NCBI RefSeq assembly: GCF_900129685.1
Contig: NZ_FQWM01000001.1
Span: 186,001 to 250,000, forward strand
Direction: 5' to 3'
Length of the DNA: 64,000 bases
Source of the DNA: Cognatishimia maritima
Lineage (GTDB): Bacteria; Pseudomonadota; Alphaproteobacteria; Rhodobacterales; Rhodobacteraceae
Part shown: piece by piece, positions 1-64,000 of the stretch
Layout: each line of letters opens with the position of its first letter
How positions within the stretch are numbered: the first letter of the stretch is position 1
Notes under the pieces: generated by a model
The model's database searches: none
The model's input: the letters and a program-made list of their open reading frames with translations, nothing else
What the model was told of the DNA's origin: nothing
Made by a program: the position numbers and the translations under genes

Positions 1-388
1 GCTGCGTGATGGTCGACGCGCCGCGGCACCCGGACCCACCAGATTGGGCGCATTGGAACGCAGCAATCGCAATGCCGCGCATATCGTAGCCATCGTGGGT
101 GTAGTAATTTTTGTCTTCCGCAGAAATAAACGCCTGTTTTACCAGATCGGGAATGTCATCGGCTGGGACAAACAGACGACGTTCGCGCGCGAACTCATCG
201 ATGATCTTGCCTTCGCTGGAATAAATCCGGCTGATTGTCGGAGGGCTGTATTTGGCCAATGCTTCGGTGCTGGGAAGGTCTTTGCCATACACATAGAACA
301 CCGCGCCGATGGACAAGGCGACAACAGCCGCGCCCATGGTAATGAGCGTGAAGATGCTGCCGAGAAAGGACAGAATAAAGCGTGTCAC
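1..388 (-). CDS. mrcA: Penicillin-binding protein 1A (N-terminal part, cut by window edge)
   Basis: Only the N-terminal ~129 codons are present; the gene runs off the left edge. The translation has one N-terminal membrane helix (about residues 4-26) ending in YVYGKDLPS. The start of a GT51 glycosyltransferase domain follows, with the family-typical FISAEDKNYYTHDGYD (catalytic Glu region) and, at the edge, GASTITQ. These are hallmarks of class A PBPs, which polymerise glycan strands and cross-link peptidoglycan in the periplasm. The start is taken as GTG at 388; another in-frame GTG lies at 400. It sits downstream of the amidase gene on the same strand, so the two wall enzymes may be cotranscribed. 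The transpeptidase half cannot be judged here. Confidence 0.88.
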   Translation of the reverse strand, partial: MTRFILSFLGSIFTLITMGAAVVALSIGAVFYVYGKDLPSTEALAKYSPPTISRIYSSEGKIIDEFARERRLFVPADDIPDLVKQAFISAEDKNYYTHDGYDMRGIAIAAFQCAQSGGSGCRGASTITQ

Positions 389-481
389 CGGGGCCCCCAC
401 GTGGTCTAGCCACCTTATAGTCTGTCCCAATCTATGGGTCAAAACACTTGGCAGTGAAATTCGGGCAAATTTCCGCTGTTT

Positions 482-1708
482 TTATTGCCTTACAAGGTCC
501 CGCGCGGCTTTGTCGGCGATCACCCAGGCCTGCAACCCATCGCGAATGCCCTCGGCGACGCGACTGCGCCAATCGGAATCACGCAGGTTTTCAAGATCAC
601 GATCCGAGGACATAAACCCCACTTCGATCAGGACCGAGGGGATGTCAGCGGCCTTCAAGACCGAAAATCCGCCTTGCCGATAAGGCTTGTTGTTCAACGT
701 TCCGATGGTGCCTTTCATGCCCAAGACCATCGCCTGCGCCAGTCGTTCAGACCGGGGCGCAGTTTCCTGCCGAACCAGATCAAGCAGCACATTTGCGATC
801 AGGTCGTCCGTGCCTGTGAGGTCGACGCCAGCCAAGACATCGGACCTGTCGTGCCGTTCAGCGAGATATTGCGAGGCCGCGTCAGAGGCTTCATCGGAGA
901 GCGTATAGACCGTTGCGCCATGGGCATGGCCCTGTTGCACAGTGTCGGCATGCAACGAGATGAAAACATCCGCGCCAACCTCATGTGCCATCGCGACGCG
1001 GCCTTCCAGCGAAACAAACATGTCCTCATTGCGGGTCAGGATCACCTCGAATCCGCCTGAACGGCGCAACGTGTCACGAATTTCGCGCGCCAAGGTCAGC
1101 ATCAACGTCTTTTCCTGCACCTCTCCGCGCTCTGCCCCCGGGTCGACGCCGCCATGGCCGGGATCAAGCACAACCACTATTGGCGCCCAATCCGGTTTCG
1201 GTTTGCGTTTGGTGTCTGTTGTTACGGCAGGCGGCAGGTCCCAACGCGGGTCGCGCGGGGCACCGGCATTTGCGGCGAAGTCTGCTGCATTTGTTGCGAA
1301 CATTTTTACGGACAAATGTGCCTGACCGCTCACCTCATCGACAGTCATCCCGGCGCTGTCGATGGCCATGGGCCGGCTGAGGTCGGCCACGAGGCGGCTC
1401 CACCCCGGGCGGTAGCTGCCAACGCGCACGTTTGAAACCGCCTCACCCTGTCGCAGGGTTTCACCGCTTATCCCGCCCCAATCAACTTCGCGGAAGTCGA
1501 CCACCAGACGGCGCGGTTCATCCAAGGTGAAGACACGCCAAGGGATGCCCTGTGACAAAGACAAGTCAATGTCCGCCCCATTGCCGCTGTCGGTGATGGC
1601 GCTACGGTCGACATTCAGGCGGGCGAGGCCACTAAATTCCTGCGCAGAGGCGGTTTGCACCCAAATCCCCGCGATCACGATGGCCGCTGCCTTAACGAAA
1701 CTGTTCAT
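482..1708 (-). CDS. amiC: N-acetylmuramoyl-L-alanine amidase (AMIN + Amidase_3)
   Basis: A 408-aa secreted zinc amidase that cleaves the bond between MurNAc and the stem peptide, normally for daughter-cell separation. Residues 1-22 form a Sec signal peptide ending ASA. Residues ~28-135 resemble an AMIN septal-targeting domain. The Amidase_3 domain starts near 176 with VVLDPGHGGVDPGA. Likely zinc ligands are H185, E199 and H253 (SLHAD), and the catalytic Glu is in VLIEVGFMSS near the end. The length fits AmiA/B/C proteins. It precedes PBP1A by about 90 bases on the same strand, an order common in this family. AmiC is the best name by domain make-up; AmiA/AmiC orthology is not resolved. Confidence 0.92.
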   Translation of the reverse strand: MNSFVKAAAIVIAGIWVQTASAQEFSGLARLNVDRSAITDSGNGADIDLSLSQGIPWRVFTLDEPRRLVVDFREVDWGGISGETLRQGEAVSNVRVGSYRPGWSRLVADLSRPMAIDSAGMTVDEVSGQAHLSVKMFATNAADFAANAGAPRDPRWDLPPAVTTDTKRKPKPDWAPIVVVLDPGHGGVDPGAERGEVQEKTLMLTLAREIRDTLRRSGGFEVILTRNEDMFVSLEGRVAMAHEVGADVFISLHADTVQQGHAHGATVYTLSDEASDAASQYLAERHDRSDVLAGVDLTGTDDLIANVLLDLVRQETAPRSERLAQAMVLGMKGTIGTLNNKPYRQGGFSVLKAADIPSVLIEVGFMSSDRDLENLRDSDWRSRVAEGIRDGLQAWVIADKAARDLVRQ

Positions 1709-1883
1709 TCACCTGCTCTTATTCTTATTGGCCACAACGGGACCTCTGTTCAGCAGAGTGTAACCGCTGCGGCGACGCCAGAAAACTGTGATCTTACGAA
1801 AGGTCGGCGGGCCTTTGCTGCCCGGCCCGGCCTTCACGGGGTTGTTGGTTGATTTCCTTGGGGATTTCTCGCTTAGTGGCACC

Positions 1884-3245
1884 ATGATGGGCAAGGTAAA
1901 TTACCGGTATGTGACGACCGGGCTGCGACAGTTCACGTTTGGCGTTGTGTGTGTGACAATGTTGGCGCTCGTGGCGGCCCCTGCCCGCGCGGTGTCATTG
2001 CTCCGAGACCCGGATATTGAGAACGCCCTTAACCAGATCGCACGTCCGATTTTGAATGCGGCAGGCTTGGGCAGCAATGTACGTGTGCTGGTGGTGCACG
2101 ACTCGTCGCTAAATGCCTTTGTTGTCGATACACAGCATATCTTTATTCACTCAGGCCTTTTGCTGCGGATGGAAAACGCCGACATGCTGCAAGCCGTCAT
2201 CGCCCATGAGGCCGCGCATATTGCCAACGGTCATCTGGCGCGGCGGCATCAGAATATCGGGACTGCAAAAACCGTTGCCGGGCTTGGCATTGCGCTTTCG
2301 GCAATTGCAGCAGCGGCGACCGGAAACAGCGAAGCAGCCGCTGGCGCCGCCTTTGGCATCACAAATTCCGCGCAGCGTGTGTTTCTGTCTCATACCCGTG
2401 CCGAGGAAGCGTCGGCAGATAAATCGGGGCTGTCCTATATGGTCCGTGCGGGCGCAGACACGCAGGGGGCCGTTGATGTCTTTGAACTTTTTCGTGGGCA
2501 AGAACTGCTGAAGAACTCGCGTCAAGATCCCTATGTGCGGTCCCACCCCCTGACCCGCGACCGGCTGCGCAGCGCCAAGGCTGCGGCGGATGCCTATGCG
2601 GGCAAGGCTCTGCCTGACGCGGCCAAGGCCTATTGGTTTGGGCGGGCAAAGGGAAAACTGTCTGCCTTTATCCGCAATCCAAAATGGACAATAGGTCGGT
2701 TGAAAGACAGCCCAAGTGAAGATGTGCGCCTCATGCGCGAAGCCGTGGCGCTGCACCGGCAGTCAAAGACAAGCAAAGCTGTTGCGACATTGGACAAGGC
2801 CTTGGCCCTGCGCCCCGGCGACCCCTATTATTACGAACTTCGTGGCCAATTTTTGATCGAGAGCCGCGATGCGCGTGGGGCTGCCGCCTCTTACAAGCGC
2901 TGTGTGGATCGGTTGTCGGGCAACGCACTTTGCTTGGGAAGTTATGGGCGGGCCTTGTTGGCCGCAGGCGACGCGCGTTCAGCGCTAGGGGCTTTGGAAA
3001 AGGCGCGCAGCCTTGATTTTCGCGATTCCCGCATCCTGCGTGATTTGGCCAGTGCCTATGCGCAAACTGGCAATCCCGGCATGGCGTCCGTTGCCGCGGC
3101 TGAAAGATACGCCTTGCAGGGGCGGATGAAAGATGCAGGTATTCAGGCCAACCGCGCAGCAGGTCTATTGCCCGAAGGATCGGGCGGCTGGCGTCGCGCA
3201 CAGGATATCATTTCGGCCGCCAAGCGCGCCGAGAAAAAGAAATAA
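1884..3245 (+). CDS. M48 family zinc metalloprotease with TPR repeats (BepA-like)
   Basis: A 453-aa protein with an N-terminal signal segment (about residues 10-36, ending PARA). The M48 protease domain has HEAAH zinc motif at ~108-112 and a third ligand in EEASAD at ~175. The C-terminal third contains TPR-like helical repeats (AVALHRQSKTSKAVATLDKA and following). This is the BepA/YfgC arrangement: periplasmic proteases and chaperones that handle misassembled outer-membrane proteins. The frame is open to 1788, but the ATG at 1884, just ahead of the signal peptide, is preferred. The next gene, a DsbA-like thiol oxidoreductase, follows 13 bases on, so both may act in periplasmic folding. Divergent from the amidase gene. 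Confidence 0.88.
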   Translation: MMGKVNYRYVTTGLRQFTFGVVCVTMLALVAAPARAVSLLRDPDIENALNQIARPILNAAGLGSNVRVLVVHDSSLNAFVVDTQHIFIHSGLLLRMENADMLQAVIAHEAAHIANGHLARRHQNIGTAKTVAGLGIALSAIAAAATGNSEAAAGAAFGITNSAQRVFLSHTRAEEASADKSGLSYMVRAGADTQGAVDVFELFRGQELLKNSRQDPYVRSHPLTRDRLRSAKAAADAYAGKALPDAAKAYWFGRAKGKLSAFIRNPKWTIGRLKDSPSEDVRLMREAVALHRQSKTSKAVATLDKALALRPGDPYYYELRGQFLIESRDARGAAASYKRCVDRLSGNALCLGSYGRALLAAGDARSALGALEKARSLDFRDSRILRDLASAYAQTGNPGMASVAAAERYALQGRMKDAGIQANRAAGLLPEGSGGWRRAQDIISAAKRAEKKK

Positions 3246-3258
3246 CAGGAGACTGAGT

Positions 3259-3999
3259 ATGAAAACCCCTATCCTCGCGGCGGCCTTTGCCCTTTTGGCC
3301 CTTCCGGGTCAGGCGCTGGACATCAATGCGATGACCGACGAAGAGCGCGCGATATTCCGTGAAGAGGTGCGGGCCTATCTGCTCGACAATCCTGAGGTCA
3401 TTATGGAAGCGGTTTCGGTTCTGGAACAGCGTCAGGCACAAGCCGAAGCGCAGCGAGATTTCACGTTGGTTTCGGCCAACGCCGCAGACATTTTTGAGGA
3501 TGGCTTTAGTTGGGTTGGGGGCAACCCGGATGGCGATATCACATTGGTTGAATTCGTCGATTACCGCTGCGGCTACTGTCGTCGTGCGCATGACGAGGTC
3601 AAAGACCTCATCACGGCCGATGGCAATATCAAGATCATAATGAAAGAGTTTCCGATCCTAGGGGAGGCTTCTGTCGTAAGCTCTCAATTTGCAATTGCCG
3701 TCAAACAACTCGCGGGTGCAGATGCCTATGAGGCCGCCCATGATGCGCTGATCACTATGCGCGCGAATGCGACAGAGCCGCGCCTGCGCCGTCTGGCGGA
3801 GACGCTGAACCTCGATGCTGACGCTGTGATGAGTCACATGAAAAGCGCAGCAGTGAATGACGAGATAGAGAAAACGCGAGAGTTGGCGCAACGGTTGCAG
3901 ATCACAGGCACACCCACTTTTGTTTTCGACGATGAACTTGTGCGCGGCTATCTGCCTTTGCCACAAATGCAGCAAGTTGTTGCAGCCAAACGTGGCTGA
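3259..3999 (+). CDS. DsbA-family thiol:disulfide interchange protein
   Basis: A 246-aa secreted thioredoxin-fold protein. A signal peptide spans residues 1-19. An N-terminal helical segment follows (MTDEERAIFREEVRAYLLDN), as in Com1/ScsC-like DsbA proteins. The redox motif CGYC is at residues 104-107, followed by the DsbA helical insertion. The cis-proline loop TGTPTFVF lies near the C-terminus. It probably oxidises or isomerises disulfides in periplasmic proteins. The ATG at 3259 has an upstream AGGAG and directly precedes the signal peptide, so it is preferred over a longer open frame. Spacing of 13 bases to the M48 protease suggests one operon. Confidence 0.9.
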   Translation: MKTPILAAAFALLALPGQALDINAMTDEERAIFREEVRAYLLDNPEVIMEAVSVLEQRQAQAEAQRDFTLVSANAADIFEDGFSWVGGNPDGDITLVEFVDYRCGYCRRAHDEVKDLITADGNIKIIMKEFPILGEASVVSSQFAIAVKQLAGADAYEAAHDALITMRANATEPRLRRLAETLNLDADAVMSHMKSAAVNDEIEKTRELAQRLQITGTPTFVFDDELVRGYLPLPQMQQVVAAKRG

Positions 4000-4022
4000 G
4001 CGCAGTACCTAATCAAAGCACC

Positions 4023-5171
4023 CTATTCCGCTGCCGTTTCCTTGGCAGCGGTTTCTTCGGTAGCACGTTCTGCATCAAGTTGTTCGGCCTTGCGCTCTAC
4101 CTGCTCAACGATGTGATCAATCATTTGATCATTGCTCAGCTTGTGGCTTTGCTTTCCGGCCAGATAGACCATGCCAGAACCCGCGCCGCCGCCGGTAAAG
4201 CCAACGTCTGTCATCAGCGCTTCGCCCGGCCCGTTGACCACGCAACCGATGATCGAGAGGCTCATGGGTGTCTTGATGTGCTCTAGCCGTTTTTCCAGCG
4301 CCTCAACGGTTTTGATCACGTCAAACCCCTGTCGCGCGCAGCTTGGGCAACTGATAATATTGACCCCGCGATGGCGCAGGCCAAGGGATTTCAAGATTTC
4401 AAAGCCGACTTTGACTTCTTCGACCGGGTCCGCAGACAGGCTGACGCGCAGCGTATCGCCGATCCCCATCCACAAAAGCTGGCCAAGGCCGATGGCGGAT
4501 TTAATGGTGCCGGACACAAAGCCGCCCGCCTCTGTGATGCCAAGATGGATCGGCGCATCTGTGGCCTCTGCCAGCATCTGATAGGCGGCAGACGACATAA
4601 AGACATCAGAGGCCTTTACGCTGATCTTGAATTCGTGAAAATCGTTGTCCTGCAGGATCTTAATATGGTCGAGCCCCGATTCCACCATCGCGTCGGGGCA
4701 AGGTTCTCCGTATTTCTCGAGCAGATGTTTTTCCAGCGATCCGGCGTTCACGCCGATGCGGATGGAACACCCGTGGTCCTTGGCCGCCTTGATCACTTCT
4801 TTGACGCGCTTGTCGTCGCCAATGTTGCCGGGATTGATCCGCAGACAAGCCGCGCCTGCCTCGGCCGCTTCGATGGCGCGTTTATAGTGAAAGTGGATGT
4901 CAGCCACGATGGGCACCGGGCTTTCACGGGTGATTTCGCGCAAGGCTGTGGTTGCCGCGACATCCGGTGCGGAAATGCGCACGATGTCGGCCCCTGCCTC
5001 TGCCGCCGCCAATACCTGTTCCAAGGTCGCTTTGACATCGCCACTATCTGTATTGGTCATGGTCTGCACCGCAATCGGAGCGTCACCACCAACGGGGACA
5101 TTGCCCACCATGATCTGGCGCGACTTGCGGCGTTCAATGGTGCGCCAAGGACGGATGTGGTTCACAGACAT
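4023..5171 (-). CDS. ispG: 4-hydroxy-3-methylbut-2-en-1-yl diphosphate synthase (flavodoxin)
   Basis: A 382-aa enzyme of the MEP isoprenoid pathway that reductively converts ME-cPP to HMBPP using a [4Fe-4S] cluster. Cluster ligands are visible as CPSC (C275, C278) and C310 in [10 protein letters not shown], with the fourth ligand Glu close by. The N-terminal TIM-barrel part ([19 protein letters not shown]) is typical. The C-terminus carries an extra Glu/Ala-rich tail (~25 residues) that looks disordered. It lies 81 bases after the rodZ-like gene on the same strand. A terminator-like hairpin with a U-run ends at the start codon and no free Shine-Dalgarno is seen. Confidence 0.95.
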
Positions 5172-5203
5172 GAAAAAGCCCCGTTCGGATACCGATGGGG
5201 CCT
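5172..5203 (-). terminator. Terminator-like hairpin abutting the ispG start codon
   Basis: Read on the minus strand, GCCCC pairs with GGGGC and TCGG with CCGA around a TAT loop (with a small internal loop), followed by TTTTTC and then the ispG ATG. The only purine-rich run close to the start codon (GGGG) lies in the 3' arm of the stem. It could terminate rodZ transcription, attenuate ispG, or restrict ribosome access to ispG. Confidence 0.6.
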
Positions 5204-5252
5204 ATGTAATCTGCCCCTTGTGCGGGGGCAATGTGCCATTCAAGAAAAGGCG

Positions 5253-6434
5253 CTATTCTGCTGTGTCTGTGGTCTGCGCCTCGGCAACAGCAATAAAGTC
5301 GGCCAAGGCTTGATCCCCCGACAGATCGGCCACCGCAAAGTCCTGCTGAACCGCATCGATGCCAATCTCAAGATTGCGCACAACGCTTGATCCAGCCCCG
5401 GCTGGGCCGCGAATTTCGCCATTCAGCTTGAAATAGATCGAGCCAGACATGCCTGCCTGCAGAGTTGGTGCCATTTCGGTGGCAGGAACTGTGAATTCTT
5501 CGCCGGCGTCCATGGTTTTTTCAAAGAGAACAGACCCATCTGCAGAGCGCACACGCACCCAAGCGGGGCGCACGGCAAACATCACAACCTCAGGGTCAGC
5601 TTCTTCCAGAACCTGCGGGATTGCTGGCACAATCGGAATGTCGACTTCGGCAACCTGCAGCACAGGGGGTGCTGGTGTGAAACTGCCAATGGACTGCGGG
5701 TTCAGTGTCGAAATCGGTGCGTCGCGGGCGACAAGCACCGGCACATCCAAGGCTTGCGGGCGATATAAGCGATCCAGCTGCGTTTCTGGCGGTGTGAACA
5801 CGCCGCTTGCATCAGCAGATTGGGTGACAGCATTCGCGTCACTGAGTGGATCAAGGTCGGACAGGACAACCGGCGTTTGCTCTACCGGCGCAAGGCTGAC
5901 GCGTTGGATTTCGTTCAATACGCTCCAGCCGCCGTAGCCAATTCCACTGATCAGCGCGAGCAGAACAAGCGAAGAGCCGATAGCACGTGCTTCAATCCGC
6001 GACAGGATGGAATCCTGCGCGGGTAAAAACGGTGCGTTCTGAGAGCCAAAAGGATCACGATCGACAGGTGCAATCAGCACCTTGTCATCCTTGCGTTTCC
6101 CGGAGGCTTCGGCCGACATGCCATGCGCGGTCTGAAACCCGCTTTCCAGGCAGAATTTCGCAAAGGTCTCATCCGGGCTCATGCCCAAATAGCGCGCGTA
6201 TGACCGCACGTAACCGGCAATAAACCCCGGCGTTTCAAAGGCCGAGGGATCAGAGTTTTCTATGGCGGCGATGTAGGAGGCTTTGATGCGCAGTTCGCGT
6301 TGAACGTCCAAAAGGGATTTACCCATGGTGGCCCTTTCGCCACGCATTTGGTCCCCTAGCCGGAAATCATAGTCGTCAAATCCTTTTGGCCCTTCTGCGG
6401 CAGCCTCGGATTCGCGCCATTTGCGCCTGATCAT
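5253..6434 (-). CDS. RodZ-like helix-turn-helix/DUF4115 membrane protein
   Basis: A 393-aa bitopic protein. The cytoplasmic N-terminal part holds an HTH_25-type domain (residues ~28-95, GKSLLDVQRELRIKASYIAA). A single transmembrane helix spans ~153-172. A Pro-rich linker follows, then a periplasmic DUF4115 domain near 295-365 (WVRVRSADGSVLFEKTMDAG). This is the RodZ architecture: RodZ links MreB filaments to the elongation machinery and sets rod shape. It lies directly upstream of ispG, as in many proteobacteria. The start at 6434 gives MIRRKWRESE; no closer start fits better. Orthology to RodZ rests on domain order, not on an alignment. Confidence 0.82.
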   Translation of the reverse strand: MIRRKWRESEAAAEGPKGFDDYDFRLGDQMRGERATMGKSLLDVQRELRIKASYIAAIENSDPSAFETPGFIAGYVRSYARYLGMSPDETFAKFCLESGFQTAHGMSAEASGKRKDDKVLIAPVDRDPFGSQNAPFLPAQDSILSRIEARAIGSSLVLLALISGIGYGGWSVLNEIQRVSLAPVEQTPVVLSDLDPLSDANAVTQSADASGVFTPPETQLDRLYRPQALDVPVLVARDAPISTLNPQSIGSFTPAPPVLQVAEVDIPIVPAIPQVLEEADPEVVMFAVRPAWVRVRSADGSVLFEKTMDAGEEFTVPATEMAPTLQAGMSGSIYFKLNGEIRGPAGAGSSVVRNLEIGIDAVQQDFAVADLSGDQALADFIAVAEAQTTDTAE

Positions 6435-6545
6435 GCTTACGCCTCACTGCTTTACGGTCCGAGTTTTGTCCCCGATTCGAACCGCCCCCAAGTTTATTGA
6501 GACCAAGATAACACAGTGCAAGAATATTTGCACGATTTGGCGTTA

Positions 6546-7769
6546 TCAGCCGGCGAGTTCGGCGCGATTCAGCGCACAGTGCGACCACAGTTCGTCCATT
6601 GCACGCACCAACGCATCAATCTCTTTCGGGCCGTGCACCGGAGATGGCGTAAAGCGCAGTCGCTCGGTGCCGCGTGGCACCGTTGGATAATTGATCGGCT
6701 GCACGTAAATCCCGTGATCTTCCAACAACATATCGCTGAGTTTCTTGGTGTGAACAGGGTTGCCGACAATCACGGGTACAATATGCGTGCCATGGTCAAT
6801 GATGGGCAAACCCAAGCCCTTGAGACGCATTTTCAGGATCTTGGCCTGAAGTTGGTGCTGATCCCGCAGCGTCTGATCTTGTTTCAGATGCGCAATGGAT
6901 GCCGCCGCCCCTGCTGCCACAACCGGTGGAAGCGATGTCGTAAAAATAAAGCCCGGCGCATAAGAGCGGATCGCGTCACACATCTGCGCGCTGGCGGCGA
7001 TATAGCCGCCATGCACACCGAATGCTTTGCCCAATGTGCCGTTGATAATGTCGATCCGGTCCGTCAGCCCGTCGCGCTCTGACACGCCACCACCCCGTGG
7101 GCCATACATGCCGACCGCATGCACTTCGTCCAGATAGGTCAGCGCGCCGAACTCTTCAGCAAGATCGCAGATTTCTGCAATCGGACCGATGTCGCCATCC
7201 ATGGAATAGACGGATTCAAAGGCAATCAGCTTGGGTGCCGCAGGATCATCCGCTTCAAGCAAGGCACGCAGATGTGTCATGTCGTTGTGGCGGAACACGC
7301 GCTTCGCGCCACCGTTGCGGCGAATGCCTTCAATCATCGACGCATGATTCAACTCATCCGAATAGATGATCAGACCCGGAAACAGCTTTGGCAGCGTCGA
7401 AAGCGTCGCATCATTGGCGATATAGGCGCTGGTGAACAGCAGCGATGCTTCTTTTTGGTGCAGGTCGGCCAATTCGGCCTCAAGCCGTTTGTGGTAGACC
7501 GTTGTGCCTGAGATATTGCGCGTCCCGCCGGACCCTGCGCCAGTTGCGTCCAGTGCTTCGTGCATCGCGTCCAGAACCACCGGATGCTGCCCCATGCCCA
7601 GGTAGTCATTGCCACACCAAACGGTGATCGGCTGCTGCGTGCCGTCTGCCTTGTTCCAGATCGCATGCGGGAATTGGCCCTTTTTGCGTTCAATATCAAT
7701 GAACGTGCGATAGCGGCCTTCTTCGTGAAGACGGTTCAAGGCGAGATCGAGTTTCGCGGAATAATCCAT
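6546..7769 (-). CDS. hemA: 5-aminolevulinate synthase
   Basis: A 407-aa PLP enzyme that condenses glycine and succinyl-CoA to 5-aminolevulinate, the first step of tetrapyrrole synthesis in alphaproteobacteria (Shemin pathway). The PLP-binding lysine is K248 in [12 protein letters not shown], matching the family position. [11 protein letters not shown] and the glycine-rich [10 protein letters not shown] segment are also present. The ATG at 7769 has a strong GGAGGAACGG just upstream, so the longer open frame to 7913 is not used. An FNR-type palindrome lies about 130 bases upstream, consistent with oxygen control of hemA known in Rhodobacter. Confidence 0.96.
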
Positions 7770-7899
7770 TCCGTTCCTCCGGTTTGCTGGCGCGCCGCTT
7801 GCGACCCAGGGATTCGCCCGAAGACGAAATTTCTTTGGTTCTTGGATATAATGCGCGTTTTCGTTCAAGGCCAGAATACAATTCCCCCCTCGCGACACT

Positions 7900-7913
7900 T
7901 TGATCCACATCAA
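7900..7913. promoter_or_regulatory. FNR/FnrL-type box (TTGAT-N4-ATCAA)
   Basis: TTGATCCACATCAA is a perfect match to the FNR consensus. It lies in the divergent region between hemA (start 7769) and the M20 peptidase (start 7985). FnrL control of hemA is known in Rhodobacter sphaeroides; use here is inferred from the match. Confidence 0.8.
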
Positions 7914-7984
7914 CTGCGCTGGACAGTCTGGATCAGACTGTTAGGTTTCCGAAAACGACCACGATGTTTCCGAAAGTAAACCCC

Positions 7985-9361
7985 ATGACCCTTGAAAACG
8001 TCCTCTCGCGTATCGACGCAGAAATGCCCGCCGCCACGGACCGCTTGCTGGACCTGCTGCGCATTCAATCCATTTCAACCGATCCGGCCTACAAAGCCGA
8101 ATGTGACCGCGCCGCAGATTGGCTGGTGGCTGATCTCGCCTCTATCGGAGTGCAGGCCGCAAAACGCGCCACGCCTGGCCATCCGATGGTCGTTGGGCAT
8201 GTCGACGGCGATGGTCCGCATGTCTTGTTTTACGGCCACTATGACGTGCAACCTGTTGATCCGCTGGATCTTTGGGACAATGACCCCTTTGATCCGCAGA
8301 TCGAAGAAACACCAAATGGCGCCGTCATTCGGGGCCGAGGGTCGTCAGATGACAAAGGCCAGTTGATGACCTTTGTCGAAGCCTGCCGCGCATGGAAAGC
8401 CGAACATGGCTCCCTACCCTGCAAAATCACCTTCTTCTTTGAAGGCGAAGAAGAAAGCGGCTCGCCCTCTTTGGTGCCCTTCATGGAAGAAAACGCCGAG
8501 GAGTTGAAATCAGACATCGCGCTGATCTGCGACACAGGGTTGTTCCAATCCAAAACACCCGCCATCATCACTTCCCTGCGGGGTCTGTTGGGCGAAGAGA
8601 TTACCATCAAAGCCGCCAACAAAGACCTGCATTCCGGTATGTTCGGTGGGGTCGCCATGAACCCCATTCGCGTCTTGACCAAGATCATCGCAGGCCTGCA
8701 TGACGAGAGCGGGCGCGTGACAGTGCCGGGTTTCTATGACGGCGTGCCAGAATTGCCCGAAGACCTCGCCGCTCAATGGCAGGCTTTGGCTTTTGATCAC
8801 GCGGCTTTCCTTGGCGATGTTGATCTCTCGGTCCCGGCAGGTGAGCAGGACCGCACTCCGCTTGAAATGATCTGGTCGCGCCCGACTTGTGAAGTAAACG
8901 GCATTACTGGCGGCTATACCGGCGAAGGGTTCAAAACCGTTTTGCCCGCACAGGCCTCTGCCAAAATCTCTTTCCGACTGGTGGGTGATCAGGACCCGCA
9001 CAAAATCCGCGAAAACTTCCGCGCCTATGTCGAAAGCTGCCTGCCCGCCGATTGTACAGTCGACTACAAAGGCCATGGCAACTCTCGTGGGTCGGTGATG
9101 GCGACAGATCACCCGGCCTTTGAACAGGCCCGCGTTGCGCTTTCTGACGAATGGCCAGAGGCCGCGGCTTTTGCAGGCTGCGGTGGATCGATCCCCATCG
9201 CCGGCCATTTCAAAAAAATCCTCGGCACTGACGCCATGCTGATCGGCTTTGCCAAGGATGATGACCAAATTCACTCGCCCAATGAAAAGTATGACGTCGA
9301 AAGCTTTCACAAAGGCATACGCAGCTGGGCACGTATTCTGGATGCGATGACCCGCGCCTGA
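7985..9361 (+). CDS. M20 family dinuclear zinc dipeptidase
   Basis: A 458-aa cytosolic M20/M25/M40 peptidase of the carnosinase-like group (CNDP/PepV-like). Metal-site motifs appear in order: FYGHYDVQPVDP (His), RGSSDDKGQ (bridging Asp), FEGEEESGS (catalytic and ligand Glu), ICDTGL, and a C-terminal FAKDDDQIHSPNEKYD (His). A dimerisation domain lies between (KDLHSGMFGGVAMNP). The ATG at 7985 (MTLENVL) is preferred; another in-frame ATG at 7964 would add seven residues, and no clear Shine-Dalgarno separates them. It is divergent from hemA and may share the FNR-type box. The substrate cannot be told from sequence. Confidence 0.88.
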   Translation: MTLENVLSRIDAEMPAATDRLLDLLRIQSISTDPAYKAECDRAADWLVADLASIGVQAAKRATPGHPMVVGHVDGDGPHVLFYGHYDVQPVDPLDLWDNDPFDPQIEETPNGAVIRGRGSSDDKGQLMTFVEACRAWKAEHGSLPCKITFFFEGEEESGSPSLVPFMEENAEELKSDIALICDTGLFQSKTPAIITSLRGLLGEEITIKAANKDLHSGMFGGVAMNPIRVLTKIIAGLHDESGRVTVPGFYDGVPELPEDLAAQWQALAFDHAAFLGDVDLSVPAGEQDRTPLEMIWSRPTCEVNGITGGYTGEGFKTVLPAQASAKISFRLVGDQDPHKIRENFRAYVESCLPADCTVDYKGHGNSRGSVMATDHPAFEQARVALSDEWPEAAAFAGCGGSIPIAGHFKKILGTDAMLIGFAKDDDQIHSPNEKYDVESFHKGIRSWARILDAMTRA

Positions 9362-9399
9362 CCGATCCAGAACGATAGGCTGTCCTGTCAACCATTTAA

Positions 9400-9437
9400 T
9401 TGCGCGCTTAACCCGATAGTTGGGCGCGCAACTTTTT
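9400..9437 (+). terminator. Rho-independent terminator after the M20 peptidase
   Basis: TTGCGCGC pairs perfectly with GCGCGCAA around a 16-nt loop, followed by CTTTTTGG. It lies 38 bases after the stop codon. Confidence 0.7.
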
Positions 9438-9545
9438 GGAATCATGTAGGAAAATCAAGTCGCATGTGGTTTGTGAAATTCTTTTGAAGAATATGCGAAT
9501 TGCCCCTTGCACCCCCTGCCTGCTTTTGAGTAAACAGCGCCTCAC

Positions 9546-9635
9546 GGAGAGGTGGCCGAGTGGTCGAAGGCGCACGCCTGGAAAGTGTGTAGGCGGGAGA
9601 CCGTCTCCAGGGTTCGAATCCCTGTCTCTCCGCCA
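9546..9635 (+). tRNA. tRNA-Ser (anticodon GGA)
   Basis: A 90-nt tRNA with encoded CCA. The acceptor GGAGAGG pairs with TCTCTCC. The D-arm is GGCCGAGTGGTCGAAGGC, the anticodon loop CTGGAAA gives anticodon GGA, a long class II variable arm is present, and the T-arm carries GGTTCGAATCC. Reads UCC/UCU serine codons. Confidence 0.95.
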
Positions 9636-9687
9636 TTACCCTAAAAAGCTGAATGAATTGCGAAAGATGTGCCTTGCCGGCACGTTC

Positions 9688-10407
9688 TCAGTATTCCAAC
9701 AACAAATTCACCCGCCGGTTTTGCCGTCCCTTGTTTTCGATCTTGCCAAGTTGCACGTGGCCGATTTCTCCGGTGCGGGCGACGTGGGTGCCGCCGCAGG
9801 GTTGCAGATCGACTTGCTCTGCGCCCTCTCCGATACGGATGAGACGGACGCGCCCGTTGCCGCGCGGGGGTTGCACGGACATGGTTTTGACAAGGCTCGG
9901 ATTGGCATCAAGCTCTGCGTCGGTGATCCAATCCTGCGTTACAGGTAGATCCTGCGCGATCAATTGGTTGAGTTGGTGTTCGATAAAGTCTTTGTCCGTC
10001 AGGGCCTCTGGCATATCGAAATCCAACCGGCCTTTTTCTGTGCCGATGGATCCGCCCGTGACAGGCAGCGGGATCACGACGGATAACAGATGCAGCGCCG
10101 TGTGGACGCGCATATGGCGGTAGCGGCGTTCCCAGTTGAGGCGTTGGATCACTTCGCTGCCCACAGGCGGCAGAGCGACGGGTTCGGCGGGAACAAGGGC
10201 GATATCATCGTTGCCTGCTTTGACAGCTGTGGCAATCGAAAGGGTGCCGGTGCCCCAAACCAGATGCCCGCTGTCGCCCGGTTGACCACCGCCGGTTGGG
10301 TAGAAAACGCTTGTATCCAGGATGATTCCGCCCTCGGGCGTATGTCCGACAACTGTTGCGGTGGTTTCGCGCAAGTAGGCGTCGTCGCGGAACAGGTTTT
10401 GGGTCAT
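9688..10407 (-). CDS. Alanyl-tRNA editing protein (AlaX type)
   Basis: A 239-aa stand-alone homologue of the AlaRS editing domain, which deacylates Ser- or Gly-tRNA(Ala) in trans. The zinc motif is split as H102-x3-H106 (HTALH) and C204-x3-H208 (CGGTH). An N-terminal beta-barrel portion (PTGGGQPGDSG) corresponds to the AlaXM form. It overlaps the upstream mscS-like gene by 4 bases, so the two are translationally coupled. The window also holds full-length alaS with its own editing domain. Substrate preference is not determinable here. Confidence 0.88.
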   Translation of the reverse strand: MTQNLFRDDAYLRETTATVVGHTPEGGIILDTSVFYPTGGGQPGDSGHLVWGTGTLSIATAVKAGNDDIALVPAEPVALPPVGSEVIQRLNWERRYRHMRVHTALHLLSVVIPLPVTGGSIGTEKGRLDFDMPEALTDKDFIEHQLNQLIAQDLPVTQDWITDAELDANPSLVKTMSVQPPRGNGRVRLIRIGEGAEQVDLQPCGGTHVARTGEIGHVQLGKIENKGRQNRRVNLLLEY

Positions 10408-12782
10408 TCTGCGTCGTCTTTCTTGTCGTCTTTTGGCGCGGTCTCTGGTGTGACGGGCGGGCCAACAGGCGTTTCTGGCTGCGCATTTGGGCGCAATGTT
10501 TCCGGGTTGCGGAGCCAGATATCTGTCTGAGCAAAGGGAATCTCGATGCCTTCATCCATAAAGCGTTGGGCAATGCTGTGGTTGAGGTCGGAATGCACCA
10601 CCATCATCAGGTTGATGTCACGTAGGATCGCGCGGATTTCGAAGTCAAGCGAACTTGCCCCGAACCCGCGGAACAGCACAGCCGGCTCCGGGTAGGACAT
10701 GATGGTTTGATGTGAGGCGGCAATCTCTTTCAAAATCTTTTCGACGCGGCGCGGATCGGTGCCATAGGCGACCCCCACGGGCACGATCAATCGCCCGATC
10801 GTATTGCCGCGCGTGTAATTGGTGACAACGCCGCTGACGAGGTCGGCGTTTGGAATGATGACATCGGTGCGGTCAAAGGTTTCCATGCGGGTGGAGCGCA
10901 CAGAGATATCGCGCACATAGCCCATATTGCCGTTGACCTCGATCCAGTCACCTTCAGAGACCGGACGTTCGATCAGCAAGATGATGCCGCTGACGAAGTT
11001 TGAAACCACGTTTTGCAGGCCGAAACCAATGCCGACCGACAACGCACCAGCGACAAGTGCGATGGAACTGAGGTCTACGCCCGCCGCATTGATCGCAATC
11101 AGCGCGGCGAGGAAAATACCGATATAGCCAAGTCCCGCAACAATGGCGTTCTGTCCACCAAGGTCGAGTTTGGTCTTGGGCAGGATCGTGTTCTTGAGAG
11201 CGCCCTGCGCCAGCCGTGTCATCGTGTAGCCCACGATGAAAATCAGCAGGAAGGTAAAGAAATCCATCGGCGAGAGGCGCGTTTCGCCAAATTGCACCCC
11301 GTCTGACATTGTGCGCCAAAGTTCCGCAAGATCAGAGGCACGGGCACCCCAGACGAGCGCAAGCACGGGAAGTGATGCAATGGCGAGCATACCGCCCATC
11401 AAGACCGGGATCAGACTGTCTCGCCCATTGTCCGCTGCCCCGGTGACAAGGGCAAACACCAACATTACCACTCGCTGTAGGATGACAACAGCCGCAAGCA
11501 CTTGCAGCGTTGTGATGGCCGGGAAGATAATGCGCTGGCTCGCGTTGAAATAGCCAACTATGGCAAGGGCTACACCGAACACTGCAACCGCATTTAAGGC
11601 GCGCGCCAAAAGGCTGATCAAGCGATCCGTCGGAGAGGCCGTATCATCCGTCTCACGTTGTTTCAACAACTGGGCCAGACGCCACAATGCAAAGCATGCG
11701 ACCACAAATACCGGCAGATAGATCACCGCCGCGGTGGCGTCCGACCACCGGTCGTGTTCGGCGATTGCAGCCAGCAAAACCTGTAGCGCCAACACAGCCC
11801 CAAGCACGCTTGAGTAGACCCGACCTGCGGCGCGTTGGTCGTCTGACAATTTGATCAGCGGCTCGATCTTGACTGTTTTTGGAAAAATTTGTGCTGCCAA
11901 CCAAATTGAAGCCAGGAACTGAAACCCCGCCCAAATTAGATTCGACAAGAACAACTCTCCGCGCAGTCCTGGCAGATCGGTTGCATAGGCCGCCAAGATC
12001 AGGGCTTGCAGCCCGACCAATGGCAAAAGGACCTGGCCCAAAGAGACGGCGAGCCCTGCGAGCCAGTGCCCAACGGATGAAGATCTGACCTGTATCTTTT
12101 GGGATAGCCGATCAAACCACGCCCGACTGCGTGCCAAAAGCAAAAAAGCGACAGCTAAGAGGAAGATAACCTCCGGTGCGTTCGCGCGCATTTCGGCCTG
12201 CTGGATCGGGTTTTTCCACGCAACGACGCTTTCATTCCAAGTAGCATGTGCAGAGGTCACGAAGTGTTCGAATGCTTCTGGCCAATGAGCTGGGTTTAGC
12301 GGCGAAGGACCACGTTGCACCAATCGGTCTGACTGGCGGTCACGAATGATTTCGTCGATCCCATTGATCAGCGCGTCGGCCTCTGTATAGGCCACTTCAG
12401 CCGATTGCACCGGCGCGCGAAGTGCCGAAAGGCTGGCGTTCAAAGAACTGCGTTGGGTCGCAATTTCAGCGGGTTCTTCGCCATCCTCCGGGGCTTTGCC
12501 CAAGGCAGCGAGCTGACTGTTGACGACCTCAATCGCTTTGGCATTCGTGTCTCGGGCTTTGTCAAATTTGTCGCGCCACTCCACCAGTTGTGATCGCAGT
12601 TCTCCCAATGCTACGTCACTTGCGCGGCCCGCTTCAATCGCTTCGGTCGAACGCGCGGCCACATCCTGCCAAGACGCGTAGTCTGGCGTTGTGGCTGTTT
12701 GTGCCCAAAGAAAAACCGTGCTGATGAGGACCAGCACGGTTGCAGTGAAAACGCGGAACGCGTTGATCATGGTGGCCCTCAT
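10404..12782 (-). CDS. Large MscS-family mechanosensitive channel (DUF3772)
   Basis: A 792-aa inner-membrane protein. Residues 1-28 form a signal segment. A long periplasmic, helical DUF3772-like region follows (~35-190). A run of about ten transmembrane helices (~205-600) leads into the MscS pore helix and beta domain (GIGFGLQNVVSNFVSGIILL; VNGNMGYVRDISVRSTRME). A short charged C-terminal tail ends the protein. Such channels release solutes on hypo-osmotic shock. The start codon overlaps the cysK stop by 4 bases, and the stop overlaps the alaX-type start, so it belongs to the trgA-trgB-cysK transcription unit. Confidence 0.9.
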   Translation of the reverse strand: MRATMINAFRVFTATVLVLISTVFLWAQTATTPDYASWQDVAARSTEAIEAGRASDVALGELRSQLVEWRDKFDKARDTNAKAIEVVNSQLAALGKAPEDGEEPAEIATQRSSLNASLSALRAPVQSAEVAYTEADALINGIDEIIRDRQSDRLVQRGPSPLNPAHWPEAFEHFVTSAHATWNESVVAWKNPIQQAEMRANAPEVIFLLAVAFLLLARSRAWFDRLSQKIQVRSSSVGHWLAGLAVSLGQVLLPLVGLQALILAAYATDLPGLRGELFLSNLIWAGFQFLASIWLAAQIFPKTVKIEPLIKLSDDQRAAGRVYSSVLGAVLALQVLLAAIAEHDRWSDATAAVIYLPVFVVACFALWRLAQLLKQRETDDTASPTDRLISLLARALNAVAVFGVALAIVGYFNASQRIIFPAITTLQVLAAVVILQRVVMLVFALVTGAADNGRDSLIPVLMGGMLAIASLPVLALVWGARASDLAELWRTMSDGVQFGETRLSPMDFFTFLLIFIVGYTMTRLAQGALKNTILPKTKLDLGGQNAIVAGLGYIGIFLAALIAINAAGVDLSSIALVAGALSVGIGFGLQNVVSNFVSGIILLIERPVSEGDWIEVNGNMGYVRDISVRSTRMETFDRTDVIIPNADLVSGVVTNYTRGNTIGRLIVPVGVAYGTDPRRVEKILKEIAASHQTIMSYPEPAVLFRGFGASSLDFEIRAILRDINLMMVVHSDLNHSIAQRFMDEGIEIPFAQTDIWLRNPETLRPNAQPETPVGPPVTPETAPKDDKKDDAE

Positions 12783-13813
12783 ACGTCTTCGAATACGCCC
12801 GGAATGCTTTGCGGCCCTGCGGTCAACCAGCTTGGCGTTGGCAGGCCTTTGGATTTCAGGAAGTCCGGGTTGAAGAGTTTGGATTGATAACGTGTGCCAT
12901 AGTCACAAAGCATGGTCACAATGGTATGACCCGGCCCCATGTCTTTGGCCATTTTGATCGCGCCAGCAACGTTGATGCCAGAGGATCCGCCAAGGCACAG
13001 CCCTTCGTCGGTCAAGAGATCAAAGACCACCGGAAGCGCTTCTTCGTCGGTCACTTGATAGAGCATATCAGGTGTGAAGCCTTCGAGGTTCGCGGTCACA
13101 CGCCCCTGCCCGATGCCTTCGGTGATCGATGTGCCCTCGGCATTGGCAGCACCATCACGATATATAGTGAACATACCAGAGCCCATCGGGTCAGAGAGGG
13201 CGACTTTGACGCCTTTGGGCTGCAGGGCTGCGCCAACACCGGCAAGGGTGCCACCAGATCCAACAGCGCAGACAAAACCATCAACTTTGCCGCCGGTTTG
13301 ATCCCAGATCTCAGGGCCAGTGGTTTCAACATGCGCCTGGCGGTTTGCGACGTTGTCAAACTGGTTCGCCCAGATTGCGCCGTTGGCCTCGGTCTTGTTC
13401 AGCTCTTCGGCAAGTCGGCCAGAATAGCGCACGTAGTTGTTCGGGTTCTTGTAAGGCGCTGCTGGCACCTGCACGAGCTCCGCCCCCGCAAGGCGGATCA
13501 TGTCTTTCTTTTCTTGGCTTTGCGTCTCGGGGATGACGATCACGGTATTGAAACCCATCGACGCGCCCACCAGCGCAAGGCCGATCCCAGTATTGCCTGC
13601 GGTGCCTTCAACAATTGTGCCGCCCGGGCGCAGGTCGCCGCGCGCGATGGCATCTTTGATAATGTAAAGCGCCGCGCGGTCTTTGACCGATTGACCGGGG
13701 TTCATAAACTCGGCTTTGCCCCAGATCTCGCACCCGGTTTCTTCACTGGCCTTGTTCAGGCGGATGAGAGGGGTGTTGCCGATCGCATCGGCGAGGTTGC
13801 GAGGGTTACGCAT
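12779..13813 (-). CDS. cysK: Cysteine synthase (CysK family)
   Basis: A 344-aa PLP enzyme making cysteine from O-acetylserine and sulfide. The PLP lysine is K44 in NPGQSVKDRAA. The substrate loop EGTAGNTGIG and the phosphate cup GSGGTLAG are present. The ATG at 13813 (MRNPRNLADAIGNTPLIRL) is preferred to the open frame reaching 13840. It follows trgB and overlaps the mscS-like gene by 4 bases. In Rhodobacter, cysK lies beside trgAB and contributes to tellurite resistance, which matches this order. The MNPGQSVKDRA form is found in some CBS-like paralogues, so exact substrate use is inferred. Confidence 0.88.
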   Translation of the reverse strand: MRNPRNLADAIGNTPLIRLNKASEETGCEIWGKAEFMNPGQSVKDRAALYIIKDAIARGDLRPGGTIVEGTAGNTGIGLALVGASMGFNTVIVIPETQSQEKKDMIRLAGAELVQVPAAPYKNPNNYVRYSGRLAEELNKTEANGAIWANQFDNVANRQAHVETTGPEIWDQTGGKVDGFVCAVGSGGTLAGVGAALQPKGVKVALSDPMGSGMFTIYRDGAANAEGTSITEGIGQGRVTANLEGFTPDMLYQVTDEEALPVVFDLLTDEGLCLGGSSGINVAGAIKMAKDMGPGHTIVTMLCDYGTRYQSKLFNPDFLKSKGLPTPSWLTAGPQSIPGVFEDV

Positions 13814-13879
13814 AGGAGCGCCTTTCGAGTCATATTTCAAAACGTCTTCCGCCCTGTCTATGGAAAAGGCGGTGTGAAC

Positions 13880-15004
13880 TCAAGCCGATGCACGCAGCCG
13901 ATCACGGTGTCGTGCCAGCCAAAGCGCTGCCAGAACCAGCGGTGCATTTGCTGCCCCGTAATTGTCGACCATATCCATAAGCGCCTCAAACGAAAAAAGA
14001 TGCGAACGGATGTCTTCGGCTTCGTGATCAAGCCCGGCAACCCCAGTGATGTCATCCGGCAGATCGGCCTCCCCCACAAAAATGTGAAAGAACTCTGTAT
14101 TACATCCTGGTGAGGCATAAACCTTGGCAATCGGGTGCAGCGTTTCGACGGTCACCCGTGCCTCTTCCCAGGCTTCGCGACGGGCAGATTGTTCGGGCGT
14201 TTCGCCTGCATCGATACGGCCAGCGACAGGTTCCAGCATCCATGGGTTCGGGTCGTGACGTGCCCATGGGCCTGCGCGGAATTGTTCGATCAACAGGACG
14301 CGGTCGCGTTTGACATCATAAGGCAGCAACAGCGCGGCATCCGTGCCGACAAAGACTTCGCGCTGCACATTTTCAACTTTGCCACCGCCAAATGCGCGGT
14401 GGCTTAATGTGTGCTGCTCTAGCGTGAAATAGCCCGCGTGTTTGACCTCCATCAACGTGTCAGTAACATCCGCGCGGGTGTAGCCACTGGGACTAAGGGA
14501 GTAGGATCGCGCCTGAGCGCTGAGACGAGAGGCCGCGCGACCGCGGATGGTCGGGAACATGAAATCCAGATCTTTGTCGGATTTCTCGCCAAAATAGCTC
14601 ATCACTTCCTTGGCGGCCAAAGTTGTCAGATCGCCCCATTTGCTTTGCCAGTCCTCGAAACGCCAAGGTCCGGCAGCTTTCAGTCGCCCGGGCATCGGGA
14701 AATAGACCCTAGCTGAGACTGTCGTGCCCTCCGTTTGAATGTCGATGGGCGTCAGCGAATAGTCAAAGCCGCCTTCATAGAAGTTGAGCCGTGCGACCTC
14801 CTCGTCTGTAATATCTTCGACAAGAATGCCCTCGGCACCACGTCCGCCAAACACGATAACGGGAAAATCGGCGCCTTCTACGGCGCAGGCGCTATAGCCT
14901 TCGGCAATGCCGTGGCGATACAAATTGGGGTCCAGTGCACGTCCGAGAACTGTCTCCAGCAGCGGAATGTGCCGGAGGGTTCCGTAAAAAAAGAATGTCG
15001 ACAA
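13880..15004 (-). CDS. trgB: TrgB: gamma-glutamylcyclotransferase-like + NUDIX fusion
   Basis: A 374-aa two-domain protein. Residues 1-~130 form an AIG2/GGCT-like domain (FFYGTLRH at the start). Residues ~185-365 are a NUDIX hydrolase of ADP-ribose pyrophosphatase type. The Nudix box is GRIDAGETPEQSARREAWEE, canonical except that Arg replaces the usual Gly after EEA. The start is TTG at 15004, two bases after the trgA stop, with GGAG upstream. TrgB is named from the trgA-trgB-cysK order known in Rhodobacter sphaeroides, where the genes raise tellurite resistance. The biochemical activity of the N-terminal domain is unknown. Confidence 0.82.
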   Translation of the reverse strand: MSTFFFYGTLRHIPLLETVLGRALDPNLYRHGIAEGYSACAVEGADFPVIVFGGRGAEGILVEDITDEEVARLNFYEGGFDYSLTPIDIQTEGTTVSARVYFPMPGRLKAAGPWRFEDWQSKWGDLTTLAAKEVMSYFGEKSDKDLDFMFPTIRGRAASRLSAQARSYSLSPSGYTRADVTDTLMEVKHAGYFTLEQHTLSHRAFGGGKVENVQREVFVGTDAALLLPYDVKRDRVLLIEQFRAGPWARHDPNPWMLEPVAGRIDAGETPEQSARREAWEEARVTVETLHPIAKVYASPGCNTEFFHIFVGEADLPDDITGVAGLDHEAEDIRSHLFSFEALMDMVDNYGAANAPLVLAALWLARHRDRLRASA

Positions 15005-15006
15005 AT

Positions 15007-15447
15007 CTATCTCCAGCGTCGGGAGGTGGCTTCGGCCAAAAGGCCGCTAAAAACCGCGCCACCCAGTAACGTCATCAAAATATTGGGTCGTAGCAGCAGA
15101 AGGCCATTCTCGGTCATCATCGAAAAGATCGATTGGATTGCCTCGGAAACGCTATCATAACGAAGGCTGCGCGAGTTTTCGAACATGATCCAGAAGGCGT
15201 GCACAAAGAGCACGACCAGAACCATGGCGATCATCCCAGTCAGCCCGCCATTGATCCCGGACAATACACCACGCCCGGCTTTGGCCCCGATCAGCTTCCA
15301 CCCAATGATGGCGGCGATACCAGCGTTGAAAAACGAAAAATAGCCGAAATCGGTGCCTTCCGGCATCAAGGGTTTGAACTGCTCTGACGCCACAAAGGCG
15401 ACCAGCGCAAGCGCAATGGCGGACATGAGTTTGGCGGCTGTTGGCAT
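15007..15447 (-). CDS. trgA: TrgA family membrane protein (tellurite resistance-associated)
   Basis: A 146-aa inner-membrane protein with four predicted helices (about residues 8-25, 35-52, 68-88 and 118-138). The sequence (MPTAAKLMSAIALALVAF; MPEGTDFGYFSFFNAG) fits the TrgA family of Rhodobacteraceae. It is the first gene of the trgA-trgB-cysK-mscS-like unit. Its molecular role is unknown; in Rhodobacter trgAB raises tellurite resistance. No metal-binding motif is evident. Confidence 0.82.
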   Translation of the reverse strand: MPTAAKLMSAIALALVAFVASEQFKPLMPEGTDFGYFSFFNAGIAAIIGWKLIGAKAGRGVLSGINGGLTGMIAMVLVVLFVHAFWIMFENSRSLRYDSVSEAIQSIFSMMTENGLLLLRPNILMTLLGGAVFSGLLAEATSRRWR

Positions 15448-15545
15448 TGTTGACCTGTTTCACTGACCCCTAGGGCAAAACTACCGTCAGCGGGGTTGGC
15501 AATGCAAGCCTTGAGGGGCATCGCCAGCCCGTACCGGTGGACGTT

Positions 15546-16766
15546 TCAGAGGAATTCGTCCAGCGCGGCCATCAGCTTTTGAATATCGGTTTGATCTGTG
15601 TAATGCACAAAACTCAGACGCAGGACGCCGGGATCAGCAGGCACTTTTTGCGCTTCAAGTGCGCGGACGGCATAGAAACCACCTGCCCCAGCCATGATGC
15701 CGCGTGTCGCAAGTTTGGCCGCAATCTCTGCCGGATCAGACTGACACGCCAGCGCCACGGTCGGTGCGCGGGATTGGGCATCTTTTGGGCCAAGGACACG
15801 CACGCTGTTCTTTGTCCCCAAATAGTCCAGCAAAGGCTGCAACAGCGCGGTTTCATGCGCCCGCATTAGGTTATGAACGCCTTCTGCTTTCTCTGTCGGT
15901 TTGCCAAAGATACCATGCGTCTCTGCTAAGGCCTCAAAGTAGTCCACCATCCCGGCGCAGGCTGCGACCTGCGCGTGATCGGGGCCTGCGGGTGTAAAGC
16001 GCTTGTAAAGTGTATCGGCGTTAAAAAAGTGCCCCTGATTTGGGAGCATCTGCCCAAGGTTCCGCCGGATGGCCATGATCCCTTGGTGCGGGCCATAGGT
16101 TTTGTAGGCCGAGAAAAGGTAAATATCCGCGCCAAGTGAGCCGACATTTGGCAAACCATGCGGCGCATAGCTGACCCCATCAACGCAGACAAAAGCCCCT
16201 GCGGCATGGGCAAGCGCGGTGATTTCCACGACCGGGTTGATCTCTCCGACGACGTTGGAGCAGTGCGGGAAGCATACGAGCCGCACGTTTTCATCAAGCA
16301 GCGCTTGCAGATCCTTTGGATCAAGGTGGCCCGTTTCAGGATTAATGTGCCATTCGCGCACCTCAATGCCCGCATCGGCCAACCTGCGCCAAGGGCCGGT
16401 GTTGGCCTCATGGTCCTGATCCGTCACGATGATCGCTTCACCCGGAGACATCCATTGCCGAAAGGCCTGCGCCAGAACGTAGGCGTTTTGGGTAGTGGAT
16501 GGCCCAAAGCTGACTTCGTCGGTCTCTAGCCCCATCCATTCTGCAAGACGCGCGCGGGCTTCGTCCATCTCTTCACCTGCAAGGCGGCTGGCCTCATAGG
16601 GCGCATAGGGCTGCACCTTGCGCTGCGTGTAGAAACGCGCCAGCCGGTCAATGACAGGCTTTGCGGTGTAGGACCCCCCGGCGTTTTCAAAGAAGGATTG
16701 GCCTTGCAAAGAAGGCTCCTGAAACGCCGGAAACTGGCTGCGGACGAAGTTGATGTCGAGTGTCAT
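15546..16766 (-). CDS. Cysteine desulfurase-like class V aminotransferase
   Basis: A 406-aa PLP protein. The cofactor lysine is in FSAYKTYGPHQG, and the fold-type I pattern STTQNAY and VCVDGVSYAPHG is clear. It belongs to the 'cysteine desulfurase-like' VC1184-type branch rather than SufS or IscS: the C-terminal part lacks a SufS-like HHC or IscS-like SACSSG catalytic-Cys motif. Desulfurase activity is therefore doubtful, and it may use another amino acid. The neighbours, TrgA and a HIT protein, give no pathway. Start at ATG 16766. Confidence 0.8.
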   Translation of the reverse strand: MTLDINFVRSQFPAFQEPSLQGQSFFENAGGSYTAKPVIDRLARFYTQRKVQPYAPYEASRLAGEEMDEARARLAEWMGLETDEVSFGPSTTQNAYVLAQAFRQWMSPGEAIIVTDQDHEANTGPWRRLADAGIEVREWHINPETGHLDPKDLQALLDENVRLVCFPHCSNVVGEINPVVEITALAHAAGAFVCVDGVSYAPHGLPNVGSLGADIYLFSAYKTYGPHQGIMAIRRNLGQMLPNQGHFFNADTLYKRFTPAGPDHAQVAACAGMVDYFEALAETHGIFGKPTEKAEGVHNLMRAHETALLQPLLDYLGTKNSVRVLGPKDAQSRAPTVALACQSDPAEIAAKLATRGIMAGAGGFYAVRALEAQKVPADPGVLRLSFVHYTDQTDIQKLMAALDEFL

Positions 16767-16796
16767 GGGGACCTTCGTATCATTAGAGTGAACGGG

Positions 16797-17210
16797 CTAC
16801 ATTGCCGCACGAATTTTTTCGGCGTGCTGTTTCAAGACGTCAAAATCTGCCATCTTCCCCGGCGGACGCAGGCCGACTCCTGCGTGACGAGGCAGCACAT
16901 GATAATGCAGATGGAACACCTCTTGCCCACCTGCAGCTTCGTTGAACTGCTGTACAGTGACGCCGTCGGCCTCAAAGGCCTTCATCACGGCATGGCCCAT
17001 TTTCTGAACCGTCGCGAGGCAGGCCGCCAATTGTTCTGGCGTTGCGTCCAGCATATTGCGCGCCGGGGTTTTGGGGATCACCAGACAATGCCCATCTGCA
17101 CGCGGCATGATATCCATGAAGACATAGGTGTTGTCATCTTCATAAAGTTTTTCGCTAGGGATTTCGCCCCGCAGGATTTTCGCAAAAATATTGTCGGTGT
17201 CATATGCCAT
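16797..17210 (-). CDS. HIT family nucleotide hydrolase/transferase
   Basis: A 137-aa HIT-fold protein related to HINT/PKCI proteins, which hydrolyse nucleoside phosphoramidates. The catalytic triad motif is HLHYHVLPR near residues 92-100, with the upstream part IFAKILRGEIPSEKLYEDD typical. The open frame extends to 17300, but the ATG at 17210 (MAYDTDN) matches the usual family start. It lies 30 bases downstream of the class V aminotransferase start, reading the same way. A small inverted repeat GTTGGT-AA-ACCAAC sits at 17245-17258 upstream. Confidence 0.88.
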   Translation of the reverse strand: MAYDTDNIFAKILRGEIPSEKLYEDDNTYVFMDIMPRADGHCLVIPKTPARNMLDATPEQLAACLATVQKMGHAVMKAFEADGVTVQQFNEAAGGQEVFHLHYHVLPRHAGVGLRPPGKMADFDVLKQHAEKIRAAM

Positions 17211-17365
17211 AGTTGATCCAAGCCCGGCTGTAAGGTGTCGCTTTGTTGGTAAACCAACGCGTATTTGTGAATAGAAAAGACGATTTAGCCCAAGATGCAA
17301 GGGCAGAGATTTTCAAACCTTTTCCATCCAGCAGCCTTGCAAAGCACAGCCCATCGCCTTAAATC

Positions 17366-17710
17366 TACCTTGTCCTTCGGGACTATGGACATAAACGCGC
17401 TCGCAATAAGCGGATCGGACCCGGGGGCGGTACCCGGCGTCTCCACCAAACACTCTGGCGGCTTCCTTCATTTGGGGATGTTCATCAGAAGAGCGGGGAC
17501 GAAATAGGATCGACGAACGTCTAAAGGGGTTAGCTTTGTCTCGGCTGTCTGCCACCGTTACCGGCGAAAACTGTACAATTGCAAATGACAATCGTGCTCC
17601 AGTAGCAATGGCCGCGTAAGCGACCGGAGATACTGAAATCTTAAGTCCTGACGCCTAGCGGAGTCAGGCGGGGTTCGTAGGTACCTGGCAACAGAAACCT
17701 ACACTTTCCC
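17366..17710 (+). ncRNA. ssrA: Permuted two-piece tmRNA (alphaproteobacterial type)
   Basis: The gene order is acceptor piece, then intervening sequence, then coding piece, as in alphaproteobacteria. The acceptor piece ends at 17448 with CGTCTCC-A-CCA preceded by the T-arm CCGGG/CCCGG. The coding piece begins at 17495 with GGGGACGAAATAGGATCGAC. GGGGACG pairs with CGTCTCC to give a 7-bp acceptor stem with a G3-U70 wobble, the alanyl-tRNA synthetase identity pair. The tag frame is at 17581-17619, followed by hairpins (CCTGAC/GTCAGG; GTAGGT/ACCTAC). tmRNA rescues stalled ribosomes and marks products for ClpXP. The outer ends are approximate (within ~10 nt). Open frames here on either strand are spurious. 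Confidence 0.93.
17581..17619 (+). other. tmRNA proteolysis-tag reading frame
   Basis: The resume codon GCA opens a frame that encodes ANDNRAPVAMAA and ends in TAA. With the alanine carried by tmRNA the appended tag would be A-ANDNRAPVAMAA. It starts AND like other alphaproteobacterial tags and ends in the Ala-Ala needed by ClpX. It is shorter than the Caulobacter tag. Confidence 0.9.
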
Positions 17711-17782
17711 CCATGGTGTTAACGGATTGGCCAGATTTATCTGACAGTGTTGCTGCATGTTGGCTGCACGGGACGCGTTGGG

Positions 17783-18226
17783 ATGAAAGACACGGAGACA
17801 CCAAGCAAGGTCGAATTGCTGGAGCAATGGTTTCAGCGCGTTTGGATCGAAGGTGATCTGGATGCGGTGGATGAATTCTTTTCTGATGATGCAGAAGCAA
17901 AGGGGTTATTGCCCGAAATGCGGATCGGTCCGCAGGACTATCGGGATTTTGTGCCGTTGATTTTAGCCCTCGTAGAGGATCTGAAAATCGACTTGATCAT
18001 CAATACGGAAGATAACTATTGGATTCAGTCGCTTTACAAGGTCACCGCGCGCGCAACGGCGACTTCCGCACCGATTGTGGTGCTGGGTCAGGTCAGTGTG
18101 AAGGTGCAGGCCAACAAATTCACTGAGGCCTATAATTGCTTTGATTTCATGGGCCTCTTTGAACAACTTGGACAGTTGCCTGAACAATCCATGGCGATTT
18201 GTCTGACCGGCGGCACGTTGAGTTAA
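17783..18226 (+). CDS. NTF2-fold (SnoaL/ester cyclase-like) protein
   Basis: A 147-aa cytosolic protein with the start of a SnoaL-like NTF2 fold: VELLEQWFQRVWIEGDLDAVDEFFSDDAEAKG, then GPQDYRDFVPLI. Members of this fold include small cyclases, isomerases and binding proteins. No catalytic set can be recognised, so function is open. The start at ATG 17783 is chosen over an open frame reaching 17747, which would overlap no conserved sequence. It lies 70 bases after the tmRNA and reads the same way. Confidence 0.65.
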   Translation: MKDTETPSKVELLEQWFQRVWIEGDLDAVDEFFSDDAEAKGLLPEMRIGPQDYRDFVPLILALVEDLKIDLIINTEDNYWIQSLYKVTARATATSAPIVVLGQVSVKVQANKFTEAYNCFDFMGLFEQLGQLPEQSMAICLTGGTLS

Positions 18227-18390
18227 GCCAAGCCGAGATGGTGGTTGCCTCGGATGCCGACCTAATAGCGCGCGTCCGGCGGGTTGACCTTGGCGCTCAG
18301 ATGCCTATCCAATAGGCCATGGGGTTTGCGATATCCCCGTGAGGCTTAGGCCGAATGATCGCATCCTTGTCACAAAACAAAGGGTGCAGC

Positions 18391-19194
18391 ATGTCTGGCT
18401 TTAACGAAATTTCTCCGACCAACCTTATGCGCCTGATCGGCACGGGTGATTGCCCGGCCATCATTGATGTGCGCATAGACGAAGATGTGGCGGACATTCC
18501 GCTGCGTATCCCAACCGCTATTGCGGCTGATCACCGTGACCTTTCTACGATTTTGCCGCGCCTTGGCGGGCGACCCTGCGTGGTTGTTTGTCATAAGGGC
18601 AAGAAGTTAAGCTCTGGCTCAGCGGCATGGTTGCGGGCGCAGGGGGTGTCTGCCGAAGTGCTCTCAGGCGGCATGGTGGCCTGGCAAGTGGCGCTGTTGC
18701 CGGCTGTGCCCGCTGCAGTTCTTCAGGACCTGCCCGCACTCTGGGTCACTCGGCATCGGCCCAAAATCGACCGTGTCGCCTGTCCGTGGTTGATCCGGCG
18801 TTTCGTTGACCCGGATGCGGATTTTCTTTTTGTCCCTCCGTCCGACGTGCATGATGTGGCCGAAAAATTTGGTGCAACCGCCTTTGATATGCCCGATGGC
18901 CGGTGGGGCCATGATGGCCCGCTTTGCAGTTTTGATGTCATGGTCCGCGAATTTGGGCTAGGCCACCCTGCTCTGGACCGGCTGGCGCGGATTGTCCGCG
19001 CCGCCGACACGGATCAACATGATCTTGCGCCGCAAGCCGCTGGTTTGTTGGCAGTTTCTGCCGGGCTTTCGAAAGTGTTCAAAGACGACAATGCGCAAAT
19101 GGAGGCTGGATTTCTGCTGTACGATGCGCTCTATCGTTGGGCGCGCGATGCCGCCACAGAAACACATGGCCCCCACCCGACCGGAGACCAGTAA
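18391..19194 (+). CDS. Rhodanese-ChrB C-terminal domain fusion (chromate resistance)
   Basis: A 267-aa protein with two domains. Residues ~5-105 form a rhodanese-like domain (AIIDVRIDEDVADIP) with the active-site loop VVCHKGKKLSSG, Cys in place. Residues ~125-255 match the ChrB C-terminal domain (RHRPKIDRVACPWLIRRFVDP). It overlaps the chromate transporter gene by one base (TAATG), so the two are coupled. ChrB-type proteins are linked to chromate response or resistance. Here the N-terminal regulator part of ChrB is replaced by a rhodanese, so a sulfur-linked enzymatic role is possible. The start at ATG 18391 is preferred over 18355. Confidence 0.82.
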   Translation: MSGFNEISPTNLMRLIGTGDCPAIIDVRIDEDVADIPLRIPTAIAADHRDLSTILPRLGGRPCVVVCHKGKKLSSGSAAWLRAQGVSAEVLSGGMVAWQVALLPAVPAAVLQDLPALWVTRHRPKIDRVACPWLIRRFVDPDADFLFVPPSDVHDVAEKFGATAFDMPDGRWGHDGPLCSFDVMVREFGLGHPALDRLARIVRAADTDQHDLAPQAAGLLAVSAGLSKVFKDDNAQMEAGFLLYDALYRWARDAATETHGPHPTGDQ

Positions 19195-20435
19195 TGTCCC
19201 CTCAGTTCAATGAAATTTGGGCCGTCTTTGGACGGATCGGCGTGTTGTCGTTCGGCGGACCGGCGGCTCAGATCGCCTTAATGCACAAAGAATTGGTCGA
19301 AGAACGCACTTGGCTGACTGAAAAACAGTTTCTCGGCGCATTGTCCTTTTGCATGCTCTTGCCGGGACCAGAGGCGATGCAACTCGCCACCTATGCCGGT
19401 TGGCGGCTGAAGGGGCTGTGGGGCGGCGTGCTTGCAGGGGCCTTGTTTGTTGTTCCCGGTGCGCTTGTCATCTTAGCCTTGGCATCGCTTTACATTTCCT
19501 TCGGCACGCTGCCACTGGTGCAAGCTGCCTTTTTGGGGGTGAAAGCTGCGGTGGTTGTCGTTGTCGTGCAAGCCTTGCGCAAAGTGGCGACCAAAGCGCT
19601 GAAAGGCCCGCTGTCGTGGGGGCTGGCACTGGCGGCATTTCTGGCGATCTACGTACTTGCCCTGCCCTTTCCGTTGATCGTGGCATTGGCCGCTGTGATC
19701 GGTGCGGTTTTCACAGCGCAAGACTTTGGCGACAGCACCCCGGCGCCAAAGGTCCAAGCAAAGACCTTGTCGACCATCCTTGTGTGGGGGGCGCTGTGGG
19801 GCGCGCCGGTTTTGCTGGTGTTCGTGTTCGACCAAGCGTTCCTGATGGATATCGCACTCTTCTTCAGCAAACTGGCGGTCGTCACTTTTGGGGGGGCCTA
19901 TGCCGTCCTTGCCTATATGACGCAAACGGTCAGTTTTGAATTCGGCTGGATCACCGCAGGCGAAATGATGGATGCGCTGGGACTGGCAGAAACAACACCG
20001 GGCCCGCTGATCCTTGTGACCGAATTCGTCGGACTGTTGGCGGGGTATCGTCAAGATGGCGTCGTATTGATGCTGGCCGCTGGTGCCTTGACGCTGTGGT
20101 GTACCTTTATTCCCTGTTTTCTGTGGATTTTCGCGGCAGCACCCTATGTGGAATGGCTGCTCTCTCAGCCGCGTCTGAAAGGCGCGCTGGAGGCGATCAC
20201 GGCTTCGGTTGTGGGTGTCATCGGCAACCTCTCGCTTTGGTTTGCACTGCAGGTTTTGTTCCTGTCGACAAAAGATACTGCCTTCGGCATGATGCCAATC
20301 CTGCAAAGCTTTGACATCAAGGCATTTATTCTGCTGTGTTTGGCGGCAGTTCTGACCTTTTGGAAGAAAATGAACCTCGTTTCCGTGCTTGTGATTTGCG
20401 CTTTTGCCGGGATGCTGCTTTGGTATCTTCTGTGA
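19194..20435 (+). CDS. chrA: Chromate efflux transporter (CHR family, two-domain)
   Basis: A 413-aa inner-membrane protein with about ten helices. It has two CHR half-domains, each opening with the family signature: FGRIGVLSFGGPAAQIALMH near residue 11 and KLAVVTFGGAYAVLAYM near 230. Length fits long-chain ChrA proteins, which expel chromate driven by the proton gradient. It is translationally coupled to the rhodanese-ChrB gene upstream (ATG 19194 shares a base with that stop). Actual substrate is inferred from family. Confidence 0.9.
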   Translation: MSPQFNEIWAVFGRIGVLSFGGPAAQIALMHKELVEERTWLTEKQFLGALSFCMLLPGPEAMQLATYAGWRLKGLWGGVLAGALFVVPGALVILALASLYISFGTLPLVQAAFLGVKAAVVVVVVQALRKVATKALKGPLSWGLALAAFLAIYVLALPFPLIVALAAVIGAVFTAQDFGDSTPAPKVQAKTLSTILVWGALWGAPVLLVFVFDQAFLMDIALFFSKLAVVTFGGAYAVLAYMTQTVSFEFGWITAGEMMDALGLAETTPGPLILVTEFVGLLAGYRQDGVVLMLAAGALTLWCTFIPCFLWIFAAAPYVEWLLSQPRLKGALEAITASVVGVIGNLSLWFALQVLFLSTKDTAFGMMPILQSFDIKAFILLCLAAVLTFWKKMNLVSVLVICAFAGMLLWYLL

Positions 20436-20509
20436 ATTCACCGCTTGTCTGCTTTCGTTTCAGAACGAATCTTTTATGCTGAGAGGGAAGCGAGGAAATA
20501 GGGTTCAAC

Positions 20510-20998
20510 ATGACCGCAAAGATTGATTACGGAAACCTGATGCATCGGGCGATGCGTGGCTTGATTCAAGAGGTCTTGATGGGCGTGCGCGACAACGGTT
20601 TGCCCGGTGAACATCATTTCTTTATCACCTTTGACACCCAGCATCCTGATGTTGAAATCGCCGATTGGCTGTCAGATCGCTATCCCGGTGAAATGACTGT
20701 GGTGATGCAGCATTGGTTTGATAACCTGTCGGTCACCGACGAAGGTTTTGCCGTCACGCTGAATTTCGGCGACGCGCCAGAGCCGCTATATATTCCCTAT
20801 GATGCGATCAAAACTTTCGTTGATCCTTCGGTTGAATTCGGCTTGCGGTTTGAAACGCAAGAGGTCGAGGATGACGACGAGGATGATGAAGACGACGAAC
20901 CGCCGGTTGTCGAAGACCTGACCGAAATAGCCGAGATTGCAGAGCCCGAAAAGAAAGACGCGGAGGTCGTGAGTCTCGACAGCTTCCGCAAGCACTAA
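20510..20998 (+). CDS. sspB: ClpXP adaptor SspB (alphaproteobacterial form)
   Basis: A 162-aa protein. Residues 1-~115 form the SspB ssrA-tag-binding fold (FFITFDTQHPDVEIADWL; NLSVTDEGFAVTLNFG). A very acidic linker follows (residues ~121-135), and a C-terminal ClpX-binding motif ends VVSLDSFRKH. SspB tethers ssrA-tagged proteins to ClpXP. The permuted ssrA gene lies only about 2.8 kb upstream, so tag and adaptor are encoded close together. Start ATG 20510 is the first in frame. Confidence 0.92.
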   Translation: MTAKIDYGNLMHRAMRGLIQEVLMGVRDNGLPGEHHFFITFDTQHPDVEIADWLSDRYPGEMTVVMQHWFDNLSVTDEGFAVTLNFGDAPEPLYIPYDAIKTFVDPSVEFGLRFETQEVEDDDEDDEDDEPPVVEDLTEIAEIAEPEKKDAEVVSLDSFRKH

Positions 20999-21106
20999 GT
21001 GACCTTCGCGCGCGGGTTTGCGCGGCCAATCAATACCGTCACATCTCTGAATCTTTCTTGTGTTTTGAGTCGTCGCAAAACGTTTCAAGACAAGGACTGC
21101 TTTGAT

Positions 21107-21664
21107 ATGGCAAGTGATTTTGCGCTCTTTCTCGGAGAAATGATGCGTCGCCCGACAGAGGTTGTGGCCATTGCCCCTTCCAGTGCCGCGACGGCGCGAT
21201 TGATGACACGAGGGCTGGAGCGAACAAGCGGCCCTATCGTTGAAATTGGGCCGGGGACCGGCAGTTTCACCAAGGCCATTTTGGAAAGCGGCGTGGCCCC
21301 AGAGCGGTTGACTCTGCTTGAGATGAACCCGCGGTTCTGTGCAATTCTTGCCGATAAATTTCGCGGCGTCCGCGTCGTCAACCGCCCGGCGCAAGACATC
21401 AAAATGTTAGGCCTGACAGAGATCAGCGCTGTTATCTCTGGTGTTCCAGTGCTGTCTCGCCCCACGATCCAACGCGAAGTCGTTGGGCGCGCGCTTGATG
21501 TGATGGCCGCCGATGGGTTTGTGAATCAGATCACCTACAGCCCACAGTCGCCGATTTCACCTGAGATGCAGCAGGAACTCGGTTTGACTTCGCAAAAGCT
21601 TGGCACAGTTTGGGCCAACCTGCCCCCTGCCCGCGTGTTCCAATTTTCTCGGCAGCGGCACTAG
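21107..21664 (+). CDS. PmtA-like SAM-dependent phospholipid N-methyltransferase
   Basis: A 185-aa Rossmann methyltransferase. The SAM motif I is VEIGPGTGSFTKAIL (residues ~44-58), followed by an acidic motif II (LTLLEMNP). The overall pattern (FLGEMMRRPTEVVAIAPSS at the start) resembles the Rhizobium/Rhodobacter PmtA group, which makes phosphatidylcholine from phosphatidylethanolamine and is related to rRNA adenine dimethylases. The start at ATG 21107 is chosen because the upstream open frame (to 20999) has no family-like sequence. Substrate is not proven; an rRNA or other lipid target is possible. Confidence 0.72.
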   Translation: MASDFALFLGEMMRRPTEVVAIAPSSAATARLMTRGLERTSGPIVEIGPGTGSFTKAILESGVAPERLTLLEMNPRFCAILADKFRGVRVVNRPAQDIKMLGLTEISAVISGVPVLSRPTIQREVVGRALDVMAADGFVNQITYSPQSPISPEMQQELGLTSQKLGTVWANLPPARVFQFSRQRH

Positions 21665-21822
21665 TTCTTTGGCCCGAAACGGGTGCGCATGTTTAGCATG
21701 TGCCCAAATTCAAGCGGAACGTAAAACGTTATCGCTATCTTTTGGTATTCAATCGTATACAGCATTGCATCTTACAAGATCGGCGTTATGACATTGGGCA
21801 ATTCAAGTTTGCGGAGATCACA

Positions 21823-23217
21823 ATGACCGACACGCGTACCGAAACCGACAGCTTTGGACCGCTCGAAGTTCCATCCGATAAATACTGGGGCGCACAGACG
21901 CAGCGCTCGATCATGAACTTCCCGATTGGCTGGGAAAAACAACCGGTCGCCATCGTGCGCGCGCTGGGTGTGATCAAAAAAGCCTGCGCTATGGCGAATA
22001 AAGACAGCGGTAAGCTGGACGCGACGATCGGTGATGCGATCATTCAAGCTGCAGGTGAGGTCATCGAAGGCAAGTTTGACGACAACTTCCCGCTGGTGGT
22101 TTGGCAGACCGGGTCTGGCACGCAGTCCAACATGAACTCCAATGAGGTCATCGCCAACCGCGCGATTGAAATTCTTGGCGGCGTCATCGGTTCCAAAGAC
22201 CCGGTGCACCCGAACGATCACTGCAACATGGGCCAGTCGTCAAACGACACCTTCCCAACCGCGATGCATATTGCAGCCGCAATGACCGTGCGCGACGTGT
22301 TGCTGCCGGGGCTGACCAAATTGGCCGAAGGTCTGGAAGCCAAATCAGATGAGTTCAAAGACATCATCAAGATCGGCCGGACCCACACCCAAGACGCGAC
22401 TCCTCTGACGCTTGGTCAGGAATTCGGCGGCTATGCGCATCAAATTCGCCAGGGTATCGCGCGCGTCGAAGCGGCACTGCCCGGCATTTACGAGTTGGCG
22501 CAGGGCGGCACTGCCGTGGGCACGGGCCTTAACACGCAAAAGGGCTGGGGCGAGGAAGTGGCCGCAAATATGGCCGAAATCACCGGCCTGCCTTTTGTGA
22601 CGGCACCAAACAAATTCGAAGCCCTAGCCGCCCATGATGCCATGGTCTTTATGTCCGGCGCTTTGGCGACAGTGGCGGGCGCGATGTATAAGATCGCGAA
22701 TGACATCCGCTTCTTGGGGTCTGGCCCACGCTCTGGCCTTGGTGAATTGATCCTGCCTGAAAACGAGCCAGGCTCGTCGATCATGCCGGGCAAGGTGAAC
22801 CCAACGCAGGCAGAAGCGATGACCCAGGTTGCGGCACACGTGATGGGCAACAACGCGGCGATGACATTTGCAGGCTCTCAGGGTCATTTTGAACTGAACG
22901 TCTATAACCCGATGATGTCCTACAACTTGCTGCAATCCATGCAGCTGTTGGGCGATGTGGCTGACAGCTTTACGGAACGCATGCTGAACGGGATCAAAGC
23001 CAATGAGCCGCGCATCGAAAAGCTGATGAAAGAGTCCTTGATGCTGGTCACGGCGCTGGCCCCAACCATCGGCTATGACAATGCAACAAAGGTTGCCAAA
23101 ACCGCGCATAAAAACGGCACGACCCTGAAAGAAGAAGCCATCGCGCTTGGGTTTGTGGATGAGGCGACATTTGACGCTGTCGTCCGCCCCGAACAGATGA
23201 TTGGTCCGAAAGACTGA
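21823..23217 (+). CDS. fumC: Class II fumarate hydratase
   Basis: A 464-aa oxygen-stable, iron-free fumarase of the TCA cycle, converting fumarate to malate as a homotetramer. The superfamily signature [15 protein letters not shown] (catalytic Ser loop) lies at ~317-331. [10 protein letters not shown] and [15 protein letters not shown] are also present. The ATG at 21823 ([17 protein letters not shown]) is the family-like start; the frame is open from 21700. Its stop overlaps the next small gene's ATG (TGATG). The ~160-base upstream region carries a TATACA-like -10. Confidence 0.97.
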
Positions 23218-23396
23218 TGGCTCAGCCGGTTAACCTGAACCGGTTTCGAAAAGAAAAAGCGCGGGCTGAGAAAAAAGCCCGCGCTGACGAAAACACTGTG
23301 AAGTTCGGCCGCACAAAGGCGCAGAAAGACGCAGAGAAAAAGCTTTCAGAAATTGAAAAGCGCCGCCTTGACGGCCGGAAGCGAGACGACAGTTGA
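23217..23396 (+). CDS. Small basic protein, DUF4169 family
   Basis: A 59-aa protein starting [20 protein letters not shown] and rich in Lys/Arg/Asp/Glu, with strong helix tendency. It resembles the DUF4169 family found in alphaproteobacteria, of unknown function. It shares TGATG with the fumC stop and overlaps the next gene's TTG by 4 bases, so all three look translationally coupled. The charge pattern suggests nucleic-acid or protein binding, which is a guess. Confidence 0.75.
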   Translation: MAQPVNLNRFRKEKARAEKKARADENTVKFGRTKAQKDAEKKLSEIEKRRLDGRKRDDS

Positions 23397-23611
23397 GCCG
23401 TCCTGTCAAACGCTCTCTGACCCTAAAAGGGCACCGCACAAGCGTTTCGCTTGAAGATGATTTTTGGAGTGCTTTCAAAGAAATTGCAGCGGAAAAGCAG
23501 CTTCCTATCAATGTCTTAGCGGCGCAAATTGATGCAGAGCGTGACCTTGATACAGGCCTTGCAAGTGCCATCCGCCTGTATGTGCTGCGACACTATCGCA
23601 GCGCACTGTAA
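23393..23611 (+). CDS. Ribbon-helix-helix protein (RHH_4-like)
   Basis: A 72-aa protein. HRTSVSLEDDFWSAFKEIAA forms the beta strand and first helix of a ribbon-helix-helix DNA-binding unit, and ASAIRLYVLRHY the second helix. It fits the RHH_4 group common in alphaproteobacteria. No toxin gene is adjacent, so an antitoxin role is not supported. The start is TTG at 23393, overlapping the previous stop (TTGA). The target is unknown; because it is coupled to fumC, a conserved regulatory or nucleoid role is possible. Confidence 0.78.
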   Translation: MSRPVKRSLTLKGHRTSVSLEDDFWSAFKEIAAEKQLPINVLAAQIDAERDLDTGLASAIRLYVLRHYRSAL

Positions 23612-23615
23612 GCGC

Positions 23616-23636
23616 TTCATCTTTCTAAAAATACTC
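23616..23636 (-). repeat. Post-stop motif, copy 1
   Basis: Read on the minus strand: GAGTATTTTTAGAAAGATG followed by AA, lying 29 bases after the sufE stop. It is preceded by a small hairpin (GGCGC-TTT-GCGCC). A near-identical copy follows typA at 51221. Confidence 0.6.
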
Positions 23637-23664
23637 GCGCCGCAGGCTTGGCGCAAAGCGCCAA

Positions 23665-24072
23665 TCAGTTTTCTGCGGCCACCAAGCGCACGCGCTCGAT
23701 CATGGCGCGTAGCCCGTTGGAGCGTTGCGACGAGAGGTGTTCATTCAGACCCAAACGTTCAAATTCCGCCCGCGCGTCAACGGCCAGAACCTGCGTGACC
23801 GGCAATCCGTTGTAAAGCTTGCGCAGCACTGCAATCAGCCCTCGCACGATCATCGCGTCACTGTCGCCGTCAAAGCTGAAAATACCGTCATTGATGCTGG
23901 GATGGAGCCAAACCTGGCTGGCGCAACCGTCGACCTTGGTGGCAGGCACTTTCAGCGCATCATCCAGCGGGTCCATCGCTTTGCCCTGTTCGATCACATA
24001 GCGATAACGGTCTTCCCAGTCTTCAAGGAATTCAAAGTCTTCGACGATTTCTTCAAACGCTTCGGTGGCCAT
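23665..24072 (-). CDS. sufE: SufE family cysteine desulfuration protein
   Basis: A 135-aa protein that accepts persulfide sulfur from SufS and boosts its activity. The acceptor cysteine is C50 in KVDGCASQVWL; EDWEDRYRYVIEQGK and AMIVRGLIAVL are typical. The ATG at 24072 has GGGAAG upstream; the frame is open to 24087. It is encoded alone, about 16 kb from the suf operon in this window, and divergent from a lipoprotein gene. Together with SufS at 39566 it completes the SufSE pair. Confidence 0.93.
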   Translation of the reverse strand: MATEAFEEIVEDFEFLEDWEDRYRYVIEQGKAMDPLDDALKVPATKVDGCASQVWLHPSINDGIFSFDGDSDAMIVRGLIAVLRKLYNGLPVTQVLAVDARAEFERLGLNEHLSSQRSNGLRAMIERVRLVAAEN

Positions 24073-24193
24073 AATCACTTCCCTCATCTGTTTGATTGAC
24101 CTAATTCGCGTGACGCAAAAGGTCCAGCCCTGCCTTGCCGCTTTTCAAATCGCCGCCAATGCGCTAACCCATTGGCAAGGCAAATTGGGGCAG

Positions 24194-24706
24194 ATGATGC
24201 GTAAATCTCTTGGGCTTGTTTTGGTCGCCACCGTGTTCGTCACCAGCTGCGGGCGGGTTTCTGAATCGCGTTTGAACCCGTTCAATTGGTTTGGCCGCGC
24301 TGAACGCGTCGAAACCACCGAGGCAGAGATTAATCCGTTGATCCCGCGCAAGCGCGAAAGCATTTTTGATCGTGGCCCCGAAGTTTACCCCGGCACCCCG
24401 GTTCTTGTGATCAATGACGTGAAAATCGAACGTGTCTCTGGCGGTGCGATCATTCGCGTTCTGGGCACCGCGCAGACACAAGGCGCGTTTGAGGCGCGTT
24501 TAACGCCTGAAAATGATGATGAGCTGCCTGTCGATGGCGTTCTGACCTATCAACTTGAGGCGATTCAACCGACTGGTTTCCGCACCGGGCCAGAGCGGTC
24601 GCGCGAAATCAATATCGCCCGCTATCGCACTTTTCAGGACCTGAACGGCGTGCGCACAATCCGCATTGTGGGTGCGGCCAATGCGATGCAGGTGCGTCGT
24701 CGCTAA
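24194..24706 (+). CDS. Putative lipoprotein of unknown function
   Basis: A 170-aa protein with an N-terminal lipoprotein signal: MMRKSLGLVLVATVFVTSCG, Cys19 being the likely lipidated residue. The mature part begins with a short linker (FNWFGRAERVET), then IPRKRESIFDRGPEVYPGTP, and ends in a compact beta-rich region. I do not recognise the family. The frame is open from 24065, but the lipobox fixes the start at 24194 or 24197. It converges with the RNase D gene. Confidence 0.75.
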   Translation: MMRKSLGLVLVATVFVTSCGRVSESRLNPFNWFGRAERVETTEAEINPLIPRKRESIFDRGPEVYPGTPVLVINDVKIERVSGGAIIRVLGTAQTQGAFEARLTPENDDELPVDGVLTYQLEAIQPTGFRTGPERSREINIARYRTFQDLNGVRTIRIVGAANAMQVRRR

Positions 24707-24709
24707 ATC

Positions 24710-25870
24710 TTAGTTCAGATTGACGATTTTGATCGTGCTGCCCTTAGCGGACAGCGCGATTTGGCCGTTGCAAAGGCGTAGGGCGTCTTCGCCGAACACC
24801 TCTCGACGCCAGCCTGACAGGGATGGCACCTCACGTTCACCGGACGCAATGGCGTCAAGTTCCGATGCGGTTGCGATCAACTTGCTGGCAACGCCAGAAG
24901 ATTCGGTTTTCGATTTCAGAAGCACGCGCAGCAGGTCTGCCAAAGCCGGGTTAACTTGCTGGTTGTCGCGCGCTTTCTTGACGCGCGGCATGTCCGATGG
25001 CGGACATTCGATCCCTGCTTTGACCGCAGCCAAAATACCATCAGCGATATCGCCCTTGCGCGCATCGCGCAGCAAAAGCCGCGACCGGCCAAGGTCAGCA
25101 GGCGTCTGTGGTTTGGTTGAGGCGAGTTCAATCAGCGCATCGTCTTTGAACACCCGATTGCGTGGAATATTGCGGTCTTGGGCAAAGGATTCCCTGAACC
25201 TTGCCAATTCGCGCACCACGGCCAGGAATTTTGGCGTTGTGGTGCGTGTTTTCACACGTTGCCAAGCGTCTTCTGGATCCATCTGGTAGGTGCTGGGAGA
25301 GGTCAGGACCTGCAGTTCTTCTTTGACCCAGCGAGCGCGCCCGTTTTCCTCGATCTTGTCTGCAAGGAATTCGTAAATCTTGCGCAGATGCGTCACGTCC
25401 CCAAGGGCGTATTTCTTTTGCGCGTCGGTCAGAGGGCGGCGCGACCAATCGGTAAAACGGCTGGACTTGTCCAGACTTTGGCGCGCGATCTTGCGCACAA
25501 GAGTTTCGTAGCCAACCTGTTCGCCAAATCCGCACACCATGGCCGCGACCTGCGTGTCAAACAGTGGGTCTGGGAAAACGCCTGCCTCGATGAAGAAGAT
25601 TTCGAGGTCCTGCCGAGCCGCATGGAAAACTTTGACAACATTCGTGTCGCGAAAGAGATCGTATAGCGGCTCCAAAGAAAGCCCTTCGACCAATGGGTCC
25701 ACCAAAACGGCGTTCTCATCGCCCTCGCCGGGATACGCCATCTGGATTAAGCAAAGCTTGGAATAATAAGTCCGTTCGCGCAGGAATTCGGTGTCGATCG
25801 TGACATAGGGATGCTGCCGCGCCTCTTCACAGAATTGCGCCAGTTCGTCCGTCGTCGTCAGTGTAATCAT
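24710..25870 (-). CDS. rnd: Ribonuclease D
   Basis: A 386-aa DEDD 3'-5' exoribonuclease that trims tRNA precursors and other stable RNAs. Catalytic residues are visible in TIDTEFLRERTYY (motif I), HAARQDLEIFF (motif II) and LTDAQKKYALGDVTHL (motif III, Tyr form). An HRDC domain lies at ~205-290, with a second similar helical region behind. Length fits RNase D. It starts at ATG 25870 with a modest upstream site, and ends 3 bases from the convergent lipoprotein stop. Confidence 0.93.
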   Translation of the reverse strand: MITLTTTDELAQFCEEARQHPYVTIDTEFLRERTYYSKLCLIQMAYPGEGDENAVLVDPLVEGLSLEPLYDLFRDTNVVKVFHAARQDLEIFFIEAGVFPDPLFDTQVAAMVCGFGEQVGYETLVRKIARQSLDKSSRFTDWSRRPLTDAQKKYALGDVTHLRKIYEFLADKIEENGRARWVKEELQVLTSPSTYQMDPEDAWQRVKTRTTTPKFLAVVRELARFRESFAQDRNIPRNRVFKDDALIELASTKPQTPADLGRSRLLLRDARKGDIADGILAAVKAGIECPPSDMPRVKKARDNQQVNPALADLLRVLLKSKTESSGVASKLIATASELDAIASGEREVPSLSGWRREVFGEDALRLCNGQIALSAKGSTIKIVNLN

Positions 25871-25973
25871 AAAGCGGCTGTCTTCGTTTTTCGTTGTTCG
25901 TTGCCCTTGCCTATAGGCTTACGTGCAAATTTAACGGATTGCAACGAAAGCGCCGCGTCAGGGATCATGTGGC

Positions 25974-26567
25974 TTAGAGCGACATAAAAGACGTGTCGCC
26001 CGCAGCAAACCGGCGCAGCACGGCGGGATAGAGGCGGTGTTCTTCTTTCAGGACACGAGCGGCAAGCATATCCGGCGTGTCACCGTCAAGAACCGGAACA
26101 CGTGCTTGTCCAAGGATCGGTCCATCGTCCAGCTTTGGTGTCACAAGGTGCACCGTGCAGCCGTGTTCCGCGTCCCCAGCTTCAAGCGCACGCGCATGGG
26201 TGTGCAGGCCTTTATATTTCGGCAAGAGCGACGGGTGGATGTTCAGCATCCGCCCCTCCCAAGGGGCGACAAAGCTTTCAGTCAGCACCCGCATAAACCC
26301 CGCAAGGCAGAGGATATCGGGATTGGCCGCATCCAGCTTTTCATTAAGCGCCGCCTGAAAGGCTTCCCGGTCGCCTTTGAAAGGGCGGTGATCGACCACA
26401 GCGATCGGCACGCCCATCTCTGCTGCTTTCTTTAGGCCGCCTGCATCGGCATCATTGGCCAGAACCAGCACAGGTTCAGCCGCGTGACCGCCAGATTGCA
26501 TGTCCTCGACCAAGCGGACCATGTTGGAGCCGCCACCCGAAATAAAGATCGCGACCCGTTTTTTCAC
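25974..26567 (-). CDS. purN: Phosphoribosylglycinamide formyltransferase
   Basis: A 197-aa purine enzyme transferring a formyl group from 10-formyl-THF to [11 protein letters not shown] (phosphate loop), [18 protein letters not shown] (catalytic Asn/His) and KLDDGPIL (Asp) are in place. The start is GTG at 26567, overlapping the purM stop by 4 bases (GTGA); the long upstream open frame is purM sequence read out of frame. purM and purN are consecutive pathway genes and coupled here. Confidence 0.95.
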
Positions 26568-27610
26568 AGGAGACTGCCTGAATAGCGCACGCCTTCGCCC
26601 TTGGTCACGGTGCCAAGCTGATAGACTGTTTCGCCTGCTTCGGTCAGTAGGGTCGTCAATGCTTCGGCGCGATCTGCCTCGACGGATAGGATCATGCCGA
26701 TGCCGCAGTTGAAGGTCTTCAGCGCTTCGGCTTCGTCCATGCCGCCGGTTTTGGTCAGCCATTTGAAGACGGCCGGCAATTCCCAAGCGGAAAGGTCGAT
26801 GTCAGCGCCTAGATCCTCGGGCAGCACACGCGGCAGGTTCTCGGTCAGACCGCCGCCTGTGATATGAGCCAGCGCATGCACGCCCCCTGCCCGTACCGCG
26901 TCCAGCGCCTGTTTGACGTAAAGACGAGTCGGTTTCAGAAGCGACGCACCCAACGTGCCGTCTTCCCAAGGGCAGTCGTCTTCCCATTTCAGGCCAGAGA
27001 CCTCGACCAGCTTGCGCACCAGAGAGTAGCCGTTGGAGTGGATGCCGTTTGACGCCAAACCAATCAGAACGTCGCCTTCGGCAACACCTGCTGGCAGGTC
27101 CGCGCCACGTTCCATCGCGCCCACGGCAAAACCCGCGAGGTCAAAGTCGCCAGCTTCATACATGCCCGGCATCTCAGCGGTTTCACCACCAATCAGCGCG
27201 CAGCCTGATTGATAGCAGCCTTCGGCGATGCCTTCGATAATCCGCGCGGCCGTTTCGGTTTCCAGCTTGCCGGTCGCGAAATAGTCGAGGAAAAACAGTG
27301 GTTCCGCGCCCTGACAGACCAGATCGTTCACACACATCGCCACAAGGTCGATTCCGACGCCATCGACGTTTCCGGTATCAATTGCAATGCGCAGCTTGGT
27401 GCCAACGCCATCGGTGGCCGCAACCAAAATCGGGTCTGTGTAGCCCGCGTCTTTAAGGTCAAAAAGCGCGCCGAAACCACCCAGACCAGCCATCACACCA
27501 GAGCGCGTTGTCCGCTTTGCAGCAGGCTTGATGCGTTCCACAAGCGCGTTGCCTGCGTCAATATCCACACCCGCGTCTGCATAGGTAATACCGTTCTTGC
27601 CGTCGCTCAT
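26564..27610 (-). CDS. purM: Phosphoribosylformylglycinamidine cyclo-ligase
   Basis: A 348-aa AIR synthetase, the fifth step of de novo purine synthesis, using ATP to close the imidazole ring. [12 protein letters not shown] and the preceding FGALFDL segment form the ATP site; [21 protein letters not shown] is characteristic. ATG 27610 is preceded by GGAGAG. Coupled to purN through a 4-base overlap. The ~140-base gap upstream contains the promoter and precedes a tRNA on the other strand. Confidence 0.96.
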
Positions 27611-27749
27611 CGAACTCTCCTAGTCGCTGTTGCGACGGCCCTAAACCAATGACGCAAAAAGGGCAACGGTGTGTGCACATCCCACCCCATTTTTGCCGCC
27701 AAATCCGCTTGACCCGCCCTGCGGTTGACCTTAGCACTACCGCCACGGT

Positions 27750-27826
27750 GGGCCTGTAGCTCAATTGGTTAGAGCAGAGCGCTCATAACGCTTTGGTTGC
27801 GGGTTCAAGTCCTGCCGGGCCTACCA
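27750..27826 (+). tRNA. tRNA with CAT anticodon (tRNA-Ile2 or elongator Met)
   Basis: A 77-nt tRNA with encoded CCA. The acceptor GGGCCTG pairs with CGGGCCT; the D-arm is GCTCAATTGGTTAGAGC, the anticodon loop CTCATAA gives CAT, and the T-arm has GGTTCAAGTCC. The body, with GCGCTCATAACGC, resembles tRNA-Ile(CAT), whose C34 is changed to lysidine, more than elongator Met, but sequence alone does not settle it. Confidence 0.9.
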
Positions 27827-27848
27827 GATTTTCCTTCACCGAACACCA

Positions 27849-29162
27849 CTAGACTGCGATCACAATGTCTGCGCGCAAGCCGCCGAGTTTTTCGCTGGTT
27901 TCCAGACGCAAAACGCCCCCATGGGCGCGGGCGGCATCGGCGGCGATGGAGAGGCCCAGCCCTACGCCGCTGCCTTTGTTTTGATTGCGGGCAGGCTCTA
28001 GTCGGCTGAATGGTTTCAGCGCTTCCTCGCGTTGATCCTCTGGGATGCCTGGTCCGTTGTCTTCGACCCGAATGATAACAGAACGTTTCATTTGAATGGC
28101 GCTGATCTCGACGATCTCACCATAGCGCAAGGCGTTATTGATCAGGTTTTCAATCGCGCGCTTTAGCACCATCTTCTTGATCATCAAAGGCATTGAGATA
28201 TCGCAGGAGGAAACGGTCACGCGTTCTTCTCTTTGATTAAATCCGTCGGCGATATCTTTGAAGAACGGGCAAAAATCGGTTTCTTCAGGGGTAACATCGC
28301 TGGCGCCGCGCGCGAAGCTTAGGAATTCATCCAGCATGCGCTGCATGTCATCGACATCACGTTCCAAGGGCGCGCGGTCTTCTTCGTCCAAGAACGAAAG
28401 CCCCAGTCGCATGCGAGTCAGGGGCGTGCGCAGGTCGTGGCTAACGCCGGACAGCAACATTGTGCGCTGTTCAATCTGGCGTTCGATGCGGGCGCGCATG
28501 TCGAGGAACGCGCCGCCTGCGGCACGGACCTCTAACGCCCCGGCCGGAGAGTACGGCACGTGACGCCCACGTCCGAACGCCTCTGCCGCCGCTGCTAGGC
28601 GGGTGATTGGGCGCAGTTGGTTGCGCAGGTAGACAAACGCGATCAGTGTCATCAGCACCCCGAAGAACACCATATTGACCAGCAATTGGTGCGGGTTTGT
28701 GGCTGACACACGGGCGCGATTAAAGGCGAGCAGCGCAGTACCAAATCGCGTCTCTGCAAACACTTTTGTTTCGCGATCATTGGGCAGTTGCACGGCCTGC
28801 ACCTCAGGCAATTGGTCGTGCAATACCCTTGCTACGACGAGACCCGAGAAATCAAACCACCGGCGCTGCGGCTCAAGCGTCGCCTCTGGCGCAAACTGAA
28901 CCGCGATTTCTAGCTCTGCCAGCGTTTCCGCCACGCTTTCAATTGCCGCCGGTTGCGAAGGCGCTTCGTCTATCTGGCGCAGCACCAGCCGCAATTCATT
29001 GGACAGGCTTCGCGTCATCTGGGTTGTCACGCCCTCGAAATGGCGTTGAATAAAGACAACGGAAACCACCAGTTGTAGGGTCACAACAGGCAAGATCAGG
29101 ATCAGCGCGGCGCGGCCATATAGCCCACGGGGCACGTATTGTTTGAGCCAAGCAAAGGTCAT
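27849..29162 (-). CDS. EnvZ-like sensor histidine kinase
   Basis: A 437-aa membrane kinase. Two transmembrane helices (~residues 18-38 and ~158-178) flank a periplasmic sensor of ~120 residues. A HAMP region follows, then a DHp box SHDLRTPLTRMRLGL with the phospho-His. The HATPase domain shows NLINNALRYG (N box), DNGPGIP (G1) and GSGVGLGLSI (G2). The closest match in style is the EnvZ/OmpR family of Rhodobacteraceae. No response regulator is next to it; the divergent neighbour is an MBL hydrolase, so the partner is not visible. Confidence 0.87.
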   Translation of the reverse strand: MTFAWLKQYVPRGLYGRAALILILPVVTLQLVVSVVFIQRHFEGVTTQMTRSLSNELRLVLRQIDEAPSQPAAIESVAETLAELEIAVQFAPEATLEPQRRWFDFSGLVVARVLHDQLPEVQAVQLPNDRETKVFAETRFGTALLAFNRARVSATNPHQLLVNMVFFGVLMTLIAFVYLRNQLRPITRLAAAAEAFGRGRHVPYSPAGALEVRAAGGAFLDMRARIERQIEQRTMLLSGVSHDLRTPLTRMRLGLSFLDEEDRAPLERDVDDMQRMLDEFLSFARGASDVTPEETDFCPFFKDIADGFNQREERVTVSSCDISMPLMIKKMVLKRAIENLINNALRYGEIVEISAIQMKRSVIIRVEDNGPGIPEDQREEALKPFSRLEPARNQNKGSGVGLGLSIAADAARAHGGVLRLETSEKLGGLRADIVIAV

Positions 29163-29202
29163 GCGCTAAACCTAGCCGCGAAATAAGCAGGAAGGAAACA
29201 GG

Positions 29203-30117
29203 ATGTCGGGGCGAAGCCAAGAAAACCCACCGAAAGTTGGGCAACCTGTAGAGCTTGAAACCGGGCTGCGCGCGATCCTTGCCCCGAACCCCTCGCCCAT
29301 GACCTATTGGGGCACGAATACTTATCTTCTGGGTGCGCAACGACTGACCGTGATCGACCCGGGACCAGAGAGCGCCCCGCACCTAAAGGCGATTCTGAAC
29401 GCGGTGCAGCCAGACCAGACCATCACGCAGATTGTGGTGACCCACAGCCATAAAGACCACTCTCCGCTTGCAGCAGTTTTGCAGCGCGAAACGGGTGCCG
29501 AAATCATAGGTTTTGGCGATTCATTCGCAGGGCGCAGTGATGTGATGAAGGCGCTTGAAACGACAGCAGAGATCGGGGGCGGTGAAGGCGTTGACTGGAA
29601 CTTTGCGCCAGACCGTACCGTGGCGGATGGCGATATGATCGACGTTGACGGTGGCAAACTGCGCGTCATTCACACACCCGGGCATATGGGAAATCACATT
29701 TGCCTTGCTTGGCGGGATGCCTGTTTCACTGGCGATCATATCATGGGCTGGGCAAGTTCGCTTGTCTCTCCGCCTGACGGTGATTTGACCGATTTCATGG
29801 CCTCCTGTGATCGTTTGTCTACGACAGACTGGCGTGTCTTTTACTCTGGCCACGGTGCGCCAATTCACGACCCAAACGCGCGGCTCGACTGGCTGATTGC
29901 ACACCGGCGCTCACGAGAAATGGAAATTCTGACGCAGCTTAGGAACGGCCCTGCCACTGCCGAAGCCCTTGCACGCGCGATATACGTGGACGTGAATCCG
30001 AAGCTTTTGCGCGCGGCCCAACGCAATGTCTTGGCGCATCTGATCGACCTAGCGGGCCGCGGGCTTGCCGCAACAAGTCAACCCTTTGAAATGGAAGCAA
30101 TATTTGAAGCCGTCTAA
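29203..30117 (+). CDS. MBL-fold metallohydrolase (LACTB2-like)
   Basis: A 304-aa metallo-beta-lactamase-fold hydrolase. The metal motif HSHKDHSPL stands for HxHxDH. Further ligands are in HTPGHMGNH and CFTGDHIMG, and a final His in YSGHGAPIHDP. The C-terminal ~55 residues form a winged-helix-like LACTB2 domain (RNGPATAEALARAIY). Members include RNases, thioesterases and glyoxalase-like enzymes; the substrate is unknown. The start at ATG 29203 has GGAAACAGG upstream. Divergent from the histidine kinase gene. Confidence 0.85.
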   Translation: MSGRSQENPPKVGQPVELETGLRAILAPNPSPMTYWGTNTYLLGAQRLTVIDPGPESAPHLKAILNAVQPDQTITQIVVTHSHKDHSPLAAVLQRETGAEIIGFGDSFAGRSDVMKALETTAEIGGGEGVDWNFAPDRTVADGDMIDVDGGKLRVIHTPGHMGNHICLAWRDACFTGDHIMGWASSLVSPPDGDLTDFMASCDRLSTTDWRVFYSGHGAPIHDPNARLDWLIAHRRSREMEILTQLRNGPATAEALARAIYVDVNPKLLRAAQRNVLAHLIDLAGRGLAATSQPFEMEAIFEAV

Positions 30118-30197
30118 AAAAGACCCGCGAAAACGAAAAAAATGTAACACGCCCTCTGGACGGCGAAAATTTCGTTAGCTATACGATCCCTCGTTGT

Positions 30198-30272
30198 TCC
30201 GGCGTAGCTCAGCGGTAGAGCAGTTGACTGTTAATCAATTGGTCGTAGGTTCGATCCCTACCGCCGGAGCCA
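30198..30272 (+). tRNA. tRNA-Asn (GTT), copy 1
   Basis: A 75-nt tRNA with encoded CCA. The acceptor TCCGGCG pairs with CGCCGGA; the anticodon loop CTGTTAA gives GTT; the T-arm has GGTTCGATCCC. Identical to the copy 21 bases downstream. A TATACG-like -10 lies about 17 bases upstream. Confidence 0.95.
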
Positions 30273-30293
30273 ACAAAAACCCTACGCATTTGT

Positions 30294-30368
30294 TCCGGCG
30301 TAGCTCAGCGGTAGAGCAGTTGACTGTTAATCAATTGGTCGTAGGTTCGATCCCTACCGCCGGAGCCA
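30294..30368 (+). tRNA. tRNA-Asn (GTT), copy 2
   Basis: Identical over all 75 nt to the tRNA-Asn at 30198. The flanking GTTCCGGCG is shared, which suggests a recent tandem duplication. Reads AAC/AAU. Confidence 0.95.
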
Positions 30369-30387
30369 AATGTGGGTTTTGACAGGT

Positions 30388-31935
30388 TCAACGCCCCTTG
30401 AATAATCCACCCAGAATGCCACGCACAAGTTTGCGTCCGGTGGTGCCGGTCAGTTCTTTGACGACCATTTGAGTCATCTGTTCCCCAAAGGTTTTTTGCG
30501 ATCCGCGCCCCACGCGGCGGCTGGTGGATTTGCCGACCCGAGACCCGTTGTAGCGCCGACCGGAAGCAAATTCGCGATCCGGTGCGCTCATATTGTCTTC
30601 TTTCGCTTCCAAACGTTCGGCGTCCTCTGCTGCCTGTTCAGCACGTGATTTCAGGATTTCAAAAGCAGACCGGCGGTCGACCGTGTCACGATATTTTGTG
30701 TCCAGGTCGCTGGCGGCCATGACATCATTGCGTAGGGCATCTGAAATTGGTCCCAATTGCGAGGACGGGGGACGGATTAGGGTGCGTTCCACAATACTTG
30801 GGACGCCCTTTTTCAAAAGCGTCGATGTCACCGCTTCCCCGACGCCGACGTCGCGAATGGCCTCTTCTGTCGAAAAGCGTGGGTTGTCGCGATAGGTCTC
30901 CGCCGCTAAGCGCAGGTCTTTGCGGTCCTTGGCGGTGAAAGCGCGCAAGGCGTGCTGCACACGGTTACCAAGCTGGCCCAAGATATCTTCGGGCACATCC
31001 GCAGGGTTTTGCGTGATGAAATAGACGCCAACGCCTTTGGAACGGATCAGACGGGCCACCTGTTCGACCTTATCAACAAGCGCTTTTGGGGCGTCATCAA
31101 ACAGGAGATGCGCCTCATCAAAGAAAAATACCAGCTTGGGTTTATCGGGGTCGCCGACTTCGGGCAGGTCTTCGAACAACTCGCTTAGCAACCACAAGAG
31201 GAAGGTCGCATAAAGCCGCGGTGAGGCCATCAACTTGTCTGCGGCAAGGATATTGACCTGCCCTCGCCCGGTGTCTGTTGTGCGGATCAGGTCCCTTAGG
31301 TCCAGCGCCGGTTCGCCAAAAAACTCTGCCGCGCCTTGGTTCTCTAGCACCATCAACCGGCGTTGAATGGCCCCAATGGATTGTACAGAAATATTTCCAT
31401 AGCGCAGCGATAGATCTTTGCGATTCTCCCCAACCCAGACCAGCAATGACTGTAGGTCTTTCAGATCTAAAAGCGGCAGCCCCTCTTCGTCCGCCAAGCG
31501 GAAGGCGATATTAAGGATGCCTTCTTGCGCCTCGGACAGTTCCAAAAGACGAGAGATCAGCAGCGGTCCCATTTCGGAAACCGTGGTGCGGATCGGGTGG
31601 CCCTTTTTGCCGAAGAGGTCCCAGAATGTGACTGGAAAGCTTTCATAACTGTAGTCGGTGAAGCCAATCGTTTCCGCGCGGCTGGTGAACGCCTCATGCA
31701 GTTTGAAATCAGCGGAGCCTGACCCCGCAAGACCCGACAGATCGCCTTTCACATCCGCCAAAAACACGGGAACGCCTGCGTTGCTGAACCCTTCGGCCAT
31801 AATTTGCAGTGTGACGGTTTTGCCGGTGCCTGTCGCACCTGCAATCAGCCCGTGGCGGTTGGCGTATTTCAGGTTGAGGAACTGTTGCGTGGCATAGTCT
31901 TCGCCACCTCCGCCCAGAAAGATCGAATTTTCCAA
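30388..31935 (-). CDS. HerA-like ATPase of the YjgR/DUF853 family
   Basis: A 515-aa P-loop ATPase. Walker A is AGATGTGKTVTL at ~residues 28-39; Walker B is LVFFFDEAHLLF near 250-261. Conserved arginine-rich segments follow, then a C-terminal region (SKTSRRVGRGSQKTFGEQ) typical of YjgR. The start is TTG at 31935 (LENSIFLGGGG) with a strong GGAGGGAAC upstream, giving the family length; the open frame to 32520 would cross a terminator and an sRNA-like element and is rejected. YjgR proteins are HerA/FtsK-type ATPases of unsettled role. Confidence 0.86.
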   Translation of the reverse strand: MENSIFLGGGGEDYATQQFLNLKYANRHGLIAGATGTGKTVTLQIMAEGFSNAGVPVFLADVKGDLSGLAGSGSADFKLHEAFTSRAETIGFTDYSYESFPVTFWDLFGKKGHPIRTTVSEMGPLLISRLLELSEAQEGILNIAFRLADEEGLPLLDLKDLQSLLVWVGENRKDLSLRYGNISVQSIGAIQRRLMVLENQGAAEFFGEPALDLRDLIRTTDTGRGQVNILAADKLMASPRLYATFLLWLLSELFEDLPEVGDPDKPKLVFFFDEAHLLFDDAPKALVDKVEQVARLIRSKGVGVYFITQNPADVPEDILGQLGNRVQHALRAFTAKDRKDLRLAAETYRDNPRFSTEEAIRDVGVGEAVTSTLLKKGVPSIVERTLIRPPSSQLGPISDALRNDVMAASDLDTKYRDTVDRRSAFEILKSRAEQAAEDAERLEAKEDNMSAPDREFASGRRYNGSRVGKSTSRRVGRGSQKTFGEQMTQMVVKELTGTTGRKLVRGILGGLFKGR

Positions 31936-32126
31936 GGGTTCCCTCCGTCTCGAAATCACTTTGTGTCGCTCTGATCGCCACAACAGTGCCAATCTCGTCG
32001 ACAAATACAACGCAAATTGCTGTTTATATGGGATTTTCAGGGCCATCGACCCTCCTATCCCAAATTGTGAAGAAAAAATGACCAAAGACCGTTGACCGAT
32101 GCGGAGATTCGTCCTAGCGTCCGAAA

Positions 32127-32196
32127 CACAAAATAAGTCGGCCAGTCCGACGGGGAGAAAAAAGTTAAAAAGGGGCCTCTGGCCCCTTTTTCTTTT
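32127..32196 (+). ncRNA. Candidate ~70-nt small RNA
   Basis: A promoter-like TTGACC-17-TAGCGT precedes by about 7 bases. The transcript would contain hairpin GTCGG-CCAGT-CCGAC, a linker GGGGAGAAAAAAG, and an 11-bp GC-rich terminator followed by TTTTTCTTTT. No protein frame explains the element. The order (promoter, hairpin, A-rich linker, terminator) fits a trans-acting sRNA, but no family is recognised. Confidence 0.4.
32167..32191. terminator. Strong bidirectional rho-independent terminator
   Basis: AAAAAGGGGCC pairs perfectly with GGCCCCTTTTT around a TCT loop (11 bp). It would end the sRNA candidate on the plus strand. No minus-strand gene lies just upstream to need it. Confidence 0.85.
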
Positions 32197-32355
32197 GCCA
32201 GCGTTCTTTGCGCGCTGCCGGGCCACTTCCATGATTTGTGTTGGTCGTCTCACCGGCAATTTCTTGCAGAGCACCTTATGCGCACCCGAAATCCACCCTG
32301 ACACTCTGCCCCAGACATGATAACTGCTGGGGCGACAGTAAGGGTTTGGAAAAAC

Positions 32356-32907
32356 ATGATTAACAAGATCAAGAACCACCTGGCCGCGGCAATTATTGCG
32401 CTGCCGACCGCAATCCTCGCGCAGGAGCAGGCGCCTGCAACCGGAGATCTGGCCCAGGGGCAACCCGTTGTACCAGAAATCACCAGCGAAACCTTTGGCG
32501 ACTGGACCGTAAATTGCCAAGCGCTTGAAACCGGTGAGCGCTGCCAGATGTATCAGCTCTTAAAGAACCAGGACGGTGACGCGGTGATCGAGGTGAATCT
32601 GTTCCGTGTCGTTGACCAGCCAGCGGTGTTTGCCGGCGGCTCTATCGTTGCACCATTGGAAACCTTGCTTCCGCCGCAGCTGACAATCGCAATCGATGAT
32701 GGGGCTGGTAAACGCTATCCTTTTGCCTTTTGTTTGGTCAAAGGCTGCGTGTCACGTGTGGGTCTGACCGAAGAAGACGTCAACGCCTACAAACGCGGCG
32801 CGAAAGCGTCGGTTGCGATTGTTCCAGCAGTCGCACCAGACCAGGTTGTTGTGGTGGATATGTCGCTTACAGGATTCACGGCTGCTTTTGACCGCATCAG
32901 CCAGTAA
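32356..32907 (+). CDS. Invasion-associated locus B (IalB)-like periplasmic protein
   Basis: A 183-aa secreted protein. The signal peptide is at residues 1-22 (ending ILAQ), followed by a short Pro/Gln-rich linker. The core FGDWTVNCQ and then ERCQMYQLL, LPPQLTIAIDDG and PFAFCLVKGCVSRVGL match the IalB family, with paired cysteines for disulfides. In most alphaproteobacteria IalB homologues are envelope proteins of unknown role; the name comes from Bartonella. The ATG at 32356 lies just ahead of the signal peptide. Confidence 0.87.
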   Translation: MINKIKNHLAAAIIALPTAILAQEQAPATGDLAQGQPVVPEITSETFGDWTVNCQALETGERCQMYQLLKNQDGDAVIEVNLFRVVDQPAVFAGGSIVAPLETLLPPQLTIAIDDGAGKRYPFAFCLVKGCVSRVGLTEEDVNAYKRGAKASVAIVPAVAPDQVVVVDMSLTGFTAAFDRISQ

Positions 32908-32928
32908 TAGATTCATGCGCCACATGAA

Positions 32929-32964
32929 AAAGCCCTTCCAAGATGTTGGGAGGGCTTTGTTTTT
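32929..32964. terminator. Terminator between ialB-like and KAS genes
   Basis: A 13-bp stem (AAAGCCCTTCCAA with TTGGGAGGGCTTT, one G-U) around GATG, followed by GTTTTT on the plus strand and flanked by A-runs for the minus strand. It serves the two convergent genes. Confidence 0.88.
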
Positions 32965-32975
32965 CCGGATATGAT

Positions 32976-34184
32976 TTAGATCGCGCGTAGCGCAAGCACC
33001 GCGTTTAAGCCACCAAAAGCAAAGGCGTTGGACAGCACAGCGTCAACCTTGGCTTCGCGGGCCTCGTTTGGAACAACGTCCAGCGCACATTCTGGGTCTG
33101 GCTCCTCATAGCCAATGGTCGGTGCAATCACGCCTTCCTTCAGCGCCATGATACAGGCCAAAAGTTCGACCGCGCCGGTTCCCCCGATCAGATGCCCGTG
33201 CATCGATTTCGTTGAACTGATCATCAGACTGTCCGCATGGCGTCCAAACACATCCGCCACGGCCGCACATTCCGTTTTGTCGTTTGCTGCGGTACCGGTG
33301 CCGTGTGCATTGATATAGCCAACGTCCGAAGGGTTGAGTTTGGCGTCTCTCAAAGCACCAGAAATTGCCCGCGCAGCCCCTTGTTTAGAGGGCATTACGA
33401 TATCACTTGCATCTGAGCTCATCGCGAAACCGGAAACCTCGGCGAGGATCTCGGCCCCTCGTGCCTTGGCGTGTTCGTATTCTTCAAACACAAACACCCC
33501 AGCGCCCTCGCCTTGGACCATGCCATTGCGGTTGGCAGAGAACGGCCGACAGCCGTCTTTGGACATCACGCGCAGCCCTTCCCAGGCCTTTACACCGCCA
33601 AAGCACAGCATGCTTTCAGACCCGCCTGTTACCATGACCGGTGCCATGCCGCTGCGCACCATCTGAAAGGCTTGGCTCATGGCGTGGTTGGAACTTGCGC
33701 AGGCTGTTGCGACAGTAAACGACGGCCCTTTGAGGTTGAATTCCATAGAAATATGGCTGGCCGCCGCGTTGTTCATCAGCTTGGGTACCACAAACGGGTG
33801 AACACGGTTTTTGCCTTCTTCGTAAACATTGCGGTAGTTTTCATCGAGCGTTTGCATACCGCCACCCGAGGTGCCAAGAACCACGCCCGATTTCGCGGCC
33901 ATTTCGCCAGAAAACTCCAATCCCGATTGCGCCACGGCCTCGCGCGCTGCGATCAGGGCGAATTGAGTGAAACGATCATAAAGCGCCAATTGCTGCCGGT
34001 TAAACGTTGTGCAGGCGTCAAAGCCCTGCACCTGCCCACCAATTTTGATTGTAAGCCGGTCAACGTCCTTCATTTCCAAAGGACCGATGCCGCATTTGCC
34101 TTCTTTCATGGCCGCCCATGTCTCGGCAACGGTGTGGCCCAAGGCGTTGATTGTCCCGGCCCCGGTGATCACGACACGATTCAT
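32976..34184 (-). CDS. Beta-ketoacyl-ACP synthase (FabF/KAS II type)
   Basis: A 402-aa condensing enzyme of fatty acid elongation. The Cys-His-His triad is visible: the nucleophile in ATACASSNHAM, then HGTGTAANDKTE and SMHGHLIGGTGA. It sits 34 bases after a dedicated acyl carrier protein gene and close to lpxD, all on the same strand. This suggests a specialised acyl chain for lipid A or another envelope lipid rather than bulk fatty acid synthesis, but this is inference. The active-site context TACASSNHA differs slightly from housekeeping FabF. Confidence 0.88.
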   Translation of the reverse strand: MNRVVITGAGTINALGHTVAETWAAMKEGKCGIGPLEMKDVDRLTIKIGGQVQGFDACTTFNRQQLALYDRFTQFALIAAREAVAQSGLEFSGEMAAKSGVVLGTSGGGMQTLDENYRNVYEEGKNRVHPFVVPKLMNNAAASHISMEFNLKGPSFTVATACASSNHAMSQAFQMVRSGMAPVMVTGGSESMLCFGGVKAWEGLRVMSKDGCRPFSANRNGMVQGEGAGVFVFEEYEHAKARGAEILAEVSGFAMSSDASDIVMPSKQGAARAISGALRDAKLNPSDVGYINAHGTGTAANDKTECAAVADVFGRHADSLMISSTKSMHGHLIGGTGAVELLACIMALKEGVIAPTIGYEEPDPECALDVVPNEAREAKVDAVLSNAFAFGGLNAVLALRAI

Positions 34185-34218
34185 AGCAGTTTACTTTCAG
34201 GAGTTTGTCGGCAGCGGA

Positions 34219-34476
34219 TCAAGCTTGCTCCGCCACCAGTTTTTCAATGCCTGCAATAATGGAGGCAACCGAAGAGATATCAAAATCGCTTTCGGTGGGT
34301 TCATTGGCGTTGAAAGGAACAGAGATGTCAAACGCCTCTTCAATGGCAAAAATGCTTTCGACCAAACCGAGGCTGTCGATGCCCAGATCTTCAAGCGTGC
34401 TCTCCATGGTGACGTCGGATGTTTCTAACACTGCCTGCTCGGCAATGATCTCAATAACCTTGTCTTTGACGCTCAT
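34219..34476 (-). CDS. Acyl carrier protein (accessory)
   Basis: An 85-aa acidic four-helix ACP. The phosphopantetheine serine is S35 in LGIDSLGLVE, slightly different from the DSL(D/E) of housekeeping AcpP. SDVTMESTLEDLGID and FNANEPTESDF are distinctive. It lies between lpxD and the KAS gene, reminiscent of the acpXL/fabF arrangement in Rhizobium lipid A synthesis, though it is shorter and not clearly AcpXL. Likely carries the acyl chain for the adjacent KAS. Confidence 0.88.
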   Translation of the reverse strand: MSVKDKVIEIIAEQAVLETSDVTMESTLEDLGIDSLGLVESIFAIEEAFDISVPFNANEPTESDFDISSVASIIAGIEKLVAEQA

Positions 34477-34509
34477 TCTGTCTTCCTTTCGCCAGACTTA
34501 ACGGTTGAT

Positions 34510-35601
34510 TTAGTCTTTCGTCGGCAAATTTAAAATAGCTTTCTTCAACTCAGCTATGTCTTTCGCCAGACGTGGCAACCTTCGCAAGCCTTTATAGGCT
34601 TCAATATGTGTTTCCATTTTGGTGGCTGGATAGCCCAGCATGGCGCGTCCTGAGGGCACGTTCGACAGAACCATAGACCCTCCTCCTGTGACCACATTGT
34701 CCCCAATGGTCAAGTTGTCCGCGACGCCGGTTTGACCGCCGAGCACGGTGTTATTCCCGATATGTGTCGATCCTGCGACACCAACTTGCCCGCACAGCAA
34801 ACAGTTCTCTCCGATCACAACGTTATGGCCGACCTGCACCAGATTATCGATTTTGGTACCGCTGCCGATCCGTGTGTCGCGAATGGTGCCGCGGTCGATC
34901 GTGGTATTGGCACCGATTTCCACGTTGTCTCCGATGGTCACAGACCCCACGCTGTGGATGCGCACCCAAGATTGGCTGTCTTGTGTTACGTCTTTGCCAA
35001 GGCTTTCACGTGCGGTTTCGACGTGGTTTTTCTCTGGCGTGACAAATGAAAACCCGTCGCCACCGATACGTGCGCCCGATTGGCACCAGAAGTCATCGCC
35101 AATGCTAACTCGCGCCAGCAGGCTGACGTGATCTCGTAGCACCGCGTTCGCCCCCAAGGTGACATCGAGACCAATATAGCACTGTGCGCCGATCTGGCAG
35201 TTGTCGCCGATGCGTGCGCCTGCCTCAATAACGGCCAGCGGGCCGACAGAGACGTTTTGGCCAATCGTCGCTTTGGGATCGACGACCGCGCTAGGGTGGA
35301 TGCCAACTGCCGCCCCGTGACCAAGATCAAACTGACGGGTCAGCGTCGCCATTGCGAAACGCGCGCGCGGGACTGTGATCGCAGCTTTCAAGCCGAGCGC
35401 CTGCCAATCCGCCCCCTCCCAAAGGACGGCAGCTTGGGCGTCGCCCATGGGCAAGCTTTCGGCAAACTTGGGGCTTAGGGCCAAGGCGAGGTCATCCCTG
35501 CCCGCTGCAGCAGGCTCTGCCAGCCCGTTGACCATAAGATCAGAGGCTCCACGGGCAACTGCCCCCAGAGCCTCTGCGATTTCTTTTATGGTATAAGCCA
35601 T
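34510..35601 (-). CDS. lpxD: UDP-3-O-acylglucosamine N-acyltransferase
   Basis: A 363-aa lipid A enzyme that adds the N-linked 3-hydroxyacyl chain to UDP-3-O-acyl-GlcN. The N-terminal LpxD domain precedes a long left-handed beta-helix of hexapeptide repeats (IGQNVSVGPLAVIEAGARIG onward), then a helical C-terminal tail (AYKGLRRLPRLAKDIAELKK). The catalytic His lies in the repeat VQVGHNVVIG. It is followed by an ACP and a KAS gene. lpxA, fabZ and bamA, often neighbours elsewhere, are absent here. Confidence 0.94.
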   Translation of the reverse strand: MAYTIKEIAEALGAVARGASDLMVNGLAEPAAAGRDDLALALSPKFAESLPMGDAQAAVLWEGADWQALGLKAAITVPRARFAMATLTRQFDLGHGAAVGIHPSAVVDPKATIGQNVSVGPLAVIEAGARIGDNCQIGAQCYIGLDVTLGANAVLRDHVSLLARVSIGDDFWCQSGARIGGDGFSFVTPEKNHVETARESLGKDVTQDSQSWVRIHSVGSVTIGDNVEIGANTTIDRGTIRDTRIGSGTKIDNLVQVGHNVVIGENCLLCGQVGVAGSTHIGNNTVLGGQTGVADNLTIGDNVVTGGGSMVLSNVPSGRAMLGYPATKMETHIEAYKGLRRLPRLAKDIAELKKAILNLPTKD

Positions 35602-35627
35602 ATAACCCCCAAAACTTAGGGCGCTAT

Positions 35628-37232
35628 TTAGCCACGAACGCTGGCCAAAGCCACCCCTTCGTTTTCTAGGGCCTTCCAGATCTTTGCGTCACGACCATAG
35701 ATGTCGCGGCGGAATTGGATCGGGCCTTTCGCTTGTGTAAAGGCAGTCCGGTACATGATGTGGACTGGTACGTGTTGTTCCAGATTTACCTGCGTTTCGC
35801 GGCCAGTTTCCAAATGCCCATGGAAAACTCCCTTTGGGTTGCTCGTCTGCTTGGAAAGCAGTTCATAAGCAAACTCAAACGGTTTCTGCAGGCGGATACA
35901 TCCATGGCTATAGGCGCGGGTCTCACGTGAGAACAGGTTCTTTGCAGGCGTATCGTGCAGGTAGATATTGTAGCGGTTCGGGAACATGAACTTCACCAGA
36001 CCCAAAGCGTTGGAGCGGCTGGGCGGTTGTTTGATGTCAAACGGGAAGTTTGCCTGAGTGAATTGCGTAAAATCAGTCCCATCGCGGCTGACCACACGCC
36101 CCGCCTCATCATAGAGTTTCAAGTGCTTGACGGAATTTGGGTTTTTCTTAAGCATAGGGAGATATTCCTTGGTCGCAATCGAACGCGGAACATTCCACGT
36201 TGGATTGATCACCATATGCTCCATCGTGTCCGAAAATTCCGGGCTAACACGATCATGGATATTTGCGCCGATAACTGTTCGTGTCCGAAACGTTTCTTTG
36301 CCATTGTCCATGATTACTGCCGAAAAATCTGTCAGGTTCACCATGATGTGGCGCTTGCCGCGAGGCATATTTGTCCAGCGTTCCCGCTCCATCGCGACGA
36401 TAATCGACTGAATCCGCTCCTCAACTGAGGTGTTCAGCGCGGCCAAAGTTCCATCGCCCGCAACCCCATCTGGGTTCAGACCGTGGTTCAATTGGAATTG
36501 TTGCACTGCTTTTTGCAGTGTTCCATCAAAGGTGCTGCTTGCGTTGCGCTTCAAATAGCCCATGCGGATCAGGCGGTCGCGCATCTGCACAACGCCGACC
36601 CCGCTGTCACCCGGTTCGAGACGGCTGGCCGCAACTTTCGCTCCATAGCCACCTTTAGACATCAGCTTTTCAAGCTGCATCTTCTCTTTCATCAGGCGCG
36701 TATACTCGGGTGTCTGCGGTGGCAGCGATTCCATGAACTTGCGCGGAGAGCTTTTCACAAAGTTTTCGAGGTAAGATTTCCGGGCGCGATAAGGCACTTT
36801 GCGCACGATGTTGGCATCAACTCTTTTCGGTGTCAGCATGCCCGTCTGCACATCGCGGGCATATTGAAGGAAGGTCTTGGAAAGTGCGACTTCGACCTGA
36901 CCGAGGTCCCGTGTCGTTTTTGCGGCTTTCAGCTGCGCCATCAGTTGTTCGGTTTTGTACCGGCGCGTGCTGAGCCCGTGCATCTCGACATCGCTCAAAG
37001 CTGCAAACAACGCTTTGCGCCGTTCGCGTGCCTCTTTGCCGCGACCTGTCCAGATCGGTTCATACCCCGCATCGCGATAATAGGCCGCGAGGTCAGAATC
37101 ACCCTGCGCCGATTCCGCAATCGACTGCTTCAAAGCTGTGACCTGAGCAAGGCCAGGGGTTGCGTTCAGACTGGCAAAAACAACAAATAAGAGAAAGGCC
37201 AACGCTTTCGACAGGCCTTGGGTACCACGCAT
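35628..37232 (-). CDS. L,D-transpeptidase of the YcbB/LdtD type
   Basis: A 534-aa secreted protein. The signal peptide is at residues 1-29 (ending GLA). A scaffold domain follows, then a peptidoglycan-binding PG_1 repeat (SGVGVVQMRDRLIRMGYL), and a YkuD catalytic domain with the active-site cysteine in YSHGCIRLQKP. L,D-transpeptidases make 3-3 cross-links in peptidoglycan. The second ATG (37232) is preferred because GAGG sits 8 bases ahead of it, but only 2 bases ahead of 37238. It is divergent from a DUF882 gene, the same pairing as ycbB-ycbK in E. coli, with a full CtrA site between. Confidence 0.9.
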   Translation of the reverse strand: MRGTQGLSKALAFLLFVVFASLNATPGLAQVTALKQSIAESAQGDSDLAAYYRDAGYEPIWTGRGKEARERRKALFAALSDVEMHGLSTRRYKTEQLMAQLKAAKTTRDLGQVEVALSKTFLQYARDVQTGMLTPKRVDANIVRKVPYRARKSYLENFVKSSPRKFMESLPPQTPEYTRLMKEKMQLEKLMSKGGYGAKVAASRLEPGDSGVGVVQMRDRLIRMGYLKRNASSTFDGTLQKAVQQFQLNHGLNPDGVAGDGTLAALNTSVEERIQSIIVAMERERWTNMPRGKRHIMVNLTDFSAVIMDNGKETFRTRTVIGANIHDRVSPEFSDTMEHMVINPTWNVPRSIATKEYLPMLKKNPNSVKHLKLYDEAGRVVSRDGTDFTQFTQANFPFDIKQPPSRSNALGLVKFMFPNRYNIYLHDTPAKNLFSRETRAYSHGCIRLQKPFEFAYELLSKQTSNPKGVFHGHLETGRETQVNLEQHVPVHIMYRTAFTQAKGPIQFRRDIYGRDAKIWKALENEGVALASVRG

Positions 37233-37546
37233 TTCCATATCCTCAATTCGTGCACGAATGTATTGATCAATGTATTTTTCTAGGTGTGCGGGGGCAAAAG
37301 TCCATTCACATTTTGCTGAAAACAAAGATCATTTCCACGTTGATGCATCCCTGCATCGTGTTAACCGAGCTTTAACCCGCTGCCGCACATTTGCGCAAAA
37401 TTCCGCGCAAATACTTTGCTTTTGGGGTCATTGTAAATCTTTTGCTTGGTGCGCGAATCCTGTTGTGACATAAGTGCCTCACATCTGGGGATAACATACT
37501 CACACAACGTTGTGGGGCAGGTAAGCGACGGGACAGGCGCAATACT
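37233..37546. other. Divergent promoter region of LDT and DUF882 genes
   Basis: A 314-base stretch without a gene. It carries a 14-bp palindrome ATTCGTGCACGAAT (37246-37259), the palindrome ATTGATCAAT (37262-37271), and a full CtrA site at 37361-37376. Nothing else distinct is seen. Confidence 0.6.
37361..37376. promoter_or_regulatory. Full CtrA binding site (TTAA-N7-TTAAC)
   Basis: TTAACCGAGCTTTAAC matches the alphaproteobacterial CtrA consensus with exact 7-base spacing. It lies about 130 bases upstream of the L,D-transpeptidase start and 170 bases upstream of the DUF882 start. Confidence 0.7.
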
Positions 37547-38116
37547 ATGACGACCGACGGCTCTTCGAGCATCACGCGGCGTGGCGTGTTAGGTGCATTT
37601 GCAGCTACGGCCATTACAGCCGCACCGACATTCTCAAATGCAGCAGGCTTCCTTCGTGGCAGCGGCGACATTCGGCGCCTTCGGATGTATTCCGGGCGCA
37701 CTGGTGAAAGCATCGATACGATCTATTGGATCGAAGGTGACTACATCAAAGAAGCGATCAAAGAGATCAACTATTTCATGCGCGACTGGCGCACGGATAG
37801 CGTTAAGAACATCGACATTCGGACCCTAGACATCATGGCCGCATCCCATAATTTGCTGGATGCCGGTGACCCATACATGATGCTGTCCGGGTATCGCAGC
37901 CCCCAGACCAATAGCATGTTGCGCAGCCGATCGCGTGGCGTTGCCAAGAACTCTCTGCATATGCAGGGACAGGCGGCGGATTTGCGACTAGGATCACGCT
38001 CGGTCAATCAAATCGCCAAGGCCGCGGCAGCCTGTCGTGCAGGCGGCGTCGGTCGCTATTCCGGATCAAATTTCGTTCACATGGATTGCGGACCGGTTCG
38101 GACTTGGGGTCGCTAA
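37547..38116 (+). CDS. DUF882/YcbK-like peptidase M15 family protein (Tat substrate)
   Basis: A 189-aa exported protein. The N-terminus carries a twin-arginine signal, SITRRGVLGAFAATAI. The mature domain has the DUF882 (peptidase M15-like) fold with the metal motif HMQGQAADLRL (His/Asp) and FVHMDCGPVR (His). YcbK-like proteins are probable murein peptidases; the E. coli paralogue MepK cuts 3-3 cross-links made by L,D-transpeptidases. The divergent neighbour is an L,D-transpeptidase, so opposing wall functions are plausible. Start at ATG 37547. Confidence 0.85.
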   Translation: MTTDGSSSITRRGVLGAFAATAITAAPTFSNAAGFLRGSGDIRRLRMYSGRTGESIDTIYWIEGDYIKEAIKEINYFMRDWRTDSVKNIDIRTLDIMAASHNLLDAGDPYMMLSGYRSPQTNSMLRSRSRGVAKNSLHMQGQAADLRLGSRSVNQIAKAAAACRAGGVGRYSGSNFVHMDCGPVRTWGR

Positions 38117-38168
38117 GACCCCGACAGGATTATGCCGGGGTCATCGAGCAGCTTACACTGAATACCTA

Positions 38169-38435
38169 TTAGGATGGACAGGCGGCAACATATTGGTTGC
38201 CGTAGCGATCCGTGTAGATGCACTGGCCAGGTTCATTGGCTTTGCCGACATAATTCCCGGCAGCCGCGCCAACCGCACCACCAATAATGGCACCTTGAAG
38301 CTTATCATCATCGCCCGAAACGCTTGCACCGATTGCCGCACCAGCGGCAGCGCCTGCAAGCGTAGATTGTTCTGTTGTGGTCTGACAGGCGGCGACCGAC
38401 ACGACAATTGGCAATACTAGAGCATACTTTTTCAT
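38169..38435 (-). CDS. Small glycine-zipper lipoprotein
   Basis: An 88-aa protein. The lipoprotein signal MKKYALVLPIVVSVAACQT puts the lipidated Cys at residue 17. The middle part is a glycine zipper (AGAAAGAAIGASVSG and GAIIGGAVGAAAGNYVG), and the end holds two cysteines (QCIYTDRYGNQYVAACPS). It resembles SlyB/OsmB-type 17-kDa-antigen-like proteins of the outer membrane. AGAGGGA precedes the ATG at 38435. The longer frame to 38822 is spurious. Confidence 0.85.
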   Translation of the reverse strand: MKKYALVLPIVVSVAACQTTTEQSTLAGAAAGAAIGASVSGDDDKLQGAIIGGAVGAAAGNYVGKANEPGQCIYTDRYGNQYVAACPS

Positions 38436-38749
38436 TGGTTTCCCTCTGGTTGCTTCAAACACACAACGTTGGCAGACCCATTTGGTTCCAGAATTCTGAA
38501 AACTTCTTCTGGGTCGAAAAAGTACACTACGTGTGACCACCTCGATCAGTTTGAATTCTCCCGGCGAACGTGCCGCTTGTATCTGTGCAGTAATATAAAG
38601 CATCCAAGTCAGCGGCATGTCGCCGATCTTTTGATTTTGCTTTGAACAGAGGGAACCGAAGGCACCGCGCCGGGTTTTCCCCCTGAATGCCTTGGCGGCT
38701 GAAACGGTGTTTTGGACGCTCGGGGTATGGCAAATGGAAAGGAAAGAAC
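38436..38749. other. Divergent intergenic region
   Basis: A 314-base stretch between the glycine-zipper lipoprotein and a secreted protein. It holds a short palindrome CAGAATTCTG at 38489-38498. I see no gene, RNA or strong terminator in it. Confidence 0.5.
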
Positions 38750-39265
38750 ATGAATAAGCTACGTACCACCGCAATTGCACTCGCGACTGTCGCAACAGCA
38801 GCGATGGCACAGGCCAACACAATTACCGTTGCCGAAATCGACGTCAAAAGCGACCTGTCAGACTTTGCCAACAGCAACGCACTGGAGTACTGGCCTGACA
38901 TCGACAAAGACTTGAACGAAGCGCTGATGAAGCACGTCGAATACAAAGATGAACCCTTCGGTGACCGTTTGGTCGTCAAGATCAGCGACGTCAGCTTGAA
39001 CGGCAACCCAATGCTGCCGCAAACGGGTGAGTTCAACCGCCTAGAAGGCGCTGTGGTTCTTTATGACTATGCAGAGCCGTCCCGCAATGGCGATGAAAAC
39101 GACACGACGATCAAAGCCATTCACAGCTTCCCGCTGAGCATTTCTGCCGTTGCTGGCGATACAGCGGTGCCAGCGGCGACTATCGTGATCCCGCCGTCCA
39201 AGGATGACTTCTACACCGCACTGGTGGAAGGCTTTGCCTTGGCTGCTGTTGATAACCTGAAATAA
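38750..39265 (+). CDS. Secreted protein of unknown function
   Basis: A 171-aa protein with a clear Sec signal (MNKLRTTAIALATVATAAMA, cut near AQA at 22). The mature domain is acidic and probably mixed alpha/beta (EYWPDIDKDLNEALMKHV; DRLVVKISDVSLNGNP). I do not recognise the family with certainty; small periplasmic proteins of this type occur in Roseobacters. Start ATG 38750 has GGAAAGGA upstream. A hairpin terminator follows at 39297. Confidence 0.7.
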   Translation: MNKLRTTAIALATVATAAMAQANTITVAEIDVKSDLSDFANSNALEYWPDIDKDLNEALMKHVEYKDEPFGDRLVVKISDVSLNGNPMLPQTGEFNRLEGAVVLYDYAEPSRNGDENDTTIKAIHSFPLSISAVAGDTAVPAATIVIPPSKDDFYTALVEGFALAAVDNLK

Positions 39266-39296
39266 CGGTTTTCAGGGCAAGTTACTCTTTACTTGG

Positions 39297-39323
39297 CGCC
39301 GCGCGAACATTCGCGCGGCGTTT
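39297..39323 (+). terminator. Perfect 10-bp hairpin after the secreted protein
   Basis: CGCCGCGCGA pairs with TCGCGCGGCG (loop ACAT) followed by TTTCT. The T-run is weak, so it may pause or terminate. Confidence 0.55.
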
Positions 39324-39420
39324 CTCATGGGTGAAAGCCGCTTTGAATCCCGCATAATGGATGATCAAGTGGCCAATAAGGATCAGGCACCCATGATTAA
39401 CGTCTAAGGTATTGATTTTA

Positions 39421-39497
<77 letters not shown>

Positions 39498-39565
39498 GTA
39501 GGGCCGTTATAGCCCGAGGAAATTTCGCCGCAAGCGTGAAAAAGACTTGCGGCGCAATAAGCTGG

Positions 39566-40786
39566 CTAGGCCAGTAATTCATGCGCGAGCTCTAGCGCGT
39601 TGACCAATACGTCGATTTCTTCGGTCGTGTTGTACATCCCGAATGACGCGCGGCAGGTCGCGCTGACACCGAGGTGATCCATCAGTGGACCGGCACAGTG
39701 GTGCCCCGCCCTGACCGCCACGCCGCGCTTGTCGAGGATCGTGGAAATGTCATGTGCGTGCGCCGCGCCTTGTAAGGTCATGCTAAAAATCGCGGCTTTG
39801 CCGGGGGCGTTGCCCTGGATATTCAGCCAATTCAGCCCATTGAATTTCGCGGCTGCGTAGTCCCGCAATGCACTTTCGTGCGCGGCGATGTTCTGCATTC
39901 CGACATCCATCAGATACTCTAGCGCGACGCCCAAACCGATGGTCTGAACGATGCCGGGCGTACCAGCTTCGAACTTCATCGGGGGATCATTATAGATCAC
40001 CGCATCTTTGCTGACCTCTTTGATCATATCGCCGCCGCCGATAAAGGGGCGCATTTCAGCCATGCGGTCTTTTTTCACATAGGTCGCGCCAGAGCCTGAG
40101 GGACCATAAAGTTTGTGGCCCGTAATCGCATAGAAATCGCAGCCGATGTCCTGAACATTCACGGGCGCATGGACCGCGCCTTGCGAGCCATCAACCAAGA
40201 CAGGAATGCCTCGCGCATGTGCTTCTTGCGTGATCGTTTTCACATCGACCATCGTGCCCAGCACGTTGGAGCATTGTGTGATCGCGACCAACTTTGTTTT
40301 TGGCCCCATGGAGTCAATCACAGCCTGCGGATCAAGGCTGCCGTCAGCGGCCACATCGACCCATTTCAGAACCACACCCTGACGTTCGCGCAGGAAATGC
40401 CATGGTACGATATTGGCGTGGTGCTCCATGACACTCAGCAGGATTTCATCCCCTGCTTCTAACCGGGGCATGGCCCAGCCATAGGCAACCATATTGATGC
40501 CTTCGGTGGTGCCTGAATTCAGCACGATCTCATCTTCAGAGGCCGCGCCAAGAAACTTGGCAATGGTGCCGCGCACGCTTTCATATTTTTCCGTCGCGAG
40601 ATTGCTAAGGAAGTGCAAGCCGCGATGCACATTCGCATATTCGTTGGCGTAGGCATTGGTGATCGCGTCAATCACAACTTGCGGCTTTTGGGCCGAAGCC
40701 CCGTTGTCGAGATAGACCAGCGGTTTGCCATTCACTTCACGCGCCAGAATGGGAAAATCTGCGCGAATTTTTTGCACATCATACAT
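39566..40786 (-). CDS. sufS: Cysteine desulfurase SufS
   Basis: A 406-aa group II desulfurase that supplies sulfur for Fe-S assembly, working with SufE. The PLP lysine is in AITGHKLYGPSG; the catalytic cysteine in VRAGHHCAGPLMDHLG near residue 366. It is the last gene of the suf operon, 5 bases after a Yip1-like gene. SufA and SufT, often found next in this family, do not follow. SufE is encoded separately at 23665. Confidence 0.95.
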   Translation of the reverse strand: MYDVQKIRADFPILAREVNGKPLVYLDNGASAQKPQVVIDAITNAYANEYANVHRGLHFLSNLATEKYESVRGTIAKFLGAASEDEIVLNSGTTEGINMVAYGWAMPRLEAGDEILLSVMEHHANIVPWHFLRERQGVVLKWVDVAADGSLDPQAVIDSMGPKTKLVAITQCSNVLGTMVDVKTITQEAHARGIPVLVDGSQGAVHAPVNVQDIGCDFYAITGHKLYGPSGSGATYVKKDRMAEMRPFIGGGDMIKEVSKDAVIYNDPPMKFEAGTPGIVQTIGLGVALEYLMDVGMQNIAAHESALRDYAAAKFNGLNWLNIQGNAPGKAAIFSMTLQGAAHAHDISTILDKRGVAVRAGHHCAGPLMDHLGVSATCRASFGMYNTTEEIDVLVNALELAHELLA

Positions 40787-40791
40787 ATTGA

Positions 40792-41355
40792 TTACTCGAC
40801 GACACCCAGCCCGGCGACTGAGAAAAGGATGGAGAGAACGACGGTCAGGCCAAGAAACGAAAACAGCAGGTTGGCGGTGGATTTCCCAAGGGAATCAAAC
40901 CCCTGCGCCTCATTCATAAAGTTCAATAAGATCCAGATCCCGTAAAGGCTGGCGACCATCATCACGACATTGGCAAGGCTTGGGATAAAGAGCATCAAGC
41001 CAAAGCCGATGACTTGCACGGCAAAACGCATGTATTGCAACCAAGTCACCAGAACGAGGACGTCGTCAAAACTGGCGGCACCGCCGATGAATTTTCCTGC
41101 ATAGAACAGAGAGCCTGCGCCAACGATCATAATGACAAACAAAAGCGTTGCCATCGTTACTGGCGATAGGATTTCAAAGATCGGCGATTGCGTGAAAGGA
41201 AAGACCAGCGCCGTGATGAAAAACGCAATGGCATTCAAAACGGAGGCCAAAGCTAATGCGGCCCAAGTCTCTGAACGCGCCAGCTGCAGACCCAGCAGCC
41301 GACTGGCCGCTGTGCGTGGCACATAGATCGTATCAAGAAACAGTTGCTTCCACAT
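40792..41355 (-). CDS. Yip1-family membrane protein in the suf operon
   Basis: A 187-aa inner-membrane protein with about five transmembrane helices (~32-52, 65-88, ~110-128, 130-150, 165-183). The overall layout fits the Yip1 family (PF04893), of unknown bacterial function. It sits between a second Yip1-like gene and sufS in the operon, with short gaps, so it is probably expressed with the Suf proteins. No metal ligand motif is evident. Confidence 0.72.
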   Translation of the reverse strand: MWKQLFLDTIYVPRTAASRLLGLQLARSETWAALALASVLNAIAFFITALVFPFTQSPIFEILSPVTMATLLFVIMIVGAGSLFYAGKFIGGAASFDDVLVLVTWLQYMRFAVQVIGFGLMLFIPSLANVVMMVASLYGIWILLNFMNEAQGFDSLGKSTANLLFSFLGLTVVLSILFSVAGLGVVE

Positions 41356-41358
41356 GGC

Positions 41359-41841
41359 TCAGTCCGCTTTATTGCGCGCGACCGAAAGCCCCGCAATCCA
41401 GAACACAAAGAACGCCACCAGCCATATCAAGCTGACGAGGTTGTTCAAGAGACCGGGGCCAATAAAGCCCGCGACAAGCCCTTGAAACAAGATCACCGGA
41501 CTGCCCGCCAGCAAGGCCCAGAACAGTGCCATACGGGCGCGGTAGCCAGTGGTTCCGCCAAATCCTTTCAGGACCAATTGTGTGACAAAGGCGATCGCAT
41601 AAAAAAACAGAGGCGCCATAAACACCCAGCCCATAAGCGCCCCGCCAATCAGGGGCATGATGTCTGTTTCGCTCAGATGCGCCTCGCGCGACAGGCGCGG
41701 CCATTGGGCAACGAAAATCACGATACAGGCTGCCATCAGGATCGCCAAAGCGCGATCCTCTCGTGGGCCGTTGGCCTGCCGCCTTACGGCGACAGATTTA
41801 GGCCGACGGTAGGTCGCCAGAATGTCTTGCGTGATTGACAT
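41359..41841 (-). CDS. Second Yip1-like membrane protein in the suf operon
   Basis: A 160-aa inner-membrane protein with four helices (~30-48, 60-90, 103-128, 133-152). It is similar in character to the next gene, and the two may be diverged duplicates or form a heteromer. Its start overlaps the sufD stop (TGATG), giving translational coupling. Its role in Fe-S assembly is unknown; the constant coupling suggests a membrane link. Confidence 0.68.
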   Translation of the reverse strand: MSITQDILATYRRPKSVAVRRQANGPREDRALAILMAACIVIFVAQWPRLSREAHLSETDIMPLIGGALMGWVFMAPLFFYAIAFVTQLVLKGFGGTTGYRARMALFWALLAGSPVILFQGLVAGFIGPGLLNNLVSLIWLVAFFVFWIAGLSVARNKAD

Positions 41842-43127
41842 CAGCCGCGACGACGCTCCAACCAGCCTTCTAGGCGGGTTAGGATACAGTCTGCCAGCGC
41901 TTCGTTTTCAATCTCTTCCACGGCTTCCGCCAAAAACGCGAGCGTCATCAGGTCGGTCGCGATGTCCTTGGGGACACCACGCGCGCGCAGATAGAACAAC
42001 CCATCTTCGTCAATCGCACCAGAGGTCGAGCCATGCGAACAGGCGACGTCATCCGCGTAGATTTCAAGCTCAGGCTTGGCGAGGAACTGGCTGTCCTCAT
42101 CCAGCAGAAGCGATTGGCTGATCTGATAGCCGTCAGTCTTCTGAGCACCCGGTTTCACGAGGATTTTGCCCTGGAAAACACCCGTCGCCCCATTGCGCAG
42201 CACCTTTTTGAAAACCTGACGGCTTTCGCAGGCGACGGCGTCATGGGTGACAAAGACCGTATCGTCGTGGTGAAAATCGCCGTCTCCGACGCAGGCACCG
42301 GCGACATGGGCGATGGCATCGTCGCCCGTTAGTTCCAGTACACATTCATTGCGCGTCAGAACACCGTTTACGGTCAGTGTGAAGGACTTAAAGCTGCTTT
42401 CTGTACCGAGACGCCCGAAAATATGCGTCGCCGCGCGACGCTCATGATCGCGGCCCTGCGCGCGCACATGGTTGAACGCAGCTTTGTCAGCAACATACAC
42501 TTCCAGCACCTTGTTGAACCGCGCTGCGGCCGGACCATTTTCCAGCAAAGTGAGGGATGCTCCCTCCTCCAGTTTGATCACATGGTGCAAAATTGCGTCA
42601 GAGTTTTCGTCTTCGTGCTTATAGAAAAAGCTAATCGGACGAGAGACTTGGCCAGTGACGCGAATGATGATCCCATCTTCGGCAAGGGCAGTGTTCAAGG
42701 CGGCAAGCGGGCGCTGAACCGGCGTTTGGCCGTTCGCTTCTAGCTGACCATAAAGCTCTTTGGCCCAATGGATATCTTTGTTCACGATGTCAGACAGACA
42801 TTCGATTGTCAGCCCTTCGCCCTCAAGATCGTCGGATTGATCGGCATCAAAAATGCCATCGACAAAGACAACCTTTAGGCGGTCGATATCGTCAAACATC
42901 GGCGCTTCACCATGTTCAAATGGTGCCGCAGGAATGACATCTTGCGCGGTCAGAGTGTCCGGACGGGTGTATTTCCAATATTCGTCACGACGGTGTGGCA
43001 AACCATTTTCGATAACGCGCGCCATGGCGGCGTCGCGGATCGCGGTGATCCACACTGCCCCGGCTGGGACGGAAATCCCGTCCAGCAGCGCAGCTGTCGC
43101 TTCCTGTTTCTGTTGCAAAAAGCCCAT
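41841..43127 (-). CDS. sufD: Fe-S assembly scaffold protein SufD
   Basis: A 428-aa beta-helix protein, partner of SufB in the SufBC2D complex. The N-terminal helical part (RRDEYWKYTRPDTL) and the core (GACVGDGDFHHDDTVFVTHDA; SQFLAKPELEIYADDVACSHG) match SufD, including the conserved His in the C-terminal segment CSHGSTSGAIDEDGLFYL. Its ATG overlaps the sufC stop (TAATG). The stop overlaps a Yip1-like gene. Confidence 0.93.
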   Translation of the reverse strand: MGFLQQKQEATAALLDGISVPAGAVWITAIRDAAMARVIENGLPHRRDEYWKYTRPDTLTAQDVIPAAPFEHGEAPMFDDIDRLKVVFVDGIFDADQSDDLEGEGLTIECLSDIVNKDIHWAKELYGQLEANGQTPVQRPLAALNTALAEDGIIIRVTGQVSRPISFFYKHEDENSDAILHHVIKLEEGASLTLLENGPAAARFNKVLEVYVADKAAFNHVRAQGRDHERRAATHIFGRLGTESSFKSFTLTVNGVLTRNECVLELTGDDAIAHVAGACVGDGDFHHDDTVFVTHDAVACESRQVFKKVLRNGATGVFQGKILVKPGAQKTDGYQISQSLLLDEDSQFLAKPELEIYADDVACSHGSTSGAIDEDGLFYLRARGVPKDIATDLMTLAFLAEAVEEIENEALADCILTRLEGWLERRRG

Positions 43128-43882
43128 TACGCCATCTCCGCCAAGATGTCTGCGTAGCCGTTGTTTTCGACTTCCAGGGCCAGTTCTGGGCCACCGGTTT
43201 TCACAATACGACCGTCTGCCATAATGTGCACAACGTCTGGTTTGATGTGATCCAGCAGACGTTGGTAGTGGGTGATCACTAGGAAGCCACGGCCTGCGTC
43301 GCGCAGCGCGTTCACGCCCTCTGACACCAGTTTCATGGCATCGACGTCCAGACCAGAGTCCGTTTCGTCAAGGATGCACATCTTTGGTTCCAGCATCGCC
43401 ATCTGCAGAATTTCGTTGCGTTTCTTTTCACCGCCAGAGAAGCCAACGTTGACCGGGCGTTTCAGCATATCGGCGTCGATCTTCAGCGTTTTTGCCTTGG
43501 CGCGGATCACTTTCAGGAAGTCCGCAGCAGACATTTCTTCTTCGCCACGCGCCTTGCGTTGCGCGTTCACGGCCGTGCGCAGGAAGGTCATGTTGCCAAC
43601 GCCGGGAATTTCCACCGGGTATTGGAACGCAAGGAAAAGCCCCAGCGCCGCACGCTCTTCGGCTTCGAGTTCCAGCAGGTCTTCGCCACCCAAAGTCGCC
43701 GAACCCTCTGTTACTTCATAGCCATCGCGACCAGACAGGACGTAAGACAATGTCGATTTGCCGGAACCGTTTGGCCCCATGATCGCATGCACTTTGCCAG
43801 CTCCGACCGTCAGGTCAACGCCCTTCAGGATTTGCTTATCTTCGTCTTCAAGTTTGACCTTCAGGCCTTTGATTTCCAACAT
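43127..43882 (-). CDS. sufC: Fe-S assembly ATPase SufC
   Basis: A 251-aa ABC-type ATPase that drives the SufBC2D scaffold. Walker A is GPNGSGKST; the ABC signature is FSGGEKKRNEI; Walker B and the catalytic Glu are in CILDETDSGLD; the H-loop His is in VITHYQRLL. The ATG at 43882 follows GAGGAAAATAAC. An in-frame ATG at 43918 overlaps the previous small gene's stop but would add 12 non-conserved residues. Confidence 0.95.
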   Translation of the reverse strand: MLEIKGLKVKLEDEDKQILKGVDLTVGAGKVHAIMGPNGSGKSTLSYVLSGRDGYEVTEGSATLGGEDLLELEAEERAALGLFLAFQYPVEIPGVGNMTFLRTAVNAQRKARGEEEMSAADFLKVIRAKAKTLKIDADMLKRPVNVGFSGGEKKRNEILQMAMLEPKMCILDETDSGLDVDAMKLVSEGVNALRDAGRGFLVITHYQRLLDHIKPDVVHIMADGRIVKTGGPELALEVENNGYADILAEMA

Positions 43883-43914
43883 GTTATTTTCCTCATCCGC
43901 CCGCGCGTCGGCGG

Positions 43915-44085
43915 TCATCTCTTGATTAGTATTTGGGCCACAACAGACCCTAGAAACCCGCTGACGAAACTGGTCGTCAGCACTTGTGTATTCGTTAGCA
44001 TCGGGGCGATCTGGCTGATCACGAAAGCAAAACCGGCACAGAAAAGACCGGTCGTGCAGGCTGCCATGATCATCGCCCGAACCAT
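43915..44085 (-). CDS. Small membrane protein (56 aa) in the suf operon
   Basis: A 56-aa protein, [20 protein letters not shown] at the start, with two hydrophobic stretches (~5-27 and ~36-53) and a basic C-terminus (LIKR). Its ATG overlaps the ybjQ stop (TGATG), and its stop lies 33 bases before the sufC start. This positioning and the membrane-like composition support it as a real gene. No family is recognised. It has two Cys within the first helix. Confidence 0.65.
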   Translation of the reverse strand: MVRAMIMAACTTGLFCAGFAFVISQIAPMLTNTQVLTTSFVSGFLGSVVAQILIKR

Positions 44086-44399
44086 CAGCCCAGCACCACC
44101 GCTGTGCCAGAGGCCGAGACCATCAGCATGGATTGACCGACCACTTCGTAGTCCAAATCCACGCCGACAACCGCATTTGCCCCTTTGGACAGCGCACGTT
44201 CTTCCAACTCACGCAGAGCGGTGTCGCGCGCATCCTGCAGCTTGCTTTCGTAAGCCCCTGAACGCCCGCCGACTATATCGGTGATCGAGGCAAAGACATC
44301 GCGCACAACGTTTGCGCCCATTATGGCCTCGCCCACGACAATGCCGCGGTATTCGGTGATTTTACGTCCTTCGACGGAATTGGTGGTGGTGATAATCAT
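44085..44399 (-). CDS. YbjQ family protein (UPF0145)
   Basis: A 104-aa cytosolic protein of the YbjQ/UPF0145 'heavy-metal-binding' family, usually pentameric. [20 protein letters not shown] is the typical start; [16 protein letters not shown] matches the conserved second half. The ATG at 44399 follows GGAAGCTGAG, one base after the previous stop. It is placed between two tiny membrane proteins inside the suf operon, an unusual context that hints at a role in metal or Fe-S handling. Confidence 0.88.
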
Positions 44400-44400
44400 C

Positions 44401-44601
44401 TCAGCTTCCAATCCAATTGATAAACATCATAATGGCCATACAGACCGCCCCAACCAGCGCGGAGGTTACAAAGACCGATCCGCCGATCAGACCCTCGCTA
44501 TTGCCTTTACGTTTGCGAATGCTCAGGCCGATGAGGCAACCGATGGTCATCCCGACGCCTACCCCAAGGGATTGCTGCATAAGTTGCTGAATGGTTTCCA
44601 T
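44401..44601 (-). CDS. Small membrane protein (66 aa) in the suf operon
   Basis: A 66-aa protein with two predicted helices (~12-28, [16 protein letters not shown], and ~40-62, [20 protein letters not shown]) joined by a very basic loop RKRKGN. Its ATG overlaps the sufB stop (TAATG), and ybjQ begins one base after its stop. No family is recognised. The coupling suggests it is made in step with SufB. Confidence 0.7.
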
Positions 44602-46124
44602 TAACCCACAGATCCCTCAAGGCTAATTGCAACCAATTGCTGCGCCTCCATGGCGAATTCCATCGGCAGCGCCTGCAGCACTTCCTTGGCGAAACCGTTC
44701 ACGATCAGGGCAACAGCCTCTTCTTCGTCCATGCCACGCTGGCGGCAGTAGAACATTTGCTCGTCATCCACCTTGGATGTCGTTGCTTCGTGCTCCACAC
44801 GCGAGCTATTGTTCTTCACCTCAATATACGGAACGGTGTGCGCTCCGCATTTATCGCCAATCAGCAAACTGTCACATTGCGTGTAATTGCGTGAATTCTT
44901 GGCTTTCGGGTGCATCGATACCAGACCACGGTAGGTGTTCTGCGCCACACCAGCGGAGATGCCTTTCGACACAATGCGCGACTTGGTGTTTTTGCCCAAG
45001 TGGATCATCTTTGTACCAGTATCGGCCTGCTGGTGGTTGTTGGCGATGGCGATGGAATAGAACTCGCCTTGGCTGTCATCCCCACGCAGGATGCAGGATG
45101 GGTATTTCCACGTCACGGCAGAACCGGTTTCAACCTGTGTCCACATCACCTTCGCGCGGTCGCCCCGGCAATCGGCGCGTTTGGTCACGAAGTTATAGAT
45201 GCCGCCTTTGCCGTTTTCATCACCGGGGAACCAGTTTTGAACGGTGGAGTATTTCACCTCTGCATCTTCTTCGATGATGATTTCAACCACGGCCGCGTGC
45301 AGCTGCGCTGTGTCGCGTTGTGGTGCAGTGCAACCCTCTAAGTAACTGACATAGCTGCCTTTATCGGCGATGATCAATGTGCGTTCGAACTGGCCAGTGT
45401 TTTCTGCATTGATGCGGAAATAGGTCGACAGCTCCATCGGGCAGCGCACACCCGGTGGGATGTAAACGAAAGACCCGTCAGAGAAGACGGCGCTGTTCAG
45501 CGTGGCATAGAAGTTGTCAGAGACCGGCACGACCGACCCAAGGTATTTCTTGACCAGCTCTGGGTGCTCTTTGATGGCTTCGCTGATCGAGCAGAAGATC
45601 ACGCCAGCCTTTTTCAGTTCGGCTTGGAAGGTTGTGCCAACAGAGACAGAGTCAAATACCGCATCAACGGCCACCTTGCGGCCTTCGGCTGGTGCGTCCT
45701 CGGCGCCTTCGACGCCAGCCAAAATCATCTGTTCTTTCAATGGGATGCCCAGTTTCTGGTAGGTTTCCAACAGCTTTGGGTCAACGTCATCCAGCGACTT
45801 GGGCTTTTCTTCCATGCTCTTTGGACGGGCGTAGTAATACTGGTCCTGAAAGTCGATCTCTGGATAGTTGACCATCGCCCACTTGGGTTCTTCCTTGGTC
45901 AGCCAACGCTTGAACGCTTCCAGCCGCCAATCGGTCATCCATTCAGGTTCTTCATTCTTTTCAGAAATCAGACGCACGATGTCTTCGTTCAGACCTTTCG
46001 GAGCGTACTCCATCTCGATCTCGGTTTCCCAACCGTATTTGTACTTGCCACCGACTTCACGAACCGCGTCGACCGTCTCCTGATCAACGCCTTCTTTGAC
46101 GTCTGTGTGTTCCATCGTGGCCAT
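44601..46124 (-). CDS. sufB: Fe-S assembly scaffold protein SufB
   Basis: A 507-aa scaffold on which the nascent cluster forms. The N-terminal region ([12 protein letters not shown]) and beta-helix core ([26 protein letters not shown]-like [22 protein letters not shown]) match SufB, and the C-terminus has [21 protein letters not shown] with the conserved Glu/His/Cys. It lies 15 bases after the nifS-like gene. A tiny membrane protein gene overlaps its stop. Confidence 0.95.
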
Positions 46125-46139
46125 CTGCGTCTCCTACTC

Positions 46140-47180
46140 TCACGCCGCTTTGGCGCGGTATTTTTCCAATTGGGTCAGCCACTTATTGGCGAAACCCAAA
46201 ACCTGTTCTTCTGTGTTCTCTGGGCCAAGACTGACCCGTATCGCGCTGGACGCCACGGTGGCGTCATATCCCATAGCCGTCAAAACGGCGCTTGCTTTGA
46301 CCTTGCCTGACGAGCAGGCAGAGCCTGCCGAAATGGCGTAGCCAGCCAGATCCATTTGCATCACTTGCGTTTCGCCTTTCCAGCCGGGAACCGCAAGGCA
46401 AGAAGTGTTGGGCAGACGGTCCGCATCCTTCCCGATAAAGATGGTGTCCGGTGCCGCGTCGGCAAGGGTGGTTTCCAACAAATCGCGTAGCCGTTTGACC
46501 GCATCCCAAACGCCCGCGTCCAGGTCGCGCACTGCTGCTGTGGCAGCGGCGGCAAACCCCGCGGCACCGATGATGTTTTCGGTGCCCGCGCGGCGTCCCA
46601 TCTCTTGCCCGCCGCCCTTGAGCCGCGCCTGCACATCCGTGCCGCGTTTTACGACCAATGCCCCAATGCCTTTAGGCCCACCGAGTTTGTGGGCAGAAAC
46701 AATCGCCATATCACAACCCAGCCAGTTGAAGGCAATCGGCAGTTTCCCAAAGGCCTGTGTCGCATCGCAAAGCGCGAGGCCCTGCGGCAGTTTTTGCACG
46801 ATCCCGGTTTCGGAATTGGCAATCTGCAAAGTTGCTTTGGCAGGGTCATCAACAGTTACACTGCCATCAGCGGCTGTTGGTATTTCATTTTCAATCCAAG
46901 CTCTTACCGCGTCATGTTCAACTGACGATCCGGAAAAGCCACGCCCTTCCATGGCCAAAGCGGCCGCCTCCGTGGCGCTAGAGGTGAAGATCACATCCGC
47001 CCCATCCGCCCCAAATGCTGAGGCAACATCCGCGCGGGCTTTTTCGAGCAAAGATTTCGCCTTACGCCCTTCTGCATGCACAGAAGACGGATTGCCGACA
47101 ACATCCATCGCGGCAATCATCGCCTCGCGCGCCTCCGGGCGCAGCGGCGTTGTAGCGTTATGATCAAGGTAGGCTCTCAC
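46140..47180 (-). CDS. IscS/NifS-like cysteine desulfurase
   Basis: A 346-aa group I cysteine desulfurase. The PLP lysine is in VSAHKLGGPKGIGA, and the catalytic cysteine in ISAGSACSSGKVKASAVL. YLDHNATTPLRPEAR is the family start. GTG at 47180 overlaps the iscR stop (GTGA), preferred over a TTG six bases upstream. So the operon has two desulfurases (this and SufS). It is somewhat shorter than IscS, and the lack of IscU/HscAB nearby means it probably feeds Suf or another sulfur acceptor. Confidence 0.9.
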   Translation of the reverse strand: MRAYLDHNATTPLRPEAREAMIAAMDVVGNPSSVHAEGRKAKSLLEKARADVASAFGADGADVIFTSSATEAAALAMEGRGFSGSSVEHDAVRAWIENEIPTAADGSVTVDDPAKATLQIANSETGIVQKLPQGLALCDATQAFGKLPIAFNWLGCDMAIVSAHKLGGPKGIGALVVKRGTDVQARLKGGGQEMGRRAGTENIIGAAGFAAAATAAVRDLDAGVWDAVKRLRDLLETTLADAAPDTIFIGKDADRLPNTSCLAVPGWKGETQVMQMDLAGYAISAGSACSSGKVKASAVLTAMGYDATVASSAIRVSLGPENTEEQVLGFANKWLTQLEKYRAKAA

Positions 47181-47641
47181 TCGCAATCATCCACCACGGA
47201 AAACAACGTTGGCACTGCTGGGCACGGCGCGAGGCCGTTTTGCACCACATCGGACAGGCGCGTCTGATGCAAAAACACGTAAACATGCGCAGACAGGCCT
47301 TCCCAAAGACGGTTGGCCATCGACTGCGCCCGAGAGCCAGACTGCGCACCAGACGCGCCTGCCCCAGTGTGCAATGCGGAAACGGTTTCATCGACCGCCG
47401 ACAGGATGTCGACAATTCGAATCTCGGCTGTGGGTCGTGCCAACCGATAGCCGCCGCCGGGGCCGCGTACCGATTCAACAAGTTCCGCACGGCGGAGCTT
47501 TACGAACAACTGCTCAAGATAAGCGAGCGAAATATCCTGACGCGTTGAAATTTCGGACAAAGTCACAAGCTTTTCAGTCGGTTGCAGGGCGATATCTGCA
47601 AGGGCAACCACCGCATAGCGGCCTTTGGTCGAAAGTTTCAT
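47177..47641 (-). CDS. iscR: Rrf2 family regulator IscR (Rhodobacter type, without cluster cysteines)
   Basis: A 154-aa winged-helix repressor heading the isc-suf operon. MKLSTKGRYAVVALADIALQ, ISLAYLEQLFVKLR and VRGPGGGYRLAR are clear Rrf2 hallmarks. In E. coli three Cys (92, 98, 104) bind [2Fe-2S]; here the matching stretch ALHTGAGASGAQSGSRAQSM has none. Cysteines occur only at 140 and 153 near the C-terminus. R. sphaeroides IscR is known to lack these cysteines while still binding a cluster. The ATG at 47641 has GGGAGA upstream. Two palindromes precede it. Confidence 0.92.
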   Translation of the reverse strand: MKLSTKGRYAVVALADIALQPTEKLVTLSEISTRQDISLAYLEQLFVKLRRAELVESVRGPGGGYRLARPTAEIRIVDILSAVDETVSALHTGAGASGAQSGSRAQSMANRLWEGLSAHVYVFLHQTRLSDVVQNGLAPCPAVPTLFSVVDDCE

Positions 47642-47707
47642 TTCTCCCGCTCCCAAGCGAATTGATTGACCTGAAACGCTTCAATGCTTACATCGCTATG
47701 AGCGCCG

Positions 47708-47724
47708 TTGGACCGACTGTCCAA
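47708..47724. promoter_or_regulatory. Inverted repeat TTGGAC-N5-GTCCAA (candidate IscR operator)
   Basis: A perfect 6+6 inverted repeat, 67 bases upstream of iscR, overlapping the likely promoter. Its size fits an Rrf2 dimer site. Assignment to IscR is inferred from autoregulation in the family. Confidence 0.5.
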
Positions 47725-47733
47725 TCCGATTTA

Positions 47734-47748
47734 TTAGAACCGTTCTAA
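47734..47748. promoter_or_regulatory. Irr-type iron control element (TTAGAA-CCG-TTCTAA)
   Basis: A perfect palindrome with the core of the ICE/Irr box TTTAGAA-N3-TTCTAAA, lacking only the outermost pair. It lies 93 bases upstream of iscR and 60 bases upstream of the divergent hydrolase. Irr control of isc-suf operons is predicted for Rhodobacterales. Confidence 0.7.
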
Positions 47749-47808
47749 GGTGGCTGAGCAAATTCGTCAAGAAATGCTTATGCCCATAAACAGGAGCAGG
47801 GAAACCCT

Positions 47809-48462
47809 ATGCCCGAGGTCATTTTTCCAGGACCCGAAGGTCGTCTTGAAGGCCGTTACCACCCCCAAAAAGACCGTGATGCACCAATTGCGATTGTGCT
47901 GCATCCGCACCCGCAATTTGGCGGGACCATGAACAACAAAGTGGTCTATAACCTGCACTATGCGTTCTATAATATGGGGTTCACTGTGCTGCGGTTTAAC
48001 TTCCGTGGCGTAGGTCGTTCGCAGGGCGAATATGACCAGGGCGTAGGCGAACTGTCTGACGCGGCAAGCGCGCTTGATTACCTGCAGTCCATGAACAATA
48101 ACTCCAAACACTGCTGGGTTGCTGGCTTTAGTTTTGGGGCTTGGATCGGCATGCAGCTTTTGATGCGCCGTCCAGAGATCACGGGTTTCATTTCGGTGTC
48201 GCCACCGGCCAATATGTATGACTTTAGCTTCTTGGCACCCTGCCCGTCTTCGGGCCTGATCATCAATGGCACCAGTGACCGTGTCGCGCCACCGTCTGAC
48301 ACGACGGCGCTTGTGAACAAGCTGCACGAACAAAAGGGCATCACGATTACTCATCAGGAAATCGAAGGGTCCGGCCACTTCTTTGAAGAGCCACATATGG
48401 ATCATATGATTGGCAACGTCACTGACTACGTAAAGCGCCGCCTGACGGAAAACACACGCTAA
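47809..48462 (+). CDS. Alpha/beta hydrolase of unknown substrate
   Basis: A 217-aa alpha/beta-hydrolase. LHPHPQFGGTMNNKVV is the oxyanion region, and the nucleophile elbow is AGFSFGAWIG (Ser). GTSDRVAPPSD carries the Asp and IEGSGHFF the His. It resembles the YfeL/KANL3-like group of small uncharacterised hydrolases common near this locus in alphaproteobacteria. It heads a short operon with an 80-aa protein and an HD protein. Divergent from iscR and could share the Irr-type box. Confidence 0.82.
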   Translation: MPEVIFPGPEGRLEGRYHPQKDRDAPIAIVLHPHPQFGGTMNNKVVYNLHYAFYNMGFTVLRFNFRGVGRSQGEYDQGVGELSDAASALDYLQSMNNNSKHCWVAGFSFGAWIGMQLLMRRPEITGFISVSPPANMYDFSFLAPCPSSGLIINGTSDRVAPPSDTTALVNKLHEQKGITITHQEIEGSGHFFEEPHMDHMIGNVTDYVKRRLTENTR

Positions 48463-48466
48463 ACCC

Positions 48467-48709
48467 ATGGACTACATCGATTCCCTTGCCGAAAAGCTCG
48501 CCCGTGATGTTCTGCTGGTGCAGAAAGAAACGAATGATCTGACATTGGTGCAGGAAATCGCTGCCGTGCTAGAGGCCTCATCCTCCAAAATGCATGAGGC
48601 CTTTATGACCGCTGTGCGCGTTTACGATTCCGAAGTGCGCGCGCGGCAGGTGCTTGATGCCAAGATCGCAGCAGCAGCCAAAGCAGCTGGGCTTGACCCG
48701 GATGCTTGA
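48467..48709 (+). CDS. Conserved 80-aa helical protein
   Basis: An 80-aa soluble helical protein (MDYIDSLAEKLARDVLLVQK; KMHEAFMTAVRVYDSEVRAR), Ala/Glu/Leu-rich, with no recognised motif. It begins 4 bases after the hydrolase stop and overlaps the HD gene's start by 8 bases, so the three are likely one operon. Function unknown. Confidence 0.7.
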   Translation: MDYIDSLAEKLARDVLLVQKETNDLTLVQEIAAVLEASSSKMHEAFMTAVRVYDSEVRARQVLDAKIAAAAKAAGLDPDA

Positions 48710-49298
48710 CCAGACAGATGAGCGGCTGTCGCAGCAACTCGCGTTTCTGACTGAAATCGATAAGTTGAAATCGGTACTGCGCGCTACGACGCTATGTGAT
48801 GGGTCGCGGCGCGAAAACACCGGTGAGCATTCATGGCATATCGCGATGTATGCTTTGATACTGGCGGAACACGCTAAATCGCCCGTGAACATTGATCGCG
48901 TCATTAAGATGCTTTTGATCCATGACATCGTCGAAATTGATGCGGGCGACAAACCCATTCACGGCAGTCATGATATTGCCGAAATGGAAGCCATTGAACA
49001 GGCCGCCGCTGATCGGATTTTTGGTCTTTTGCCAGAGGACCAACGCAAGGAACTTCGCGCGCTTTGGGAGGAGTTCGAAGCCGCAGAAAGCGATGACGCC
49101 ATCTTTGCCAAATCTGTGGATCGGGTTCAGCCAGTGATTGCCAATCTGGAAACCGGCGGCGACAGCTGGCTTGAATACAATGTCTCGCGCCAGCAGTTGG
49201 AAGACCGCGTTGGCTGGAAAGTCGCCAAAGGCGCTCCGGCGCTATGGCAACATCTTCAGGCCCGGATTCGCAACTGGTTCGGCGCGCGCGCAGAATAG
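48702..49298 (+). CDS. HD-domain hydrolase (YfbR-like)
   Basis: A 198-aa HD-fold phosphohydrolase. GEHSWHIAMYALILAEHA carries the first His, LLIHDIVEIDAGD the His-Asp doublet, and SVDRVQPVIANL the last Asp. Related to YfbR 5'-deoxynucleotidase and YpgQ-like proteins. ATG 48702 overlaps the previous stop by 8 bases. Likely dephosphorylates a nucleotide, but the substrate is not predictable. Confidence 0.82.
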   Translation: MLDQTDERLSQQLAFLTEIDKLKSVLRATTLCDGSRRENTGEHSWHIAMYALILAEHAKSPVNIDRVIKMLLIHDIVEIDAGDKPIHGSHDIAEMEAIEQAAADRIFGLLPEDQRKELRALWEEFEAAESDDAIFAKSVDRVQPVIANLETGGDSWLEYNVSRQQLEDRVGWKVAKGAPALWQHLQARIRNWFGARAE

Positions 49299-49367
49299 CA
49301 GCCTTTTCCTCTGGCCTTTTGCCCCCTTTCGCGCTAGGGCGCGCGAGAACATTTAAGAGGCAGGCCC

Positions 49368-51188
49368 ATGGACCTTCGCAATATCGCGATCATCGCACAC
49401 GTTGACCACGGTAAAACCACGCTCGTGGACGAGCTACTGAAACAATCTGGCGCCTTCCGGGCCAACCAGGAAGTGGCCGAACGTGCCATGGACAGCAACG
49501 ATCTGGAACGTGAACGCGGTATTACGATTTTCGCAAAACCCACCAGCGTCGAATGGCATGGCACGCGTATCAATATCGTTGACACACCCGGCCACGCAGA
49601 CTTTGGCGGTGAAGTCGAACGTATTCTCAGCATGGTCGACGGTGTTGTTCTGCTGGTGGATGCTGCCGAAGGGCCGATGCCGCAGACGAAATTCGTGACC
49701 TCCAAGGCGCTCGCGCTGGGGCTGCGTCCGATTGTGGTTCTGAACAAGGTCGACAAACCAGATGCCGAGCCTGACCGGGCGCTTGACGAGTGCTTTGACC
49801 TGTTTGCGTCACTGGACGCCAATGAAGACCAGCTTGATTTCCCACATATGTATGCCTCGGGCCGCAATGGCTGGGCAGATCACGAGTTGAATGGCCCACG
49901 CAAAGACCTGAGTGCGCTGTTCAACCTGATCGTGAACCACGTACCAGAGCCAAAGCAGATCAAAAAGCAAGGCGACGATTTCCGCATGCTGGCCACCACT
50001 TTGGGATCAGATCCATTTGTAGGCCGTATCCTGACGGGCCGCGTGGAAAGCGGGAAGTTGAAAGTTGGCGCGACCGTTCAGGCGCTCTCGCGCGTTGGTC
50101 AAAAGATCGAACAGTTCCGCGTCACAAAAATTCAAGCGTTTCGTGGCCTAGCGCAGCAAGACATCGAAGAAGCGCAGGCCGGTGACATTGTGTCTATCGC
50201 GGGCATGTCCAAAGCGACTGTGGCCGACACCATTTGTGCTCTTGCCGTGGATGAGCCGCTGGACGCGCAGCCGATTGACCCGCCGACCATCACAGTGACC
50301 TTTGGCATCAACGACAGCCCGCTGGCCGGTCGTGACGGCAAAAAAGTCCAGTCCCGTGTGATCCGTGACCGTCTATACAAAGAAGCCGAATCCAACGTCG
50401 CGATCAAAATCGCCGACACGCCGGGCGGCGAGGCGTTTGAAGTCTCTGGTCGTGGCGAACTTCAGATGGGCGTTCTGATCGAAAACATGCGCCGCGAGGG
50501 GTTCGAACTGTCGATCTCTCGTCCGCAGGTGATCATGCGCGAAGAAGACGGCGTGAAGATGGAGCCGGTCGAAGAAGCCACCATCGACGTGGATGACGAA
50601 TACTCCGGTGCTGTTATTGAAAAACTGACAGGTTCCCGCAAAGGCGAATTGGTCGAAATGCGCCCAGCCGGTGCGGGCAAAACCCGGATCATCGCGCATG
50701 TACCGTCGCGCGGCCTGATCGGCTATCACGGCGAATTCCTGACCGACACCCGCGGCACCGGTGTTCTGAACCGCGTGTTCCACGGCTGGACCCCATACAA
50801 AGGGGCCATCCCGGGCCGTCGCGCTGGTGTGCTGATCTCCATGGAGAACGGGACCTCTGTCGCCTATGCGCTGTGGAACCTCGAAGAACGGGGCAAAATG
50901 ATGATCGGTGCGCAGGCGGATGTCTACACCGGCATGATCATTGGCGAGCACAGCCGTGAAAACGACCTGGAAGTGAATCCGCTGAAAGGCAAAAAGCTGA
51001 CCAACGTGCGGGCTTCAGGCACTGATGATGCCGTGCGCCTGACCACGCCAATGTCGCTGTCATTGGAAGAGGCGATTGCCTATATCAATGATGATGAGTT
51101 GGTTGAGGTCACGCCAAGCACGGTGCGTCTGCGCAAGCGCTATCTGGATCCGCATGAACGCAAGCGGATGTCCAAAGTCGCTAGCTAA
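49368..51188 (+). CDS. typA: Ribosome-associated GTPase TypA/BipA
   Basis: A 606-aa translational GTPase of the EF-G superfamily that assists 50S assembly, chiefly under stress or cold. G1 is [10 protein letters not shown]2 has [10 protein letters not shown]3 is [10 protein letters not shown], and G4 is NKVDKPDA. The BipA-specific C-terminal domain ([37 protein letters not shown]) is intact. Length is normal. The ATG at 49368 follows AGAGGCAGG. Followed by a post-stop motif and a terminator. Confidence 0.97.
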
Positions 51189-51220
51189 GGGTGTGATTGG
51201 GGCCAGCCCCCAAACCCCCG

Positions 51221-51241
51221 GAGTATTTTTTAGAAAGATGA
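51221..51241 (+). repeat. Post-stop motif, copy 2
   Basis: GAGTATTTTTTAGAAAGATG followed by A, 32 bases after the typA stop, preceded by a GC-rich hairpin TTGGGG-CCAGC-CCCCAA. It matches the element after sufE except for one extra T in the T-run. Confidence 0.6.
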
Positions 51242-51272
51242 AGGGCCGCAATTTGTGGCCCTCATTTTTTTT
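51242..51272 (+). terminator. Rho-independent terminator after typA
   Basis: AGGGCC pairs with GGCCCT around GCAATTTGT, followed by CATTTTTTTT. It directly follows the post-stop motif. Confidence 0.8.
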
Positions 51273-51274
51273 GC

Positions 51275-51658
51275 CTAGTCTGGCCGATCTACGTGCTGAT
51301 CAAAGAGGATGGCGTTTCCGTCCGGATCTTTCAGCATGAAACTCGCAGGGCCGGTGCTGTCAGGGTCAGCAGTGGTTTCAAGGGCAATACCCGCCTCATG
51401 CAGCCGCTTTTGCAGGTCGCGCACATCTTCGAAATCCTCCACAGGTTGGGCGTTTTGATCCCATCCGGGGTTCAACGTCAGGATATTGCCCTCAAACATG
51501 CCCTGGAACAGGCCAATGACCGCGCTGCCGTTCTTGAGAATGGCAAAGCCATGTTCCGACATATCGTGAAACTGTTGAAAGCCCAGTGTTTCGTAAAAGG
51601 CGATTGACGCCTTGAGATCCTTAACGGACAGGCTGATCGAAAACGCACCCAATGACAT
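51275..51658 (-). CDS. VOC family (glyoxalase/bleomycin resistance fold) protein
   Basis: A 127-aa VOC-fold protein with two beta-alpha-beta-beta-beta modules: FSISLSVKDLKASIAFYETL at the start and SFMLKDPDGNAILFDQH at the end. Glutamate/His positions for metal are only partly evident. VOC proteins cover glyoxalases, dioxygenases and antibiotic-binding proteins; the role is not assigned. Convergent with typA. Confidence 0.83.
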   Translation of the reverse strand: MSLGAFSISLSVKDLKASIAFYETLGFQQFHDMSEHGFAILKNGSAVIGLFQGMFEGNILTLNPGWDQNAQPVEDFEDVRDLQKRLHEAGIALETTADPDSTGPASFMLKDPDGNAILFDQHVDRPD

Positions 51659-51719
51659 GCTATCCTCCGCAATTTGCTTGCGTCTAGGATGGCACGGTCG
51701 CGCAAAAATTCCGACAGTT

Positions 51720-52007
51720 TTATCCGTCGACTTCTATTATGGTCAGAGATCGCTCAGAGGCACCTTCGGCAAACTGGACCGCCTCTTGGTAGGCGGCGCT
51801 GTTGTAGCAGTTTTCGGCAGCAGTGAGGCTGGGGAAGCGAATGATTGTGTGTCGATCTGCCCCAACCCCTTCTAACTGCTTGAAAGCAGCACCACGGGCG
51901 ATGAACTGACCGCCCATGGTTTCAATCACCGGGACCGCGCATTTTGCGTATTCGGCGTAGGCCTCTGGATCAGAGACGGTGACGTGGCTGATCCAGAGCG
52001 CGGGCAT
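51720..52007 (-). CDS. DUF1330 domain protein
   Basis: A 95-aa protein of the DUF1330 family with a dimeric alpha/beta-barrel (ferredoxin-like) fold. [20 protein letters not shown] is typical at the N-terminus, then FIARGAAFKQLEG and IIRFPSLTAAENCYNSAAYQ. Function unknown. Its ATG overlaps the alaS stop by one base (TAATG), so it is coupled to alaS. Confidence 0.88.
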   Translation of the reverse strand: MPALWISHVTVSDPEAYAEYAKCAVPVIETMGGQFIARGAAFKQLEGVGADRHTIIRFPSLTAAENCYNSAAYQEAVQFAEGASERSLTIIEVDG

Positions 52008-54670
52008 TAGGCACCCAGAACCGCTTCGGCTGCTTTGATCGCGGCCTCTGCGTTGTCGACGGATTTTGCACCGCCCTGCGCAAGGTCAGGACGCCCGCCG
52101 CCACCTTTACCACCCAGTTCCGCGACCGCTGCACGCACAAGATCAGGCGCTTTTACGGTGTCGGTTAGATCCTTGGTGACGCCTGCCGCAACAGCGGCTT
52201 TGCCATCGGCATCTGCGATCAACAGCACGGCACCACTTTCAATACGTGCTTTGTGTTCGTCAATCAAAGCGGGCAAATCACGCCCAGATACACCAGAAAG
52301 CACCTGAGCTACGAACTTTACCCCATTGATTTCTTTGGATTCTGCAGCATTTCCGTCACCAGATCCACCAGCCATAGCAAGTTCGCGACGCAATTGCGCG
52401 ACTTCGTTCTGCAGCGCTTTGCGTTCGTCCAGCAACGCCTTTACGCGTTCGGGCACATCCGCGGTTTGCGCTTTCAGTTGCAAGGCCGTCTGCGCCAAAC
52501 GGTGGTCTTGTTCACTCAAATAGCGCATGGCATCGGCCCCGGTCAGCGCCTCAATCCGGCGCACACCGGCAGAGCTGGCGCTGTCGCCAAGCGTAACGAA
52601 GGCCCCGATATCACCAGTTTGGCGCACATGGGTGCCGCCGCAGAGTTCTAGCGAATAGGTTTGCCCATCCAGCCCTTTGCCGGTTTTCGCGCGGCCCATT
52701 GAAACGACGCGGACTTCGTCGCCGTATTTTTCGCCAAACAGCGCCTGAGCACCAATGGCGCGGGCGTCATCTGGTGTCATAATCCGGGTTTCAACCGCGC
52801 TGTTTTGGCGGATATAGGTGTTCACCTCATCCTCAACTTGGCGCAGTTCGTCCAAGGTCAGCGCCTTGGTGTGGCTGAAATCAAACCGCAAGCGGTCGTC
52901 GGCATTTAGGGACCCACGCTGTGCAACATGATCGCCAAGCGCATTGCGCAGGGCTTCGTGCAACAGGTGCGTTGCCGAGTGGTTGGCACGGATCGCGGTG
53001 CGGCGCGCATGATCCACGGTCAGCTGTGCGCCCTGCCCGGCTTGTAGATGGCCTTCGGTCACTTCGGCGATATGGATAAAGACGCCAGCGGCTTTCTTGG
53101 TGTCGGTGACACGCGCGCTGCCGGTTTCGGTTTTGATCACGCCACTGTCACCAACCTGACCACCGGATTCTGCATAGAAAGGTGTCTGGTTCAGAACGAT
53201 CTGCACCTTGCCGTCGGCCTTGTCGACCTGCGCGCCGTCCGCGACAAGCGCGGTGATCTGACCTTCGGCAGTTTCAGTATCGTATCCAAGGAAATCTGTG
53301 GTTCCATGCTGATCGGCGATGTCAAACCAGATGGTGCTGTCTGCCGCTTCGCCGGATCCTGCCCAGGCAGCGCGTGCTTTTGCTTTTTGTTCGGCCATGG
53401 CCGTATCAAAGCCATCGGTGTCCACTGACAGACCACGTTCGCGTAAAGCGTCCTGCGTAAGGTCGAGTGGGAAGCCGTAGGTATCATAGAGCTTAAAGGC
53501 CGCTTCGCCCGGCAGCGCCGCGTCCTCGGACAGTCCAGACACTTCGTCATCCAACAACTTCAAGCCGCGATCCAAAGTCTGCTTGAACCGAGTTTCTTCC
53601 AGTTTAAGCGTCTCTTCGATCAATGACTGGGCTTGGCCCAATTCTGGATAAGCAGCGCCCATCTTGCTGACCAGCGCTGGGACAAGGCGGTGCATGACCG
53701 GGTCTTTTGCACCCAAGAGGTGCGCATGGCGCATCGCGCGGCGCATGATGCGGCGCAAAACGTACCCACGGCCATCGTTTGATGGCATCACGCCGTCGGC
53801 AATTAGGAAGGAGGTAGAGCGCAGGTGGTCGGCAATCACGCGGTGATGCACGTTTTGGTCGCCGTAGGGATCAACCGAGGTCGCATGCGCCGAGGCCTCG
53901 ATCAGCGATTTCATCAAGTCGGTGTCGTAGTTATCGTGGCTGCCCTGCAGCAGCGCGCCGATCCGTTCCAGTCCCATGCCGGTGTCGATGGACTGCATGT
54001 CCAGCGCCTTCATGGAGCCATCTTCGAACTGCTCGTTCTGCATGAAAACGACGTTCCAGATTTCAATAAAGCGGTCGCCGTCTTCTTCTGGCGAACCGGG
54101 AGGGCCACCCCAGATATGGTCACCGTGATCGTAAAAGATTTCGGTGCACGGACCACAGGGGCCGGTTGGACCCATCTGCCAGAAGTTGTCGCTGGTTGCG
54201 ATACGGATGATGCGATCTTCTGGGACGCCGACTTTTTTCCAGATTTCAAAAGCTTCGTCGTCGGTGTGATAGACCGTCGTGTAAAGCTTGTCCTTCGGAA
54301 TATCGAATTCTTTGGTGATCAGCTCCCAAGCAAATGGGATCGCGTCGTCCTTGAAGTAATCGCCAAAGCTAAAGTTGCCGAGCATTTCAAAAAACGTGTG
54401 GTGGCGCGCGGTGTAACCGACATTATCAAGATCGTTGTGTTTGCCGCCGGCGCGCACACATTTCTGCGACGTGGTCGCGCGTTTGTAGTCGCGGGTCTCG
54501 ATTCCGGTGAAAAGGTTTTTGAATTGAACCATGCCCGAGTTCGTGAACATCAACGTTGGATCGTTGCGCGGCACGAGGGGGCTTGAGGGCACAATCTGGT
54601 GCCCCTGCTTTTCAAAGTAGTTCAGAAATGTAGACCGGATGTCGTTCAGGCTTGGCATGCGTGCGCTCAC
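52007..54670 (-). CDS. alaS: Alanyl-tRNA synthetase
   Basis: An 887-aa class II synthetase. Motif regions ([28 protein letters not shown]) lie in the N-terminal catalytic domain. The editing domain has [11 protein letters not shown] and [11 protein letters not shown] (zinc His/His, Cys/His). A C-terminal coiled-coil/C-Ala region ([21 protein letters not shown]) ends in a DHHA1-like [12 protein letters not shown]. Charges tRNA(Ala) and also tmRNA, whose G3-U70 pair is present in this window. Start ATG 54670. Confidence 0.97.
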
Positions 54671-54756
54671 TGGAGAGTTTCTTGCTTCCAGAACGGTTTA
54701 TCCCCACGCGGCGGAGGTGTCCACAGCGCATAAAGTCTTGACCTGCACAGGTCAGC

Positions 54757-54781
54757 AAAAAGGCCGCTGAACGCGGCCTTT
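54757..54781 (-). terminator. Rho-independent terminator after recA
   Basis: On the minus strand AAAGGCCGC-GTTCA-GCGGCCTTT forms a 9-bp stem followed by TTTTTGCTG, about 12-36 bases after the recA stop. Confidence 0.85.
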
Positions 54782-54792
54782 GTTACAGTTGC

Positions 54793-55872
54793 TTAGCTAT
54801 CTTCCACCAGGGCATCATTGTCATCGACACCCGGCGGCATGTCAAAATCCAACCCATGCGCGGCGCGGATTTTATCTTCGATCTGAAGCGCGATCCGCGA
54901 ATTTTCACGCAGGAATTGCTTGGCGTTTTCGCGGCCCTGCCCGATACGTTCGTCACCATAGCTGAACCAACTGCCTGATTTTGCGACGATTCCGGCTTTC
55001 ACACCTAGGTCCAGCAGTTCCCCCATTTTAGAGATACCTTCGCCATACATGATGTCGAATTCAACCTGCTTGAACGGTGGGGCCACTTTGTTTTTAACAA
55101 CTTTGACGCGGGTGGCGTTGCCAACAACCTCGTCCCGATCTTTCAAAGCGCCGATCCGGCGGATATCCAAGCGGACGGAGCTATAGAATTTCAAAGCATT
55201 GCCGCCGGATGTGGTTTCCGGAGAGCCGAACATCACGCCGATTTTCATCCGAATTTGGTTGATGAAAATCACGGTGCATCTCGAACGGTTGATTGAGCCG
55301 GTCAGCTTTCGCATGGCTTGGCTCATCAACCGGGCCTGAACGCCCACACTGCTGTCGCCCATGTCGCCTTCGAGCTCGGATTTCGGCGTTAGCGCCGCGA
55401 CCGAGTCAACCACCACCATATTAACTGCGCCGGATCGCACAAGCGTATCGACAATCTCCAGCGCTTGTTCACCCGTGTCGGGCTGAGAGATCAGCAGTTC
55501 ATCCAGGTCCACGCCCAGCTTTTTGGCATATTGCGGGTCAAGCGCATGTTCCGCGTCTACAAAGGCGCATACGCCGCCCTTTTTCTGTTCCTCCGCGACG
55601 CAATGCAGTGTCAGGGTTGTCTTACCAGAGCTTTCCGGTCCGTAGATTTCAATGATCCGTCCTTTGGGAAGACCGCCAATGCCAAGCGCGATATCCAGGC
55701 CCAATGACCCGGTTGAGGTCGCTTCGATTTCCTGAAAAACGTTGCCGTCCCCCAGCTTCATAATCGAGCCTTTGCCGAACTGCCGCTCGATCTGGGCCAG
55801 TGCGCTATCAAGCGCCTTTTGTTTGTCTGAAGATGCCTTGCTGCTCATGTTCAATAAATCTGCCGTTGCCAT
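54793..55872 (-). CDS. recA: Recombinase RecA
   Basis: A 359-aa recombinase for strand exchange and SOS activation. Walker A is GPESSGKTT, Walker [11 protein letters not shown]1/L2 regions around [14 protein letters not shown], and an acidic C-terminal tail ending DNDALVEDS. The ATG at 55872 follows AAGGAAG. A GTTC-N7-GTTC SOS box lies 51 bases upstream, consistent with LexA control. Confidence 0.98.
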
Positions 55873-55922
55873 TTGGTTGCTTCCTTATTCCACACCCGCA
55901 CAAAGGCGGCAATGATTGGCTT

Positions 55923-55937
55923 GTTCTCGTCTTGTTC
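55923..55937. promoter_or_regulatory. Alphaproteobacterial SOS box (GTTC-N7-GTTC)
   Basis: GTTCTCGTCTTGTTC is a direct repeat with exact 7-base spacing, the LexA box form known in Rhodobacter and Rhizobium. It lies 51 bases upstream of recA. Confidence 0.82.
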
Positions 55938-56064
55938 TCATTCTTATGAGATCAAAACGGGAACATTTCAATAAAAAACTTGCTAAAATTACTTTTGACC
56001 AAAAGCATTAAGCGTTAGTTTACGATGAGAAAATCTCGTGCAGAACAAAAATAAAGGCGTGTAA

Positions 56065-56661
56065 ATGCTTGTTTTCTGGAAAGAAAAACTTGTGATCCTT
56101 GCGGTGCCAAAGACCGGGACAACCGCCTTAGCGCAGGCATTGGGGCCACGGGCGGACATCGTGATCAACGATCCTCCGGAACTGAAACACGCGCCGGTCT
56201 TTCGCTATAACCGGTTTTTCCGTCCAATGTTCGAAAAAGCCTGCGGTGTCGACTCGATGGACATCATGGCCGTAATGCGCGACCCGGTGGATTGGCTGGG
56301 CAGTTGGTATCGGTATCGCAGGCGTCCGTTTACCAAGGGCACACCCGCATCGACGCACGATGTGAGTTTTGACGACTTCGTGACAGAGTATTGCAAGGAA
56401 GAGCGTCGCGCCTTTGCCAATGTAGGAAGCCAGGCGAAATTTTTGGAGCCGCGGCCCAATGGCACACGTGTGACACACCTGTTCCGATATGAGGACCAAG
56501 ACGCCATTCTTTCGTTTTTGGACGAGCGTCTATCTGATGTGCCAGAGCTAACGAGGGCGAATGCATCCCCTCAGATGGACCTGACGCTGTCGCCTGACGT
56601 GCGTGCGCTTTTGCAAAAGACACATGCAGCGGAATTTGCGCTTTATGTGAGCTTAGGGTGA
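56065..56661 (+). CDS. Sulfotransferase-like protein
   Basis: A 198-aa P-loop protein with an N-terminal LAVPKTGTTALAQAL, resembling the 5'-phosphosulfate (PAPS) loop of sulfotransferases. A 3'-phosphate-type segment VMRDPVDWLGSWYRYR follows. It is short for this family (usually 250-300 aa), with no obvious acceptor domain, so the substrate is unknown. It is divergent from recA and has a near-match to a CtrA site upstream. The 3' end overlaps the cckA-like gene's stop end. Confidence 0.78.
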   Translation: MLVFWKEKLVILAVPKTGTTALAQALGPRADIVINDPPELKHAPVFRYNRFFRPMFEKACGVDSMDIMAVMRDPVDWLGSWYRYRRRPFTKGTPASTHDVSFDDFVTEYCKEERRAFANVGSQAKFLEPRPNGTRVTHLFRYEDQDAILSFLDERLSDVPELTRANASPQMDLTLSPDVRALLQKTHAAEFALYVSLG

Positions 56662-58182
56662 CGCGCCGCGCAACTGATCTTGAACCGCTGCGATGAGGTC
56701 GGACAAAGAAAAGGGTTTGGGCAGAAATACCGCATGCGAAAGCGCATCGGGCAGCGCCCCCAGTTTCTCTTCGGCGTAGCCTGACATGAAGATGACTGGA
56801 AGCGTTGGTATGGTGCGCATAGCATCTTCAGCCCACGTAGGGCCATCAAGCCCCGGCATCGCGACATCAGAAACGATCAGGTCAAACTGCTTGTCGCCAC
56901 TTTGAACGATTGCCAGTGCTACTTCGCCACTGGCGGCCTGAGTGACTTGAAAACCCTTCAACTGCAACGCACGGGCCGCGAAGGCCCGCACGGGGGTTTC
57001 GTCCTCGACCAAAAGGATTGTGCCCTTCATGGCAGGCAGAGTTGCGTTGCGCTTTATTGAAGCGTGTTCATGCAGACCGCCAGCAGTCGTCGCCGTCGGA
57101 AAAAGCAGCGTAAAGGCTGCACCCTCTCCTTCTGCGCTCTCGACAAAGATGAACCCACCGGACTGTTTCACAATGCCATATGCGGTCGACAGGCCTAGCC
57201 CCGTGCCTTCGCCCACCCGCTTGGTGGTGAAAAAAGGTTCAAAGATTTTTCGTTGCTTATCCGGCGAAATACCCACGCCGCTGTCCTTGACGGTGATCGT
57301 CACATAGTCCCCTTTGGGCACCGTTGCACGGTCTCGTTGCTCGGGTGTTTCAAGGTGCAGGTTGGCAGTCTGTAAGACGACGTCACCACCTTTTGGCATG
57401 GCATCGCGGGCGTTAACCACTAGGTTGATGACCACTTGCTCCAACTGCTGTGGGTCAAGAAACACTGCCCCCAAATCGCTGCCATGTTTGACAATCAGGT
57501 TGATGTCAGTGCCCAGCAAACGGCGCAATAGTTTGGTGAGCCCGTCGATCAAAGCCCTCAGATCCACGGTTTTCGGCTGCAGGGTTTGCTTTCTTGAATA
57601 GGCAAGAAGCTGCGCCACAAGCGCGGCGGCGCGATTGGCGTTCTGATGGATTTGCATCAGGTCAGCATGCGCTGGGTCAGAGTCATCCCGGTCGAGCAGC
57701 AGCAGGTCGCAATGCCCTGAAATCGCCGTCAGCAGATTGTTGAAATCATGTGCAATCCCACCCGCAAGCTGCCCAATCGCCTGCATCTTTTGGCTTTGCA
57801 CAAACTGCGCCTCAAGCGTCTTGAGTTCCGTCGCATCATGCAACACCGCATAGAGATCGACCCGTTCGTCACGCACGACGCGGCCAAGGGTCATTTGCAC
57901 AAACACCTCTCGGTCATCGCGTTTGATGCGCAAAAATTCTGTTAGATTCTGCGAGCGCCCTTCTGCCGCTTCGCCCAGCCAGGCGAGCATCGGGCGGCCA
58001 AGCCCCTCCATCACGTCACCTAAGCGGGGTTTATCCGCAAGTTGCGGCCCCATCAAATCCCGCGCACGCTTGTTGGCGGAAAGGATCGTGCCATGCGTGT
58101 CGACCTTTAGGGTCGCGACTGGCATGTCCTCATAGGTGATGCCAGGGTCGCGCTGCGTTCTCTGTGTCTGTAGATCCGTCAA
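56653..58182 (-). CDS. CckA-like hybrid histidine kinase lacking membrane segments
   Basis: A 509-aa hybrid kinase. A PAS domain occupies ~15-125. The DHp box is QLAGGIAHDFNNLLTAISGH with H145, followed by the CckA-like NANRAAALVAQLLAYSRKQT. HATPase motifs are NLVVNARDAM, DSGVGISPDKQ and GEGTGLGLSTAYG. A C-terminal receiver carries D439 in IVSDVAMPGLDG. This core is very close to CckA, the kinase at the head of the CckA-ChpT-CtrA relay. Typical CckA has two N-terminal transmembrane helices; none are seen here and no upstream frame supplies them. It may be the local CckA or a soluble paralogue. Confidence 0.82.
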   Translation of the reverse strand: MTDLQTQRTQRDPGITYEDMPVATLKVDTHGTILSANKRARDLMGPQLADKPRLGDVMEGLGRPMLAWLGEAAEGRSQNLTEFLRIKRDDREVFVQMTLGRVVRDERVDLYAVLHDATELKTLEAQFVQSQKMQAIGQLAGGIAHDFNNLLTAISGHCDLLLLDRDDSDPAHADLMQIHQNANRAAALVAQLLAYSRKQTLQPKTVDLRALIDGLTKLLRRLLGTDINLIVKHGSDLGAVFLDPQQLEQVVINLVVNARDAMPKGGDVVLQTANLHLETPEQRDRATVPKGDYVTITVKDSGVGISPDKQRKIFEPFFTTKRVGEGTGLGLSTAYGIVKQSGGFIFVESAEGEGAAFTLLFPTATTAGGLHEHASIKRNATLPAMKGTILLVEDETPVRAFAARALQLKGFQVTQAASGEVALAIVQSGDKQFDLIVSDVAMPGLDGPTWAEDAMRTIPTLPVIFMSGYAEEKLGALPDALSHAVFLPKPFSLSDLIAAVQDQLRGASP

Positions 58183-58292
58183 ACCAAATCCCTAGAATGC
58201 ATTGCGCATTCCATTTTTGAATAAAACAACCAACAAATTCTAAAGAGAACTTTGCACGCAAAGGTTGAAATTTCAAAGAGGGTTGTGAGGGG

Positions 58293-60934
<2,642 letters not shown>

Positions 60935-61076
60935 CTATTGCATGGTTCGCCCCATAGAGAAAGGCCTTTTCGACACGCAAAGGTCGCCAAAGCGTAGGAA
61001 ATGATCGCTGGATGGCTTTCGCTTTGGAATAATTCGCCTATTGTCCGCCGAGAAACGTCAATGGACTAGGTTAGAC

Positions 61077-63113
61077 ATGAGTCAAAATCCTCTTGTGATC
61101 TTCACACCTTCTGGAAAACGCGGACGGTTTCCTGTCGGAACACCGGTCCTGACGGCGGCCCGCCAATTGGGCGTGGATCTGGATTCGGTCTGCGGCGGAC
61201 GTGGGATTTGCTCTAAATGCCAGGTGACTCCTTCTGTTGGTGAATATCCCAAACACGGCGTCACGGTATCTGCCGATGCCTTGTCAGAATGGAACGCGGT
61301 TGAACAGCGCTACAAAGATAAGCGCGGCTTGATTGATGGCCGTCGTTTGGGTTGCCAAGCCACCGTGCAAGCAGACGTTGTGATTGATGTGCCACCTGAA
61401 AGCCAAGTGCACCGTCAGGTCGTGCGCAAACGGGCGGAGGCGCGCGACATTGTGCTGAACGCGGCGGTGCGACTTTACTATGTCGAGGTCGAAGAACCTG
61501 ATATGCACAAGCCCTCAGGCGATTTGGAGCGCTTGAAGTCCGCGCTGCAAAAGCAATGGGGCCTTGAGAAAATCAGTATAGACCCTGCGCTTTTGCGGAC
61601 CCTTCAACCAACGTTGCGGAAGGGCAATTGGACCCTGACAGTGGCCGCGCACAAAACGCATCAATCCGACACGGTCGAAATCACGCGCATTTGGCCGGGC
61701 TATTTTGACGGTCCAATCTATGGCCTTGCTGTTGATCTCGGGTCAACGACCATCGCTGCGCATCTATGTGATCTGAAAACCGGTGAGGTCGTGGCCTCCT
61801 CAGGCATTATGAACCCGCAGATCAGGTTTGGCGAAGACCTTATGAGCCGCGTCAGCTACGCGATGATGAACAAAGGCGGAGATTTGGAAATGACCCGCGC
61901 CGTCCGTGATGGCATGCGCGCGCTCTTTGATCAGATTGCAAAGGAAGGTGAGATCGACAAGGACTTGATCCTTGACGCGACCTTTGTCTGCAACCCGGTC
62001 ATGCATCACCTGTTCCTTGGCATTGACCCTTATGAGTTGGGGCAAGCTCCTTTTGCCTTGGCGCTGAACACCTCTTTATCGTTGAAAGCCAGTGACTTGG
62101 ACCTTGGTCTTCACCAAGGCGCGCGGGTTTATGTGCTGCCCTGTATCGCTGGGCATGTCGGTGCCGATGCGGCTGCGGTTGCCCTGTCTGAGTCGCCCAA
62201 TACGTCTGAAGACCTTGTGCTTTTGGTGGATGTCGGCACCAACGCTGAAATCATTTTGGGCAACAAAGACCGTGTGTTGGCGTGTTCATCGCCCACTGGC
62301 CCGGCCTTTGAAGGCGCGCAGATCAGTTCCGGCCAGCGCGCCGCGCCCGGCGCGATCGAACGGGTCGAGATTGATCCGGTGACCAAAGAACCCCGATTCC
62401 GCGTGATTGGCTCTGACCTTTGGTCCGATGAGGATGGGTTTGATCGCGCGATAGCCACCACCGGCATCACCGGCATCTGCGGTTCGGGTATTATCGAGGT
62501 TTTGGCAGAAATGCGCCTTGCCGGTCTTCTGGACGCTTCTGGGCTGATCGGAAGCGCCGAACAAACCGGCAGCGCGCGGTGCATTCCTGATGGGCGCACG
62601 CATTCCTACCTGCTCTGGGACGGCTCCGCGGACGGTGGCCCGGTGATCACGGTCACCAACCCTGACGTGCGCGCGATCCAAATGGCAAAAGCTGCGCTGT
62701 ATTCGGGCGCACGGCTACTGATGGACAAGCTTGAGGTTGAGACGGTTGATCGCATTGTACTTGCCGGGGCCTTTGGTGCGCATATTTCGGCCAAACATGC
62801 GATGGTTCTCGGCATGATCCCGGATTGCCCTTTGGACAAGGTAACCAGCGCCGGCAACGCCGCAGGCACTGGCGCACGGATTGCTTTGCTGAACATCGAC
62901 GCGCGGGCCGATATTGAAAAAACCGTAGGAGAGATCGAAAAGATTGAAACCGCCGTAGAGCCGCGCTTTCAAGAGCATTTCGTGAATGCCTCCGCAATGC
63001 CCAATGCGGTCGAGCCGTTTCCGATCCTAAAAACCGTTGTGGATTTGCCTGAGGTGTCATTCAACACCGGTGGCGAGGGCGGTGGAAACCGTCGCAGACG
63101 CCGCCGGGGATAA
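61077..63113 (+). CDS. RACo-like corrinoid activation protein (2Fe-2S + ASKHA, DUF4445)
   Basis: A 678-aa protein. The N-terminal ferredoxin domain binds [2Fe-2S] through C39, C45, C48 and C93 (CGGRGICSKC; LGCQAT). A linker/middle domain follows, then an ASKHA-fold ATPase part (GLAVDLGSTTIAAHLCDLKTG; LLVDVGTNAEIILGN; FGAHISAKHAM). This is the layout of reductive activators of corrinoid proteins (RACo, RamA-like). No corrinoid methyltransferase or B12-binding protein lies in the window. ATG 61077 is preferred over 61041. A C-terminal Arg-rich tail (RRRRRRG-like) ends the protein. Confidence 0.87.
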   Translation: MSQNPLVIFTPSGKRGRFPVGTPVLTAARQLGVDLDSVCGGRGICSKCQVTPSVGEYPKHGVTVSADALSEWNAVEQRYKDKRGLIDGRRLGCQATVQADVVIDVPPESQVHRQVVRKRAEARDIVLNAAVRLYYVEVEEPDMHKPSGDLERLKSALQKQWGLEKISIDPALLRTLQPTLRKGNWTLTVAAHKTHQSDTVEITRIWPGYFDGPIYGLAVDLGSTTIAAHLCDLKTGEVVASSGIMNPQIRFGEDLMSRVSYAMMNKGGDLEMTRAVRDGMRALFDQIAKEGEIDKDLILDATFVCNPVMHHLFLGIDPYELGQAPFALALNTSLSLKASDLDLGLHQGARVYVLPCIAGHVGADAAAVALSESPNTSEDLVLLVDVGTNAEIILGNKDRVLACSSPTGPAFEGAQISSGQRAAPGAIERVEIDPVTKEPRFRVIGSDLWSDEDGFDRAIATTGITGICGSGIIEVLAEMRLAGLLDASGLIGSAEQTGSARCIPDGRTHSYLLWDGSADGGPVITVTNPDVRAIQMAKAALYSGARLLMDKLEVETVDRIVLAGAFGAHISAKHAMVLGMIPDCPLDKVTSAGNAAGTGARIALLNIDARADIEKTVGEIEKIETAVEPRFQEHFVNASAMPNAVEPFPILKTVVDLPEVSFNTGGEGGGNRRRRRRG

Positions 63114-63114
63114 A

Positions 63115-63783
63115 TCAACTGTTATGCGAGCCCCACTCGCACCGGTCAAAATCAACGTAACGCACCAGCGTTTCGGTTTGCCCCATCGGTGTGAGTCGTG
63201 AACAGCCTTCCAGATGGGATTCATCCTGAAACACCGAAACAACAGCGCGCGCTCCCGCTGCGCCACCTGTCGCGCATAACACATCACCCTGCGCCAATCG
63301 CTGCGTCAGCCTTTCTCCGGCTGCGCTTTCAGCAACAAAGAAGTAGGTGATTTCGGCCTTATTCATGATGCAAACACGGGCATCTTCGTGAGTGGAAAAC
63401 CCAGCAAGATAGGCCACCACATCGCGTCTGTCCTGGCTATCTTTCAGCTTGAACGTCATTTTCGCTTTGGCTTTTGGGTCGTCCAAATAGGCGCGCAGGA
63501 ACGCTCTCGGATCTTCGAGATAAGCCGTCAAATGCGCTTCGTCCCAGATTAGACCATTTGCACCAGCTTGCTGCATCCCGCTTCCGTATTTGTAGCCGTC
63601 GACCGACCCTGCGGCGCGTCCAACGACACCCGTCAGAACTGGGCCGGTCTTGTTTTTTGCCCCATCACCGACTGCGTGACAGGCAGAGCATTTCTTGAAG
63701 ATGACCTCCCCATTCTGCGCGTCCTGCGACGCAAGCGGCGAGGCCAACAGTAGAAATGGCATGCAAACACTGAACCACCGCAT
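63115..63783 (-). CDS. Cytochrome c with a novel C-terminal extension
   Basis: A 222-aa secreted protein. A signal peptide is at 1-20. The class I cytochrome c domain (~22-130) has CSACH at 32-36 and a probable axial Met at 109 (AKAKMTFKL). Residues ~135-222 form an extra region with four cysteines (138, 170, 194, 215), as in CIMNKAEITYFFVAES, GDVLCATGG and YVDFDRCEWGSH, unlike known cytochromes I recall. It looks like a small beta-rich domain, perhaps with two disulfides. The ATG at 63783 (MRWFSV) precedes the signal peptide. Convergent with the RACo-like gene. Confidence 0.8.
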   Translation of the reverse strand: MRWFSVCMPFLLLASPLASQDAQNGEVIFKKCSACHAVGDGAKNKTGPVLTGVVGRAAGSVDGYKYGSGMQQAGANGLIWDEAHLTAYLEDPRAFLRAYLDDPKAKAKMTFKLKDSQDRRDVVAYLAGFSTHEDARVCIMNKAEITYFFVAESAAGERLTQRLAQGDVLCATGGAAGARAVVSVFQDESHLEGCSRLTPMGQTETLVRYVDFDRCEWGSHNS

Positions 63784-63926
63784 CAAACATCCTCCTGATC
63801 TGAATAAATCCTGCAAGACCGCGACCGCACCGTCTAATCACGTCGCTGCACAGAATGGTGATCAAGCTTGTAGTCTCGGTTTCCGCAAACATGCGTAGGC
63901 TTGGTGCAGCGAAGGAGGAGACCACG

Positions 63927-64000
63927 ATGAAAAAGATGATCGCGACCGCAGCGCTGACCCTGAGCCTGGGGGCCGCTGCATTTGCCATGGATGATGCTCC
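63927..64000 (+). CDS. Secreted protein (5' end only)
   Basis: Only the first 24 codons are inside the window. MKKMIATAALTLSLGAAAFA is a Sec signal, cut before MDDA. GAAGGAGGAG precedes the ATG at 63927, a near-perfect ribosome-binding site. It is divergent from the cytochrome c gene. The mature protein cannot be identified. Confidence 0.7.
   Translation, partial: MKKMIATAALTLSLGAAAFAMDDA

Follow-up and report, generated by a model that had tools for sequence, protein, structure and literature searches.

The window, which is the whole 64,000-nucleotide stretch of DNA analysed here, carries the SUF genes sufB, sufC, sufD and sufS, all present and in order. On the minus strand the genes follow one another as sufB, p66, YbjQ, p56, sufC, sufD, two hydrophobic proteins and sufS. 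A desulfurase and a regulator lie upstream of sufB. The interval between sufB and sufC is called the slot. The features are listed below, with profile scores given against the cut-off of the model.

47177..47641, minus strand: IscR-like Rrf2 regulator preceding the desulfurase (PF02082, 119.6 bits against 30)
46140..47186, minus strand: IscS/NifS-type cysteine desulfurase, upstream of sufB (PF00266, 137.5 bits against 21.5; below the cut-off of every NCBIfam model)
44601..46124, minus strand: sufB, upstream edge of the slot (TIGR01980, 625.5 bits against 346.4)
44401..44601, minus strand: p66, predicted two-helix membrane protein of 66 aa, glycine-zipper-like GxxxGxxxGxxxG in the first helix (from open reading frame, homologues and model)
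44085..44399, minus strand: YbjQ-family protein of 104 aa (PF01906, 136.1 bits against 23)
43915..44085, minus strand: p56, predicted two-helix membrane protein of 56 aa, motifs TGxFCAxFA and SGFLGS (from open reading frame, homologues and model)
43127..43882 (alternative upstream start 43918), minus strand: sufC, downstream edge of the slot (TIGR01978, 353.3 bits against 212.8)
41841..43127, minus strand: sufD (SUFBD_core PF01458, 219.3 bits against 27; TIGR01981, 211, slightly below its cut-off of 222)
41359..41841, minus strand: hydrophobic protein of 160 aa in the sufD-sufS interval, belonging to a family-specific insertion (below every Pfam cut-off)
40792..41355, minus strand: Yip1-domain membrane protein of 187 aa in the sufD-sufS interval (PF04893, 35.4 bits against 28.6)
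39566..40786, minus strand: sufS cysteine desulfurase (TIGR01979, 535.2 bits against 475.1)

The regulator scored 121.6 against 73.3 with the Rrf2 superfamily model, and its score with the IscR equivalog, 146.8, was below the cut-off of 207.55. It apparently lacks the classical Cys ligands of the IscR triad. According to PMC6956336, the IscR of Rhodobacter sphaeroides has a unique Fe-S ligation scheme. No RNA element was matched by Rfam at the gathering score between positions 39500 and 47800.

An earlier note on this DNA had described hydrophobic proteins of 66 and 56 aa flanking YbjQ between sufB and sufC, joined by TAATG, TGAGATG and TGATG. Both the proteins and the junctions were found again in the sequence. 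The start of p66 lies in TAATG, where the final base of the sufB stop codon doubles as the first base of the p66 ATG. The ATG of YbjQ at 44399 stands one base past the p66 stop (TGAGATG); the list of open reading frames also holds an alternative start for YbjQ, a TTG at 44411. The p56 frame runs from the ATG within TGATG at 44085 to position 43915, and its stop overlaps an in-frame upstream ATG of sufC at 43918 (ATGA). This layout favours coupled translation, in line with the proposed coupling to SufB synthesis. TIGR01978 matches the longer sufC frame from residue 14 onwards, this residue being the Met at 43882, and GAGGAA lies immediately upstream of this codon. For these two reasons sufC probably starts at 43882 rather than 43918, leaving a spacer of 32 nt after p56.

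The isc-suf operon of R. sphaeroides has the same gene order, is co-transcribed and carries one hypothetical gene, RSP_0439, at the same place between sufB and sufC. RSP_0439 was linked to sufB by RT-PCR, and in an iscR mutant its expression shifted in the same way as that of sufB and sufC, with log2 values of 0.67, 0.67 and 0.68 (PMC4618611). A promoter inside iscS gives transcripts across the suf genes, and the two proteins after sufD are termed Yip1 family (PMC6956336). By analogy with this operon, the slot genes in the genus of the window are probably co-transcribed with suf. The available text of both papers notes variation in unannotated frames and mentions neither a variable slot nor YbjQ nor the small membrane families (PMC4618611, PMC6956336). 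The earlier note, which knew of no description of the module, was largely right on this point. No description of the slot was found in the literature searched on YbjQ, Rhodobacter isc-suf, variable suf loci and small membrane proteins, and no paper containing both 'SufB' and 'YbjQ' was found in the literature searched.

Two small membrane proteins beside YbjQ

Nine genomes of the genus were compared. YbjQ was present in all nine, p66 in seven and p56 in eight, and p66 started at −1 relative to the sufB stop in all seven genomes that have it. The median pN/pS was 0.34 for p66 (21 pairs), 0.29 for p56 (28 pairs) and 0.10 for YbjQ (36 pairs); the flanking SufB and SufC gave 0.026 (36 pairs) and 0.070 (28 pairs). 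Because the median pS was approximately 0.6, these ratios show constraint and leave its exact size unfixed. When p66 and p56 were read in both shifted frames, pN/pS rose to 1.2–1.8. The true frames were free of stops, and the +1 frames contained 2–8 stops each. The pN/pS values and the frame controls rule out chance open reading frames. The data indicate that p66 and p56 are genuine proteins under purifying selection in the genus, and the treatment of the small frames as proteins in the earlier note thus held.

Two small membrane families are named here, both of them absent from Pfam and NCBIfam, where p66 and p56 matched no family above cut-off. Across 14 homologues of p66, the residues G13, G17, G21, G33, S42 and T46 are invariant, and G25 is kept in at least 90%. 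The model of p66 (pLDDT 84) has helices at residues 2–31 and 43–65. A glycine zipper is defined as a GxxxGxxxG repeat within a transmembrane helix, and such a repeat falls inside the predicted helix 2–31 of p66. Across 24 homologues of p56, the invariant residues are T12, G13, F15, C16, F19, S42, G43, F44 and G46; its model (pLDDT 74) has helices at residues 2–26 and 32–55. The fold search with p66 returned no significant match, and neither p66 nor p56 had a significant sequence relative in the PDB.

The sufB-sufC junction across Rhodobacteraceae

The slot was examined in 118 Rhodobacteraceae loci, which comprised 8 congeners and 110 of the 180 SufB-bearing family genomes, chosen mainly for close similarity of their SufB. 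Sixteen of the 118 gaps stop at a sequence end. In the 104 loci where both genes are visible, the sufB-sufC gap had a median of 952 bp, ranged from 21 to 3004 bp and exceeded 300 bp in 89. In other families of the class, for which 47 of the 114 matching genomes were examined, the median was 33 bp and only 3 of 47 loci exceeded 300 bp; YbjQ, p66 and p56 were absent from all 47 by tblastn. The sufC-sufD gap was at most 50 bp in all 86 Rhodobacteraceae loci, and some members of the family are nearly gapless at sufB-sufC though sufB, sufC and sufD are present. Core cofactor operons are usually regarded as fixed; here one junction is hypervariable and the next is closed. The sufD-sufS gap is also enlarged in Rhodobacteraceae, at 480 bp or more in 49 of 49 loci (median 1068); none of the 20 loci from other families exceeds 74 bp. 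The suf operon of Rhodobacteraceae therefore has two additions: a membrane pair that is nearly constant, and the slot, which is hypervariable.

The contents of the slot were called with a simple open reading frame script, so that starts are uncertain. Clusters that ran antisense or out of frame were treated as shadows of the sense genes and not counted. Among the 118 loci, YbjQ occurred in 74, p56 in 27, the family F5 in 24, F4 and F6 in 22 each, p66 in 15 and a cupin in 7, and many further small membrane families were present. The p66 count is an undercount; tblastn adds loci L037, L079 and L109. Recurrent cargo families are oriented in the sense direction of suf. With one representative per family, Pfam identified F6 as FkbM methyltransferase-like, F14 as cupin, F22 as polysaccharide pyruvyl-transferase-like and F28 as DMT-type; the representatives of F4 and F5 fell below every Pfam cut-off. 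F6 and the methyltransferase-looking F5 are perhaps surface-glycan enzymes (loci L010–L127). The earlier picture of a module that is a set part of the suf operon is not sustained: the slot is hypervariable, many loci hold other cargo, and some have almost no gap. The results showed that the sufB-sufC junction of Rhodobacteraceae is a slot with changing accessory genes that is absent in the other families sampled.

The slot also has gene families that are locked to it. In a profile search of 189 family genomes, p56 gave 28 matches in 27 genomes, of which 27 lay on the strand of SufB and no more than 6 kb downstream of it; the remaining match (genome G190) was found between SufB and SufC in locus L241. 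In addition, p56 was searched with two patterns in one genome per species of 84,980 species. All 63 named loci were sense-oriented and sat between sufB and sufC, and YbjQ was also found in 42 of them, counted in the DNA fetched. We assigned these 63 loci to Rhodobacteraceae by the genus names in their records. The patterns were drawn from a close subset, so the scan leaves room for distant relatives elsewhere. Every p56 match found is in the slot, and p56 is locked to it. For p66 there were 15 matches. Thirteen lay beside SufB and another was confirmed in L240; the last, a weak match (E 4e-4), stood at a locus without suf genes and is taken as chance. Among the matches with a listed SufB position, YbjQ lay beside SufB in 86 cases and elsewhere in 32, F4 beside SufB in 38 of 44 and F5 in 37 of 49; these tallies leave out matches with an unlisted SufB position (YbjQ 21, F5 11, F4 6, p66 2 and p56 1). 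Seventeen of the far YbjQ loci were fetched. Fourteen had 31–50% identity to the window YbjQ by tblastn and three had no tblastn match, which indicates that these are other paralogues.

Turnover was measured on a SufBCD tree covering 92 loci by comparing the changes of presence with the mean of 200 shuffles. F4 changed 16 times against 15.8 in the shuffles and F6 14 times against 14.0; both are scattered at random over the tree. F5 is weakly ordered by the tree (17 against 19.9; 13 of 200 shuffles as low). The other three families were p56 with 12 changes against 15.0 (1 of 200 as low), YbjQ with 21 against 29.2 (0 of 200) and p66 with 5 against 9.6 (0 of 200), and they are partly inherited yet often changing. 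Since p66, YbjQ and p56 fit the tree better than chance, and F5 does so weakly, inheritance accounts for a large part of the filling. The distance correlation with SufB was 0.48 for YbjQ, against 0.56–0.66 for SufC windows of equal length (53 loci). The evidence of exchange by recombination is indirect, coming from one genome per species and from a tree of operon genes that possibly recombine themselves.

The GC content of the cargo is near that of SufB, which fits circulation inside the family, and foreign DNA was ruled out by composition. No recombinase, integrase or transposase occurred among 19 different cargo proteins, which are part of the cargo, in a Pfam scan. No relatives of p56 were found in viral contigs by pattern scan, and neither p56 nor p66 of the window was found on plasmids. 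An origin from a mobile element, phage or plasmid is unsupported by these scans. An anti-phage defence island was also considered and dropped: among 10 slot proteins scanned, F5 gave one weak partial match to mad2 (E 5.5e-5), and nothing else matched at E 0.01. A single in-frame stop was seen in F4 in G200:C81, G111:C15 and G218:C80, and these copies are perhaps decaying slot genes.

Variable accessory-gene hotspots have conserved flanks, changing cargo and a shared pool of cargo families. The slot is alike in all three respects. It differs in lying inside a core cofactor operon, in the sense orientation of its recurrent cargo, and in the lack of an integrase or transposase among the cargo proteins scanned.

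Readings of the p66-YbjQ-p56 filling

The window YbjQ covers positions 1–103 of the 103 of the PF01906 profile, and by this full-length match it belongs to the YbjQ / UPF0145 / DUF74 family. Its relatives in the PDB are 1vr4, 2gtc and 1y2i, with 5 chains each, and residues 1–101 match 1vr4 and 2gtc, both Bacillus cereus proteins, at 134 bits. Solved members of the family are pentamers (PMC2954204, PMC4092069). The surroundings of YbjQ differ outside Rhodobacteraceae, where 0 of 27 loci had suf genes in the flanks and 26 of 27 lacked a same-strand small membrane frame within 80 nt. YbjQ thus needs no small membrane partners in general, a result that slightly lowered our confidence in the explanation preferred below. 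In the slot, 19 of the 74 YbjQ genes had no sense gene called between sufB and YbjQ, and 40 of the other 55 were preceded by a protein that is predicted to be in the membrane and is no longer than 150 aa. A small membrane neighbour is a trait of the slot and not of YbjQ. A general rule of YbjQ with a small membrane partner was dropped, with one case among the 27 outside loci. A strong pairing of p56 with YbjQ was dropped as well, because adjacency was too little above chance (16 of 22 against 12.5 expected); for p66 and YbjQ it was 12 of 15 against 9.8.

We believe that the best explanation is an exchangeable slot in the isc-suf operon whose expression rides on iron and stress, with p66-YbjQ-p56 as one membrane-associated filling; we put its probability at roughly 0.5. 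What was observed is the slot itself and that the other families sampled lack it, together with the locked families, the turnover of the filling and the purifying selection on the small frames. The recurrent sense-strand cargo is probably co-transcribed with suf, so that its expression would follow iron and oxidative stress. The fillings swap quickly, and homologous recombination within the conserved flanks, sufB and sufC, is the most likely route. The hairpins of p66 and p56 most likely pack by their glycine and small-residue faces into small inner-membrane oligomers that hold a YbjQ pentamer at the membrane. We infer that p66-YbjQ-p56 would serve a need at times of stress that accompanies Fe-S repair.

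The main rival, which we regard as possible if rather improbable, is the anchor already raised in the earlier note: p66, p56 and YbjQ would be direct partners of SUF and hold SufBC2D at the inner membrane, so that clusters form close to membrane-bound Fe-S enzymes. It gains from the position of all p56 and all but one weak p66 match at sufB-sufC, from the family-specific hydrophobic pair at sufD-sufS in the same operon, and from junctions that favour coupled translation. However, turnover is high, the slot genes are missing in many genera that have sufBCD, and even within the genus p66 is absent from two of nine members and p56 from one. Unrelated enzymes (FkbM methyltransferase, cupin, pyruvyl-transferase-like) share the slot, and for this reason a common contact with SufBCD fails to explain it. 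Such variety of cargo, together with the seemingly random scatter of F4 and F6 over the tree, would suit pure hitch-hiking, in which cargo gains only operon expression or persists by recombination, unrelated to Fe-S or stress. The F4 copies with an in-frame stop in G200, G111 and G218 point the same way, as cargo may decay. We consider hitch-hiking unlikely, because p66, p56 and YbjQ are under clear purifying selection in the genus, families recur on the sense strand, and YbjQ fills 74 of the 118 loci.

The earlier note had also suggested that the module feeds iron. Here YbjQ would be a heavy-metal or iron donor to SufBCD through a membrane channel of p66 and p56. Pfam labels the family 'putative heavy-metal-binding', and acidic residues conserved among the slot proteins, such as D81, D83 and E85, could bind hard ions. 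The family name, however, is itself a prediction. Soft-metal ligands in the form of conserved Cys or His were not found in slot YbjQ: Cys occurs in 3 of 74, His in 35 of 74 and neither in 38 of 74, and in 73 aligned slot proteins no position conserved in 95% holds Cys or His. In addition, none of the invariant residues of p66 is Cys, His, Asp or Glu, and the one invariant Cys of p56 lies in a helix. The idea of iron feeding is therefore weak, and we judge it highly improbable.

The exchangeable slot and the membrane pair make a link between Fe-S assembly and the membrane in Rhodobacteraceae testable. Because the operon holds a family-specific hydrophobic pair at sufD-sufS, SUF in this family may be membrane-linked. 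A bolder and doubtful proposal is that SUF works at the inner membrane, where the Yip1-type pair, swappable hairpin adaptors and a YbjQ ring would form a platform for SufBC2D, and adaptor swaps would tune the site and timing of cluster assembly. If true, the platform would be a new layer of Fe-S assembly and, to our knowledge, the first known role for the YbjQ family.

The slot is also a handle on the YbjQ family, which is unsettled. Thiamin phosphate synthase activity presumably belongs to YjbQ, a different family. PMC7084401 credits YbjQ with this activity and seems to confuse the two. A second, divergent YbjQ (31–34% identity) adjoins a 'CGALAxEI' protein in L243, L244, L245, L248, L251, L253 and L258. 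Frames near it in L244 and L258 look by motif like a corrinoid protein. A hydrophobic frame of 71–83 aa stands directly before YbjQ in two far family loci, L244 and L250. The YbjQ frames of L255 and L256 (approximately 50% identity) carry an N-terminal CxxC...CxxC that is zinc-ribbon-like.
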